Source of the DNA: Artemia franciscana
Taxonomy: Eukaryota; Arthropoda; Branchiopoda; Anostraca; Artemiidae
Length of the DNA: 64,000 nucleotides
NCBI RefSeq assembly: GCF_032884065.1
Contig: NC_088873.1
Span: 7,451,702-7,515,701, forward strand
Reading direction: 5' to 3'
Every line of letters starts with the position of its first letter. The stretch's first letter is position 1. Positions 1 through 64,000 of this stretch are shown one piece after another. A program made the translations under genes and the position numbers. Under the pieces are notes generated by a model, which did no database searches, was not told the origin of the DNA, and was given only the letters and a program-made list of their open reading frames with translations.

Positions 1-187
1 GAGTACATAAAAAATCCCTGTGTAGTATCCTTATAAAACAAGATCTACCATGAGGGATTTGATAAGAGCAAAATTTTCAGTATAGGGAGGGTTTGACTGG
101 GGCACAAACAGGAGTACATAAAACATTTCTGTATAATCCCTTTATAAAACAAGATTTGCTGTAAGGGATTTTCTTAAGACAGTGAAA
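1..187. repeat. Tandem duplication, unit about 112 bp
   Basis: Two adjacent copies, each starting with GAGTACATAAAA and containing CTTTATAAAACAAGAT-like and AAGGGATTT-like blocks, sit about 112 bp apart. No coding potential is seen. The repeat lies in an intron of the GRP94 gene, whose upstream exons are outside the window. Confidence 0.6.
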
Positions 188-294
188 AATTTAACCCAAG
201 CAAATGTCTCGACTATATGATCAAAAGGTGTCGTCGTCGAAAAATAATGTAAAACAAGGAAACCAATATGAATTTGTGAAAATATCAATATTGA

Positions 295-700
295 TTGAAT
301 GAAGATCTGCTAGATGTTTTCCATAGAAATGGCCTACGGATTGTTCTGGGAACCCGGCTGACTAATCGTGTTTCAAACAGTAGGCTCTACGAAAAGTGTG
401 GTTCAACGCCGCTTTCTATGGCTATAATGAGAGAAAGGTTGAGATGGCTAGGGCACGTTCTGCGGATGAAGGATGACAGATTGCTGAATATTGTCCTTTT
501 CAGCCAACAGTCTAGGACTAAACGGCAGGTCGTCCGCAGTTGGGATGAGAGGATGTCAAAGAAAAGATTTAAGGGATATGGTATCTGGCTGGGAAAGTGT
601 AAAGAGGGAGACTTTGAATAGATTGGTTGGAGGAGGAGCGTGCGTAGCTGTGTTGGCCTCAGGCAGTTTGGTGCTGCGGTGAGCTGTTAGTAGTAGTAGT
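295..700 (+). pseudogene. RTE-like LINE, C-terminal end of reverse transcriptase ORF, frameshifted
   Basis: The reading frame contains LRWLGHVLRMKDDRLLNIVL, the conserved tail of endonuclease/reverse-transcriptase ORFs of RTE-like non-LTR retrotransposons. About 560 the frame shifts, and the rest (DLRDM, WESVK, ETLNRL) continues in another frame to about 690. A short TAG-rich run and AT-rich DNA follow. The N-terminal endonuclease and the RT palm are absent, so this is a dead 5'-truncated copy. Shorter pieces of the same tail occur near 18620 and 26480. It lies inside a GRP94 intron and is not part of that gene. Confidence 0.75.
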
Positions 701-1289
701 ATTAATAATATGAATCTAAGTCTGTCGAAAACATCAAATACACAACTAAGGCAATTAATGCTACGCTTTATTTTTACAAAAATAGTGCTATTATAAAAAA
801 ATAAAACATAAGTAACTATGAAATTATTTTCTTTAGAACTTTAAAAAAGAAGCTGTAAGATTATAACATAAGTACCAAAAACATGAGCACTGCTATATTA
901 GAAATCAACATAAACTTGTTGAATGCTTATAATAATTTTTTTATGCATAAGATTTTCCTTTTTCGTAATGTATACATTTTTTTTTCTCCTTTTTTCTATA
1001 TATCTTAAATGCAAACCTAATGCATTGTGGTTTGTTTTAAAAGTTTGTAAATGAAGCACGGTTTTCTAATTAGAAATCAATTTCTTTTTACCCTATTTGG
1101 TTCTAAAGACTTGGGGCTCCTAATGGGAACAGTCTCTTTGGAATTCTAGGAATTAACTTAGAATAAAATGCTTGCGGGAATTCTGGTAGAAATAACTATA
1201 GAGTAGGAATAACTTTTTAAAAACTCGAAGGGGTAAGAAAAGAGCAAAATTATGTTACGTGATTTACGCTAAACTTAAGAGTTTAGGCC

Positions 1290-1990
1290 TATTAGCTATT
1301 TGTATGTATGTATATGTTTATTTCCCGTATTATTTCAAGTGATACGAGAAAAAAACAAAAGATATGAAAAAACTGTCGGAAAACACTTAGCAAAGTGCTA
1401 TTACTACCCGGGCGTGTTATATAACGCTCATTTCGCTTTTCTACTGTGCGCACTGGACTAGCTACTCCGTAACATGTTGACAGAGTTGCATTACTGGTCC
1501 ATAGAGGCAATATAAGCAGATATTTTGCATATTTGTAAAAACACTTCTTTATGTCGCTGACATCTGTCTGTGAGAAAAGAGACCAAAATGGGGCAAGCGC
1601 AAGCAAATGAGGAACTACAAAAGCATTATATAGAGTAGCAAGGATGCGACAGTTAAACTTAAACTTCAGCGCTATCAACAGGCCATATGCCTTCCTAGTT
1701 TTATTCGCAAAAAAATCGTTAAGCAAGACCCGTGTTGATCAGAGATTATTTCCAATTGGGACTCCAAGGTACGTAAGACGTTCTTGGTCTTGTATGACGT
1801 GCACACCAAGAGATCGGGATCTTCGCAACGGCAATTAAAAACTAGAATCTAACTCTTATTATGATTAAGATTGAGACTAATACGATTGTATTCATCTGAC
1901 AATATACGAAAGTTTTCTTCAATTCCTGCTTGTGTTCTGCTTACATTCAATACGTCATCTGCGTAATTTACTAATGAAACGTTTATTCCC
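1290..1990 (-). pseudogene. Non-LTR retrotransposon RT fragment (CR1/L2-like)
   Basis: Read on the minus strand from about 1990, the frame gives a YADD-type RT motif C (NYADDVLNVSRT) and then TYLGVPIGNN near 1770. After a stop codon the frame continues as NDFFANKTRKAYGLL and FVVPHLLALAPFW. It ends in an A/T-rich simple repeat (TATGTA units near 1300), as LINE 3' ends do. The same family appears at 12843-13750 with matching motifs in the same order. At least one in-frame stop shows that it is inactive. The exact clade is uncertain. Confidence 0.75.
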
Positions 1991-2555
1991 TTAAAAATAT
2001 TTAAACAAAATTTATGTGTATAATGTATTCAAGGTAGTTATTTGGCTAGAAAAGAAAGGGGAAGAAGAAAGAAACTGTTTTCATACTTTAGCAATTGAGA
2101 TAAACAAGGTCTTGATCTTACTCACTATTCGATTCACCTAGGACTAAGCAGTATAACCCAACAGCCAACCAAATAGAAGTGTCCCAATTCATGCAAAGTT
2201 ATCATTAACAAACGGAAGCCGTTACAAGTAAAAGTAAATATATCTAATGAAATATTCCCAAGTAATCACCTCACAACAGGGCTCCTCAGAGCCCCAAGTA
2301 ATATCACTTATGTCTATTAGTCTTTAGCTCTAAAGAGTTGAAGCATGTTCACTTAGTTTTTATTCAGGAGAAGTTCAAAACATAGAGTGAATCTGGGTTT
2401 GCACAGTTCCATTTTTTTCTGACGCAAAATGCCTTGCGCGAAACAGATACAGAAGGAACACGGCCATGTTCGGATGGATTAGTGTAAAAATTGGTCCATT
2501 TCATGAGTTGATGTCCAAATGGTAAAGCTACAAATTCAGAAACGTAAAACTAGAA
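1991..2555. other. Intronic sequence, nothing recognised
   Basis: AT-rich intron of GRP94 with no long open frame, tRNA or repeat boundary that I can recognise. The part next to 1990 may belong to the degraded upstream end of the adjacent LINE fragment. Confidence 0.4.
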
Positions 2556-2860
2556 GATGGCGTTGGGCATAAAGCAATAGGGGTTCGAGTACTGGTGTCG
2601 TTGATTATTTGGTGCCGAACGGGTTTCAATGATGTGACTGTAAGCTCAGTCAGAGTCGACCCAGCTCTAAATGGGTACCTGGGAAAATCTGGAGGGGGGA
2701 CACGGGAAGCGTCGGATGATTTTTCCCCTAACCACGCACTGCACTCCCGGCCGAAGGCAGGAATTAGGAGATCGGTACTTGCGCAACGCATTTTGTCAAT
2801 GAGATTTTTTTTTTTCAGCGCATCGGTTGATTGAGATATTTCAACGGAGCTGTTGAACAC
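2556..2860 (+). repeat. tRNA-derived SINE, diverged copy
   Basis: It contains a B-box-like GGGGTTCGAGTAC and then the family core CAGAGTCGACCCAGCTCTAA, followed by ATGGGTACCTGG. It runs into T-rich sequence near 2810. The same core occurs in the copies at 10211 and 28419. The A box is no longer clear. It abuts a CR1-like LINE fragment. Confidence 0.7.
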
Positions 2861-2862
2861 TC

Positions 2863-3815
2863 GTGGTACATGAACTTGTACCAAAAAAAAAAACTTTATC
2901 GGTGATCAAATGCGTTGTTGCTAGGTATATGAGAATCACTCCTTCAAGGTCAACAGTTTTAACAATTAGCTGTCTTAAAACTCCTCCTTCTTTCTCCGTT
3001 CCAATCCCCCCTGAAATGTCTGTTAATACTATGAAATTACCGGGCGTTACCATCTCAAGCGACTTAAAATGGGATTGCCGCGTTAATGATTTCTTAAAAC
3101 GTACAAATACTGAATTTTCTCTCCTCGAACTCCTTAATAAATTTAAATGTCCTAAGTCGCATTGTTTGAGGATTTTTCTCTCTTTTGTACGTCCTACCCT
3201 CGGGTACGCTTGTCCTCTTTGGCATCCTGGCATCTCCAATGAATTGTCGGAGAGAACAGAGGCAGTTCAAAAAAGGTATCTAAGAATTATCTTCAATGAG
3301 GGTAAAGTGCCTTACATTTCCCTTCTTCGGAGAGCAAATGTGGTCACCCTTAAGGATAGGAGAACACAAGTTTCCTACGTTTTGCCCACAATGCCGCGCA
3401 TAAACCCTAGTACTACTTCTCTTTTCCCTAGTGAACATTTACCCCTCCCCCCGAACTAGCCCTACGTTCTGTCTTAAGAAAAATCCTCCTTCTTGCCCCA
3501 ATAATAGTTTCCACTGAAAGATATAGAAGATCATTCATCCCTCACGTAGTTGAAATTTTAAATCAATACCTCCCCCCCCCTTCTCACTCTACTTTTATCT
3601 TAGAGTTTTAGTGTTTATTTTGCAATTGCAAACTTTGTAATTCTTGCTAGCTAGACTTTTGTTTAAATTTGTTTTCCCTGTTTTAACTTTACGAGTTTTA
3701 TCGTTTACTTTTTATTGATTGCAATTTTATGATTTTGTGCTGACACTAAATTACGAATTCGGCCCTTTTGAGCTTGTGATAGCCGCTTTGTTGAAATAAA
3801 TCTTATCTTATCTAT
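2863..3815 (+). pseudogene. CR1/jockey-like LINE, C-terminal RT domain and 3' tail
   Basis: A long open frame (about 2887-3459) shows the typical post-palm region: LPGVTISSDLKWD, LLELLNKFKCP, VRPTLGYACPLWHPGISNEL and TEAVQKRYLRIIF. A frameshift near 3458 puts the C-terminus (ERYRRSFIPHVVEILN) in another frame up to about 3580. The 3' end contains GAATTCGGCCCTTTTGAGC and a TCTTATCTTATC simple repeat near 3810. That same tail recurs in reverse at 48950-49090. The endonuclease and RT catalytic motifs are missing, so this is a 5'-truncated, frameshifted copy. Confidence 0.8.
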
Positions 3816-3973
3816 TTTATCATAACTTGCATTAAAATCAATTTAATCTCCTGGAAAACGCTAAAAAGGCGGTTTCTCGTAGAAAACGCTCAATCCGCTG
3901 TTTTTGCGTGACGCCGCAACCGTGTGAATTTAGAGAAAAAAAAAGTTTATAATTTGAGGCTTTTATTTTTAAG

Positions 3974-4212
3974 CTATTTGTGCGCCGTGTCTTCATTACC
4001 GACGATTTTCAAGATATGATGCCCAATTACTTGAATTTCATCCGTGGCATTGTTGATTCTGATGATTTACCACTCAACGTCTCCCGTGAAACTCTTCAAC
4101 AGCACAAGCTTATCAAAGTTATTAAAAAGAAGCTGATCAGGAAAGCTTTGGATATGATGAAGAAAATGGATAAGGAAGACTATAAGAAGTTTTGGGCTGA
4201 ATATTCCACCAA
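3974..4212 (+). CDS. HSP90B1: GRP94/endoplasmin exon, middle domain with catalytic Arg loop
   Basis: This is the first GRP94 exon in the window. GRP94 is the ER-lumen HSP90 that uses ATP to fold secreted and membrane clients such as integrins and Toll-like receptors. The exon starts after TTTTTAAG with [20 protein letters not shown] and includes [14 protein letters not shown]; the Arg in SRE matches the catalytic middle-domain Arg of HSP90s. It ends at WAEYST plus AA, followed by donor GTAAGT. The phase is right for the next exon, where AA joins C to give Asn. All earlier exons (signal peptide, N-terminal ATPase) lie upstream of the window. Codons are intact and the sequence is very close to other metazoan GRP94s. 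Confidence 0.97.
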
Positions 4213-5905
4213 GTAAGTCTGAACGCACAATCTCCTCCATTCACAGCCACACTACTTATTGCCGCCACACTACTTATTGCCGTACAACTCCCTACTGCTT
4301 TTCTCTACTTGAGAAAGGATAGTAAGGTTTTTCCCGCTGATGAAACTTGTTAATTGCTGAAAGGTCTTTGTGTACTTCACATAAATTGAAAACTGTCCCC
4401 TCCTCCCGCCAAACCCTCCCAAAATCCTTAAGTATCATTTTGTACATTACTGGAAGCTAAATAGACTATTTATAATGATGGGAATGGGTAAGGAAGATTA
4501 TAAGAAATTTTGAGAAGTATTCTACAAGTGAAGTCCGAAAGCTCCATGCTTCTTAAGCTTTCATGCTAAGAATTTATAATATGTTGATCTTTTAGTAAAA
4601 AACTTAAAATGTCATGCACACTAAATAAATAAAATATTTAGTAGTAAATAAAACAATTTTGTTTTGTATAATAAGCTCCTTAACTAAAGAAACTGACAAA
4701 CGAAAAAAAAAAGCATTAGTAACTTAATATAACCTAACATTTGACTTGATACAGATTAAATTACAAGTAGAAGGAATAAAGTTTTAAAGTGCCAAAAACA
4801 GCAAAATGAAATCAGGTGGTTTTAATTGGTTAAGTGGAAACTTAAAGACGAATCTCAATAATTGCAAATCTTGATAAATGAAAAAAAACTAAGTGTTTCA
4901 TTTTAAAGAAAAATACTACCGTATACAGTTATACAGTTTTTGTAGTATCAGGGTTCAAATTTAATGAAAAAGAGCCTGAGTGAAAAATCAGCAAAAATTA
5001 AGCTAAAAACCTACGTCACCAAACACCTGAAGAAAGTGTAGTTTAACTTGAAAGCTTCTTTGGGAATCAACATGTTGATAATGTTTGAATTTTTACGGAT
5101 GAACAGTGTTGTCAAATTCAATTAATTAGTTTCGCTTCGGTTCAACATGACAACACTGGGGGAAAATATTATACTACCCTAAAAAGTCATATTTTTGAAA
5201 CAGCTGAAAGATAAATCTTAGCAATCGAGTTTTTAGGTATGGATAACCGAAGGTTTGTCCAGGGGAATTTTTTTTTTATATTTAAATGTCCCTGGTTCTT
5301 CAAGATGACATTGCTGCTTTCCAGTATTGCTTTCTGTCTGGAAAACGGAACACAGTAAAGCTCTAGCTTGTATCCCATTTAGATCTTAAGCTCAGTAGTA
5401 TCCATCGTATGCACTTACGTAAGAATTTTTTCGGGGGGGGGGGATTAATAATTAAAGAATACAAAGTACTAAAAAAATTAGCATTTTGGGATTTCGGGGG
5501 GCTGGGGTCCCCCACCCCCTGTCAAACCATCTCCTGCATTGCCACGCCTAAGAATCCATAAGCTTCTTTATTTAATGTTTTGTTGTTCATTTTGGTAATT
5601 CAGATCTATTTCCAGTAAAGATTTATAATTATTAAATCTTGGCCTCGTCTGTGTGAGTAAATTTTGTATTTTCCTGCACCAGGGGATTTTGTGGCTATAA
5701 CTGGGACAGTGAGGGGACGCTTAGAAATATTTAAATTAATTAACTCATTAAAAATGTCTGAATAACCGAATTTATCGTTTATTTAAAAAAAATATTTATT
5801 TAAGTTTTTAATTTATATAAATCTATATTTAATATTTAATTAGATCTAGATCTAATTTATATAAAATGGCTGATAATATCTAAGCGCTAATTAATTTCTT
5901 TTTAG
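4213..5905. other. GRP94 intron with an exon echo
   Basis: An 18-bp unit (CCACACTACTTATTGCCG) is tandemly doubled at 4248-4283. At about 4470-4535 lies a decayed copy of the 3' end of the preceding exon: GGTAAGGAAGATTATAAGAA matches its GATAAGGAAGACTATAAGAA, a stop interrupts it, and the donor is altered. G-runs occur near 5434 and 5496. Nothing else is recognised between 4540 and 5905. Confidence 0.7.
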
Positions 5906-6077
5906 CCTCAAGCTAGGAGTCATTGAAGATTCATCAAACCGTTCTCGTCTTGCCAAGCTCCTTATGTTCCGCTCATCCTCATCCAAGGGTGAATTTGTTT
6001 CACTTGCTGAATATGTTGAAAGAATGAAAGAAAAGCAACAAGCTATCTACTATATTGCTGGAGGATCTCTTGATGAG
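5906..6077 (+). CDS. HSP90B1: GRP94 exon, end of middle domain
   Basis: The acceptor TTTCTTTTTAG precedes CCTCAAGCTAGG; the first base completes the Asn codon carried over from the exon ending at 4212. It encodes LKLGVIEDSSNRSRLAKLL, then SLAEYVERMKEKQQAIYYIA, and ends GGSLDE before donor GTATAT. The IED-N-R-RLAKLL and YVERMKEKQ blocks are typical of GRP94. The open frame continues in phase with the exon at 11491. Confidence 0.97.
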
Positions 6078-6904
6078 GTATATGCCTCTATTCTTATTTT
6101 GTTACTAAAATCGTTTTTGATATGTTACTAAGCCCTGTGTTTTTGCTAGTGAATGTGCTAAGGTTGCATATCTCTGCTCCTACATTATTTTTCTAAAGTT
6201 TGTGTTTTTGCTTCGTCAAAGTTATAAGATCTAACAATCTAATAATCTTCTAGGGGGGGAGGGGCATTTTCAATGAAAATAAACAAAACGTATTTTCTAT
6301 TCTGTAGAGGGAGGTCATTTTGTTGTTTGTTTAATTTTATTCAATAAAAATACCAAAAAAGGCAATTTTAAAATTTAGTGAGTGGGGCAATTGTGCTCTC
6401 TCCTCCCTCTCTAGTTTGCAGCCCTTTGTCTTTTTTATATTTTTTTTGGGAATATATGAGGTGAAGCTTGAATAGGAGTTGTGTGGATCGGGGGCTGAAT
6501 TGGAGCTCAACTTGACTGAATATGTAAAAGGGAAAAAGAACATCGAAAGTTCGTTTATATTTCTTGAATTTCAAACCATTATCAAAATGAAATGGAGACT
6601 TAAGAAGTTCCTACATTTCTATGAATGTCCGTTAAATGTCTCACACAACTTTTCAGGCACATAATTGAAATTAAAAAATATATTCGCCAAAATTGCCCTT
6701 AATAGAGAATCGCCCTTAATAAGGGAAGCTCCGTTTACAAGGCTCTTCGTATTTCTAATTGTTTGTTCTTTTCGTGTCGTAATATTTCTTAGCCTCATGA
6801 CAGTTCCGATAATGCCAAATCTAGGCAGAGATTAGCATTCCGAAAAGCCTCACACAAAATAATTACTCAATTGAAAGCTCAACTCTCTCATTCAGCGTTG
6901 CCTT
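6078..6904. other. GRP94 intron, nothing recognised
   Basis: AT-rich sequence. Open frames at 6337-6664 on both strands overlap one another, have low complexity and show no conserved motif, so they are not called. Confidence 0.4.
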
Positions 6905-9690
6905 TTTATGGCACTTGGTATTAACCAAGTGACATATAGCAATCGCAAATTCTGTCGGTCTGTCGGTCCCGGTTTTGCTACTTTAGGCACTTCCAGGTAA
7001 GCTAGGACGATGAAATTTGGCAGGCTTATCAGGGACCGGACCAGATTAAATTAGAAATAGTCTTTTTTCCGATTTGACCATCTGGGGGGGGGGAGTAGGG
7101 GGCCCGTTAAGTCGGAAAAAATAGAAAAGATGAAGTATTTTCAACAAAACGGGTGATCAGATCTTAATAAAATTTGATAGTTGGAAGGTATCGTGTCTCA
7201 GAGCTGTTATTTTAAATCCCGACCGGATCTGGTGACATTGGGGGGTTGGGAGGGGGAACCTAAAATCTTGTGGAGGGATCGGGATGAAACTTGATGGGAA
7301 AAATAAGCAGAAGTCTTAGATACGTGATTTAAATAATTGGAACAGATCCGCTCTATCGAGGGGGGGGGGTTAATTAAGAAAAATTAGAAAAAATGAGGTA
7401 TTTTTAACTTACGAAGGAGTGATCGGATCGAATTAACGGGCGTCCGTTAAGTCGGAAACATAGAAAAATAGAAGTATTTTTAACTTACGAACGTTTGATC
7501 AGATCTTAGTGAAATTTGATGTTTGGAAGGATATCGTGTCTCAGAGCTGTTATTTTAATCCCGACCGGATATGGTGATATTGGGTGGGGGAGTTGGGAGG
7601 GGGAAACCTAAAACTTGGAAAACACTTAGAGTGGAGGGATCGGGATGAAACTTGGTGGGAAAAACAAGCACAAGTCCTAGATACATGATTGACATAATCG
7701 GAACGGATCCGCTCTCTTTGGGGCAGTTTGGGGGGGGGGGGGTTAATTCTGAAAAAATTGAAAAAAATGAGGTATTTTTAATTTACGAACGGATGATCGG
7801 ATCTCAATGCAATTTGATATTTAGAAGGATATCGTGTCTCAAAGCTCTTATTTTAAATCCCGACCGAATCTGGTGACACTGGGGGGAGTTCGGGATGGGG
7901 TAACCTAAAATCATGGAAAACACTTAGATTGGAGGGATCGGGATGAAACTTGGTGGGAAAAATAAGCAGAAGTCTTAGATACGTGATTTACATAATTGGA
8001 ACAGATCCGCTCTATGGGGGGGGGAGATTAATTAAGAAAAATTAGAAAAAATGAGGTATTTTTAACTTACGAAGGAGTGATCGGATCTTCATGGAACTTC
8101 ATATTTAGAAGGACCTCGTAATTCAGATCTCTTATTTTAAGTCTCAACCGGATCCGGCGTAATTGGGGGAGGGCAGTTGGGGGGACCGGAAATCTTAGGA
8201 AATACTGAAAGCGGTGAGATCAGGATGAAACTGGATGGGAAGAACAAAAACCTGTCTAATATACGTGACTAACATAACCGGACCGGATCTGCTCCCTTTG
8301 GTGGATTGGGGGGGGGGGTAATTTTGAAAATTGAGGTATTTGTAATTTTCGAAAGGGTGACCAGATCTTAATGAAATTGGATATTTAGAAGGATCTTGTA
8401 CTTTAAAGCTCTAATTTTAAATTCCGAACAGATCCTGTGACATTGGGGGGAGTTGGAGGGGGAAACTGGAATTCTTGGAAAACTTGAAAATTGGGGTATT
8501 TTTATCTTACGAATAGGTGATCGAATCTTAATGAAATTTGATATTTAGAAGGATATCGTGTCTCAAAGCTATTTTTTTAAATTATTTTAAATCCCGACCG
8601 GATCTGGTGGCATTGGGGGGAGTTTGGGGTGGAGGAACCTAAAATCATGGAAAAAGCTAAGATTGGAGGGATCGGGATGAAACTTGGTGGGAAAAAATAA
8701 GCAGAAGTCTTAGATACGTGATTTACATAATTTGAATGGATGCGCTCTATTGGGGGGGGGGGTTAATTCTGAAAAATTATAAAAAATTATGTATTTTTAA
8801 CTTACGAAGGAGTGATTGGATCTTCATGAAACTTCATATGCTCTCTTTGTTGGAGTTGGGAGGGGGTTAATTTTGAAAATTGAGGTATTTGTAACTTACG
8901 AAAGGGTAACCAGAGCTTAATGAAATTTGATATTTAGAATTCGGACCTAATTTTAAATTCCGACCGGATCCTGTGATATTGGGGGAGTTGGAGGGGGAAA
9001 CCGGAATTCTTGGAAAACGTCAAAATTGGGGAATTGTTATCTTATGAATAGGTGATCGGATCTTAATGAAATTTAATATTTAAAAGGAATTCATGTCTCA
9101 GAGCTCTTATTTCAAATCCCGACCAGATCTTTTGACATTAAGGGGAGTTGGAGGGGGAAATCTTGGAAAACAGTTGGAGTGGAGGAATCGGGATGAAACT
9201 TGGTGGATAGAATAAGCAAATGTCCTTGATAAGTGATTGACGGAACTGTAATGTGTTCGCTCTCTTTGGGGGACTTGGGGGGAGGGTTTCAATGATTTGG
9301 CGAGTTTGGTGCTTCTGGACGTGCTAGGACGATGAAAATTGGTAGGTGTGTCAGGGAGCTGCACAAATTGACTTGATAAAGTCGTTTTCCCAGATTCGAC
9401 CATCTGGGGGGCTAAAGGGAGAGGAAAAATTATAAAAAAATAGGTATTGATAACTTTCGAGTGGGTGATCGGATCTTAATTAGTTTTGATATTTAGAAGG
9501 ACATCGTGACTCAGAGCTCTTATTTTGAATCCTGACCGACATTAAACCTCTTATTTTCCTTTAAATCAATCTATTGATTAATAGAATTTTGTTAGAGCTC
9601 ATACCATATGATCTCTTGGCTCTTATAGCTCTTCTTGCCTCGTCACAAGTGCCATATGAGCTCTTAGCTCTTGTTTTGAATTCAGTTGGC
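6905..9690 (+). mobile_element. Family B repeat, full-length copy: hairpin head, G-tract satellite, inverted-repeat tail
   Basis: The head at 6912-6931 is a perfect 8-bp stem with a 4-nt loop, CACTTGGTATTAACCAAGTG. The tail CAAGTGCCAT at 9646-9655 is the reverse complement of ATGGCACTTG at 6908-6917. Between them about ten irregular units of roughly 290 bp are marked by GATCGGATCTTAATGAAATT-like and GGGATGAAACTTGGTGGGAA-like blocks and by repeated G runs of 6-12. No coding frame is conserved. A second full copy lies at 60371-62122 and a partial inverted one at 37190-37630. One-sided hairpin, subterminal inverted repeat and central tandem repeats resemble non-autonomous Helitron-like (DINE-1-type) elements; that class is inferred. 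Confidence 0.75.
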
Positions 9691-10210
9691 TTTTCACTTC
9701 AAAAAGGACATCTTCTCTTTTAATTTGTATTTTTTCTAATTTTTTTTTGAAATTTGATTAAAAAATCCCACCTCCTCTCCTCTCAGTGGCATTGCATTTC
9801 AAACTTTTAAACAAATATATAAAATTCATCGTGTTTTGTGTTTTTAAAGTAGATTTTTTGGGCGTTAATGTGTTTTTTAACTTTTGAATTTTAATATTGT
9901 CATTTGGAATTTAATATTCGTTTTTTTTTTTCATTTTGCCTAAAGGACGGAAAGAGGAGAGGTCTCAGCGGGAATATTTGCACTTCTCTTCTCGTTATCC
10001 TTCGTTTTCTCGTTTCGTAATAAATAATATACAAAATAGTTCTGTAATCGAAGTTACAAATAATCCCAATAATTACTTTTCGTTTCAATTGGATGAGGAA
10101 ATTGTTCATCTATTTCATTTTGAAATTTATATTTATTCAAAAGTTGAGATAGTTGCTGGCGAACAGAGAGTCGACATTCGAATGTCGACAGAGAGTCGAC
10201 ATTCCGCATG
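9691..10210. other. GRP94 intron with a perfect 20-bp palindrome
   Basis: AT-rich sequence. At 10170-10189 lies the perfect palindrome GTCGACATTCGAATGTCGAC, and its half GAGAGTCGACATTC is repeated just downstream (10191 onward), next to the SINE start. Nothing else is recognised. Confidence 0.5.
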
Positions 10211-10525
10211 GGGCCGTCCTAGCCGAGCGGATTGGTGCGCTGGATTTGGGATCCTTTGTCCGAGAGGGCGAGGGTTCGAATCCTAATGTACCCAATTATT
10301 CGGTTTGAGACGGGGGTTAGTGGCGTGACTCTGTAAGCTCAACCAGAGTCGACCCAGCTCTAAATGGGTATCTGAAGAAATATGGGGAAGGTAAATAGGA
10401 AGGGTGTGCAAAAGCACAGGATGGCTGGCCCTCATCCCCCATGGCACTTCCTGGCTGAAGGGTCTTGAGACAGATCAGCAACGCGGGTTCGGACCTTGAG
10501 GGTCTAGTGCCGCATCCTTTTTTAC
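10211..10525 (+). repeat. tRNA-derived SINE with intact Pol III A and B boxes
   Basis: The first 80 bases fold like a tRNA: an A-box-like TAGCCGAGCGGATTGG near 10220 and a B box GGTTCGAATCC at 10273-10283. A non-tRNA body follows, with CAGAGTCGACCCAGCTCTAA near 10340, and a T run near 10515. The head looks related to a class II (Leu/Ser-type) tRNA. This is the most complete of three copies; the others are at 2556 and 28419. Confidence 0.85.
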
Positions 10526-11490
10526 CGTACGGGGGCAAAACCAAATCTTCAATTTTTTTAACCTTCAGTTTTATCTCTAAAAGTCTACAGTTGAATTTTT
10601 TTATGCTAAGCTATGGGGAAAATACCAAAGGTCCTTTGTATAAAAAGCCTTTGTACTTTTTTTTAGCAAAGAAAATTATTTCAAATATCTATAATCTCGC
10701 TTTCGTTTATTTTTATTTTTGTATGTTTCCCATATTATAATTTATTCTCTGCTTTCACCAGTACCAATAACTGTATTTGTAGAGACTTTCATGATAGCCC
10801 TGGCAAGTTTTTCGTAAGTTGCTCAGAGAATAAGATCAAAACCTATCATCAATTTCTTAGTTTGCCTTCAGATTTCAAAGTGTGTCTCTTCTGTTACAGT
10901 TACACACACGGATTGCTACTGAAATTTTTGGTACTAGAAGACAAGTTTCGAGTATTTGGTTTTACCTTATTCGAATTTAAAAATTTCATTAACCTCCAAA
11001 ATTGGAGAGTATAAAGAAAAATAAAATCAACAAACTGATGGTATAAAGTATAAGACCACAAATAAATGTAAATACTGGCCAATATGCACAAACCTAATTC
11101 TTGATAATAATACTGAATTACATTTCTTTAATAACATCATAAACTTTAACATAAATATACAATAAATCTAAAAATTAAAAAAAATTTGATCACAATAACA
11201 GCATTTTTTTTTTTTTTTTTTTTACTGGCTTGTAAAAGCAGTATATAATATATATGTATATAATAGAGTATATAATATATAGAGTATATAATATATACAA
11301 CACACAAAAAGTTCAAATATGTTCAAAAGTAAAAAAAAAACACAAATATAAACAAACAAAATTGTAAAAGTGGCTACTAAAAATCAACAAACTAAACGGG
11401 CAAATCATGGCAATTGAAAGAGTCTTTCATTATTATTTTTGTTGATATTATTACCTCGTCTAATTTACCGCTTATTTTTTCGTCTTCTAG
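10526..11490. other. GRP94 intron, AT-rich with simple repeats
   Basis: It contains a poly-T run near 11205-11223 and a TATATAATATATA/GAGTATATAA microsatellite at about 11240-11300. No gene is seen. Confidence 0.5.
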
Positions 11491-11730
11491 GTTGAAACAA
11501 GTCCGTTCGTTGAGCGACTTATTAAGAAGGGGTATGAAGTTCTGTATTTGACCGAAGCTGTTGATGAATATTGCATTGGTGCATTGCCTGAATTTGAAGG
11601 GAAGAAATTTCAGAACGTTGCCAAAGAAGGTGTTGTCCTGGATGATGAATCAGCTGAAAAACAAGAGGCTTTGAAAGCTAAGTTTGAACCGTTGACTAAA
11701 TGGCTTTCTGATGAAGCACTTAAGGATCAT
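11491..11730 (+). CDS. HSP90B1: GRP94 exon, middle to C-terminal domain junction
   Basis: The acceptor TCTTCTAG precedes GTTGAAACAAGTCCG. The 80 codons encode [40 protein letters not shown] and end [12 protein letters not shown] at donor GTAAGT, phase 0. The SPFVERL-KKGYEV-YLTE-VDEYC block is diagnostic for GRP94. It can splice to either of two alternative next exons, at 15078 or 16447, both starting in phase 0. Its last 30 bases and donor are echoed three more times in the intron just downstream. Confidence 0.97.
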
Positions 11731-12320
11731 GTAAGTTGTTAGAGTTTAACTTTTTTTTAGTGCATTGCATTTAGAAGCAGACAGTTTGATCTAAAAAGGC
11801 TTTTGGATGAAGTACTGAAAGACCTGAAGGTTTGCTGATGAAGTACTGAAAGATCTGAAGGCTTTCTGAAATATGGCTTTCGGATGAAGTACTTAAGGAT
11901 CATGTTAGTTGTTATGGTTTAATGGGTTGTTTTTTGCGAAGTGTATTTAGATGCAGACAGTTTGATCAAAAAAGGCTTTCTGATGAAGTACTGAAAGGTA
12001 TGAAGGTCTTCTGATGAAGTACTGAAAGATCTGAAGGCTTTTTGAAATATGGCTTTTGGATGAAATACTTAAGAATCATGTTAGTTGTTACGGTTTAATG
12101 GTTTTTTTTGTGCATTGCATTTAGATGCAGACAGTTTGATCAAAAAAGGTTTTCTGATAAAATACTGAAAGATCTGAAGGTCTTCTGATGAAGTATTGAA
12201 AGATCTGAAGGCTTTCTGAAATATGGCTTTTGGATGAAGTACTTAAGGATCATGTTAGTTGTTACGGTTTAATTTTTTTTTTCGTGAAGCGTATTTAGAT
12301 GCAGAGAGTTTGATTAAAAA
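11731..12320 (+). repeat. 175-bp tandem array derived from the 3' end of the preceding exon and its donor
   Basis: The exon end TGGCTTTCTGATGAAGCACT (from 11701) with its donor recurs at 11874, 12050 and 12224, offsets 173, 176 and 174. Each copy reads like TGGCTTTTGGATGAAGTACT, then TTAAGGATCATGTTAGTTGT, so the donor GTAAGT has become GTTAGT. Each unit also holds shorter internal echoes (GATGAAGTACTGAAAGATCT) and a shared block with ATTTAGATGCAGACAGTTTG. The array clearly grew from the exon edge, because the exon copy is the conserved coding one. Confidence 0.85.
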
Positions 12321-12354
12321 GCTTATCGGTAATGTCCAGAGAAGTGTTGACTGA

Positions 12355-14200
12355 TCAAACAGTTTGTGGTAACGAACTCTAAGGAGCGACCCGGCTCAAT
12401 AGTAACCGAAACTTAAAAAACGGAATTTTAATACCAATAGATAGACCAAAGAATTGGCTTAATATGGTGATTCCTAATATAAAAGTTTCATTAAGTTTAA
12501 AAAACTGAGTTTTGATACCAGTAGATACATCAAAAGAACCGCATTTGCATGCTCCACGTATGCGTATTTATTTATTATTATTTTTTTCCCCAGGGGTTAT
12601 CGTATCGACCCAGTTTGTCCTAGAATGTTGCGAGAGAGCTCATTCGAACAGAAATTAAAAGCTCTAGTGCCCTTCTTAAGTGACCAAAAATTGAGCGGAA
12701 CTAGACCCCCCCCCCACGCTTATTCCATTCAGTATAGTCGAAAATCTAATAGCTATGTCTTTGAGGACGACTTAATCACCCACAGTCCTGGGGGGAGAGT
12801 TCTGCAAGTTATCAACTTTGCCCATTGTTTACGTATAGAATTCAATTCAATTTATTTATAGCCCATCTTTTACAAAAAGAGGGCGAAACGCCCTTAAGAT
12901 GGAGTAAAAAAAAAAAGCTATAAATAAATACAAATCAAATCAACATCAAGAGACAATCAAATAAATAATGCAGACCAAGGATGAGATACTATCGACATAG
13001 ATAGAACGAAAATCATGTAGCCTTTTATCAATAACAAATATAGGCGAAACTAGGCGGAACTTATTCATTAAGTAACTTTTTCTGGTCCAACAAGGGTAAC
13101 TGAGAAGGAATTTAGCATAACGAAAAAATACTCTACGAACAAATAGTTTCTGAGGTTCACTAAAAAACTGCCAAACTGGACAAAGAGAGAGGAGATGAGG
13201 TACAACTAGGCTATTATATATTTTTGCGAGATTTAATTTATTAATTTGTTTAATATTAGACACAATTGAAGCATAAGCAGTTCTCAGTTTTTTCTTCAAA
13301 TTTTCAAGCAATAATTTCTCAGTTTCTTTCAAATTTTTTCCAATAGGAATTCCAAGGTAAACTAATTTTTGGGAAAGAGGGACTTGAGCATTAGCTAAAG
13401 ATAAAAAAGAAGGGCCATTTGTCTCTTAAATGTCTCTAAAACTGAAAGTTATAACAATAGTTTGAAAGAAAGAAATTGAAAAGAAAGAAAGCTTTCTATT
13501 GAAAGAAAGCTTAATGTCTTCATATTCATTATAAAGCCGATAAAACGCGTTTTCACATCCACTAAAAGTACGGCTTAAATTCAAAACGTCATCTGCAAAT
13601 ACCATTAATGACAAATTAAATCCACAGTAAGTACAACTAAAATTAACAGAATTTTGGGCATGTAAAACAGAGTTATTAAATAAAGACGGTGATGTAAGGC
13701 CTCCTTTCAAAATATCAAAAAAAGATCCCTCATTTAATTTCGCCTTAAGGTGATGGTACATATACAGAAGGCATTTGTTTATTGGGAAGCATACAGACGT
13801 TTATATGGGGAGATTTTTTCTGGTGGGATGGGAAGGGGTTGCTTGGGAGGTTCTTTCCATGGGGAAGAGAATTTTTTTATGAAGGAGGTGCCGGATTTCC
13901 CAGCATTATTTAAAAAAGATCAGAAATTAAATAAAAAACAAGTTTTTTCAACTGAAAGTAAGGAGCAACATTAAAACTTTAAAGGAACATAAATTATTAC
14001 ATGTATGAGGAGATTCGCCCCCTCGTCAATACCTCGCTATTTACGCTAAAGTTTTTTTTAGTACTTTCACAGAGCTATTTATTCTAATTAAACGGTCTTT
14101 GTGATTCAGGGATCATTCTTAAAGAACTGGAACAAAATTCGAACTTTAGTGTAAAGAGCTAGGTATTGAAAAGGGGGTGAATCCCCCCCCCCTCTTCTGC
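12355..14200 (+). mobile_element. Family A repeat, interrupted by a LINE
   Basis: It starts TCAAACAGTTTGTGGTAACG, a slightly decayed form of the 20-nt hairpin head CAGTTCGTGGTAACGAACTG seen in sister copies, then GGAGCGACCCGGCTCAATAG. The body runs to about 12840 and resumes at about 13750 (GTTTATTGGGAAGCATACAG) after a minus-strand LINE insertion. The palindromic tail begins AACTGAAAGTAAGGAGCAAC near 13950 and its second arm decays after about 14180. No coding frame is conserved among copies, so it is a non-autonomous element. Confidence 0.75.
12843..13750 (-). pseudogene. Non-LTR retrotransposon RT fragment nested in a family A repeat
   Basis: Reading minus from 13750, the frame gives KGGLTSPSLFNNSV (RT motif B) and MVFADDVLNLSRTF (motif C). 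After frame breaks it continues GIPIGKNLKETEKLLLENLK and SLVVPHLLSLCPVW. The 3' end near 12843-12930 has GAGGGCGAAACGCCC and an A run. This is the same family as 1290-1990. Frame breaks near 13420 and 13330 and the lack of an endonuclease show it is dead. The junctions split a family A element whose two halves align across it. Confidence 0.8.
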
Positions 14201-14204
14201 GTAC

Positions 14205-14960
14205 ATGCCAGATCAAAAGAATCGGCTTATTATTTTGATTTCAAATATATAAGATTCATTAAGTTTAGTTTTACCTATGAAAGGCTACGAACCTGACACG
14301 AATTGCCGGATTTTTGCAAAAAGAAAAGAAAAGAGGAAACACCCCTAAAAGTCAAGGAATCTTAGTGAAAATCGCACCATCAGGTTCAGCGTGTCAGAAA
14401 ACCCTACTGTAAAAGTTTCAAGCTCCCATCTTCAAAAATGTGGAATTTTGTATTTTTTGCCAAAAGAAAGATCACAAATGCGTGTTTATTTTATTTTTTT
14501 TAGTCCCATGGGTGATTGTATCGAACCAGTGGTCCTAAAATATCTGGAGAGGGCTCGTTCGAAAAAAAATTATAATTTTTAGTGCCATTTTTAAGTGAGC
14601 AAAAATTTGGAGGTCAACTAGCCCCTCCTCCCATACCCCTTTTTTCGCAAAAAACAAGTTTTTCGACTGAAAGTAGGAGCAAGGTTAAAACTTGAAGCGA
14701 GTTGAAATTATTCCGTATATGAGGGGTGCTGCCCACTCTTCAATACTCTGCTCTTTACGCTAAAGTTTGACCTTTTGTCTTTATGTTCTTTAAGGACGAT
14801 TCCTGAAACACAAAGGCCATGTAATTAGAATCAGAACCATTATTAAAAGTTTTTAAAAACGCTAGCGTGAAGAGAATTGAGGTATTGGAGAGGGGACAAC
14901 CCAACCTTTAAGTTTTAATGTTGCTCCTAACTTTTAGTAGAACTTCTTTTTTTAGTAGCC
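14205..14960 (+). mobile_element. Family A repeat, head missing, palindromic tail present
   Basis: It holds the body blocks GTGGAATTTTGTATTTTTTG and GTGATTGTATCGAACCAGTG in the family order. The palindromic tail follows: left arm about 14665-14770 (CGACTGAAAGTAGGAGCAAG... GCTCTTTACGCTAAAGTTT), right arm about 14860-14945. The arms have diverged. It lies directly after the copy at 12355-14200. Confidence 0.7.
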
Positions 14961-15077
14961 ATCTAGAGCACTTTTTTTTTTGTAATTTCCCAGCAAGAAT
15001 AAAGAAATAAAAGTCATATAGCTTGATTTTTATGAGCTTAGCCCTTCCAAATTATTTCATTGATGAACGTTTTGTAG

Positions 15078-15214
15078 ATATTAAGAGCGACAATATCGAG
15101 CGTTCTTAGTGACTCCCCGTGTGCACTTGTTGCCTCCAGATGGGGTTGGACTGGTAACATGGAACGCATTGCCACATCAAACGCTCATCAAAAACAAAAC
15201 GATGTGCAAAGAGA
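15078..15214 (+). CDS. HSP90B1: GRP94 alternative exon, candidate mutually exclusive partner of 16447-16583
   Basis: Acceptor TTTTGTAG and donor GTAAGA bound a 137-nt frame with no stop: ILRATISSVLSDSPCALVAS, RWGWTGNMERIATSNAHQKQ, NDVQR plus GA. The exon at 16447 is also 137 nt, with the same phases, the same split GA codon and about 27 of 46 identical residues. The segment opens the C-terminal domain; its NMERI block aligns with the reported mammalian GRP94 client-contact Met658/Met662. Using both exons gives GAA TCT TAA; using neither gives a stop 14 codons into the next exon. Either exon alone keeps the frame. Selection on the protein is evident because no disabling change is seen. Whether it is expressed is unknown. 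Confidence 0.85.
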
Positions 15215-16446
15215 GTAAGAATCGCTGAGTGTTATTTGATATGCTTGGTTTGGTTTTGTCTTCTTCTCGCTTAGTCCATGAGTGTCGCTGTTTAGCTTAT
15301 TCAGCCTTAAAAAAAACAAAAAAAAAAAAAAAACTAAATGAACATAACGAAATAAAAAGATCCAAAATGGGGTTTTTCAAGGCCAAATGAAATTTTGAAT
15401 TTTAATTTTGTGCAAATCGCGGATATTGGCGAATAACACTTGTTGTTAGGTATTTGATTTTATTTCTTTTTTTTTGGTCTTTTATTTAATTTTATTTAAT
15501 TTTTTGGTGTTTTTTTTTTCATTGGTTTTGTTTTACTTTCCGCGTTTGTTTTTTGCTTTTTCCTTGATCTTATTATTTTGTTCGCGCTGAAGAAGGGAGG
15601 AGATTGTTCTCTCGAAATATTCGCTTTCTGTGTTTTCTTGAGTATTTTCGTTTGGCCTTTAAAACCCCATTTTGATCGTTTTTAAAACCCCATTTAAAAA
15701 ACCCCATATTGATCGTAGGCCAGTGTAGTTTAAGAAATTACCTACTCCTTGAACAGACTACTAGAGCCAAACAAGGCATAATTTCGTCAATTTTACTTTC
15801 TTAATTCTTCTGTTTATTTCTTGTCAGTCATTCCCCTTTCCTTCCCCCCTCTCCCAATGATATTCTTTCATTTTATTATTATTAAAACGGTGATAAATTG
15901 AAGATTAATTGGGTATATATAAGCTATAGAGGCTTTATCGGGGCTGATAGGTAGTTTCAGTGTTTATGCAAAGGTAGGTTCTTGACATTTATGTGTTTGG
16001 TTTGTCAATATCTATGAATTAGCACACTAAATTGCATTCGGGTACATTCGGGTATTGCATAAGATACCATTCGAGTATCCTAAATGGGTAGCGGAAGGAG
16101 TACTTAAATCGCAGCCCTAAATAGTTAAGTTTCAGGAGCTTTGTATAAAATTTTGTCTTTTTTGAGCTCAGACTGAAAACGCACACATTTAGATAATGAA
16201 TGGAGGGCGGCAAACAGTACGAAGCATGTTTGGCAACAGAGAAAAATCATCTTGTTAAAATAGGGCTAAGTTTTTATAATGCTTAACTTGCCTAGTTTGT
16301 TATCAGGCAGACTAAATATTGTTTATCATCATGTTATCAGATTTGCTTAAAAGCATTTTTCTGTTTTCCTAGTTTGTCGTGTTACTTTTTTGTTTGTTTG
16401 AGTCATTGTTTGTGCTTTTGGCTTTACTGTGTTGTCTTTGCTTTAG
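15215..16446. other. Intron between the two alternative GRP94 exons
   Basis: AT-rich sequence with poly-A (15308-15332) and poly-T tracts. An AAAACCCCATTTTGATCG motif is repeated near 15660-15712. No other gene or recognised element is present. At 1.2 kb it is one of the shorter introns in the gene. Confidence 0.5.
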
Positions 16447-16583
16447 ATCTTAAAAGCTGAAGTTGGCGACCGTTTGACCTCTACCCCATGCGCCTTAGTT
16501 GCTTCTAAATATGGTTGGACGGCAAACATGCAGAGGATTATTACAGCCCAGACTCATTCAAAGACTAACGACGTTCAAAGAGA
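16447..16583 (+). CDS. HSP90B1: GRP94 alternative exon, start of C-terminal domain
   Basis: Acceptor TGCTTTAG precedes ATCTTAAAAGCTGAAG. It encodes ILKAEVGDRLTSTPCALVAS, KYGWTANMQRIITAQTHSKT, NDVQR plus GA before donor GTGAGT. The split codon is completed by C of the exon at 18996 (GAC, Asp). Its GWTANM block resembles cytosolic HSP90s, while the 15078 version (GWTGNMERI) is closer to the usual GRP94 form. Human Met662 aligns with Ile here and with Ala in the 15078 version. Which form is the major one cannot be told from DNA. Confidence 0.93.
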
Positions 16584-17390
16584 GTGAGTATCAAGCATCA
16601 TTCCTCTCTTTGTGCGTTTTATTGAGGAATGGTGTTAACTTTAGTTCACTGGGAATAGGCCGAATTTTCTTGATTTAGTAGGAAATAATTACTTCCCTGT
16701 TCCGTCATGATTGCAGCACCACCTACAACCTAGTAAAGAACGAACTCCAGTAAAAAAAATTAAATGTGTTTTGAAAGAAATTGTAAAGTGAAGAAGAATC
16801 TCTGTTGGCAACTGATTCAGGTTCAAGTAACTGAAACTATTATTTGGTAAGCAATCTTACCAAATTTCTTGGCCTACCAAATTTTTTTGGACTAGTCTTA
16901 ATAGCAAAAGTCTAATTCGAAAAAGTTATACGAATTTTGAAAAACAGCCTTAAACCCCCTGAAGATGGTGTCAGATCAAAATGAAAGCTACACCATTGGA
17001 ATCATCATGGTTGGAAATCCTACGTAGGAGGGTTTCCTACGTAATCATCAAAATCATCGAAAACCCTACGCAGGAGAATTACGATCCCCCATTTTGAGTA
17101 ACAAGGAAAATTACTACCGCATGGGAAGCGGTGATGTTTATGTTTTTTTTATCTTCAACTTAAGGAATGGTAGGGGCTTGCTTCTGTAGCTGTTGTATTT
17201 AAAACAGCTACATACCATTGCTCTACTACTACACACACCATGCTCTACTACTACCATTTACTGTTTAAGGAATTGCCGCTTACTAATGCAGTAACTGACA
17301 GAAGGAATGACGCTTTCTTAATATAACCGTTTTATTTTCGTGTGCTATACATTCACAATGGTGTGAGGATTGGAACATCGGGTGTGGAGG
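16584..17390. other. GRP94 intron with an old foldback-family fragment
   Basis: From about 16810 to 17110 the sequence resembles part of the 33.2-34.5 kb foldback element: GATTCAGG, then TACACCATTGGAATCATCAT, then repeated CCTACGTAGG/CCCTACGCAGG pieces. CCTACGTAGG at about 17021 is itself palindromic. Nothing else is seen. Confidence 0.45.
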
Positions 17391-17458
17391 CTAGCTGACA
17401 CTCCACGTGTTGCTGTGGCGTGCAGCGCCACAGCAACACGTGGCAGGGGTCAGCTAGT
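17391..17458. repeat. GC-rich inverted repeat with 18-bp perfect arms
   Basis: Arms CCACGTGTTGCTGTGGCG (17403-17420) and CGCCACAGCAACACGTGG (17426-17443) are exact reverse complements around a 5-nt loop. Outer segments CTAGCTGAC (17391-17399) and GTCAGCTAG (17450-17458) pair as well. It sits at the left edge of the first copy of a 279-bp direct repeat. Confidence 0.85.
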
Positions 17459-18236
17459 ATCACATAAAGAAAGCTTGTAAACCTAAAATTGCTTTCTAAA
17501 CCTAAAACTGCAATGAGAGAAGAATCTAGTTTTTGATCTATACACTCACCTCAAGGCCTTTAGACCCAAACTTGTCTTGTTTTGGGAACAATTACAAGTC
17601 AACAGCTTGACATACTTTTAGCAATGCAAGGTCTTCTTGAATGAAGCGACAGACATGTCGCTTCCGAAAGAGCTTGTTTCGCCCATCCGAAAGAGCTTGT
17701 ATTGCTAGATTCTAAATTGATTTAGAATAGGCTTAATAACATAACCGAATACAACACGTAAGAAAATAAAGATGTAAAATATCGAACATTACTTATAGTC
17801 TGAAAAAAAAGTGAAAAGATAGAGCATAAAGAAAAAAATTTCAGACAAACGTAAAAGTTTAAGTCAAAGCTTGACTAAAAGTCTGCGTCAAACCAAAAAC
17901 AAACATATGAAACAGAAGAGTAAAGGCAGGTGGCAGGGAGTAAAGGCAGGGATCAGGCGTGGCAGGGGTCAGCTAGTATCTCATAAAGAAAGCTTGTAAA
18001 CCTAAAATTGCTTTCTGAACCTAAAACTACAATGAGAGAAAAATCTAGTTTTTGATCTATACACTCACCTCAAGGCCTTTAGACCCAAACTTGTCTTGTT
18101 TGTGGAACAATTACAAGTTAACAGCTTGACACGCTTTCACCAATGCAAGGTCTTCTTGAATGAAGTGACAGACATGTCGCTTCCGAAAGAGCTTGTTTCG
18201 CCCATCCGAAAGAGCTTGTATTGCTAGATTCTAAAT
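17439..18236. repeat. 279-bp direct repeat pair (17439-17717 and 17958-18236)
   Basis: Both copies run from CGTGGCAGGGGTCAGCTAG to TTGCTAGATTCTAAAT with a constant offset of 519 bp and only about ten differences by eye. The near identity means a recent segmental duplication in the GRP94 intron. The second copy lacks the left arm of the GC-rich hairpin that borders the first. Confidence 0.9.
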
Positions 18237-18995
18237 GCCCACAATATCGCATAAAGAAAGCTATTGTAATTTAGCATTCCTGCGGTAAAACTAAAGAAGA
18301 CAAATATATTTATTTAGAGACAAATATATTATTATAATAATAATAAAATATATTATTATTTAGAAAATAAATTTAGTGATAAAACTAAAGAAGACTGCGT
18401 ACTTCTTGGTACGAAATCCAATTTTCTTGCTACATTGCTTCAGTTTCCAATAGATGCTACTTTTCTTGCGATCTATAGTCATCTATAAAGAAAAGACGTC
18501 AATATTTGCGCCTAATTATCAAATAATTTCGATCTAATGCATCGTTTTTTGAGTTGATTTAAATGTTCCAATCCATCCTTGGTCAAACAAATGGGAGGGA
18601 ATAAAGTTTTAAAGTCATGAACAAATTGGATGGAGGAGGAGTATGTTCAGCTGTGCTTGATACTATGATGAGTTATCAGTTGTCTGTCTGTAGTGACTAT
18701 ATAAGATTTTAGACCCTTTCCGTGGCCTTACAAGTTTGCACCTGTGACTTGGGTCAAATATGCATACAGGAGAAGTGTGGGTAGTCCACCACCCCACAAG
18801 GTTGCTCTTGTGGACATTATGAAAACCAGAACCTAAAAAGATGCACTTTTCGAGGCATCTCACCCCTCCCCAAACTTTTTTAAAGGATCAACTAAGATCA
18901 TAGATATAAAAAACTATTCCTGGTTCTCTTGAAAGAAAAAAGTACTTCTATATCTTTCTCTATCCAATTCTTCATTTAATTCTTCTTTTTCGTAG
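18237..18995. other. GRP94 intron with a LINE scrap
   Basis: A TTATTATAATAATAATAAAA microsatellite lies near 18328-18360. About 18588-18680 resembles the extreme C-terminus of the RTE-like LINE at 295-700 (AATTGGATGGAGGAGGAGTA). Nothing else is recognised. Confidence 0.5.
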
Positions 18996-19129
18996 CTATT
19001 ACCTCTCGCAGAAGAAGACATTGGAAATCAATCCTAGACACCCTCTCATTAAAGAGCTTCTCAAGCGAGTTGAAGATAACCCAAGTGATCCAGTAGCAAA
19101 AGATTCTGCCCTGATGATGTTCAGAACAG
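18996..19129 (+). CDS. HSP90B1: GRP94 exon, C-terminal domain
   Basis: Acceptor TTTTTCGTAG precedes CTATTACCTCTCG. It encodes YYLSQKKTLEINPRHPLIKE, LLKRVEDNPSDPVAKDSALM, MFRT plus G before donor GTAAGT. The QKKT-EINPRHPLI block is the HSP90-family C-terminal signature. It splices in phase to the exon at 20892 (G plus CC, Ala). Confidence 0.97.
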
Positions 19130-20891
19130 GTAAGTTGGCTTCATTTGATCTTTGTGCATGGCCAAAGGTGTCTGAGATGTCCTTTTCAAGGTGGTACTTT
19201 CCAACTTACTGTGAGAGTCAAAATAAATTAGGAATAAGTGCAAAACGACGTTAAACTATCGAAAATGACCGATTTTCTTCAATTAACTTACAAAAGATTG
19301 TGATCAATTAACTTACAAAAGATTGTGATTAAGGTTAAGATAATTAACGTCAGGATAAGAATATGATAAAGATTAAGAAAATATTAGATGCCGATTTTAC
19401 TGATGCGTTAAAAAAGTTTTAAGTATAGAAGAAAGTTTGGAAGGGGGGGTATAAGCCTATAATTGCTATAAGCCTATATAGTGCTGCAGAATGATAGCTC
19501 CCTTCTTGTTACAGAAGGAAAAAAGTCATGTAGCACAAAAGATCACATTCGTATACATTGATGGTACAACTCATTGCTGGGGTAGAAAAACGGACTGGTA
19601 GGCTACCATACGACCAACAAAGGGCATACCCGTTTTATTTTCGGTAAAAATATATTTTAATTCCTTTTTATGATAAAAAACTACAATGCCTCGAAGGGTC
19701 GTGGCTATTCACTTGGGTAGTGCTACTCTGCGGCAAAAATAATGGAGAGGGGACATCATGAATGCAGCCAGGAAATTTTTAGGAGGGGCAAGTGCAACAG
19801 AAGCTTCTTTTTTTTTTTTACCAAAAATCGACTAGTAGTTTTTGTGATAGACTTTGAAACGTGTTCGCATTCGTGTACACTTTCGAGAAGATATGATCTC
19901 TAACTAGACTACGGTATGGGCTATTGCAGAAGAGCGCGAGTTAAACTTACCACAGTGTATATCTTTTCTCCCTTAGCTGTAAATTGAAGTAGATTTATTT
20001 TGCATCAAACAAATAAGGGATAAGAACAATATATAGTTTGATAGATAAAATGGGCCAATAAGATCATGCATAGTTTTTATGCCAGACAAGTAAAAAACAA
20101 GAAAAAATCTATTACTTTGACTAATTTCTGTTAATGATACTTTCGTTTTTAGTTAATTTTTGCTCTTTTCTGTTCATTTTTTCTAATTATCGTCTACGAT
20201 GTTTAAAGTGACTTTATGTGTCCTCGGATTTGTGTTTCTTTTTTACTTGTCGTATTTTCGCAATATATTATACAGGCTACATTTTTTACTATCTTATCAA
20301 ATTTTATTAAAATTTTTTTTGCTGGTAAAGCTTGATTCTATTTTTTTTTTCTCGGAGAGGATGGAGAGAGGGCTGCATAGATTCAAAAAATAAAAAATGT
20401 TTTTAGGCTACTCTTTTTATTATTTTTTTTTTTTTTTGAAGTGTTTCTTCAGCCGAGAATCAAAATCTCAAGAGTAATCGCTCCTCCCCCTTTGTGTTCA
20501 GATTTCATGATGAATCTAGCTCCGAGGGAGGGTTATTTACTAGGCCTAAATTCCATAACAAGAATTGTAGTCATCTTAAAAATTTTGTCTAGTGTCATTA
20601 AGGACTTAAATTTTGGCGTGGTCCTCTCCCCCCCCCCCTTATGCTGGAATGATATTGGTCTCATTGCCCTCCTTTTCCAATTTGTACTGAGGGTTGAAAT
20701 TGTCCACAAATGAGAATGCAAATTATTATTACTTTAGTACAATTTCAACTATGTAGCTAAATGAGAGACCCAGCCCCCCCCTTCATCTCAGGATTTTTTT
20801 TTATTATCCCCGTAATTTCATATATGTTTCTTTTTTTGTCTTTATAATAAGGGTTTTGTCCTGTGTTAATTTGTTTGTTTTTTCTCTGTAG
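19130..20891. other. GRP94 intron, nothing recognised
   Basis: AT-rich sequence with a tandem AACTTACAAAAGATTGTGAT pair near 19285-19330 and several poly-T runs (near 19808, 20342 and 20426). The overlapping open frames at 20441-20721 have no motif and are not called. Confidence 0.45.
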
Positions 20892-20992
20892 CCACATTGC
20901 GTTCTGGTTACATGCTGAAGGACACACTTGATTTCGCCAAATCCATTGAGGCTATGATGAAGCAAACCTTAGGAATATCACCAGAGGAACAG
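20892..20992 (+). CDS. HSP90B1: GRP94 exon, C-terminal dimerisation region
   Basis: Acceptor CTCTGTAG precedes CCACATTGCG. It encodes ATLRSGYMLKDTLDFAKSIE, then AMMKQTLGISPEEQ, ending at donor GTATTA, phase 0. ATLRSGY is highly conserved in GRP94; these helices form the C-terminal dimer interface of HSP90s. Confidence 0.97.
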
Positions 20993-22829
20993 GTATTATT
21001 TTGCTCTATCTTCTTTCTGGGCTTATATGTGTCAATATTGAAAAAAAAAACAGTCTAAGAAAGTAAAAATTGCAATGGAAGCTTATGACTGAAACAAGGC
21101 TTAAAACTTCATTATTCTAATACAAATGTACTTGTCAAAGAGTACTTAAAAGGGTTCGAAACCTTAACAATCATTTTGCGAGTCTTGACGTCGGTTGACC
21201 GTCTCAAAGACAACGTGTCCGTTAGCAAATTCTCCCAGGAGACTAGCTGTCATTGAAAGCTATTGAGAATTTGTGATTTAACTAGGAAATTTGGTTAAAA
21301 ACACATTAAAATTTTATTTTCCCTGTGTCGGTAAGGTTTTCAATGGAAGCGAATAGCGACACAGGGAGCTCATAGAGCTTTCAAAAAGATCTCTTATCGA
21401 AGCCCGACAAGTTATGGCAAGATAGCCCTATTAATTCCAAGTATTTCGACCACAAACAAAACAAGTTTATAATGGACGAAATAGGAGGATTCCGTAAGAT
21501 ATCGAATCCCCTTAATGGACTGGTAGAAAAAAAAAAAATTGACAGTCCGACAAAGGGCATTTCATGGCATCAGATCAGCCAAAGAAACAAGTGGGTTTTT
21601 TGATATAATAATAATAATAATAATTATTATTTTCTTACCCACAAAAACACTATAAAAGCATTAAAATGTCGAGTAAAAACAATGAAATACAGACAAAAAA
21701 AAAATGCAAAACATACAAAAAACGGAAAATAATGACTATAATTAAATAAACACAAAAAATTAAACAAACACACACACACACACGCAAAAAAAAGAACTAT
21801 AGAGAAAAAAAATAAAATAAAATACAAACTACAAATTAAATTCACAAAAAAATTGATATTTATTAAATGATGATGGACACAAGTCTAAGCAGCTGTAACT
21901 TCAGATGTACAACTCAAGTCCAAAGGTACCACTGACGAAGGAATAAGTCTTGGTAAAGGATATCGAACGAGTTTATCTTGTTGTAGTGTTTAGCATTATG
22001 TTTGTAGACATGATTCATGTCATGACATGCGAGAATTGGCCAAGTAGTAGCCACCGATGCCACCGGTTAGCCACTTGCAAGAGTTGGCCATCGGTAGCCA
22101 ACTAGTGACTGAACAAAGGAGATGTCACAAGGATATTCGCGTGAGGCTTGCTTTTTTGGTGGTTACCAAACATTGTGTTTGTTTCTCTTTGTTTTTTTTG
22201 TATGCCTTTTTTGCTCTTTTACACCGATTTTGTACAACAACACCTATTTATCCAGCCAAAATGGCCTTCAGAAATTGTCTATAGTTGTACCTGCAAAGTC
22301 AGTGTTTTTTCAGTTTGGGCTGAATATCCAATCGTCTGAGTAAATCTTTTTGTAAATCTCAGGCAACTTATTAAAGAAGAGTTACTGTAAATAAACTTTT
22401 CTATTGATCTATCGAAACAATAAAGAAAGTGAGATAAAGGTAAAAGTGGATCGAACAAGCAGTAAAGTTAAATTTCCAACTAGTCTGTTTTTTTCTGGGT
22501 ATACTAGTTTTCAGAAACATGTTATTAATTTTTTTATTTATTTATTTATTAATACCAAATACGGTAAGCTTTCATTTTATGTCTATAGTTATAAAATATT
22601 AAATACATGCTAGGGATTCTTTGATTTGAAATAAAATGGAGATTTAGCTTATGTCATCTCAGATTATGAAATAACTAATGACCCTTAATCCTAACCGCCT
22701 CTCTTTCTCTTTCTCTCGCTCTCTCTCCTTGCTTTCTTTGATAAGGACAAGTTCAAATCCTGCGGTGTACTTTATGGGCAAATGTATCTCCTAAGTAAAG
22801 AGCGATGTGGCCACAATGTTTTTTTTTTT
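20993..22829. other. GRP94 intron, simple repeats only
   Basis: It contains an ATAATAATAATAATAATAAT run near 21605, a CACACACACACACACG run near 21770 and T-rich stretches. Short overlapping frames at 22057-22343 lie in different frames of one T-rich stretch and are not genes. Confidence 0.5.
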
Positions 22830-24640
22830 AGACCAGAGCTTTTCGTATCGAAGGAGTTGTAGAAACTTCGGAAAGGGATCATTCGACTGGAAATTGAAAG
22901 GGCTAGAAATTTTGAGATGGCCACTTATTGTCGTAATAGCTTCAAAAAGAGCTCAATCAATTGAACATTGAAAGGCCTAGGGCCCTTTTAAACCATAAAA
23001 GTGATCGGAGGGCAACTAACCCCCCTCCCACGCCCACCATTTCCTCAAACACATCCGGTCAAAATTTAGAGATAGCCATTTTGTTCAACGCAGTTGAAAG
23101 GTCCGAAAACTATGTCTTTGAGGATGAAAACCCCCTACAGTTCTCAGGGCAAGGGCTGTTAGTTATGTCCTGGTGGCATATAAGGTATATGGTAGAAAGT
23201 GGTCGTATAAATTTCGGTGGGGGGGGGGCTCATTGGATTGGTAATCAGAAATTCTAATGCCCTTTTTGAGATTCAGAGTGATCGGACGGTGGATACCCCC
23301 CCCCCCCCCCCACACACACACACACACACACACACTTCGTATTTTCGCGAAATGTATCTGACAAAAATGTTGAGACGGTCATTTGTTATCGTAGAAACTT
23401 CAAAAATAGCTCTTTCAATTGGAAATTGAAAGGGCCGGTGCCCTTTTTAATTGTCGAAAAGTGATTGAAGGGCAACTAACCCCCCTCCCCAGTCCAAGAT
23501 TTCCCGAAACACGTCCAATTAAAATTTTGAGATAGCAATTTTGTTCAGCGTAATTGAAAGATCCGGAAATTTCATCTTTGAGGATGACAACCTCCACACA
23601 GCTTTCAGGGCAAGACCTTGCCCTGCCGTGGAGACATATGTCTCCACGGCATGTAATTTATGCCGTGGAGACATATAAGGTATATATAGAAAGGGTGATC
23701 CTATAAACTTCGGAGGGGGCTCATTGAATTCGTAATCAAAAGCTCTAGTGAATTTTTAAGATGCAGTGATCAGAGGGTGGATACCCCCCCCCCCCCACAA
23801 CTCGTATTTTCCCAAAATTTATCTGATAGAAATTTTGAGATGGTCATTTGTTGACGTAGAAACTTCAAAAACAGCTGATTCGATTGGAAATTGAAAGGAC
23901 CATTGCCTTTTTTAATAATCGAAAGTGATTTGAAGGCAACTAATAGCCCTCTCATGCCCACAATTTCCCCAAACACATTCAATCAAAATTTTGAGATAGC
24001 CATTTTGTTTAACGTAATTGAAAGGACCGGTAATTATGTCTTTGAGGATGACAACCCCTCCCCCCACATCCCTGAGGGTAAGGTGAGTTATGCCCTGGGG
24101 GCGTACAATCCCCTTTGACAACCCCCATACCTTCTCAAGACCAGAACATAATTTGCACTTTACTAAAAAAAGACTGTGGAAAAGTTTAAAAAGTTTTTAA
24201 ATGTATTTTGTTTATTTAAATCTTACAATACGTGACGGAGTCAAACTCAAAACGAGAAAAAATTAACATGGGTAGGGTTGACAACCCCCATGGCTTCTCA
24301 AAACCAGAACATGATTTGCACTACTGAAAACTAAATACATTAAAATGTTTTCACTTTGGTTTTACTTGTTTAAAATTTGTTTAATAGATATATGAAGGAG
24401 GAAGCCCCCCTCTCCTTGCACTCCAATTATAGCACGAGTGTCTTTTGGCCTTTTTAAGAGTAACAAGGGATTGGAGGGCAATCAGCCCTTCTCTCAAGCC
24501 CCTTCATTTTCCAGTCAAAATTCTGAGACAGCCATTTTGTTCAGCATTGTAGAACGGTTCAGCAACTATGTCTTTAGGGATATTAGGCATGTCAACCCCC
24601 AACATTTATGCAATTGGCCCATTATGCTTTAAAACTAAAT
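22830..24640 (+). repeat. Tandem array of a family A-related unit, period about 460 bp
   Basis: Three units are anchored by ATTGAAAGG...GATCGGAGGGCAACTAAC blocks at 22951, 23408 and 23873 (offsets 457 and 465), each followed by GAGATAGCCATTTTGTTCA-like and TATGTCTTTGAGGATGA-like blocks. A degenerate fourth piece lies at 24440-24600. The same blocks occur in family A bodies (29440-29520). It contains C runs and a 25-nt CA repeat (about 23311-23335). A perfect 28-bp palindrome lies at 23624-23651 with a third half-copy at about 23660-23676. Related single pieces lie at 36350-36600 and 46615-46930. Confidence 0.75.
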
Positions 24641-25019
24641 TTTGCTTTAAAATAAATCTAAAGGCATTGTATTAGTGTATGCCAATAAGACACCTCAGCT
24701 ACATATTGAGAACGACTGGGGGTATTAAGTTGAAAATTTTGGGGATACTACCGTTACTACTTCTGCTCTTGCAATTTAAATAAATAAAAAGAGCATAAAT
24801 GTATCCAGTTTGTCAAAGAGCATAGATAGAATCTTTCGGGAATGATATTAAGTTTTATTTTTCATGTCATTTTCAGAAGCTATAAAATTAAATTAGAAAA
24901 TACTGTTTTTGTCAGGATTAAAAATTGTTGAGAAGTTTCTCCAACATACAAATAGCAATCCATACTGTGGAAGAAAACTGAAGAAATATACAATATTAAT
25001 TTTCCATGAAGAAACCTAT
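24641..25019. other. GRP94 intron, nothing recognised
   Basis: AT-rich sequence. CCAGAACATGATTTGCACT-type blocks just upstream (24140 and 24305) recur in the foldback element that follows. Confidence 0.4.
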
Positions 25020-25735
25020 GCCAATAAAAAACGAACAGAAATTACTTTAAAAAACTTTTTCCTCGAGACAAGTTTTTCAAAGAGAAGTAAAGAGCTCCAT
25101 TAAGCCAAGAATGAGGAAAAATAAAGTCAAATTATCTTTCAAACTTAAAACTATCACAAATCACTGTCAATAAATAAATGAAACTCAAAACGGACAGAAA
25201 CTAAAATAAATAGCCAAGTCAAACTCAAGACGAGTGAAAAATTAACACGAGTAGCACTGATAACCTCTGTGCCAACTCAAGACCAGAACACAATTTGCGC
25301 TTTACTGAAAACAAAATACGTTTGAAATGATTTACCTTTCTTACTTTCATAAATGAAAAATTGTCAAAACTTAAAGAAGAAATGTCAGTATATGTCAATT
25401 AAACTGATAATCCATGGTCATTTGTTGGTTTGTTTTTTGTTTGTTTGTTTTTTTTTTTTCAGTAAAGCGCAAATTGTTTCCTGGTCTTGAGAAGGCGAAG
25501 GAGTTATCAGCCCTATTCATGTTGATATTTGTTCGTTTTGAGTTTGACTCGGCTATTTATTTTAATTTCTGTTGGTTTTGAGTTTCATTAATTTATTGAC
25601 AGTGATTAGTGATAGTTTTACGCTTGGAAGATTATTTGACTTTGTTTTTCCTCATTCTTGGCTTAATGGAAGTCTACTTTTCTTTGAAAAATGTGTCTTG
25701 CGGAAAAGGTTTTTTAAATTAATTTAATCGAAAGA
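25020..25735. mobile_element. Foldback element, arms about 280 bp
   Basis: The left arm (about 25020-25311) and right arm (about 25459-25735) are reverse complements with moderate divergence. For example AAGCCAAGAATGAGGAAAAA (25103) pairs with TTTTTCCTCATTCTTGGCTT (25647), and CAATTTGCGCTTTACTGAAA pairs with TTCAGTAAAGCGCAAATTG. The loop is about 150 bp. No coding frame is seen. It lies in the last GRP94 intron, about 220 bp before the final exon, and could form a long hairpin in the pre-mRNA. Confidence 0.8.
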
Positions 25736-25954
25736 TCACCGATAAAGTTGAGAAGAAAATATGAAATGCCACCCATAAAAGATATTATGAAGTTCCAAAC
25801 TTTAAGCTAATGAAATAATATCAACTGATTTTCAATTTTATAATCTAACTGCCAATTCATTTTTTTTTTTTTTTTTTTATTGGCTACTTGAGCAAAATTT
25901 GATGTCCTTCTGTTGAATTGTTTCCCCCTCTTATTTATTTTGTTCAACTTTAAG

Positions 25955-26056
25955 ATTGAAGAAGAGGAAGAAGAAGAAGTTGAAGGAACAAAAGAAGAGA
26001 TAGAGGAGGACGCAGAAGAGGATGAATCTAAATCCGAAGATCACGATGAATTGTGA
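25955..26056 (+). CDS. HSP90B1: GRP94 final exon, acidic tail with HDEL
   Basis: The acceptor follows a poly-T tract and TTTAAG. It encodes IEEEEEEEVEGTKEEIEEDA, EEDESKSEDHDEL and stop TGA. The Glu/Asp-rich low-affinity calcium-binding tail followed by an ER-retrieval tetrapeptide is the GRP94 hallmark. The tetrapeptide is HDEL, a known variant of the KDEL usual in animals. The tail is shorter than the vertebrate one. Confidence 0.96.
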   Translation: MEEEEEEEVEGTKEEIEEDAEEDESKSEDHDEL

Positions 26057-26280
26057 AAGTCAGTTGACTTAGGAGAACAAATTTTGTATAATTCTTCATT
26101 TGTGAATGAACGCCATCTTGTGAATGAGTGTCTGGATGGTTTTATAAAATGAGTTTTGTGTTTTCATTCCTGATAAATTTAATATTTATTATTGAATTTT
26201 TTCTATTCTGTATTCACTTCAAGAAATTTTTAAGTTATTTGTCAAGAACCATAACGAAGTTTTCGTCGAAGTTAATTAGT

Positions 26281-26286
26281 AATAAA
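26281..26286 (+). promoter_or_regulatory. AATAAA poly(A) signal, proximal
   Basis: A canonical hexamer 225 bases after the GRP94 stop codon, in AT-rich 3' UTR. Confidence 0.55.
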
Positions 26287-26379
26287 CTGGCTTCTTGTAT
26301 AAAAAATAACCTGGTTCTGGCTCCTATTTGTTTAGCTATTTCAGTTAGGATTCAACTATTCTGATAATGTCAGCCAACC

Positions 26380-26385
26380 AATAAA
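26380..26385 (+). promoter_or_regulatory. AATAAA poly(A) signal, distal
   Basis: A second canonical hexamer about 325 bases after the GRP94 stop. Either or both signals could be used. Confidence 0.5.
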
Positions 26386-26477
26386 CTCTGGACTATGGTC
26401 GTACAGTCCTTGAGTGGTCCAATGTTTATATAGTACTTGACCGTCCAGATGATCATTATCATTCTTAATATTCTCTT

Positions 26478-26660
26478 GGTAGCAAGCGAAAAGCACGACG
26501 TCCCCAGATGAGGCGGGGAGAGGTCATAAGGAAAGATTTAAAGGAAATTGGAATATTATGGGAAGGGGTAAAGAGTTTAGCTTTGACAAGATTGGAATGG
26601 AGGAGAAACGTGCGCAGCTATGTTGACCTTTGGCGACTTTTTGCTGTGATAATTTATTGG
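26478..26660 (+). pseudogene. RTE-like LINE, extreme C-terminus
   Basis: The frame KRKARRPQMRRGEVIRKDLK, then EIGILWEGVKSLALTRLEWR, matches the tail of the LINE at 295-700 (KDLR, WESVK, ETLNRL). It marks a 5'-truncated insertion just after the GRP94 3' end. Confidence 0.7.
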
Positions 26661-26867
26661 CAATAGTTTTTATGATTTTTACATTAAAAACGGGCTTTGA
26701 GACCCTTGAACGCTTAGGCTTTAGTGGAAATCAAAGATCTTCCCATTATGAGCTGGCAAATTTCATGCAATTTTTAGTTTCGGAAAGCCACTACAATATG
26801 AAATATCAAGGTTGTTCATTCGCCCTGCGAGTTCAAGAAACTTGGTGGCTACAAGTTTTCAATCAAA

Positions 26868-27998
26868 AATCTGCGCCACCAACCCATTCTGACGCTAGTG
26901 GGCTTTTCCAATTGGCAAAACTCAAAGTGTATGAAAATATCTCAGTTCCCAGTTTTGCCTACAATTCCAGTGGACATTGTCAGTCATGAGTCAACCTAAG
27001 AATGCTGATTCCCCCGCTTCAATTCTGCTGGGCTTTCCCAATAGGCAAAGAAAGTGTTTGGAAGAATCTCAGTAAAGTGTTTTGCCTACGAGTTCAGTGG
27101 ACGTTGTCCGTCAAGAGTCTGCACAAAAATCTCAGTCACCCTCATTGTAATTTGACCAAGCTTTTCCAGTAGGCAAAGCTTGTTTAAAATGAACAATCTC
27201 AGTCTCCCACTTGCCTGCAAGTTCTGTGGACATGGACGGTCATAGACCTTGAGTTAATTTGAGTTTCAAATGCCTTTAAGTTTTCAGAGAACTGATTAAT
27301 TTTTGAATGAGCCTTACTCTATACCTATCTACCTTAGTTCTACCCTAGGATGGATGATAGACTATCATCGATAATCGAAATACTTCATTTTTATACGACT
27401 ATGAAAAAGTTATGCCATCCTCTCATAGAGACCATCTGTCTTGGCTTTACTCTAATTAGTCATGGCTTGGCTCTTAAGTCTTTCATCACTTCCACAAAGG
27501 TGGTCAAATTTAAAAATCAACCAGACTCCAAGGTCGGAGAAGTCTGTTGTCGAAACAATTTATTCGTTGAAAGCAACATTTCAAAATATACTATAAAATC
27601 AAGTACAGTACCTTGAAACTATTCCACGAGTCAACTGACAATCGTATAAAGCTTTTGGATGAATGTTCATGCCCACAAGTATCCTGGTGGAAAGAGGTTG
27701 CTGTGAAGAATGTTCTAAGGAACTACTACTCGAGTCCGGCCAGGTTCGTATTGACTATTGGTTGCGTTAACTCTACGATAGAAATAGAAAAAAAGAGAGA
27801 TACCAGATTTAGAGAAATTTCAATGCTAACCAGAAGTGGCACTATTTCTTAGAACGGAACGATAGGAGCGAAGACGAAAACTAGCAAGAATCTGGCTTCT
27901 ATTCGGTAACAATAGGATCGATGGTGAAAACTAGCCAGAATCTAGCTTCTATACGGGGACAATAAGATTGATGGCGAAAACTAGCCAATATTGGGTTT
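26868..27998. repeat. Two short tandem arrays (about 130-bp and about 58-bp units)
   Basis: At 26868-27250 three units share GGGCTTTTCCAATTGGCAAA-like, AATCTCAGT and AAGTTCAGTGGACATTG-like blocks. At 27842-27998 three units share GGCGAAAACTAGCCAGAATC-like text. Between them (27260-27840) nothing is recognised, and open frames there carry no motif. Confidence 0.6.
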
Positions 27999-28353
27999 CT
28001 TGTCTTATTTCTATCTATAAGCTTTGTTTAAGAGAGCTGTTCTGGGAATCTAACTGCGACAAAAAATAATAATTTCTGTTGAAGGCTCCATATCTTAAAC
28101 TTCCTTTATGGATTATAAAACAGAATAGAATGCATTTTAGGTAAAAATAGAAACTATTAAGTTAATTTATAACGAAATTAAATAAGGAAAAAAGGTTTGA
28201 CTAATCGACAGACCTTGTTTATTTTGAGGGAATGGTCTATAAATCTATGTTTGACATAAAGATAGCGGAACATCTTTTCCATTCCTGGCACCGGAATTAA
28301 ACTATAGACGCCCGAAAACACTACATTAAGCGATCTTCATGCTTATATCAAAC

Positions 28354-28373
28354 AGTTCGTGGTAACGAATCTA
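28354..28373 (+). mobile_element. Isolated head fragment of family A
   Basis: TCAAACAGTTCGTGGTAACG is a lone copy of the family A start. It breaks off inside the hairpin and is followed by unrelated sequence. Confidence 0.6.
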
Positions 28374-28418
28374 CTTTACTAATGCGCAAGTAAAGATGCG
28401 CAAATAATACGCAAGTAA

Positions 28419-28700
28419 GTCTCGCCCTCGAGAGGGCGATGGTTCAAATCCTAGTGTACCCAATTATTTAGTTTGGGACGGGGGTCAGTGGCTTGACTCT
28501 GTACGCTCAGCCAGAGTCAACCCAGCTCTAAATGGGTACCTGGAGAAATCTGGGGAAGGTAAATAGGAAGGGTGTGTGAAAGCACAGGATGGTTAGCCCC
28601 CAACCCCCATAGCACTTCCTAACTGAAGGGCCAAGAAACGGAGATAAACACCGCTGGTAGGGACTGTAAAGTCTAATGCCATATTCTTTATCTTCTTTTT
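28419..28700 (+). repeat. 5'-truncated tRNA-derived SINE with 13-bp target site duplication
   Basis: The element starts inside the tRNA part (GAGAGGGCGATGGTTCAAAT, with B box) and ends in a T-rich tail. It is flanked by exact direct repeats AATACGCAAGTAA at 28406-28418 and 28701-28713, the target site duplication expected of LINE-mediated insertion. The body matches the SINE at 10211. Confidence 0.88.
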
Positions 28701-28882
28701 AATACGCAAGTAAAAAAGGGAACAAAAAGGAAGACTAAAAGTAGAAGGTGGAAGACATTAAGGGATTTGTAAATAAAACACGAGTATGTTTGCAATGGAG
28801 TACATATGATCAGTTTCGTTATTCATATTGTTGTTTGTAAGCATTTCAGCTAAAACTTGGTCGAAAAACCGTTTGTTCCTTC

Positions 28883-30000
28883 TCAAACAGTTCGTGGTAA
28901 CGAACTGTAGTAAGGAGCGACCCGGCTCAATAGTAACCAAAACTCTAAAAAATAAAATTTTGATGCCAATACATACATCAAAAGAATCGCATTTTAATGC
29001 TGATTTTAAATATATAAGTTTCATCAAGTTTAGTCTTACCCATCAAAAGTTACGAGCCTGAGAATATTTGCGTTATTTTAGAAAATAGGGGGAAACGCCC
29101 CCTAGAAGTCATAGAATCTTTACGAAAATCACACCATCAGATTCACCGTATCAGAGAACCCTACTGTAGAAGTTTCAAGCTCCTATCTACAAAAATGTGG
29201 AATTTTGTATTTTTTGCCAGAAGGCAGATCACGGATGCGTGTTTATTTGTTTTTTTGTTTTTTTTGTTTTTTTTCTTTTTCCCAGGGGTGATCGTATCGA
29301 CCCAGTTGTCCTAGAATGTTGCAAGAGGGCTCATTTTAACGGAAATGTAAAGTTCTAGTGCTCTTTTTAAGTGACCAAAAAAATTGGAGGGTACCTAGGC
29401 CCCCTCCCAAGCTAATTATTTTACCAAAGTCAACAAATCAAAATTCTGAGATAGCCATTTTATTCAGCGTAGTCGAAAAACCTTATAACTATGTCTTTGG
29501 AGACGACTTACTCCCCCACAGTCCCCGTGGGAGGGGCAACAAGTTACAAACTTTGACCAGTGCTTACATATAGTAATGGTTATTGGGAAGTGTACAGGCG
29601 TTTTCAGGAGGATTTTTCTGGTTGGGGGAGGGGTTGAGAAGAGGGGGATATGCTGGGGGAACTTTCCATCGATAGTTTGTCATGGCGGAAGAAAATCTCC
29701 ATGAAGGGGGCGCAGGATTTACTAGCATTATTTAAAAAAAAATAAATATGAAAAAGTTCTATCAGCTGGAAGTAAGGAGCAGCATTAAAACTTAAAACAA
29801 ACAGAAATTATTACCCATTTGAGGGGCTCACCTCCTCCTAATACCTCGCTCTTTACGCTAAAGTATTTTTAGTAATTTCAACTATTTATTCTACAGCTTT
29901 TGTGATTCTGGGGTCATTCTTAATGAATTGGGACAAAATTTAAGCTTTAATGTAAAGAGCGAGGATCTGACAAAGGGGGAACCCCCTCATATATGTAATA
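28883..30000 (+). mobile_element. Family A repeat, nearly full length
   Basis: TCAAACAG and the perfect hairpin head CAGTTCGTGGTAACGAACTG are followed by GGAGCGACCCGGCTCAATAG. The standard body follows (GTGGAATTTTGTATTTTTTG, GTGATCGTATCGACCCAGTT, GAGATAGCCATTTTATTCAG). The left palindrome arm (GAAGTAAGGAGCAGCATTAA) lies near 29770; the second arm is cut short at about 30000. Confidence 0.85.
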
Positions 30001-30079
30001 AAAATATGAGAATACAAAAGTTCTTTACTTAAGCTAATTTATAAGTTACGTAAATCTTTTACTAATAAAAATATTCGTA

Positions 30080-30597
30080 AAAAATCAAAAATTCTAGTTG
30101 CCTTTTTAATTAACCAAAAAACCGGAGGGCAACTAGGCTTCCTCCCCCGCTCTTTTTTTCTCAAAATCGTTCGATCAAAATTATGAGAAAGCCATTTAGC
30201 CAAAAAAAAAAAAAAAAAAATGCAAATTTTGTTTTAATTATTCCTCTGCGGAGAGCCAAAATCAAAACATGCATTGATTCAAAAACGTCAGAAATTAAAT
30301 AAAAAAAACAAGTTTTTTTAACTGAAAGTAAGGAGCGACATGAAAACTTAAAACGACCAGAAATTACTTCGTATATGAAAGAGGCTGCTTCCTCATCAAC
30401 GCCCCGCTCTTTACGCTAAAGTTTTTTACTGTTTTAAAAAGAAAAATTGAGAGAAAGAGTCAAACTTTAGCGTAAAGAGCGGGGCGTTGATGAGGAAGCA
30501 GCCTCTTTCATATACGAAGTAATTTCTGGTCGTTTTAAGTTTTAATGTCGCTCCTTACTTTCAGTTAAAAAAAACTTGTATTTTTTTATTTAATTGA
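30080..30597 (+). mobile_element. Family A tail with near-perfect 117-bp inverted repeat
   Basis: A short stretch of body (ACCGGAGGGCAACTAGGCTT) is followed by arms at 30308-30424 and 30462-30579 that are reverse complements with one mismatch by eye, around a loop of 37 bases. Other copies have diverged arms and a longer loop. The arm identity implies a recent origin or gene conversion. Confidence 0.88.
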
Positions 30598-30599
30598 CT

Positions 30600-33149
30600 A
30601 TCTATGGCAAGCAGCTAAGTAAATGGCCTCGCTTACACGAGACAATGTAGTATAGACTGCTTGTATGCACTCAATAAAATGGGTTATATACCGAGATGCT
30701 AACCACGAGAAATTTATCTTTTCTCGGGTTTTACCGGACATAATTTGACCGAAATTTAGAGTAGCGACTATAGTGTTTATTTTTAATCCTAAACTAGATA
30801 ATCCCAATTCCTTATTGTTTTTGATCAAAACAACTGATTCAAATTTCCGCCACAGAAGTCAGCTTTTGTAGGTCCAAGTTTCGCATTTCTTAAAGCCTAT
30901 GCGGGAATTCTCAAATGTAAGTAGGCCAAGTATCTGTTTGAATTGGTCGGAATATGATAAACAACTGAGACGACATTATTTCTGGTCAGATTTGAATTTT
31001 AAAAAGTCTTCCAGGTTTGGGGCTTAGTTAATAGTTACTATTAACTAAAAGTCAATTGAACTATCACATTTAGTAAAATCCCGAAATTTTTCATGTTTTA
31101 GATAGACAAGTATACTTAGAAAAAAAATAACAAAAGCCATTCAATAAATAGAATCACTAATCCCCACAAATGCTCCGTGGCTTATATGACATTATTTTAA
31201 TTTTGGAATGTGAATAAGATACTGCGTCCAAAATCGAAATTCACACTGTTAGAACTGAGCATGTTGCATGTTGCGTCGTTGTACGATTCATGTAACCTTT
31301 GAACACCGTTTTCGACAGAAACGAGGAATTCAACGCCCTATTTGGAAAATGTCGATAAACAAAAGCTTCGTGCGATTCTTACTTTTCCTGTCAAGAGGGA
31401 AAAAATGACGACAAGGAATCCGATGGGGTAGAGAAGAAAATAAAAATTCACCCATGGGACCTAAATTCTCTTTATCCTCGGATCCATTTAAAACTAAATT
31501 GTTCTTATTTTGATGAAGATACTATTAAATATAAACAAATTTAATTAACTTAAGTTATTAACATCAGACCTATCCACTGTAATATAAATCGTATTGATAC
31601 CAGCCATAATTCATTATCCCCTAATAACACTAATACATTCTGATTCTCTTACATCACCTGTCGAAACCAATAACTTTCTAAGATTCTAATACAGTTCTGT
31701 GACTGATTAAAAAGAAAGTTTCTTTTCATAATTTACTCTAGATGGTAATGTTCAGTTCAATGCTTCAGTAAAAATAAAGCTCGTGGCAAATGAAATCTTT
31801 TATTTCGATGGATAATTTATGTATAACAAAGTTAAGTAATAACAATGTAATGATTATTTTTAATGTTTAACTTCCGTTAATTTTGATATAGCAATTTAAG
31901 GTTGTTGGATTGATTAGGAAAAGCCTTATTTACGCCCCTTGCTTTTTGTACCCTGACATTAACTGACTTTATTTTGTTTCCTTTTCGTAATAGAAAAGTA
32001 AGTAACAGCTAATCATCCAAAGGGCGCCTGGTGAACATTTCTAAAAATACTGGACGCCAAAATTAATGTCTTTAATTTTAAATTGCTTTCACTTACACTA
32101 GCTTTCTTTTATTATAATTATCATTGTTTTTGTGATTCCCATTATACTGCAAATATTGCGAGCAACGAAAAAAAATAATAAAGCAAAAACTGACTTTATA
32201 AAAAAATAAAATAAGAACAGTACTCAAATAGATTAGAATAAAAGCAAGTTTATGCCAAGGAAGACTCTTTATGTGATTATTATGTTTTTCATTTACCTTC
32301 TAAAAAAACCTTTTAACCTTCTAAAAAAGGGAAGTAAAATATTTCTGTAAGTATGACTCATTGTACAGTACTAATTCTACAGTAGATATGGCATAAAATA
32401 AGCCCATGGGAATAAGAAAGAGCTGAACTGATTGAAAGGCCAAGGTACGTAATCTTTTCACTGACTCAACCAAAAAGGGGCCATAGGTTATATAAGCGAT
32501 ATGGTAACTTTCACCACTTTTGACAATGAGGAGCCCTACCTACCAGTGTTAAGTTCGAGACCGGGCTTAATGCCTTGGCTCGTCAGTGATGCTTTGATAA
32601 AAGATTTGGCAGCTTTGGTGGAAAAGCACACACTTTCAAAAGTTGAAAATGGTAATCCGTTCTAGTCTACAAATTACCCTTTCTTGCCTTAAAGTATCAG
32701 CTGGAGAATCATGGAAAGTTGGGTGAGGCTGATTTTTTTGGATTAGTCAAATTCTAAATTTTGGTATAAGCCTAGAATTTGGACTGTTGAGAAAACAATC
32801 CTCACTTTTTGATAGGCCCTAGCCTATGCAGAATAATTGTAGTTATCCCATTTTGACTGCAGTTCAATTATGCTATAACCCCAATCCCAAGATTTGCAAG
32901 TATCTCATCCAAATTTTGTATTTAGGCTACCATGCATTTTGCCAGTCATTTTTTAATAATATTCTATTGTGGTAACCCCATAGAAGGAACCATGGTAGCC
33001 TAATAAAGTAAAAGTTGTACCATTATGCTCTTTGTAAATATCATATTTGTGTCTGTGATTTAAACCCCTTGCTTTTCTGATGGCCCCTAGTATAGCCTAG
33101 GCCTTAATAACAGAATCACAATAGAGTTATGATAAATTTTAACTTTGTC
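30600..33149. other. Intergenic sequence, mostly unrecognised
   Basis: AT-rich sequence. At about 32400-32470, minus strand, the frame KITYLGLSISSALSYS resembles the TYLGVPIGNN region of the LINE at 1290, a weak retrotransposon remnant. A possible short first coding exon near 31268 was considered and not called. No other gene, tRNA or array is visible. Confidence 0.4.
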
Positions 33150-34480
33150 ATGTAATTTAGCCAGGAAAAAATTGAGCACATCTTTTTATGCTTTCCAAAT
33201 ATAATTTCTTCTGGGGCAAATTCTTTTTGAGCCCTTAAAGTACCTTAAAACAGCCCATCATAACCAAATGTTTGAGATATTTTCTTAAAAAAGTGTCCAG
33301 TGAGAAAAAGGTGCAATTTGTAGCTGATTCAGGAATTATAATTTGGTTAATTTTAATAGTAAAATATTACTTTCAAAACTATTTGCATGAATTTAAAAAA
33401 ATCTGTCTAAAACCTGACAAAACAGCAAAATAAAAAGTACACCATTAGAATCACCATTCTTAAAAACCCTAAATAGGAAGCTTAGGTAAAATTCCAGTTA
33501 ATTGACTTCTTGCTATCTGAGAAAGGGTTTAGGTTAGGAAAATGAAACTTTCAGGGATGAATCTACAGACTAAAGTATGTCACAGGAAAATATTTTGCAG
33601 CAACTACCTCTACTCCTTCTCCCTCTAGATGGCCCTGACCTTTGATGACCTTTAAAAATATGTGTATTATAAAAGTGAAACCTTGCAAAATAGATATTCA
33701 GCTTAATTTCAAGCTTAATTTCATGATTTCAAGCTTTGCTTTGGGTCATTTGATTGTTTTGTTTTGTTATTTATATTAATAAACCATCTTTCTCTCTCTA
33801 AAATAAAAAAAAAAAAAAAAATTGAAATATAACAAAATTGTTTTCAGCTTCATAACTTTGCTCAATTCCATTTTATAAGGTTTTAAAGATATGCAAATAC
33901 ATTTACTAAATTTTGAAAAAAAAATTGATATGGCTCAAAATTCTACTCAAATAATAGGAATTGCATTTTCAGAACTAAAGGCAGAGAAAAAGCAACTAGT
34001 AACTGAAAATTAAGGTAAAATGTTGTTTTGTCTAAATTTCAATAGGTATAGACCTGTCATGCAGGAAAATTTCAGGGCCCTCTAGAGGGAGAAGGAGTGT
34101 AGGTGGGTACTTCAAAAAACCTTCCCTGGACACACTTTAGCCTGTACACCCATCCCTGAAAGTTTCATTTTCCTAACCTAAACCCTTTCCAAGATAACAA
34201 GAAGTCATTTAACTAGAATTTTACTTTAAGCTTATATCCCCTTCCTTGAATAACAAGGAAAGCACTGATGTTGTTTTCTTTTTGCTAATGACTCATTTAA
34301 AAGCTGATTTCAATATCTAATTAGTTTTTAATTAATTTTATAGCTTTACATCATAGCCTTGATTGAAAATTATAATGATTACCTTTTTGAACCTTGTTAA
34401 GGGCTCAAAGTGGAATTTGCCCCAGAAGTGATTATTATATTTGGACATAAAAAGCAGCATCAGGTGATTTATTCACTTTC
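33150..34480 (-). mobile_element. Foldback element with long inverted arms
   Basis: The outer blocks TCTTCTGGGGCAAATTC (about 33207) and GAATTTGCCCCAGAAGTG (about 34411) pair, as do the inner arms 33485-33660 and 34070-34235 (AAAGGGTTTAGGTTAGGAAA with TTTCCTAACCTAAACCCTTT). A related copy with only one arm lies at 39655-40140 in the opposite orientation; it lacks the AGAGAGAAAGATGG-like segment present here near 33790. No coding frame is seen. Scraps occur at 16810-17110 and near 44050. Confidence 0.8.
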
Positions 34481-34504
34481 TTTCTATATATATACTAATT
34501 TCTC

Positions 34505-34570
34505 TTCATTTTAAGTTTTAATGTTGCTCCTTACTTTCAGTTGGAATTTTTTTGTTTAATTTCTGATTGT
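34505..34570 (+). mobile_element. Terminal fragment of family A
   Basis: CATTTTAAGTTTTAATGTTG, then CTCCTTACTTTCAGTTGG, matches the very end of the family A palindromic tail. Confidence 0.65.
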
Positions 34571-36349
34571 TTGTCAACTAATGCTGAAAATTCCATGTTA
34601 CACAAAATGGTATAAGCAATTTTTGAAGGTGGACAACCTCAACAGTTAGGAAAGAGTAACAATTTTTCTAAAAAAGATTTTTAAGATTTTCAAAACTTAA
34701 GCAAAATCTTGACATGTCTAACTTATTTCACTAAACATCCCCCCCCCTCTCCCTGATAAACACCAAAAAACTTTATACATAGAGGTACAGAATAGCAACA
34801 AACAAGAACAAGTTGGAAAGTAACCTGACAACTAGAAAAATATCACAGAAAATCACATGTGAGTAGGTTTTTAGTGCTATGATTTCTCAGTTATATTTGG
34901 TGAAGCTGAACTTTTGCAAACAGAAGGAAGAGAGAGAGTACATCTCAGAATAGTCATCTAGAATTTTGAGATTCAGTTATTTGTTGTTCTATGAATTTCT
35001 TTGTCTTAAGAACATCTGATATCTTAAAAATCATTTTGCAAGCCTAAATGTCAGCTGACCATGTTAAAGAGTTCATAGTGAATTCTCCAATGGACTAATG
35101 GGACTTACTTAGGGGGTTGGGAGGGGGACTATTTAAGAGAGGTTCCTGTAAATCTCCAGTCAAGGGTTTTGGACCATAATTGTTGCAATGGTACTTTTTT
35201 ATACTTTCATGCTTTTCCACTTAAGAAGTAGCACCCAAAGTACCGTTTTCAGTGCTATATGGCACTTATGGGTGTTAAAACTGATAGAAAGCACAGGGAT
35301 ATGAGCAATTGCTTTCAAATGAGCCATTGAACATATCTATAAAAAGTTCTGGTTGCCCAATAGCTCCAGCTTTTCCACTTGAGACATGGCACCAATAGTG
35401 CCATTTGACAATTGCACATGTTGGAATCTTTGAAAAAAACAGATATGAGAAATAGCTTTTATATGAGCTATTAAACATCTGTCTATGATGTTTTTGTAGT
35501 ACATTATCCCACCCCTTGAGAAATGGTACAAAAGGTGCTATTTTAGTGCCATGTGGCATTTGCTGATGGTGTAATTTATAAAAAGCTTGTAGATATGCAA
35601 AATTGCTTTGGACGAGTCATTAAATATCTCTCTATGATGTTATGGTGAACCACAAGTCCTGAAAAAAAAAAAAAAAATCAGGAGACAGATCAGTGCTACC
35701 CATGCAAAATTGATTTTACTTGTTGTTCAAGGTGGGGGGCTCTAATTTCTCTGTGTAAGGTTTTGGGTCTGACACTATTTTTGGAGGTTTTCAGGTTTTT
35801 TTTTTAAATCACCATAGATTTCTTTTCACAACAAACTTTTGCTTTTAAGATGAACCAAAATAATAGTTATTGTTCTTGAATCAGGGCTACGTGGCATTTT
35901 TTTTTCATTGGCAGTTTTTTTCTAAATGCATTTTGTAACTTTTGTTTGCTATGGGCTGTTGTTCACTCTTTACTAGGTTATGGCTACTGCTGCAACCATG
36001 ATATCATAATAACCCTTGTCCATTGGGCGTGAGAGGTCATGTAATCCCTAGATACATAGTTACTGGACCTTTTTGATGACTTGGATGCACTTAGCATCCT
36101 CTGATTTGGTTGAATACTCCATGAAACTTTCAATTTAATACCTTTAGCTGCTCCTGAGACACTGTTGATAAAGGCCTTTTGAGAACCAGCATGCAGAAAG
36201 CGCGTTTTGGCTGTTGAACACACCCCTCAGCATCTCCTGACAGTTTCACCTTATTCTTAAAACAGTGTCTTAAGCCTTTTTGGAGACTCGGGAGCAAACA
36301 TGCTTGCTTTCCCAAGAATGAACCCTCTATGTAGACAACTTGCATAATT
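34571..36349. repeat. Intergenic sequence with a tandem array of about 140 bp
   Basis: At about 35180-35660 three diverged units share GATATGAGCAATTGCTTTCA-like, ATGAGCCATTGAACAT-like and TCTCTATGATGTT-like blocks spaced about 140 bp apart. The rest (34571-35180 and 35660-36349) shows nothing recognisable. Confidence 0.5.
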
Positions 36350-36600
36350 TACAGTTCTTGCTCCAGGGGTTTTGAGGAATCTTGTCATCTCCAGAGGCAT
36401 ATTTGTTTGACCTGTTGACTATATTTAACAAATGAATATCTCGAAATTTTGATTGCATGGCTTTGGAGGAGGGCAGTTTAAAAGGATGTGGTGTGTGGGG
36501 GGGGGAGGCTGGATGGCCTCTGATCACTTTTGACTCTTAAAAATTACACTAGCTCTTTCAGTTTCCAATCGAATGAGTCCTCTCCATAGTTTATACAACC
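36350..36600 (-). mobile_element. Family A-related fragment, reversed
   Basis: On the minus strand it carries the same blocks as the 22830-24640 array (ATTGGAAACTGAAAGAGCTA, then a GATCAGAGGCCATCC-type block and a C run). It is a single diverged unit. Confidence 0.55.
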
Positions 36601-37189
36601 ACTCCTTCCATATGAAGTGGCTCTGAGAAAAAAAAAATATATACATTACAGCCTTATAAGCAATGCTAGAGTGTTATCTCTGGGAATTAAATTGTTAGAA
36701 TACAATTTAGATTTTAAAACAAAATTTTAATATTCAGTTAAGATATCTGACCTGATCCAGTTTTAAGCTAAATATTTTAACTATAGATGTAAAATCACTT
36801 AGGACTGCAAGTTTTGAGTAATTAAAAATTAACCAAAAGCAAAACAACTATTGGCCTTTTTGGGTCTTAGTTCCTGGCAAACCAGCATCTAAAAAAGGCT
36901 AGTTGAATTATTCTTATTTTTCTTTGTTGCACTGGAATCAGGTGAACGTGAGTGCCTTTTTCTTAGTAGCAAGCTACTATCCATATTCTTCTTTTTGGCA
37001 GTTCTAATTTGTCAGGTTTCTGTAGGTAGCAAATTACCTAGTATGATGATACTTTTTGGACTTAAAGATGCTATAGATAAAGTTTTAAGAGAAGAACAAT
37101 GCAGTTTTAGGTAGGGTATTTTCACTCTTAGACTAATAATTGAGAAGTGCCTGAGTCATCAGGCACCATTAGTCCTCAGTTTTATAGAT
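36601..37189. other. Intergenic, nothing recognised
   Basis: AT-rich sequence with no open frame or repeat that I can assign. Confidence 0.4.
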
Positions 37190-37640
37190 TACCAGCTGTT
37201 GGTGTGGTGCTTCACACCAAACCAACACCTAGTTGGTGGGGGCGCTTCGCGCCCCTCCCCAAGCCCCCCGCGCACGTAAGTCGTTAAGTGCCATATTAGT
37301 TATGCACCATTTTTAACTACGTAAAACTTGCAAATATCCATCCAAACATAAAATTTCTTTAAGATCTGATCAACCATTTGTAAGTTAAAAAAACTTCAAT
37401 TTTTCTATTTTTTTCCGAATTAACAGGCCTCCCACTCCCCCCCCCCAGATGGTCAAATCGAGAAAACGACTATTTCTAATTTAATCTGATCTGGTTCCCT
37501 GATAAGCCTGCCAAATTTCATTGTCCTAGCTTACCTGGAAGTGCCTAAAGTAGCAAAACTAGGACCAACAGACAGACCAACAGAATTTGCAATTGCTATA
37601 TGTCACTTGGTTAATACCAAGTGTCATAAAAACGGCAAAA
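37190..37640 (-). mobile_element. Family B head, reversed, joined to a GC-rich hairpin block
   Basis: Read minus from about 37630, ATGACACTTGGTATTAACCA opens a family B head (hairpin, then TTTTGCTACTTTAGGCACTT and the poly-G tract). After about 230 bases it departs from the 6905 copy and runs into GC-rich hairpins at 37197-37265, including GGGGGCGCTTCGCGCCCC and GGTGTGGTGCTTCACACC. The internal satellite is absent. Confidence 0.7.
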
Positions 37641-38253
37641 AGCTTTCTCCTATATTGCTCTTTCTCTCTGTCTATTTCTCTCATTATTGTACACCTTGGC
37701 TTTGCTAGTTCTCTCAGAGATTTTTTACTTACCATAGCAATGAAGCAAAATGTTGAGGAATTTTGGGTTATAAGGGATTGCTGAATTACAGATGTCATTA
37801 TTTGGACCTAAATATTGACTGTAATCGTTTTGATATTTAATTAGGCTGACTCTCCGTCTGTATTTATATCAGGCAATTATCCAAATAGGAAGCTAAAGAA
37901 CAAAAGAAAACCATCCTCATTTAATAATGTATAGTTTACTTTTGTTCCCGAAACTAAAGGGGGTGGGGATTTCGTAGTAGAAACAATGTTAAAGTGTCGC
38001 AAAAACACTGTTTGCAGGATCCAGGACACTTGGATGTTTGGAAGTTTTTTGAAAATATCATAGCAGCTTTAAAGTATTTATTTTATTTATTATTTTATTT
38101 TATGGTGTTATATGCCTGAAATAATATATGAAACATATTTTCTTTGGCTAAAGCGATTTCTATGCCCTTAATTATCTTGCTTTAGATGGTTGTGTTCTTG
38201 CTCGATAATGTTAATTTAACTTAACCAAATCTAATTTTCCTCTGAAAAAAAAA
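37641..38253. other. Intergenic, nothing recognised
   Basis: AT-rich sequence. The small frames at 37559-37798 on both strands overlap each other and the family B end. No motif is seen. Confidence 0.4.
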
Positions 38254-38335
38254 CGACGAGGATGGGATTCGAACCCACGCGTGCAGAGCACATTGGATTA
38301 GCAGTCCAACGCCTTAACCACTCGGCCACCTCGTC
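38254..38335 (-). tRNA. tRNA-Ser(GCU)
   Basis: The reverse complement folds as a complete class II tRNA. Acceptor stem GACGAGG pairs with CCTCGTC, with discriminator G. It has A box TGGCCGAGTGG, anticodon GCT at 38300-38302 (loop CTGCTAA), a serine-type variable arm and B box GGTTCGAATCC. A run of nine T follows the 3' end on the minus strand as a Pol III terminator. The match to eukaryotic tRNA-Ser(GCU) is essentially exact, so it looks functional. No intron. Confidence 0.96.
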
Positions 38336-39041
38336 TTGTTTGTCGCTCTGATTATATCGTTATTAGTTAAGATTATAAAACGTGAATTGTGTACTCAAAG
38401 GCGCCGGCAGAAAATTTTCCGGGGGTGGGCTGGGGGGGGGGGGGGGGCAAGCGCCAAAATATCAGGGATGGTTGGGTGACAGGGAATATATTTCAGGAAA
38501 TTTTTTGAAGTTTATTTCAAATACTTTCACGAAAAAACTCTCAAATAAAAAGAGCAATTAAATTGCATGCAAAATGAAACAAAATACAGTAAATTTTAAA
38601 CAACTAGGATTCCTGGTAAAGGGATCAATTTATTTCATCAGTCATATAATTAATTATTATCTATTTAATCTTAAAAGAAAACCAAACTCAAACCAAAATT
38701 ACAGAAAGATTAGTAGACTTGTCTTTATGCAATTTTCTACGCCGTAGAATAGTTTACAGAAGGAATAGAGATACTCAAAAATCATCCTGCCTGCATAGAT
38801 ACCACGTTTGGATTTTATAACGGCCATGTAAAATATACCTCTTTCAAAACAGGACAATCCCCCCCTCGAACTTAAATCCCTTATATATAATTCAGACATT
38901 AAAAAAAATAGAATAGCGGAAGAAAAACAAAATTTAAACTTACTACCCCGCTGTCAGATTAACCCTCTTTGTTTTTATCGTCCTTTTCAACTAAATAAAA
39001 TGAATAGTTTAGAAAAAAAAATTCGTCATAAGAGAATCTTA
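38336..39041. other. Intergenic, nothing recognised
   Basis: A G-run lies near 38432-38447. Otherwise the sequence is AT-rich with no supported feature. Confidence 0.4.
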
Positions 39042-39520
39042 TCAAATAGTTTGTGATAAAAAACTGGAAGTAAAAAGTAGCTTTGATCAATATTCACCAA
39101 AACTAAAATGGAATCCTCGTAGCAATTGCTACACCGGCAGTATTGTTTTTTTATGCTGATTCTAAATATATCAAATTCTTTCAGTTTGTTGTTACCCACC
39201 CAAAACCAAAAATCTGAGAAAATTTGCCTGATTTTTGAAAAAAGGGGAAACACCCCCCAAAAAGCAAGTGATCTTATTGAAAATCCCCATATTAGATACA
39301 TTTTATCAGAGAACCCTACCATAGAGGTTTAAGCTCCAATCTTCAAGGCATGGAATTTCTCTTTTTTTTTCAGAAGAAACATCGTTGATGGATGTTTATT
39401 TTTTTTCCCCAAGGGTAATTGTATCAAACAGAAGGTCCAAGATAATTGGGAGGGAGCTCATTCAAACCTAAATTTAAAGCAATTTTTTTAAGCGACCATG
39501 CATATTGGGTCAGGGGAGAG
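39042..39520 (+). mobile_element. Family A repeat, old copy lacking tail
   Basis: A decayed head (TCAAATAGTTTGTGATAAAA) is followed by the family body blocks (GAGAACCCTACCATAGAGGT, then GTAATTGTATCAAAC). Divergence is clearly higher than at 28883. Confidence 0.65.
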
Positions 39521-39654
39521 TCTTGTTTTTGCCATTTTAGGACACCAAACTGCGACTTTGCCCCGAAGAAGACGAATTTGAAATCAATTTAAAATTCTGA
39601 GAGCTAATTGATTTAAAAATATCAGTAACTATATTCCAGGCTTACCTGTTGCGA

Positions 39655-40140
39655 AAGAAGTAATGCCACACGGTGGCTTTATACCTATTGAAATTTTGAC
39701 AAAACAACATTTTACCTTAATTTTCAGTTACTAGTTGCTTTTTCTCTGCCTTTAGTTCTGAAAATGCAATTACTGTTATTTGAGTAGAATTTTGAGCCAT
39801 ATCAATGTTTTTTTCAAAATTTAGGAAATGTATTTGCATATCTTTAAAACCTTATAAAATGGAATTAAGCAAAGTTATGAAGCTGAAAACAATTTTGTTG
39901 TGCTTTAATTAAGCAGAAGACCTATTTTACAAGGTTTCACTTTTATAAGACACATATTTTTGAACGTCATCAAAATTCAGGGCCCTCTAGAGGGAGAAGG
40001 AGCAGATGTAGGTGCTTCAAAATACCTTCCCGGGACATACCTTAGTCTGTAGATTCATCCCTGTAAGTTTCATTTTCCTAACCTAAACCCTTTCTGAGAT
40101 AGCAAGAAGTCACTCAACTAGAATTTTACCTTGAATTCAA
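39655..40140 (+). mobile_element. One-armed copy of the 33.2-34.5 kb foldback family
   Basis: It aligns to the reverse complement of about 33485-34040: AACATTTTACCTTAATTTTC, AGTTATGAAGCTGAAAAC and AAACCCTTTCTGAGATAGCA. The other arm is missing. Confidence 0.75.
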
Positions 40141-41323
40141 CCAAGTTGATTCGCTTTATTTGCAATGAAATTTAGGCTACGTTTGGTGATTGTAATTGCG
40201 TATCAGCTACAATGAGAGGGGTGAGTAATTCTTTAGGTTAAGGATAGGGTAGATTCCTAAAAAGAACATTTTAATGGACAAACTGCTTACTCTTGAGGTT
40301 TCAGTGAAATGTTGAAAGAGGTAGGGCAGGAGTAGGAATGAATTAAATTGTTTCTCTATACAGCTATAATGTTACATCCCATATTCTACCGGCATAGAGG
40401 TGGAAAAGGCAGGTCAGGTCGTCATCAGCTCTTTTCTAGTTTTCAGGATTCAGGATTCTTCAGTTTTCAGGTTTCAGGATTTTCAGGATTCTTTTCAGTG
40501 TTGTTTTCTTTTTCTATTTGTATGAAGTACTCTAATTTGTTTAAAGAAATGTATGTAATATATTTATCGAGAAGAAAATCCTCTTGTAGAGGTTGTGATG
40601 GCTTCAGTTATACAGAAAATCAGAAGTCTCACAGAATTTCCATCCATACTAACAATAATACTCCTTTTCATCCGACCGAAATTCTTTAGTAGTTAACAAT
40701 TAACAAGGAATTTGTACTAAAGTTACTATTCACCGCTAATTTTTTAAGTATATTCAAATTTTATCCGAAATTGATGTTGGGAATTTAACGGGCCTGATGA
40801 ACGTGCAATTACTGGTTTACACTTTTCAAAAGCAATTAATCAGAGAGTTAAGGGGCCGGTACCTCAAATTATATCTTGGTTAGGCCTGAGTATGATTTGG
40901 AAAACAATCAGAAATGAAATAAAAATAGCTTTTCAAATGAAAGCATGGGACAGATTTGGAACATATTTGAACAGACTTGTCTTCATATGAAGGGGGCTGT
41001 CTCCTCCTTAGCTGCTAACTCTCTACTGTGAAGTTTGGCGTTTTTCAAATTTTTTGAGAAAATTTGCAATTGGAAAGATAAGATTTTTCCAAGCACTAAA
41101 AAACTTTTGTTTAATGAGCAAGGTGTTGGGAAGGGGACAGTCTTCCTTATATACAGAGTAATTTTTTTAAGTTCTAAACTTACTCCTTACTTTATTTTAA
41201 AACCTTTTCTATTTGTTTAATTATATATCTTGAAACTGTAAAGTTTTATGATTAAAATACTTTTGGTAACGCAGAAAAAATGATCAATATTTCAATGATC
41301 TCTGTTTGGATTTTGATGGGTAA
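40141..41323. other. Intergenic with simple repeat and degenerate family A tail
   Basis: At 40437-40500 a TTTCAGGATTC-type minisatellite is repeated about five times. At about 40985-41220 an old palindromic tail of family A is visible (GAAGGGGGCTGTCTCCTC, then GAAGGGGACAGTCTTCCTTA). No gene is present. Confidence 0.5.
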
Positions 41324-42700
41324 TCAAACAGTTCGTGGTAAAGAACTGTAAGGAATGACCTGGCTCAATAGTAACCGAAACTTAAAAAAAGCGGAATTTT
41401 AAAACCAATAGATATATCAATAGAATTGACTTAATATGGTTATTCCTAATATATAAGTTTCATTAAGTTTAGTCTTACCCATCAAAAGCTACAACCCTGA
41501 GAAAATCTGTCCGATTTTCGAAAAAAGGGAGAAAGACCCCCTCGAAGTCATAGAGTTTTAATGAAAATCGCATCATCGGATTCAGCGTATCAAACACCCT
41601 ACTGTAGAGGTTTCAAGCTCATATCTGCAAAAATGTAGAATTTTGTAATGTTTGCCAGAAGAAGATCACGGATGCGTGTTTATTTGTTTCTTTCTTCTTC
41701 TTTTTTCAGGGGTGATCATATCGACCCAGGGGCCTAAACGTCGAGAGAGCGCTCATTCTAACCGAAATGAAAAGTACTAGTGTCCTTTTCAAGTCACCAA
41801 AAAATGGAGGGCAACTAGGCCCCTCCCACGTCAATTTCCCAAAATCGTCCGATCAAAATTTTAAGATAGCTGTTTTCTTCAGCATATTTAAAAAGACAAA
41901 TAACTATGTCTTTAGAGATAAAATGACTCCCTACAGTCCCTGGGGATAGGTTTTAAGTTATAAAATTTACCCATTGTATTATTTGTTATTGCGAAGTATG
42001 CATACATTTTTCGGGTGGGGAGGAGAGAACGAATTTTCTGCTGGAAAGATTTTGCACAGGGGGGGGGAATTTTCCATCGAGAGGGAAATTTCCAGGGGGT
42101 GTACTTTTCTAGGGAAGTTTTACACTGGGTGTTTTTGCCAGAATTCTTATACAAAATTTCTTTATATGTCTTGCTCTCTCTTTACCGATTCAACTTTAGG
42201 CGTGGATATGTTAGGGATAATTGTCAGGGGGTAAATTTTCACCTGGATTCAATTTCCCAGAGGATTTTTCTTTGGAGAGGAGGATGTTTCCGTGGAGATG
42301 GAGCCAGGTATCCTGGCGTTGTCTAAAAAACGATCAGAAATTAAATCTAAAATAACAAGTCTTTTCAACTGAAAGTAAGGAGCAACATTAAAACTTAAAA
42401 CGAAAAAAATCGTTAAGTATATGTGGCGGGTTTCCCCCCCTCCTCAACTCCTTGCTCTTTACGCTAAAGTTTAAATTTTGTCCCAATTCTTTGCAAAGAA
42501 CTCTTGTAACGCAAGGGTCGTTTAATTAGAACAATAAATAACTTATTTAAAAGTGCCGAAAAACTGTAGCGTGAAGAGCGAGGTGTTGAGGAGGGGGGGG
42601 GGAACCGCTGTTTTTATACGTAATAATTTCTGTTCGTTTTAAGTTTTAATGTTGGTTCTTACTTTCAGTTGAAAAAACTTGTTTTTTTTTATTTAATGAA
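41324..42700 (+). mobile_element. Family A repeat, full-length copy with head and palindromic tail
   Basis: It starts TCAAACAGTTCGTGGTAAAG, the hairpin head with one stem change. The body runs through GGTGATCATATCGACCCAG and the GGAGGGCAACTAGGCCCCTC block. The tail is an inverted repeat at 42367-42670 (left AACTGAAAGTAAGGAGCAAC, right GTTGGTTCTTACTTTCAGTT) and ends in a T run. This copy defines the unit, about 1.38 kb. Open frames in it are not conserved in sister copies. Confidence 0.85.
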
Positions 42701-44289
42701 GCCTAGAGACAAACATTTTTCTAATGGCAATGGAAAAAGTATGTCAATTATAGTAAAGGTATATAAAAACGAAGAAAAGTAATTAATTATAAAAAATACA
42801 CAAAACAATACCCTACTTACAAAAACTAAGATATAAACTTCCAGCATTCAGTTGTTGAGCAATGCCGAAGCGTTGGACGGATATTTTTTAACAATATCGA
42901 CAGTTTTGAACTTGGTTATCAAACACCAAAATATTTAATGCCTTAAGACTCAATGGTTTATAAAAAAATATCGCATTATCAAAGTAGTTTGTTAAACGAA
43001 AAACAGTAAAACTAAAATTAAGAAAATTAAATAAAATGTTTTAATTCAATATTTTTAATCTAATTTTGAATGCAAAAAATAGTATATACGACGCCTTTAT
43101 TCTTCATAATTGTAAAAAGCTAAATCTTTTTCAAAGTGACACTTTGATAAATACAATCACCCATGGAAAAAAAATTATTATATAAAAAAAAGACGTATCG
43201 GTTCTAAGGGAAAATAAAAACTTCCCAGCATTCCGTTCGGGAGAAACATTTCTGATTGTAGTGGCTTCATATATAAGCTCACGGGTACTGTTCCAATGCA
43301 AGCAATAGTTGACGACATATTTTTACCGAAAATACCCCTTATTGAGTTGTTTTCCTTGTTTTTTCTATAATTATACGAACTTTCTTGTATACTAATAACG
43401 GCACTAATTACTAATAAATAAATACGCATTAGGGATCACTATAAAAAGCTGATTCTTTGACTGAATGTTATCAGTAGTTAGGCTCTTATACTTTCGTTAT
43501 TTATGAGGATTGTTATTTAGTTATTAGATTTTTTTTTGGCTCCAACAAAACCATATAGAAAAATTTTTTGTGGAAAACTGGAAAAGGGGTTACTCCAGTC
43601 ACAAATTAGAGCTTGTATTATCCTTATTAAGGGTAAAAATCTATTGGCAGGCACCCAGCAAGGGGCAGCACACATTTTCTCCATGGTTTTTCCCTATTCA
43701 GCTCTTTTTCCTTTGGTTTCCTTATAATTAATTTGTAGTCTCAAATTTCCAGGGGGGCCCATCCCCCCCTCCTGCCTATGCCGATGCTCAGAACCTAGTA
43801 TTATGAAAGAGGATTGGGAAGGGTGGTCTAGTTTTAAAAACTACCAGAGAAAGCTGAGTCTGATATGAAACTAGAGAGTTTAGAATTAGACAATTTAGAA
43901 GATGAGTAGAATAGTTTTAGGAAAATAGCTTGAGAAGCAGGCTAGCAGGAAACTTTGGTAAGTTTGTAGCCGACAACATAATTTAGCTAGGATGAATGTG
44001 AATGCATCATTTGATGTCTTTTTTTATCCTTTTTCATAATACAACACTTCTGGGGAAAAATTACATTTTGACCCTTAAAGGCTTCAAAATGTAAGAAAAA
44101 ATTGCCATTTGTAGCATATTCAGTAATTAACTTCCATGTAACCTTTAGTATAGCTGTTTGTGTCTCACAATATTTCTTCCTAGAGATCTGTTGGGTTACG
44201 ACTGATCTAATAATTTAAAGGATATGAAAGGTGTTCTTTAACATCTCCATTGGGGTCTAAAAAGTACATTTGGCCATATTAATATGGTT
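42701..44289. other. Intergenic, mostly unrecognised
   Basis: AT-rich sequence. About 44020-44140 carries a diverged scrap of the 33.2 kb foldback family (CAACACTTCTGGGG). No supported gene is present. Confidence 0.4.
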
Positions 44290-45640
44290 CAATCACCTCC
44301 TGGGGTCCCCAAAGTAAATAATCTTGGTTTGCAGACTTATCTTCCTATTCTTCCAAACTTTTTCCAACTGTGAAAAAACACCCTGAGCCTTGGTTTGTCT
44401 ACTTTCAACACCTTCACTGCTCCCACCGTATTTACTAATAATACTGCCAAGGTAAGTGAAACTACCCACCTGGTCAATCTCTTCGTTACCCAACGTCACC
44501 TTTTCAACTTCACTTATTCCTAGCCTTAGCGACTTAGTCTTCTTAGCATTAATTTTCAAACCTATTCTAGTACCCTAAACTCGCAAAACCTCTAAAACTT
44601 CATTCATTTTGCTCACGCTTTCATCTAAGATACTTAAATCATCAGCATAATCTAAGTCAAGAAGAGTTTTTTCTCTCCATTTAATTCCTGGTCTCCGATT
44701 GCCTTTCCTGTATCCTGAAGACAAAGTCCATCAAAATGATCCATGTAAATGGGGATAGAACACAACCCTGCTCAAATCCTGATTTAATACAAAACCAGCT
44801 GCTAACCTCATTTCCAACCTTAACCATGACAGTATTATTCTCGTACATAGCACTAATCTCTTTAATGTATTTGTCTGGTATATTATATAAGGATAAGACC
44901 TTTGCTAAAGCTCTTCTATCAAAAGAACCGAACGCTTGCTCATAATCTATAAAACTGAGGACCAAAGGTGTTTGACAACTAAGGCACTTCTCATTTATTA
45001 ACCTAAGAGTGAAAATTTGGTCGACACATCCTTTAACTTTCCTAAGACCACACTGTTCTTCTCTTACAACTTTGTCTACAGCATCTCTCAGTCTAATTAT
45101 TTAATGCCTCGATAATTGCCACACTCACTCTTATCACCTCTCTTATACAGTGGTTTAATTAAGGTTTTCCTAAGATCGTAAGGTACTTCCCCTTTTCCAA
45201 AAATCATAATCTTCAGTAGCTTATTTATAACCTCAGAGCCACCATATTTAAGAAACTCATTTACCACACTATCAGCACCTGGAGCCTTATTATTTTTTTA
45301 ATTTCTTTTTAGTACTGTCGCTAATTCTTCCTCACAAAACAAATCTTGCTTCACATCCAAGGTATCACAAACTTTTTCATTTTCCTCTATTCTTTTCCTG
45401 CAACTGTATTTCGGTTTAGGACATTTTCAAAATGTTCCGCCCATCTCTCTTTAACTTTTTCCTTGTCAATAATTGCAGCCCCGTTCCTGTCTTTAACTGG
45501 AACAAGTCCAGATTGACTACTCCCTCTCCATTTATTAACATGCCAGTACAATATTTTACTATTCATGTGCCCATATTCTGTAATGTAAATAACGAAAGGC
45601 ATTTTCACCGGTTTCATAATATCTAGGGGAGACAAACGTA
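44290..45640 (-). pseudogene. RTE-like LINE reverse transcriptase, multiply frameshifted
   Basis: Read from 45640 down, the pre-RT region (WAEHFENVLNR) is followed by the palm motif FIDYEQAFGSFDRRALAKVL (motif A, canonical FxDxxxAFDSxDR) and SGFEQGCVLSPFTW (motif B). Next come YADDLSIL (motif C, near 44645) and ISEVEKVTLGNEEIDQVGSF, then TYLGSIISK. The parts fall in different frames with stops between them, so it is inactive. The endonuclease is missing. It lies upstream of MRPL3 on the opposite strand. Confidence 0.85.
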
Positions 45641-45659
45641 AATTAACGTTAGCAAAGAA

Positions 45660-46331
45660 TGAGTACAAAAAAGAACAAAAGAGAACAAAACCGTAAGCTC
45701 AAAATGAACAAACTGGACCATCAAATGAGACAAGATGAAGAGAACGAGCTGAAATATGTAAATGTTTGACGGAAGATAATGAACAACCTAGACCATCAAG
45801 AGTGACAAGACCAATTCAAGCAACTAAGGCAAAAGGCACTAAAAATATCTGATGCAATGATAAACGCAAATAAAGATGATCTTTCAACAACTAATAACAT
45901 TAAATCAAAGAGTTTTATTTTATTTGTACTTTCCAAGACTATTCAAGACACATATAGTTTTAAATAAAGCGCCAATGATGCAGTAGGTTTTAGACTTTTA
46001 CAGTGAGAGAAGGAGGCTAAGATTTATTTATTCAATTATGGTAGTACCTATTGTATGTTTGTTTACTATGATTGCTTATTTAATTTCTGTTTGCTTTTGG
46101 TATCGTTTATAATAGTAATTTCTGGTCTTTTTAGTTTGAGTAATTTTAGGTTTCTATTTCTTCTTATCTTAAGTTTAATATGGCCTTTACTTTTCTTTAA
46201 AAAACTTTTTTTTCGGAATTTTTTTAAATTAATCTGAAAACGCCAAACAAAAACGTGGCTTCAGACATAATTGGGATACCACTAATACTTAAAAATACCT
46301 ATTCTTATAATTGCTTACTTTTTGTTTATAG
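45660..46331. other. Upstream region or intron of MRPL3 with a dispersed repeat
   Basis: About 45680-45905 shares blocks with 63390-63560: GAACAACCTAGACCATCAA and CAAGCAACTAAGGCAAA-like text, so it is a two-copy dispersed repeat. The rest is T-rich. No convincing MRPL3 first exon or promoter is visible. Confidence 0.5.
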
Positions 46332-46425
46332 AACCCTGGGAACATGGATACAGACCAGAGAAATGTCTCGTGTAAAAAGAAGGCTAACACATCCTTTTGC
46401 AGAATATTTGAAGAAAACTAGGACG
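46332..46425 (+). CDS. MRPL3: MRPL3 (mitochondrial uL3m) exon near the N-terminus
   Basis: MRPL3 is the uL3 protein of the mitochondrial large ribosomal subunit, near the peptidyl-transferase centre. This is the first coding exon I can support. Acceptor TTTATAG is followed by one base that completes a split codon, then TLGTWIQTREMSRVKRRLTH and PFAEYLKKTRT before donor GTATGT, phase 0. The basic KRRLTHPFAEYLKKTR stretch fits the segment after the mitochondrial presequence. An upstream exon with the start Met is implied by the split codon, unless translation starts at the internal Met of REMS. This is the least certain MRPL3 exon. Confidence 0.7.
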
Positions 46426-48460
46426 GTATGTATCCTTTTTTCAATTTTATATTTTGGGAAATAAAAGTTACAAGCCTCGCCTTAGTTTGTGTAATAAAGA
46501 CCGTAAGGATTCTACGCCTTAGGGACCTTACATATACGATTTGCGAGCAGATTTGGCCTCTTCTAAATTGTAGGCAGTGCTAGTGCTGGTTAAGTAAAGA
46601 ACCAAGTGGTATTATTTTTTGTTTCTTTTCACCAAGCCAATTCGTATGGAAGAAGCTGCAGAAACTTTGGAGGAGGCTCATTCGATTATAAATTTAAGGC
46701 CCTAATACCCTTTTTAAGTGTGAAAAGTGATTGGAGGGCAACCAGTCCTTCTCTCACGCCTCTTTTTGCTGCCCTCTCTCCAAAGATATCTGATCAAAAT
46801 CTTAAAATAGCCATTTTGTTCAGCATAGTTGGAAGGTTCAATAGCTATGCCTTTGGGTATGTTATACTCATCACAGCGCTTGAGGCAAGGGCTGTGAGTT
46901 GTGTAATTTACCCATTGTTTGCCTTTATCTAAGTTAGTGGATAAGAAAATTAGAAAAGAGTAAAATCTGCTCTTCTTCATTATTTTCCTTGATGATACAA
47001 GCGTGAACCCAAATAGAACTGAACGTGAAAATGCACTAATATTCTTGAAATTATCAACCAGAAATACCTAACCCTTGGTTCAATTATTAACCAAAAGTTT
47101 TATTTGAAAATTCTAAGAAGGTTATAGGAGGAGGATCTTGAAGCGCCTGAAATTCTGGTCCCTTGTGTTTCCGTTATGATAACGCCCCTGCACACATGTA
47201 CGGGTATTTGACTTTCATGGGTGGTATATCGATCCCCTTGCCTCTGTATTTGCTTGACCCAACCCTGCGTGGAATTTTAATTTTAGCCTCTGTATCTGCG
47301 TAGAATGCGTGGAAAACCTAGAGAGACTGCAGAAGAGTACAGAAAAGAACAGAAGAAGAGTACAGAAGAGACCACCATCCGCTAATCTTTGTTAGTTTCC
47401 TTGATAGTTCGAGCATGACCCCCAAAACAATGGGGTTGAAAGCGCGCGAATATTCTTGAAATTATCAACTGGAAATACCTAACCCTTGGTAAAATTATTA
47501 AGCAGCATTTTATTTGGAAATTCTAAGAAGGCTATGAAAGGAGTATCTGGAAGTGCTTGGAATCCAGGTTACTGATATTTCCATTGTGACAACGTCCCAG
47601 CACACATGCAGTTTGTATGAACTTGTATTTGGACTCTCAAGGGTGGTGTATCGACCCCCTTGCCTCTGTATTTGCTTGACCTAACCCTGCTTGAAATTTT
47701 AGTGTTCTGAGAATGAAAAAAGAAAAAACATAGAGAGACTAAGATTTTAGAAGAGACTACAATCTGCTCATCTTTATTAATTTCTTTGATCGTATGAGCA
47801 TGAATCCCAAAATAATGGGGTTGAAAGCGCGCGAATATTCGTGAAATTGTCTACTGGAAATACTTAACCCTTGGTCAAATTATTAAACAGTATTTTATTT
47901 GGAAATTCTAAGAAGGCTATGAGAGGAGGATCTGAAAGCGCCTGGAATTCAGATCACTGGTATTTCCAAAGTTGACAACGCCCCAACGCACGTGGACTTT
48001 GTTTGAACTGGTATTTGGACTCAGAGGTGGTATATCGATCCCCTTGCCTCTGTTTTGCTGGACCTTAGCTTGCATTGAATTTTAGTGTTCTGAGAATAAA
48101 AAACAACAACAACTAAAAACAAAAGTGTTTTGGTGGTGCAGAGGCTGTAAGAATTTAGTCTATAGCTTTTGGTGCATGCTTGCCCGAACCTCTTCCTTCT
48201 TTTTTTCGGGGGCGGGGGGTGGGCGAAAAAATCAAAAAGTGTATGTGTTAATCATAAATTTTTAATTTTTTTAGGGATTGCCGCCGAAGTACTCGCAGGA
48301 AGGGCATCTAAGAAAGCAGTAATTGAAAAGAAGAAAAACTTAACACTTCTCTATAGACGGAAATCCAAAAATGTATCCGAAAAACCTATCAATTTAGATT
48401 TATAAGATTCATTCAAAGAAAAGAACCGAAAAAAACTAATATATAATTCATCTTGTTTAG
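46426..48460. repeat. MRPL3 intron with a roughly 400-bp tandem array
   Basis: About 46615-46930 is a family A-related fragment (GGAGGGCAACCAGTCCTTCT, TAGCCATTTTGTTCAGCATA). From 46974 to 48095 three units about 410 and 391 bp apart share TTTCCTTGATRRTWCRAGC-like, AACTGGAAATACCTAACCCT and GGTGGTATATCGATCCCCTT blocks. Nothing else is recognised. Confidence 0.75.
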
Positions 48461-48724
48461 AAATCACACGAAGGTCTCACTCAAGACAATCAGAGTTTCC
48501 TGTCTGAAGTTGTCCGGGACAAGTATGTCGGCCAGTCTTTTCCACCCCCAGAAGCTGAGCCATTGCCCTTGATTCGTGTAACTGGCAGCCCTTTGAAGGG
48601 AGTCCCTGCTAAAGCTGTTGAGTGGACGCCACGGACCTTCCGTGCAGGTTTAATTGCCAGAAATATTGGAGTATACCCTTTGTATAATAAGGATGGGAGA
48701 AAAGTAATGACCACCTTATTACAG
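48461..48724 (+). CDS. MRPL3: MRPL3 exon, N-terminal third
   Basis: Acceptor TTGTTTAG is followed by 88 codons encoding SFLSEVVRDKYVGQSFPPPE, VEWTPRTFRAGLIARNIGVY and PLYNKDGRKVMTTLLQ, then donor GTAGGA, phase 0. The W-P-TFR-GLIA-N-G--PL--KDG----TLLQ pattern is diagnostic of mitochondrial uL3. It joins in frame to the exon at 52007. Confidence 0.95.
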
Positions 48725-50338
48725 GTAGGATTTTTTCATCCTTATTTGCGTTTGTTGAGTGATTCTATGAATTGTTTCATCAACAATGAAATAATCTCGC
48801 TTTTATTTAGAACAGAATATAGAATAGAATTTAATTTAAAAATTTCTTTCACAGCATTGTTGCCAAATTTGAATTTCGCGTCACAAATAGCGCTAGAACA
48901 TATGTACCATATTGATTTTTTTTTTCATCGCTGATGTTCACGGCAGTACAAAGTAGGATAGGATAAGATGTTTATATATCTTATAAGATAAGATATTATA
49001 TAGGGTAGGAAAAGATCTCTATCACAAGCCCTCAAAGGGCCGAATTCGGACTTCGGAGTCAACATAATACATGGTTGCACTAACAATGCAAAAAACAACA
49101 AAGATAAATAGAAATCATAATGAATAGTCAATTATGAGTCAATAAAGTACGTAATAACATGAGTCCAAACTTAGTTAAAAAATCAAAAAAACAAAAATAG
49201 AATTAATGATTAGTTTCCTTGGCTATTATACAATTCAACAAAACTTGGGAGAAAATTTGTCCGATATCGTTCACACTTACCAGGGACGGATTCAATTTAG
49301 GCTGATGAATTTAAACAAAATCAATTAATAAGCATAGTGAAAATTGTCAATTACAATCCGGAATCCCAAACAAAGGGTGAAAGTTGGTGCTGGGTAGGGG
49401 AGGGCAGTACTCCCGTTTTGGCATTGTTTTGCCCCTCTAGATCTAGTTTTGTCCCCCTATTTTCGTTTTCCTTCTCTAACAGTTTCAAGAATAAACAGGG
49501 TTTATGATTATATTGATGATCATTATTATATCATTTTTTTTTGTTACGCGGCTTGTTATCCATACAATACAAATTGCTTACTTCTCGTTTTAGCTTTATT
49601 TTTACCATCTTTACTTTTTACTATCTTTAACATTTGTGCTACTCACCTCACTTTCGGCTGTTTGCTCGAAAATGAGTATGCCTTTCTCTAGTTTAGAATT
49701 TATGTCAATACACTTAAACCATAGCAAAAGTAAGCAAACACAGCAGCGACATCTATCTTATTTAGAAGAGAATTTTTGCTAAGGTCCTAAGTACCTTCTT
49801 CGTACAAATCCTGATCATTTTTAGAGTTAGAAATGTAAATGAAATAAGAAAAAACATGAGGATAAAACTTTTGTTATGGTTGTTTGTTTTAGATTTCGGA
49901 GAAAAAATTAAAATTTTTTTGTTTTCTCAACAACTTCAAAGAGATACAAATTTGTAGCTTTTTCTGTCTACTAGAGACATTTTTAGTAATTTCTTGGTGC
50001 TTTCTCTAGTTCCTAGTGTAATGCTTTTCCGTTATGCTTCTGCTAATAGCTATAGCCATCTACGAAGTCGAAACTCTTACTTCATAAATAATCAGTTTCT
50101 TAATAATACAATATAGATTCTCAAAGGCGAGTAATTCTGGAACTTCTTATTATTAGAGTGATTTTAAATGATATAAACTAGAGAACTGTCAAATGGATGA
50201 CCCCAAAAAATTATATTCAATAATCACTTGACGTTAATGACATTAATTACGTGACCTGTGTTCTATATTATTTTAACTTACCAACCGTCCAAACTTACCA
50301 ACGGTCCTTGTATAAAGAAACTGTTTATATTAGTGAAT
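48725..50338. other. MRPL3 intron with a reversed CR1-like LINE tail
   Basis: About 48950-49090 on the minus strand matches the 3' tail of the LINE at 2863-3815 (GAATTCGGCCCTTTGAGG, then TATCTTATCTTATAAG). From 49150 to 50338 nothing is recognised; the short T-rich open frame at 49449 shows no motif. Confidence 0.6.
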
Positions 50339-50640
50339 TTACTCAAGTCCCGCCGTCCTCAAGGCCCTTTTTGGGGCCTCTTTTTTCGCCTGTTCATTGA
50401 TGTGCTTTGTGTGGGAGCTTCTGCCTTCGGCCAGGCGAAGGAATTGCGGTTGGCTATAAGATGAAAAGTTTTCTTTCCATTGTTTTGAGTGGTGACCTCT
50501 GAGGCGAGAACCGCTTCCTTGTCCATCGAATGCTAGCTTCGGAAGATGAGTGCTATCCATGCGTTGTATTTGACTTAGCTGTCTGAGTTTTTGTAGATTT
50601 ATTTTATTCATTATTTTATGTTTGATTTCCAAATTTTGGA
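50339..50640 (-). pseudogene. LINE C-terminal fragment
   Basis: The minus-strand frame QLSQIQRMDSTHLPKLAFDG, then QGSGSRLRGHHSKQWKENF, resembles the C-terminal GHVxRM..RLPK..G...RPRGRPxKRW segment of RTE/jockey-type reverse transcriptase ORFs. It is cut off on both sides. It belongs to another LINE family than the copy at 44290. Confidence 0.65.
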
Positions 50641-51475
50641 TGTGCTTGGAGTTAGAGGCTGTGTCATGTTAGAATTAATAAATCCGCTTGGGATCTACTG
50701 ATTTTACGAAATCTTTTCATAAAAAGATTTAGATGCCTGAGAGGATTCAATTAATTTTTATTGTGTACAGCAGTGCTATCTATTATGGACTTAGAATATT
50801 GCGAACTTGCAGTAAAATAGTTGTCCCGCAGTATTTTAAAAACGTAATAATTAGTCGGTTTTAGCTGTGGGAAAACTACGCATTCAAGTGACTTGAAAAA
50901 GAATTTTGTGTGCACAAAAAAACAAAAAAAACTACATGTTTCTTCTTAACTCAAGCCAAAATAATAGTCCAAAAAAGCCAAATAACGACGAGAGGAGTAA
51001 TACTCCATGGACAGGGTTACGTGAGGGGACCTTACCATGGACGAATTTTTCATGAGGGAAGAGAATTCTCAATGAGGGGAGATAATTTTCCCTGAAGGGG
51101 GTGCCGGATTTCCCAGCATTATTTAAACAAACATCAGAAATAAAAAGAAAAATCCAATTGAGAGTAAGGAGCAACATTAAAACTTAAAACAAACAGAAAT
51201 TATTATGAGGGGGTTCGCCCGCTCTTCAATACCTTGCTTTTTATGCTAATGTTTTTTTATTACTTTCAAAAGAGCTATTTATTCTAATTAAACGGGCTTT
51301 GTGATTCAAGAGTCATTCATAAAGAACTGGAACACGAATTCGAACTTTAGCGTAAAAAGCGAGGTATTGACGAGGGTGCTAACACCCCTTATATACGTAA
51401 TGATTTCTGTTCGTTTTAAGTTTTAATGTTGCTCCTTACTTTCGGTTGAAAACACTTGTTTTTTTTTTATTTCAT
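50641..51475 (+). mobile_element. Family A repeat, 5'-truncated, in MRPL3 intron
   Basis: From about 51000 the late body (GGTGCCGGATTTCCCAGCAT) leads into the palindromic tail. The left arm is at about 51150-51255 (GAGAGTAAGGAGCAACATTA) and the right arm at about 51335-51460 (TTGCTCCTTACTTTCGGTTG). From 50641 to 51000 nothing is assigned. Confidence 0.7.
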
Positions 51476-51689
51476 TGAAAAGAAAGGCTACATGAGTAAC
51501 CTGAAACCAATGTCAGCTTCCCGGGAAAAGTTTTTTGGTAAAATTACCAGCCGCTCTTGATGCAGCACCAGGGGTCATGGCTTCTATAGGCTATTTAATG
51601 GTAGAAAAAAAATACTGCCCAAGTCTTGACCTGAATTTCCTTATGTGTGACGAGTTGGTTAAGACGCAATTGCGTAGAGATTAGGGTGC

Positions 51690-51800
<111 letters not shown>

Positions 51801-52006
51801 TCAAGTTTTTGAGCAAGTTTTTGGTTGTCACAAATGGATTGGACTCTAGCTCCAATTTCTCTTCCTTTCAATTGCTAAGTCTTTTATTTGCAATAGTTAA
51901 TAGAGTGGGTATATAAAGGAAGTATATTGTGGCGAAATATCGACCTTTGGGTTGTATCTTCATCTTCAATAGTTTTGGCTTAAGCTCCCTTTTAATATTA
52001 TTTCAG

Positions 52007-52138
52007 GTCCTTGATAATCACGTGATTAAGTATATATCCCCAGAAGAGTATCTTCAAAGGGTTGGTGGTTCGAAATATAAAGGAAAATATCCTCGTGGTG
52101 TTTTGGTTGTCGGTGCAGATGGTGCTGACCCTCGTCTG
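52007..52138 (+). CDS. MRPL3: MRPL3 exon
   Basis: Acceptor TATTTCAG, then 44 codons VLDNHVIKYISPEEYLQRVG through GVLVVGADGADPRL, then donor GTGAGT. It follows TLLQ directly, as in other MRPL3 proteins (VxDxHVxKY). The middle part varies between species, as expected. Confidence 0.93.
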
Positions 52139-52917
52139 GTGAGTATTTTTTCATGTTTATTTTTATCTCTCTTATAATCTTGCGAAGACTGCTAATCTTG
52201 TAGTTTTGCACGGATTACTGCTGGGGTTCAAAAGTAAAAGTCTAGATGGTTCAAACGAACAAGATTAGCAATTTCAACAATTCCTGCCAAGAAAAGCCTA
52301 TTTAGCTATTTAGTTTACAATTATATTTAAAACATAGTTGTTGATATATTTTTTTTTTTTTGCGAAGATCCACTTATGGGATACACTTCCGAGTGACAAC
52401 TTCATTGTTGTGGTGATAAACTTGCCAAGAAGCTAATGTCCAGAGGCCAACTTCTGTTAGCAGTTCTTGTTGAAAGAAATTCCAATTTAATGAAATGATT
52501 GAGTGTCCAATTTTGGTACACAACAGAGAAAAACTATATCAGATAAGGGCTCTGTGCAAATGCAAGATAAGTCCCAATCCAGCACTAAAATGAGTTGAAG
52601 GCACGAAACAGGACTTTATCCCCTCCTTCCACCAAGTTTAGCTATAATTAATCTATATTATACAATTATATATATTTTTCGTGTTTAATTGTATCTGTAC
52701 TTTTTTTTTTATCTTGGAAAGAGTACGGCAGGGGTTCGGAGGGGAAAAGCCAGATTTTCAAAGAATAAGTTTAGCAACTCCAGCAATTTCCCGGCAAGAA
52801 ATACATTCTCCATTTAGTTTCCCTGCTTGTTTTTACTAATTATCGTTAGGGCTAGTCAAAATCCCTCAAGAAGTCAATAATTTGAATAGACTTGTCTATT
52901 CAGTTCCCTTAGTATGA
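52139..52917. other. MRPL3 intron, nothing recognised
   Basis: AT-rich sequence with T runs. No repeat or gene can be assigned. Confidence 0.4.
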
Positions 52918-53930
52918 TATACAGGGTCTGTCCAAATTTTTTTTGTAATTTCGAAAAAGTCGTATATTCAACATAAACCTACAAATGAACCAATACTTTT
53001 CGAAATACTGTCCCTTCTGACTCGATACAACTCGTCCAACGTTTCACCAATCCCCCTAGGCTCCCTAGAAGGCGTCAACAGGGTCTTCTCGTTTATAGGC
53101 TATCGGAGCGTCTTTTACATTTTCCCAGCTTCCCACGGTTATGTCCTTCGACTGATCCCTTGATTCCTGGAAAAAAAAATTTTGCTAGACCAAATCTGGG
53201 CTTAAGATGCCAGCGGGAACGTAGCGATGCCCTTTGTCACTAGTAACTCATAAACAATGAGCGCAATATGACTGGGCGAATTATCGTGATGCAAGATCTA
53301 ATCGTCACGAATTCCTTTTTGGGGTCGTCCAACCCCTTCACCGTAATACTGAGCTGTTAACACCCTATCCTTGGGGCATAGATACATTTAATCTTTTTTG
53401 TCAAAAAAGACGATAAGCATGACCTTTACCTGCGATTTGCTCACTCTTGCTTTCTTTGGTCGAGGAGACTCATGGGTGAGCCACTTACTCCTCTGACATT
53501 TGGATTCAGAATCATGTTTGAAAATCCATGTTTTTTCACCTTTGACGACTCTGTCTATTGAGTCAGAATCGGTTTCGTAGTCTTCAAGCAAGTACTGACA
53601 CTTGGACCTTCGCTCCATCTCTGAGCACTTGGGAAATCATTTTACCTCTCACTTTTCTCGTATGCAAATCCTTGGTCGAAATTCGGTGAGCAACTGTTTT
53701 CGGCACATTACTCATGTCAGCTACTATCCGAACACTCAATCATTTATCACTACTTAAAAGTTGTCGCACATTTTCTACCGTATCGTCAATTTTGGTTGTT
53801 GAAGGACGCCCTGAGTGCTCATCGTCGTCAACGGAGTCGAGAACCTTCTGTTCAAGAAAATCTTTATCTCATCAGCATCTTTATCATATCAGCTCCATTC
53901 TTGGAGCAGAACGTGACTCACTTTCGCTGA
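52918..53930 (-). pseudogene. Mariner transposase, decayed
   Basis: Minus-strand pieces in order: DEHSGRPSTTKIDDTVENVR, with VADMSNVPKTVAHRISTKDL (second helix-turn-helix), GEKTWIFKHDSESK (first catalytic Asp region, normally DETW), HESPRPKKARVSKSQVKVML and HHDNSPSHIALIVYELL (second Asp, HDNAPAH-type). Stops and frame changes separate them. One end, TACAGGGTCTGTCCAAATTT at about 52926, looks like a terminal inverted repeat; the partner end near 54 kb is not found. It is a dead element in an MRPL3 intron. Confidence 0.88.
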
Positions 53931-54800
53931 AGCCTTCCACCACTATTCTCGCCAGGATTTGTGATGCTCAAGCGCGTTGGGGCAGTGGAAAAAATATCGC
54001 TACCGGAACTTTAGTGATATCCCCTGGATACAAACTTGGTTTGATATATACAAACATGGAAATCATACAAACTAATTAAGCTGGTGAATAGACAATATAA
54101 ACATGTAAATAATACAAACTAATTAAGTTGGTGACTACACAAATTCTCTGGCTTGAAAAAACTCGGTTTTTGGTTTCCTGCAAATGATTGTGTGCTGCAT
54201 TTTTTCAAGAGATCCAACTGCACAGTTGGTACGCAAGTATTTTTGTTCCCTCGTTCGTCAAGATTTTTAATTCTGCACCCACTCATCAATAATTGTGTAT
54301 ATTTATTTTTAGTTCATTATTCTTTTTTTTTTTTTGACTCTGTTGGAGTCAGTGTATAATTTTGTATGACGATGGCTATGGCTGTGATTTTCATATATTT
54401 TATATGTTTAGTGCTTTTTTTATGACAAAATTGCCAATGATTGGCATGACCATGTAAGGTGTTTGAAAAAAAATCGTTTTATTATTATATTATTAAGTGT
54501 AAAAAACAAAAAATATAAAATTGAAGGTCTTGTTCCTTAAAAATTGAATTCCTGGTTTTGCGAAATTTTTTAAGAAGTATATGGTTGTGTAAGTATCTAC
54601 TTAACCAGTTTAAAGTTAACTACTTAATCTACTTCATCAGATTTCATTTTTGATGTCCTTTGTACTTTGGATATTCATAATGTTGTGCTTCTTAGGAAAA
54701 AGACTGAGGAAAATCACACTATGATTGCTAGTTGGCAGCTTGTAGGCTGTGCAAACTAGTACTATAGCATAATACTACTTAAAAAAGTTATTGCTTGCAG
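53931..54800. other. MRPL3 intron, nothing recognised
   Basis: A near repeat, AATACAAACTAATTAAG-like, occurs at about 54062 and 54112. Otherwise unassigned AT-rich sequence. Confidence 0.4.
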
Positions 54801-54961
54801 TTTACCAAAGAATATTGTTCTCTCTTTGGACCTTCTGGGGTGCTACCGAAGAAGGCCCTTTCAAGATTTCTTGTTTCGCCAGGAAGTGAACTACCCCCAG
54901 GAACGCCTCTATTTGCAAATCATTTTAGGGTAGGGGATTATGTTGATGTGGCTGGGAAAAC
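54801..54961 (+). CDS. MRPL3: MRPL3 exon, central region
   Basis: Acceptor TTGCTTGCAG, then FTKEYCSLFGPSGVLPKKAL through PPGTPLFANHFRVGDYVDVA, GK plus AC before donor GTAAGT. The PGTPL-A-HFR-G-YVDV--K block is the central uL3m signature. The split Thr codon is completed by the first base of the exon at 58342. Confidence 0.96.
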
Positions 54962-55539
54962 GTAAGTTTCGGTTTTATTATATTTATGTATGTGTATATT
55001 TTTTCTTCAAAAACGAGTATATAAAATAAACAACAACACAGATCACATCATTGCGGAAGAAGTTTGTAGAGAATTTCGTTATATAACTGAAACTCAACCA
55101 ACTTTACAGTTGATGGTTCTCAATCTTCCTACAAAAGAAACTTCCAACCTACTGAGCTGTAAGATTTCTTCTTCTTTAACTAAAATGTATACCTAAAACA
55201 AAGCCAGCATTAAGTTTAATAAATATTCTAAATTTCCCTTCCAAAACAACAAAAACGAAAGAAAAAAAAAGAAAATTATCTCTTCTCCATTTTCCCTTCC
55301 TTCACCCCAGTCCCAAAAATTAAACCCAATCAACCGACCTGTAAGACTTCCTCTTTTACACCGAAAGTTTGGCCTTATTTTTAATTCTGGTTTTTAATTT
55401 GTTTGTAATGAATACATTTTTGGTTGTACTCAAAGTTCTTTTTCATGTTTCAAATCGCAAATGTGCTGCCTTTAAATATTTTTAAGGAATAAATAAAGTT
55501 GCATAAAAATCGCAACTATGAAGTGAAGCGGTCGTACTT
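54962..55539. other. MRPL3 intron, nothing certain
   Basis: An open frame at 54990-55196 has no motif. A weakly repeated AGCTGTAAGATTTCTTCTTC/ACCTGTAAGACTTCCTCTTT pair lies near 55155 and 55339. No gene is called. Confidence 0.4.
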
Positions 55540-56110
55540 TCTTTTCTGTGGGTTTGGAAAACAATTTGTTTTTCTTTTCTAGCTTTTCTCTCAGAATGAA
55601 GCAAAAAAAAAACCAGCGCTACTAAAAACAAATAAATAACAAAAAACTAAGAAAAAGAATGGTTTCCTTGTTTCGTTTTATTCGTTCTTTCTTTTCGCTT
55701 TGTTTCTCTTTTTTCCCCGTTTTTCGTTCCACTTTCTGTGTGTTTGAAAATCAATTTGTTTTTCTTTTTTAGCTTTTCTCTCAGAATGCAACAAAAAAAC
55801 CCAGTGCTATCAAAAAGAAATAAATAATCAAAAATTAAGAAAAATAATGGTTTCCTTGTTTTGTTTTATTCATTCTTTCTTTTCGCTTTGTTTCTCGAAT
55901 TTCCCCGCTTTTCCTTCCACTTTCTGTGTGTTTGAAAGTCAATTTGTTTTTCTTTTTTAGCTTTTCTCTCAGAATGAAACGAAAAAAAACCAGCGCTACT
56001 AAAAATAAATAAATAACAAAAAACTAAGAAAAAGAATGTTTTCCCTGTTTTGTTTTATTTATTCTTTCTTTTCGCTTTGTTTCTCGTTTTTTCCCTGTTT
56101 TTCCTTGCAC
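55540..56110. repeat. Tandem array, unit about 190 bp, three copies
   Basis: CAATTTGTTTTTCTTTTCTA, then GCTTTTCTCTCAGAATGAA, recurs at offsets of about 190 and 186 bp, each copy followed by A-rich and T-rich halves. Pyrimidine-rich stretches ending in AG make many acceptor-like sites in this MRPL3 intron. Confidence 0.85.
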
Positions 56111-58341
56111 TCTTAAACGGAATAGTAGAGGCCTTTGGTGGAATTCTCTGTTTAATCTAACAGCGTTGATTATTATTCTTATAATTGTTGTATTTTCAAT
56201 AAGTTACGCCTAATTGGGATCATACAAGCTCAACTTCCGTAAATGTATTTTTCTACAATTAATATAGGCATGACGGAATGGAAATTTCTTGTTTTACCGA
56301 AAAGGGGTCTGTAAGTAACGGAGTTCATTTATTTTCGGTCACTGTATTTTAATTTATTGTTTAATTCAAGAAGAAAAAGCTTGGAATTTAGATAGATGAA
56401 AAAGTTTGTCCCAAAATCAAACATATACTTTTATTAAGCTCCATAAATTACGCAAGAAACTGAGGATCGTTAAGGAGTAATGGGAGTTCCACTTGCGAGG
56501 GTTGTCGTCAAGCTTCAGTTCTGTTAAGACTAGTTAAACACATCCAAAGGGCTGTCTCAATTTACGAGGATTTTTCGTTATCTTCAAGCACAGGTTTCTG
56601 GTATTTCGAAACATTCTGCTTACCTTGGTGCAGGTCGTATAAATCTTTTCATCAAACTGTGATAAAATTTTGTGCTAGCCCTTGTGATTTTGGTATAATT
56701 CATAAAAAATTCCAAAAATGTCAGATTGAGTGAGTGTAGAGCCCAGTTAAGTGCACCCTTCAAGCAACATTTGCTCGGGATGCTGCTCACCAGACGGGAA
56801 GAACAATCTTAGCAGCAATCCTTGATCATGAATGAGACTCCAAAGCGAGCAGTTTTACACGTCTTGTCTAGCACTAGGCCTATTGGGCTATTGAAAACTT
56901 TGGTGGACAGAGAAGCTGGTGGCTTAGTTTTCCACCGACATGAAGCTCCTGCAAATTTAACTGCAGAACGTCATAAAAGGCTGTGACTTAAACGGACGGT
57001 TTGACTTTAAGCATTAACAATGCTCCAAAGCTGGGGGATTCACACACCATGTCTAGCACCACTATAGTTCTCCGCCAGCACAAAGCTGCTACCAACTTTA
57101 CTGCAAAACTTCGGAAAAGGCTGTGACTCAAACAGCTGAAAATTGTCACCTAACCGGCAAGTCAATCCTTGCAACAATCTTCAAGCATGAACGAGGCTCT
57201 GAAGCTGGCAGTATTCCCCGTTCTGTCTAGCACCAAGCCTGTTGACAATCTTGGGCTAGGGAGTGAAGCTGCGAATTTAGTTTTTCACCAACTTGAAGCT
57301 CCTCCCAACTTTACTACAAAACTTCGGAAAAGGCTATGACTCAAGTTATTAAATAGCGACACCAAACCGGCAAACCTGAGCAACAATCCAAATGTGGCAG
57401 CTTTAAACGACTTGTCTAGCACGAAGCCTTTTGACAAGTTCTGTTGTAGAGTGAAGCTACTAATGTAATCCTTCACCAACGCAAAGCTCCTCTTAACTTT
57501 ACTGCCAAATTTTGGCACGGCCTGTGAGCCAAGCAGCAAAAGATTTGTCACCGGACCAGTAAATTATTCCTAGCACCAATCATTAGGCATGAACGAGGTC
57601 ACCAAGCTGCTAAAAATCTTCGCCTAACCGACAATTCAATCCTTGCACCAATCCTTCAACATGAACGGGACTTCAAACTTATCCCCCCTGTCTAGCATCA
57701 AGCATGTTGACAATTTTAGGCGAGGGAGTGAAGCTGATAATGTAGTTCTCCACCAAAAAGAAGCCCCTCCCAACTGTAGCGGAAAACTTCGGAAAAGGCT
57801 GTGGCTTAAGCTGCTGAAAATCGTCACTAAACTGTCAATTCAATCCTGACAGCAATCTTTAGGCATGAACAAGACTCAAATTGTTTTGGATATTATACGC
57901 CCCGCCTAGCACCAAGCCTGTTTACAAGTTTAGTTAAGGAGTGAAGCTACTAGTGTTGCTTTCCACCAACAAGAAGACCCTACCAAACCGGCAAATCAAT
58001 CCTGACAGCGCGTGAACAAGACTCTAAATCTGGAAGTTTATACGCCTTGCCTAGCACCAAGCCTTTTTTATTTTGTATAGTTTGCTGTTTTTTTTCTTTA
58101 ATTAGATTCCCTGTTTTTCGTTTCCGTGCCTATTTTATTGTTCTCAGTGGCTCTGAGTCAGAATTTTTAGTCTCACGTAATTTTTGCGTTGTAACTAAAA
58201 AGTATTGAGTTGAAATTAAGAATTCTAAAAAGGAAAAGTTTGAAGCGAAGTTCCCCCCCCTGATAAGTTTGCGTTTTTCAACATACAAGTTCTAAATGAT
58301 AAAGTTTTCTCTTGGGTAGACCATTGATTTCCTATTTCCAG
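56111..58341. repeat. MRPL3 intron with a diverged tandem array of about 200 bp
   Basis: From about 56760 to 58060 roughly six units share GTCTAGCACCAAGCCTGTTG-like, GAAGCTCCTCCCAACTTTAC-like and AAAACTTCGGAAAAGGCTGT-like blocks, spaced 140-280 bp apart. Frames in it are not conserved unit to unit. The flanks (56111-56760 and 58060-58341) hold nothing recognised. Confidence 0.7.
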
Positions 58342-58531
58342 ACGAGACTGGGGATTTCAAGGAGTCGTCAAGCGATTCGGATTCAAAGGTAGTCCAGCCA
58401 GCCACGGAACAACCAAAAACCACAGGAGGGGTGGAACTATTGGTAGTGGAAGGGAAAGAGCTCGTGTAATGCCAGGACAGAAAATGCCTGGGCATATGGG
58501 TTCAGAACACCGTGTTCATCGTGGAATACAA
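58342..58531 (+). CDS. MRPL3: MRPL3 exon, uL3 core
   Basis: Acceptor CTATTTCCAG. It encodes [40 protein letters not shown] and [24 protein letters not shown], before donor GTATGT. GFQGV-KR-GFKG-P-SHG and GxKMPGxMG are the uL3 rRNA-contact motifs near the peptidyl-transferase centre. Phase 0 into the exon at 59985. Confidence 0.97.
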
Positions 58532-58555
58532 GTATGTATCTTAATTTCCATTGAT

Positions 58556-59429
58556 CTGTAAGTTTTAATGCTGCTCCTTACTTTCAATAGAAAAAAAACT
58601 TTTCATATTTATTTTTTCATTGTTTTTTCAAATATGCTAGAAAATCCTGCGCCCCCTTCATTGAAATTCTCTTCCCCCATGACAAGTTTCTCCATGGAAA
58701 TATCCTCCCACGTAACCCCCCCCTCAAATCTTCCCCTAAATAAAAAAATCCCCCTGAAAACGTCTGTGCACTTCCCAGTAACCATTACTATATGTAAACA
58801 TAGGTCAAAGTTTGTAACTTGCAGCCCCTCCCACGGGGACTGCGGGGGAGTAAGTCTCCCCTAGAGACATGGTTATTAGGTTTTTCGACTATGGTGAATA
58901 AAATGGCTATCTCAGAATTTTGATCCGGTGACTTTTGGGAAAAAATGAGCGGGGCCTAGGTGCCCTCCAATTTTTTGGTCACTTGAAAAAGGGCACTAGA
59001 ACTTTTAATTACCGTTAGAATCCCTCTTGCGACATTCTAGGACCACTCAGTCGATACGATAACTCTTGGGGAAAAAAACAAAAACAAACAAAAAAACAAA
59101 TAAACACGCATGCATCCTTGATCTGTTTTCTGGCAAAAATACGAAATTCCACATTTTTGTAGATAGGAGCTTGAAACTTCTACAACAAGGTTCTCTGATA
59201 CGCTGAATCTGATGGTATGATTTTGGTTAAGATTGTATGACTTTTATGGGGTGTTTCCCCCTATTTTCTAAAATGAGGCAAATTTTCTCAGGAATTTATA
59301 TATTTAAAATCAGCATTGAAATGCGATTCTTTTGATGTAACTATTGGTATCAAAATTTCATTTTTTAGAGTTCGGTTACTATTGAGCCGGGTCGCTCCTT
59401 ACTACAGTTCGTTACCACGAACTGTTTGA
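58556..59429 (-). mobile_element. Family A repeat, reversed, 24 bp after an MRPL3 exon
   Basis: The head is at 59429 (minus TCAAACAGTTCGTGGTAACG, complete hairpin, then the GGAGCGACCCGGCTCAATAG block). The body runs down to about 58600 and one palindrome arm (AGTAAGGAGCAGCATTAAAA on minus) ends at 58556. The second arm is absent. The sequence is close to the 28883 copy. Confidence 0.85.
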
Positions 59430-59439
59430 AACACAAAAT

Positions 59440-59984
59440 ACAGCGTAATAATGTACACAAAACAAAATAAATAAACTCTGCATTGTAGCCTATATATTTT
59501 TCAATTTATTTCCTTCGGATAAAAACAAAATATAACGTGATAACACATATATAAAGTAAACACAAAACAAAATATACAAACTGTTTATTTTATATGTTTT
59601 CTTTTTAGGTCCTTTGAATAAACACAAAATATGATGAATAATGTACACAAAACAAAATACATAAACTGCTCAATGTGCATATTTTTCGTTCTGTAAATAA
59701 ACCTTCAAATAAACACAAAATATAACGTAACAATATAGACAAAATAAACACAAAACAAAATATCTGAATGGTTTATTGTTTATGTTTTTCCTTTTAGATC
59801 TTTCGAATAAACACAGAATATAACGTAATAATATACACAAAACAAAACAGATAAACTCTACATTGTAGCCTATATTTTTCCATTTATTTCCTTTAAATAC
59901 ATTCAAGATTTAACGTTGTAATTTACATAAAATAAGCACAAAACAAAATTTACAAATTATTCATTGTATATATTTTCCTTTTAG
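59440..59984 (+). repeat. About 95-bp tandem array derived from the acceptor and start of the next MRPL3 exon
   Basis: Starts near 59509, 59609, 59702, 59798 and 59893 lead up to the real exon start at 59985, spaced 92-100 bp. The best echoes are CTTTTTAG before GTCCTTTGAATAAACACAAA (59609) and CCTTTTAG before ATCTTTCGAATAAACACAGA (59798). The true exon has CCTTTTAG before ATCCTTCGAATAAACACAAA. The exon version encodes the conserved RINTKYN, so the array was copied from it. Two echoes keep a plausible acceptor. Confidence 0.85.
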
Positions 59985-60091
59985 ATCCTTCGAATAAACA
60001 CAAAATATAACGTTATATATGTTAGAAGTACTGGTATACCGGGCATAACCAATTCATACGTTCGAATCTTTGACACGTTAATCCCTACCAA
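59985..60091 (+). CDS. MRPL3: MRPL3 exon, C-terminal region
   Basis: It encodes ILRINTKYNVIYVRSTGIPG, ITNSYVRIFDTLIPT plus AA before GTAAGT. Mammalian MRPL3 has RINTKHNIIYV-GS-PG at this place and then about 45 more residues, so the last exon is probably downstream and the GTAAGT is used. If the intron were retained, a stop follows two codons later (ACC AAG TAA), giving a shorter protein. I see no convincing final exon before 64000. Confidence 0.93.
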
Positions 60092-60370
60092 GTAAGTTTG
60101 TCTTTTCTTTCTGTTTTTAAACATTTTTCTTCATTTAAGGGTACCTTTTATGCAATTGAAGCCTCCTCTCTTCCTTCCATGGATATACATACATTTTTTG
60201 TGTTCTCGAATAGTGTTATTTTGTTCTTTATTTATTTGTTTATTAAAGTGTTCTTGTTTTTAAGAATTACTTATTCTTGCTTGTGCGACAGCCAAGTTTT
60301 TTGGCATGTTCATCTCTTACTAAAGCCTCAAAAATATATTGGGGCTATAAATATATATACAAGGTGTGTT
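60092..60370. other. Probable MRPL3 intron, nothing recognised
   Basis: T-rich sequence ahead of a family B element. Confidence 0.4.
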
Positions 60371-62122
60371 TTTATGGCACCTGGTATTTACCAAGTGATA
60401 TATAGTGATCGCAAATTCTGTCGGTCTATCTGTCCCGGTTTTGCTAGTTTAGCCACTTCCAGATAAGCTAGGATGATGAATTTGCGTATCAGGGACCAGA
60501 CCAGGTTAAATTAGAAATAATTGTTTCCCCGATTTGACCATCTGGGGGGGGGGGGGAGTGGGCGGACGGTTAATTCGGAAAAATTAGAAAAAATGAGTTT
60601 GGGGGGGGGGGGAACCTAAAATCATGGAAAACGCTTAGATTGGAGGGATCGGGTTAATACTTGGTGGGAAAAATAAGCATAAGTCTTAGATACGTAATTG
60701 ACATAGTTGGAACGGATCCGCTCTATTGGGGGAGGGGGTCAATTCTGAAAAATTAGAAAAAATGACGTATTTTTAACTTACGAAGGAATGATCGGATCCT
60801 CATGAAACTTCATATTTAGAAGGGCCTCATAACTCAGATCTCTTATTTTAAATCTCAACCGGACCCAGCGTCATTGGGGGGGGGGCTGGAAGTCTTAGAA
60901 AATACTTAAAGCGGAGAGATCAGAATGAAACTGGATGGGAAGAATAAAAACCTGTCTAAGATACGTGACTGACATAACTGGACCGGATCTGCTCTCTTTG
61001 GTGGAGTTTGGGGGGGGGGTAATTCGGAAAGTGAAGTATTTGTAACTTACGAAAGGGTGACCAGATCTTAATGAAATTTGATATTTAGAAGGATCTTTTG
61101 CTTTAAAGCTCTAATTTCAAATTTCGACCAGATCCTGTGACATTGGGGGGAGTTGGAGGGGGGAACCGGAATTCTCGGAAAACGTGAAAATTGGGGTATT
61201 TTTATTTTACGAATAGGTGATCGGATATTAATGAAACTTGATATATATAGAAGGATCTTATGTCTCAGATGCTCCATTTTTGACCCGTATTGGATCCGGG
61301 GACATAGGGGGGTTGGAGGAGGGAAACCGTAATCTTGGAAAACGCTGAGAGTGGAGAGATCGGGATGAAACTTGATGGGAAGAATAAGCACAAGTTCTAG
61401 ATATGTGATTGACATAATTGGAACGGATCCGTTCTCTTTGGAGGAGTTGGGGGTGTTAATTTGGAAAAATTAGAAAAATTGAGGTATTTTTAACTTAAGA
61501 ACGGGTGACCGGATCTAAAAGAAATTTGATATTTAGAAGGAATTCATGTCTCAGAGCTCTTATTTCAGATCCCGACTAGATCTGTTGACATTAGGGGGAG
61601 TTGGAGGGGGAAATCTTGGAAAACGCTTGAAGTGGAGGAATCGGGCTGAAGCTTGGTGGATAAGATAAGCAGATGTCCTTGATACGTGATTGACGTAAGC
61701 GTACTGGATTCGCTCTCTTTAGGGGAGTTGGGGGGAGGGGTTCAGTGATTTGGCGAGTTTGGTGCTTCTGGACCTGCTAAGACGATGAAAATTGGTAGGC
61801 GTGTCAGGGAGCTGCACAAATTGATAAGGTCGTTTTCCCAGATTCGACCAACTGGGGGGCTAAAGGGAGAGGAAAAATTAGAAAAAATGAGGTATTTATA
61901 ACTTATGAGTAGGTCGGATCTTAATGAATTTTGATATTTAGAAGGACATCGTGACTCAGAGCTCTTATTTTAAATCCTGACCGGCATTAAGCCTCTTATT
62001 TTCCTTTTAACTCAATCTATTGATTCTTAAAATTTTGTTAGAGCGCTTGCCATTTGAGCTCTTGGCTCTTAGCTCTTCTTGTCTCGTCACAAGTGCTATA
62101 TGAGCTCTTAGCGCTTGTTTTT
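60371..62122 (+). mobile_element. Family B repeat, second full-length copy
   Basis: The head hairpin is at 60378-60397 (CACCTGGT, loop, ACCAAGTG). About five internal units are marked by GATCGGATCTTAATGAA-like blocks at 60789, 61059, 61219, 61507 and 61912, with poly-G tracts. The tail CACAAGTGCTATATGAGCTC starts at 62088. It shares both ends with the 6905 copy but has fewer units, so the satellite number varies between insertions. Confidence 0.75.
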
Positions 62123-62149
62123 ATTTAATTTCTTATAGTTTTTTAATTA

Positions 62150-62790
62150 TTGCCGTGAAATCGGGCTCCCCCTCAATGGAAAATTCCCTTTCCCCATGAA
62201 AAATTCCTCCATGAAAAGATCCTACAACGTAAGCACCCTCGCTATCAACCCTCACGAAAATACCTTTATGGTTCCCAATAAACAATGTTCTGCGTAAACA
62301 ATGGCAGCCCCCTTTCCCTGGGGGCTGTCGGGGGTCAAGTCATCCTCAAAGGCATATTTAGTAGATCTTTGACTTTGCTGAACAAAATGGCTATCTCAAA
62401 GTTTTGATCGGAAAACTTTGGGAAAAAACGGGGTGGGAAGGAGGCTAGCTGACCTCCAATATTTTTCGTCACTTAAAAAGAAACCAGACATATTGATTCT
62501 GATCAAATGAGCCTTATCCCTATCTTCTAGGATTACTGGTTGGATATGATCAACCCTGGGGAAAAAAACATATAAAAGCGCAACCGTGATCTTACTTATG
62601 ACAAAAAAAATTTAAACTTCCACATTTTTTACATATGAGCTTGAACACTCTTCTTTGATATGGTGAATGTGATAGTTTGGTTTGGTAGTTTTGGTAGTTG
62701 ATATTTTAGGAGTGTTTCTTTCCTTTTTAAAAAGTTAGGTAAATTTTGTCAGCCTTGTAACTTTTAATAGGTAACATTAAACTTCATGAA
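62150..62790 (-). mobile_element. Family A repeat, reversed, old copy
   Basis: On the minus strand the body blocks occur in order (GAGATAGCCATTTTGTTCAG, the GGAGGTCAGCTAGCC block, then the C/G-rich GGGGCTGCCA block). The head and palindromic tail are not recognisable. A TTTAGCG-type short repeat follows at about 62800-62890. Confidence 0.65.
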
Positions 62791-64000
62791 TTCCGCATAT
62801 TTTAGCGTCATTAGCGTCAAATTATTTAGTGTCAGAAGCACATATTTAGCAGTTATTTAGCGTATATTTAGCATTTATTTAGCGTCATAAGCGTCAAAAT
62901 TCGATGCTTTTGATTAATCTATCGTTATAAAGACTCTGTTTCTTACAGTTTCCAGTTTTTGGGAAAAATAATCTATTTAGGTGAGAAGTTTAAGAAAATC
63001 CGTTAAGAGTCTTAATTTGGAAAAAAAAAGATTTGTGTTATTGACGTCATATTTATGAATACATACAAAAATCATGCATATGTCATGCCTCAGTAGTGTT
63101 CTTATCGTTCTCAGTAGTGTTTGTATCCTTTTCTGTGTCTATAATGTAGACAAAATTACCACAAAAAATATTTGATTGACAAGAAAAATCATACAACTGA
63201 CGTCATATTTTAGTATACATTTTAAGAGAATAAAAGATATCATTCCTCTTTCCCCCAGGAATGAACGTATTGGTTTTATAACTGTGGCGCATGCAACATT
63301 GCAAAAGCAACATAATTTTATATAATACCAAGTGTAATTAGCCCATTTACAAAAGACATTTTAAGTAGTTTCATAATGCGTAGAGGACAGATGAACAACC
63401 TAGATCATCAAACGTGACAAGAACGATCCGAGCAGCTAAGGTAAAGGGTATTGAAGAAATGTCTTAAGTAATGATCAACGAAAATTTAGAACATATATAT
63501 GCAGTCAGAATACTTTCGTCGACAACAATTAAAACGAGTCAAAACAAAAGTGAAGAACAAAGAAACATACAGTTCGAAGATAAGCGGCAGTAAGAAATAA
63601 ACTTTTCAAAAATAAAAGTAAAGAACAAATATATATGCGGCTAAAAGATATGGCAGAGCGAGAACAAGGCACAATATGCGGTTACGAGATAAGCGGCAGT
63701 GAGAATCACAAGCAATCGTGAGAAAGTGAGTATCATAACGTGTCAAAGATGGAGTGACAAAAAGATTTGTGCTGTAATAAGACAAGCAACAGCAAAAATC
63801 AGAACAAGTCAAAAATGAAAGTGAAGAAGAAATAAAGACTAGATTAAAAGAAAAACGCCATCACACCCTTCTACACCAACAAATTGTGGTGCAAAACCCA
63901 GTGGTACAAAGATGCCATAAACAATGTAACTGTTTATTACAAGTCATTGGACCCTTCAGGGTTCCATGTGTTCCTGGGGAGCCCTCTATTTTCCCGAGGA
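62791..64000. other. Unassigned sequence with one dispersed repeat
   Basis: At 63390-63560 lies the partner of the repeat at 45680-45905 (GAACAACCTAGATCATCAA). From about 63850 to the window end one frame stays open (VVQRCHKQCNCLLQVIGP, FRVPCVPGEPSIFPR); I do not recognise it. Confidence 0.4.

Follow-up and report, generated by a model that had tools for sequence, protein, structure and literature searches.

Several systems have been described in which one of two adjacent homologous exons is used in each transcript, and this kind of gene structure, the tandem duplicated exon substitution, is well known and often ancient (PMC9741552; PMC2655722). In human, a set of 236 such events has been described, the two exons differing by conservative changes (PMC9741552). 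Another example is arthropod N-cadherin, an adhesion receptor whose mutually exclusive exon pairs have been kept for more than 400 million years in arthropods, and for one of these pairs it is reported that either isoform rescued the mutant (PMC2655722).

In mammalian GRP94/gp96, the client-binding domain has been placed at residues 652-678, where the motif GWXGNMER is needed for interaction with Toll receptors (PMC4868323), and Met658 and Met662 are required for integrins but not for Toll receptors (PMC7465916). The available text of these two papers does not mention an alternative version of this domain. The choice of clients by GRP94 is poorly understood, and, up to the date of the review, purification and analysis of a GRP94-substrate complex had not been achieved (PMC7465916). 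Gene duplications of cytoplasmic Hsp90 have been the topic of one study (PMC3774752); in another, Hsp90 is among the shrimp genes with several splice events, and endoplasmin and GRP94 are absent from its main text (PMC6752684). In Artemia, grp94 is reported to be up-regulated under high salinity (PMC8406910). No description of an alternative client-binding exon in GRP94 was found in the open-access literature, as covered by titles, the starts of abstracts and top-ranked matches.

Here, we describe two exons, A and B, of the Artemia franciscana GRP94 gene, which are very probably tandem-duplicated and alternatively used. This is like the human events in that the exons are adjacent and homologous, apparently with one used per transcript, old, and different by conservative changes; as opposed to those events, for which the main text of the study does not contain the words HSP90 or chaperone (PMC9741552), and to the N-cadherin adhesion receptor (PMC2655722), the gene here encodes an ER chaperone, and what is exchanged is its reported client-binding domain.

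The GRP94 gene of Artemia franciscana and its exon pair

The GRP94 (endoplasmin, HSP90B1) gene lies on the forward strand, begins upstream of the window (the whole stretch of 64,000 nucleotides that was analysed) and runs to an HDEL stop, ending at 26056; with its introns it spans more than 42 kb. For each isoform 13 coding exons were assembled, the assembly starting at DELLKREE and leaving out more N-terminal residues. The exons and their surroundings are as follows.

3974..4212, + strand: constitutive GRP94 coding exon (LFVRRVF...YST)
5906..6077, + strand: constitutive GRP94 coding exon (LKLGVIED...GGSLDE)
11491..11730, + strand: constitutive GRP94 coding exon directly 5' of the alternative pair, phase 0 at its end
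15078..15214, + strand: alternative exon A (GWTGNMERIATSNAHQK), entered in phase 0 and left in phase 2, with pyrimidines at 9 of the 17 positions preceding its acceptor
16447..16583, + strand: alternative exon B (GWTANMQRIITAQTHSK), entered in phase 0 and left in phase 2, with pyrimidines at 13 of the 17 positions preceding its acceptor
18996..19129, + strand: constitutive GRP94 coding exon directly 3' of the alternative pair (YYLSQKKTLEINPRHPL...)
20892..20992, + strand: constitutive GRP94 coding exon (ATLRSGYMLKD...)
25955..26056, + strand: last GRP94 coding exon, with HDEL (ER retention signal) and stop at its end

Membership in the HSP90 family is given by PF00183 scores of 722 bits for P0003 and 724 bits for P0123, the Artemia protein with exon A and the matching one with exon B, respectively. 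When the C-terminal exons are joined, their four best PDB matches are all endoplasmin, and the protein ends in ...KSEDHDEL, with the acidic C-terminal tail and ER retention signal by which GRP94 is recognised.

Exons A and B are neighbouring homologous exons that agree in length (137 nt each), phase and splice type; both are open and have AG/GT borders, which read ttttgtag before and gtaaga after exon A, and gctttag before and gtgagt after exon B. Identical residues are encoded by 26 of their 45 whole codons (or 27 of 46 when the split codon, which they share, is counted), and 82 of 137 nucleotides are identical, with 28, 32 and 20 of 45 matching at codon positions 1, 2 and 3. When either A alone or B alone is spliced between 11730 and 18996, the frame remains open to the HDEL stop and encodes 738 residues. 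When both are included the frame reads ...QRES and meets an early stop, and when both are skipped it reads LLPLAEEDIGNQS and stops at the 14th codon, so that, as in a mutually exclusive pair, the frame is kept by one exon alone and broken by both or neither. A sequence-only reading of this DNA had named the two 137-nt AG/GT exons, their phases (0 in, 2 out), their roughly 27 of 46 identical residues and the outcome of including both, one or neither, and recomputation gave the same result on each point.

The differences between A and B are concentrated at synonymous sites (pS 0.71, pN 0.32), with 32.7 of 103.5 non-synonymous sites changed versus 22.3 of 31.5 synonymous sites (Fisher p 1.4e-4). 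When one copy was allowed to drift neutrally, in simulation, until it reached the observed nucleotide identity, the 26 identical residues were kept in 0 of 20000 runs from either start. About 18% of the drifted copies were still open, which makes an open reading frame alone weak evidence. The resemblance between A and B exceeds chance.

A third copy was not found by tblastn across the assembled GRP94 gene region, where A and B were the only copies. In the whole genome (1.27 Gb, 6468 contigs), the best candidates for an exon-A query were exons A and B, the exon that follows them and, on contig C2, three HSP90 loci; taken together with a PF00183 search, the best candidates outside GRP94 were these three loci, another HSP90-like gene (on C3) and a fragment on C10. 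We take the C2 genes to be cytosolic HSP90s and the C3 gene to be TRAP1-like. No retrocopy showing a spliced form was among the best genome candidates scored with PF00183 and exon A. When the A and B regions were compared by blastn, the best match joined 15184-15223 to 16553-16592, that is, the 3' ends of the exons with their donors (80% over 41 nt), and nothing convincing was found in the introns beyond these; therefore, the duplication is not recent.

Other features of the window were also observed. At 11700-12320, a 174-nt tandem array of 3.6 copies repeats the last codons and the donor of exon 11491-11730, its later copies reading WLSDEVLKDH, WLLDEILKNH and WLLDEVLKDH; two copies (ends 11903 and 12253) have an altered donor, GTTAGT, and the array copies might act as decoy 5' splice sites before the switch is reached. 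In the intron before exon A, open frames on the reverse strand at 12946-13800 resemble by eye pieces of a non-LTR retrotransposon reverse transcriptase, and a Pfam search of these frames returned no family. Between exon B and exon 18996 there is a direct intron repeat of 279 nt with 95.7% identity (17439-17717 and 17958-18236). Outside the gene, an open frame of 157 residues on the forward strand at 48461-48934, for which a Pfam search returned no family, presumably resembles mitochondrial ribosomal protein L3.

Isoforms carrying exon A or exon B

GRP94 isoforms are already in public databases as X1 and X2. In Artemia, exon B is carried by a transcript-type contig, and exon A only by an NCBI isoform model. 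The latter, P0003 ('endoplasmin-like isoform X2 [Artemia franciscana]'), is a gene model with the exact exon A. The contig matching Artemia, P0123, has the exact exon B within an 805-residue ORF on 2625 nt, and apart from the exon it departs from P0003 in an N-terminal extension of 20 residues and in K346R and E782G (alignment columns). Because the gene with its introns is so much longer than 2625 nt, this contig must derive from spliced RNA; its source tag presumably denotes an assembly of public reads.

A similar pair is seen in the crayfish Cherax quadricarinatus, where P0101 (A-type) and P0156 (B-type) are identical at 1-623 and 668-682, and the differences lie within 624-667, which corresponds to this exon, and at the truncated end of P0101, in its final three residues. 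Among the database names, B-type proteins of decapods are called isoform X1 in Penaeus japonicus, Macrobrachium, Palaemon and Homarus and X2 in Procambarus, and A-type proteins are called X2 in Penaeus vannamei and X1 in Cherax. In the sea spider Nymphon striatum, a pycnogonid (subphylum Chelicerata), the endoplasmin model P0242 contains an A-type copy at 634-678 followed by a B-type copy at 687-731, joined by ETKCLKFQ. This bridge is probably a prediction artefact caused by an exon pair: since reading from A into B breaks the frame, the model would have used a putative cryptic acceptor upstream of the true one, as judged from the protein alone.

Distribution and age of the two exon types

Homologues were taken from the best 120 of 783 matches to exon A within the joined GRP94 protein, the best 120 of 277 to exon B and the best 120 of 2367 to a vertebrate-type exon, which was placed in the Artemia frame as a probe for other arthropods; these lists are redundant, with many near-copies. 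The organisms named among the listed exon-B matches are all crustacean (Lynceus, Penaeus japonicus, Macrobrachium, Palaemon, Homarus, Cherax, Meganyctiphanes, Procambarus and Tigriopus), and those named among the listed exon-A matches are insects, Artemia and three decapods, which suggests that, among the matches listed, B is absent from insects and A from copepods. With the vertebrate-type probe the top match was Nymphon striatum, the remaining named matches being vertebrate. Both types recur in decapods and in the Nymphon gene model, the comparison with related species that the sequence-only reading had called for, and the exon pair is old and common to other arthropods, which that reading had not foreseen.

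The two types are separated by fixed residues. Among 36 exon rows, the human columns 659/665/666 read E-N-A in 15/15 A rows, Q-Q-T in 17/17 B rows and E-Q-A in 4/4 vertebrate rows; the A and B labels come from the search list (for Nymphon, from the order of the copies), by which the Glu/Gln column is partly circular and the other two less so. At exon column 5 the states never overlap either, yet this column is variable within A. Over 359 homologues (360 stretches, Nymphon counting twice), E-N-A was found in 120, Q-Q-T in 93 and E-Q-A in 119, with no mixed triplet in the 332 motif-bearing stretches; the other 28 of the 360, which lack the exact motif, are B-like and read NMQK.

In a tree of the exon, one branch (86/75) keeps all A rows on the same side and another (89/91) does so for all B rows; these values are not starred because the exon has only 45 columns. 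In a tree of the protein upstream of the exon, A and B rows group instead by species or genus, with those of Artemia, Cherax and Penaeus each together. Since the exons cluster according to their type and the upstream protein according to species, the duplication precedes the split between branchiopods and decapods. A single clade of decapod A and B (10 rows) was rejected (p 2.35e-12), one of Artemia A and B was borderline (p 0.045), and holding Nymphon A and B together was not rejected (p 0.187). Of the 45 residues of Artemia A, 30-34 are identical in 13 other A rows, 28 in Nymphon A and 25-28 in the B rows; for Artemia B the counts are 31-38 in the other B rows, 28 in Nymphon B and 22-26 in the A rows. 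Nymphon A is not placed by identity alone, as its 28 of 45 residues shared with Artemia A are equalled by the nearest B rows, at up to 28. With this one species as the basis, it is likely that the duplication also precedes the split from Chelicerata, and perhaps it predates crown arthropods; the sea-spider pair could be a separate duplication. As to the 3' end of the exon, Artemia A ends in NDVQR as B does, decapod and insect A end otherwise, and Nymphon A ends in EDVQR; local gene conversion or retention of the ancestral state are possible sources of the shared end in Artemia.

Two other explanations of the pair have to be weighed against this. Exon B could be the only one used in Artemia, with exon A an ageing relic that is still annotated, as the poorer acceptor of A (9/17 versus 13/17 pyrimidines), its longer tree branch (0.23 versus 0.15), its departures from the common A type (RLSD to VLSD, MFGW to RWGW) and the presence of B in the transcript-type sequence P0123 might indicate. 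However, the acceptor of one constitutive exon in this gene is just as poor, and exon A is open, retains consensus splice sites, phase and the diagnostic A residues, is present in an NCBI isoform, and holds the identities with 13 A-type rows and Nymphon A given above; neutral drift was as conserved in none of the 20000 runs. We consider it most improbable that exon A is a relic. It is also very unlikely that the exon was duplicated independently in several arthropod lineages and that the copies converged. The long branches of both Nymphon copies, the test in which they could be held together and the failure of identity to bring Nymphon A nearer to Artemia A than to the nearest B rows are consistent with such convergence, but the same three diagnostic residues split A from B in Nymphon, Artemia and decapods, the A-then-B order is common to Nymphon and Artemia, and one clade of A and B is rejected for decapods and borderline for Artemia. 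An old pair of alternatively used exons remains the preferred reading.

A putative switch in the client-binding domain

The Met of NM is residue 659 in bat GRP94, which has 804 residues; if human GRP94 has 803 residues, as we take it to have, this Met corresponds to Met658. On this numbering, which the 652-678 domain is assumed to share, exon columns 1-45 and the split codon correspond to human residues 631-676, so that the client-binding domain, 27 residues long, has 25 of them in the exon. The likeness to the mammalian domain (PMC4868323; PMC7465916) includes GWxGNMER and Met658, as opposed to Met662, which is kept by neither arthropod type. A-type stretches read GWTGNMER in 120/120 cases, and B-type stretches read GWx[GA]NMQ[RK], with Gln replacing Glu. 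At residue 662, Met is found in 119/119 vertebrate stretches, Ala in 119/120 A stretches, and Ile (86) or Val (7) in the 93 B stretches. The sequence-only reading was correct in giving Ile for Met662 in exon B and Ala in exon A of Artemia; the loss is not peculiar to Artemia, since the Ala is found in nearly all A-type stretches, and most named ones are insect. Its further proposal, that two GRP94 isoforms differ in their client-binding face, is supported at the sequence level by the Artemia X2 model with A and the matching contig with B, by the Cherax pair that differs at this exon, and by the share of the domain that is exchanged. When isoform A (P0003) and isoform B (P0123) were modelled with AlphaFold from 21-row alignments, mean pLDDT was 49.9 and 55.4, respectively, and below 50 over the exon, which is too poor to support a fold search or a structural claim.

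In the proposed mechanism, the spliceosome would pick one exon per transcript, and nonsense-mediated decay would remove the wrong products with both or neither exon. Through this choice those 25 residues would be exchanged, such that isoform A would retain the GWxGNMER motif tied to Toll-receptor binding and isoform B would have Gln for the Glu of the motif together with altered residues after it. As for how exclusivity might be enforced, a steric block is unlikely, the intron between the two exons (15215-16446) being 1232 nt, and a U12/U2 mismatch is unsupported, the donors GTAAGA and GTGAGT both being U2-like. No RNA pairing that might enforce exclusivity stands out among 15 pairs of Artemia intron regions, each compared with 20 crude two-base-block shuffles: one pair lay below 20/20 shuffles, two were reached by 2/20 and 12 by at least 10/20. 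The sole pair below all 20 joins the repeat array after exon 11491-11730 to the region upstream of exon A. From the acceptor pyrimidines of one genome, our guess is that B is the default and A the regulated choice, with the limit that, as noted, one constitutive GRP94 exon also has 9/17.

Apparently, one Artemia GRP94 gene can give rise to two chaperones with different grips, and isoforms A and B would probably favour different secretory or membrane clients. An alternative is that A and B differ in expression only, by tissue or stage, and that the proteins are equivalent, which would contradict the switch of clients and not the exon pair. The N-cadherin pairs of arthropods offer a precedent, being conserved and, for one of them, exchangeable in rescue (PMC2655722), but the residues that separate A from B are fixed, type-specific and, in distant lineages, inside the reported client-binding domain. 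We regard equivalence of the two proteins as somewhat unlikely, and favour a difference in clients.

The unusual interest of this pair comes from the swapped piece being the reported client-binding domain and from the pair seeming to reach early arthropods. Two versions of this stretch kept in one gene are ready-made swap constructs for the residues that set specificity, and splicing may be a control layer of the secretory pathway in shrimp, crayfish and brine shrimp. We tentatively propose, without placing even chances on it, that the last ancestor common to all living arthropods had a two-state GRP94 with a swappable client-binding cassette, of which both states were kept in branchiopods, decapods and sea spiders, A only in insects and B only in copepods. 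If this is true, the single-state lineages would be natural material for mapping the state needed by each client, Toll receptors and integrins among them.
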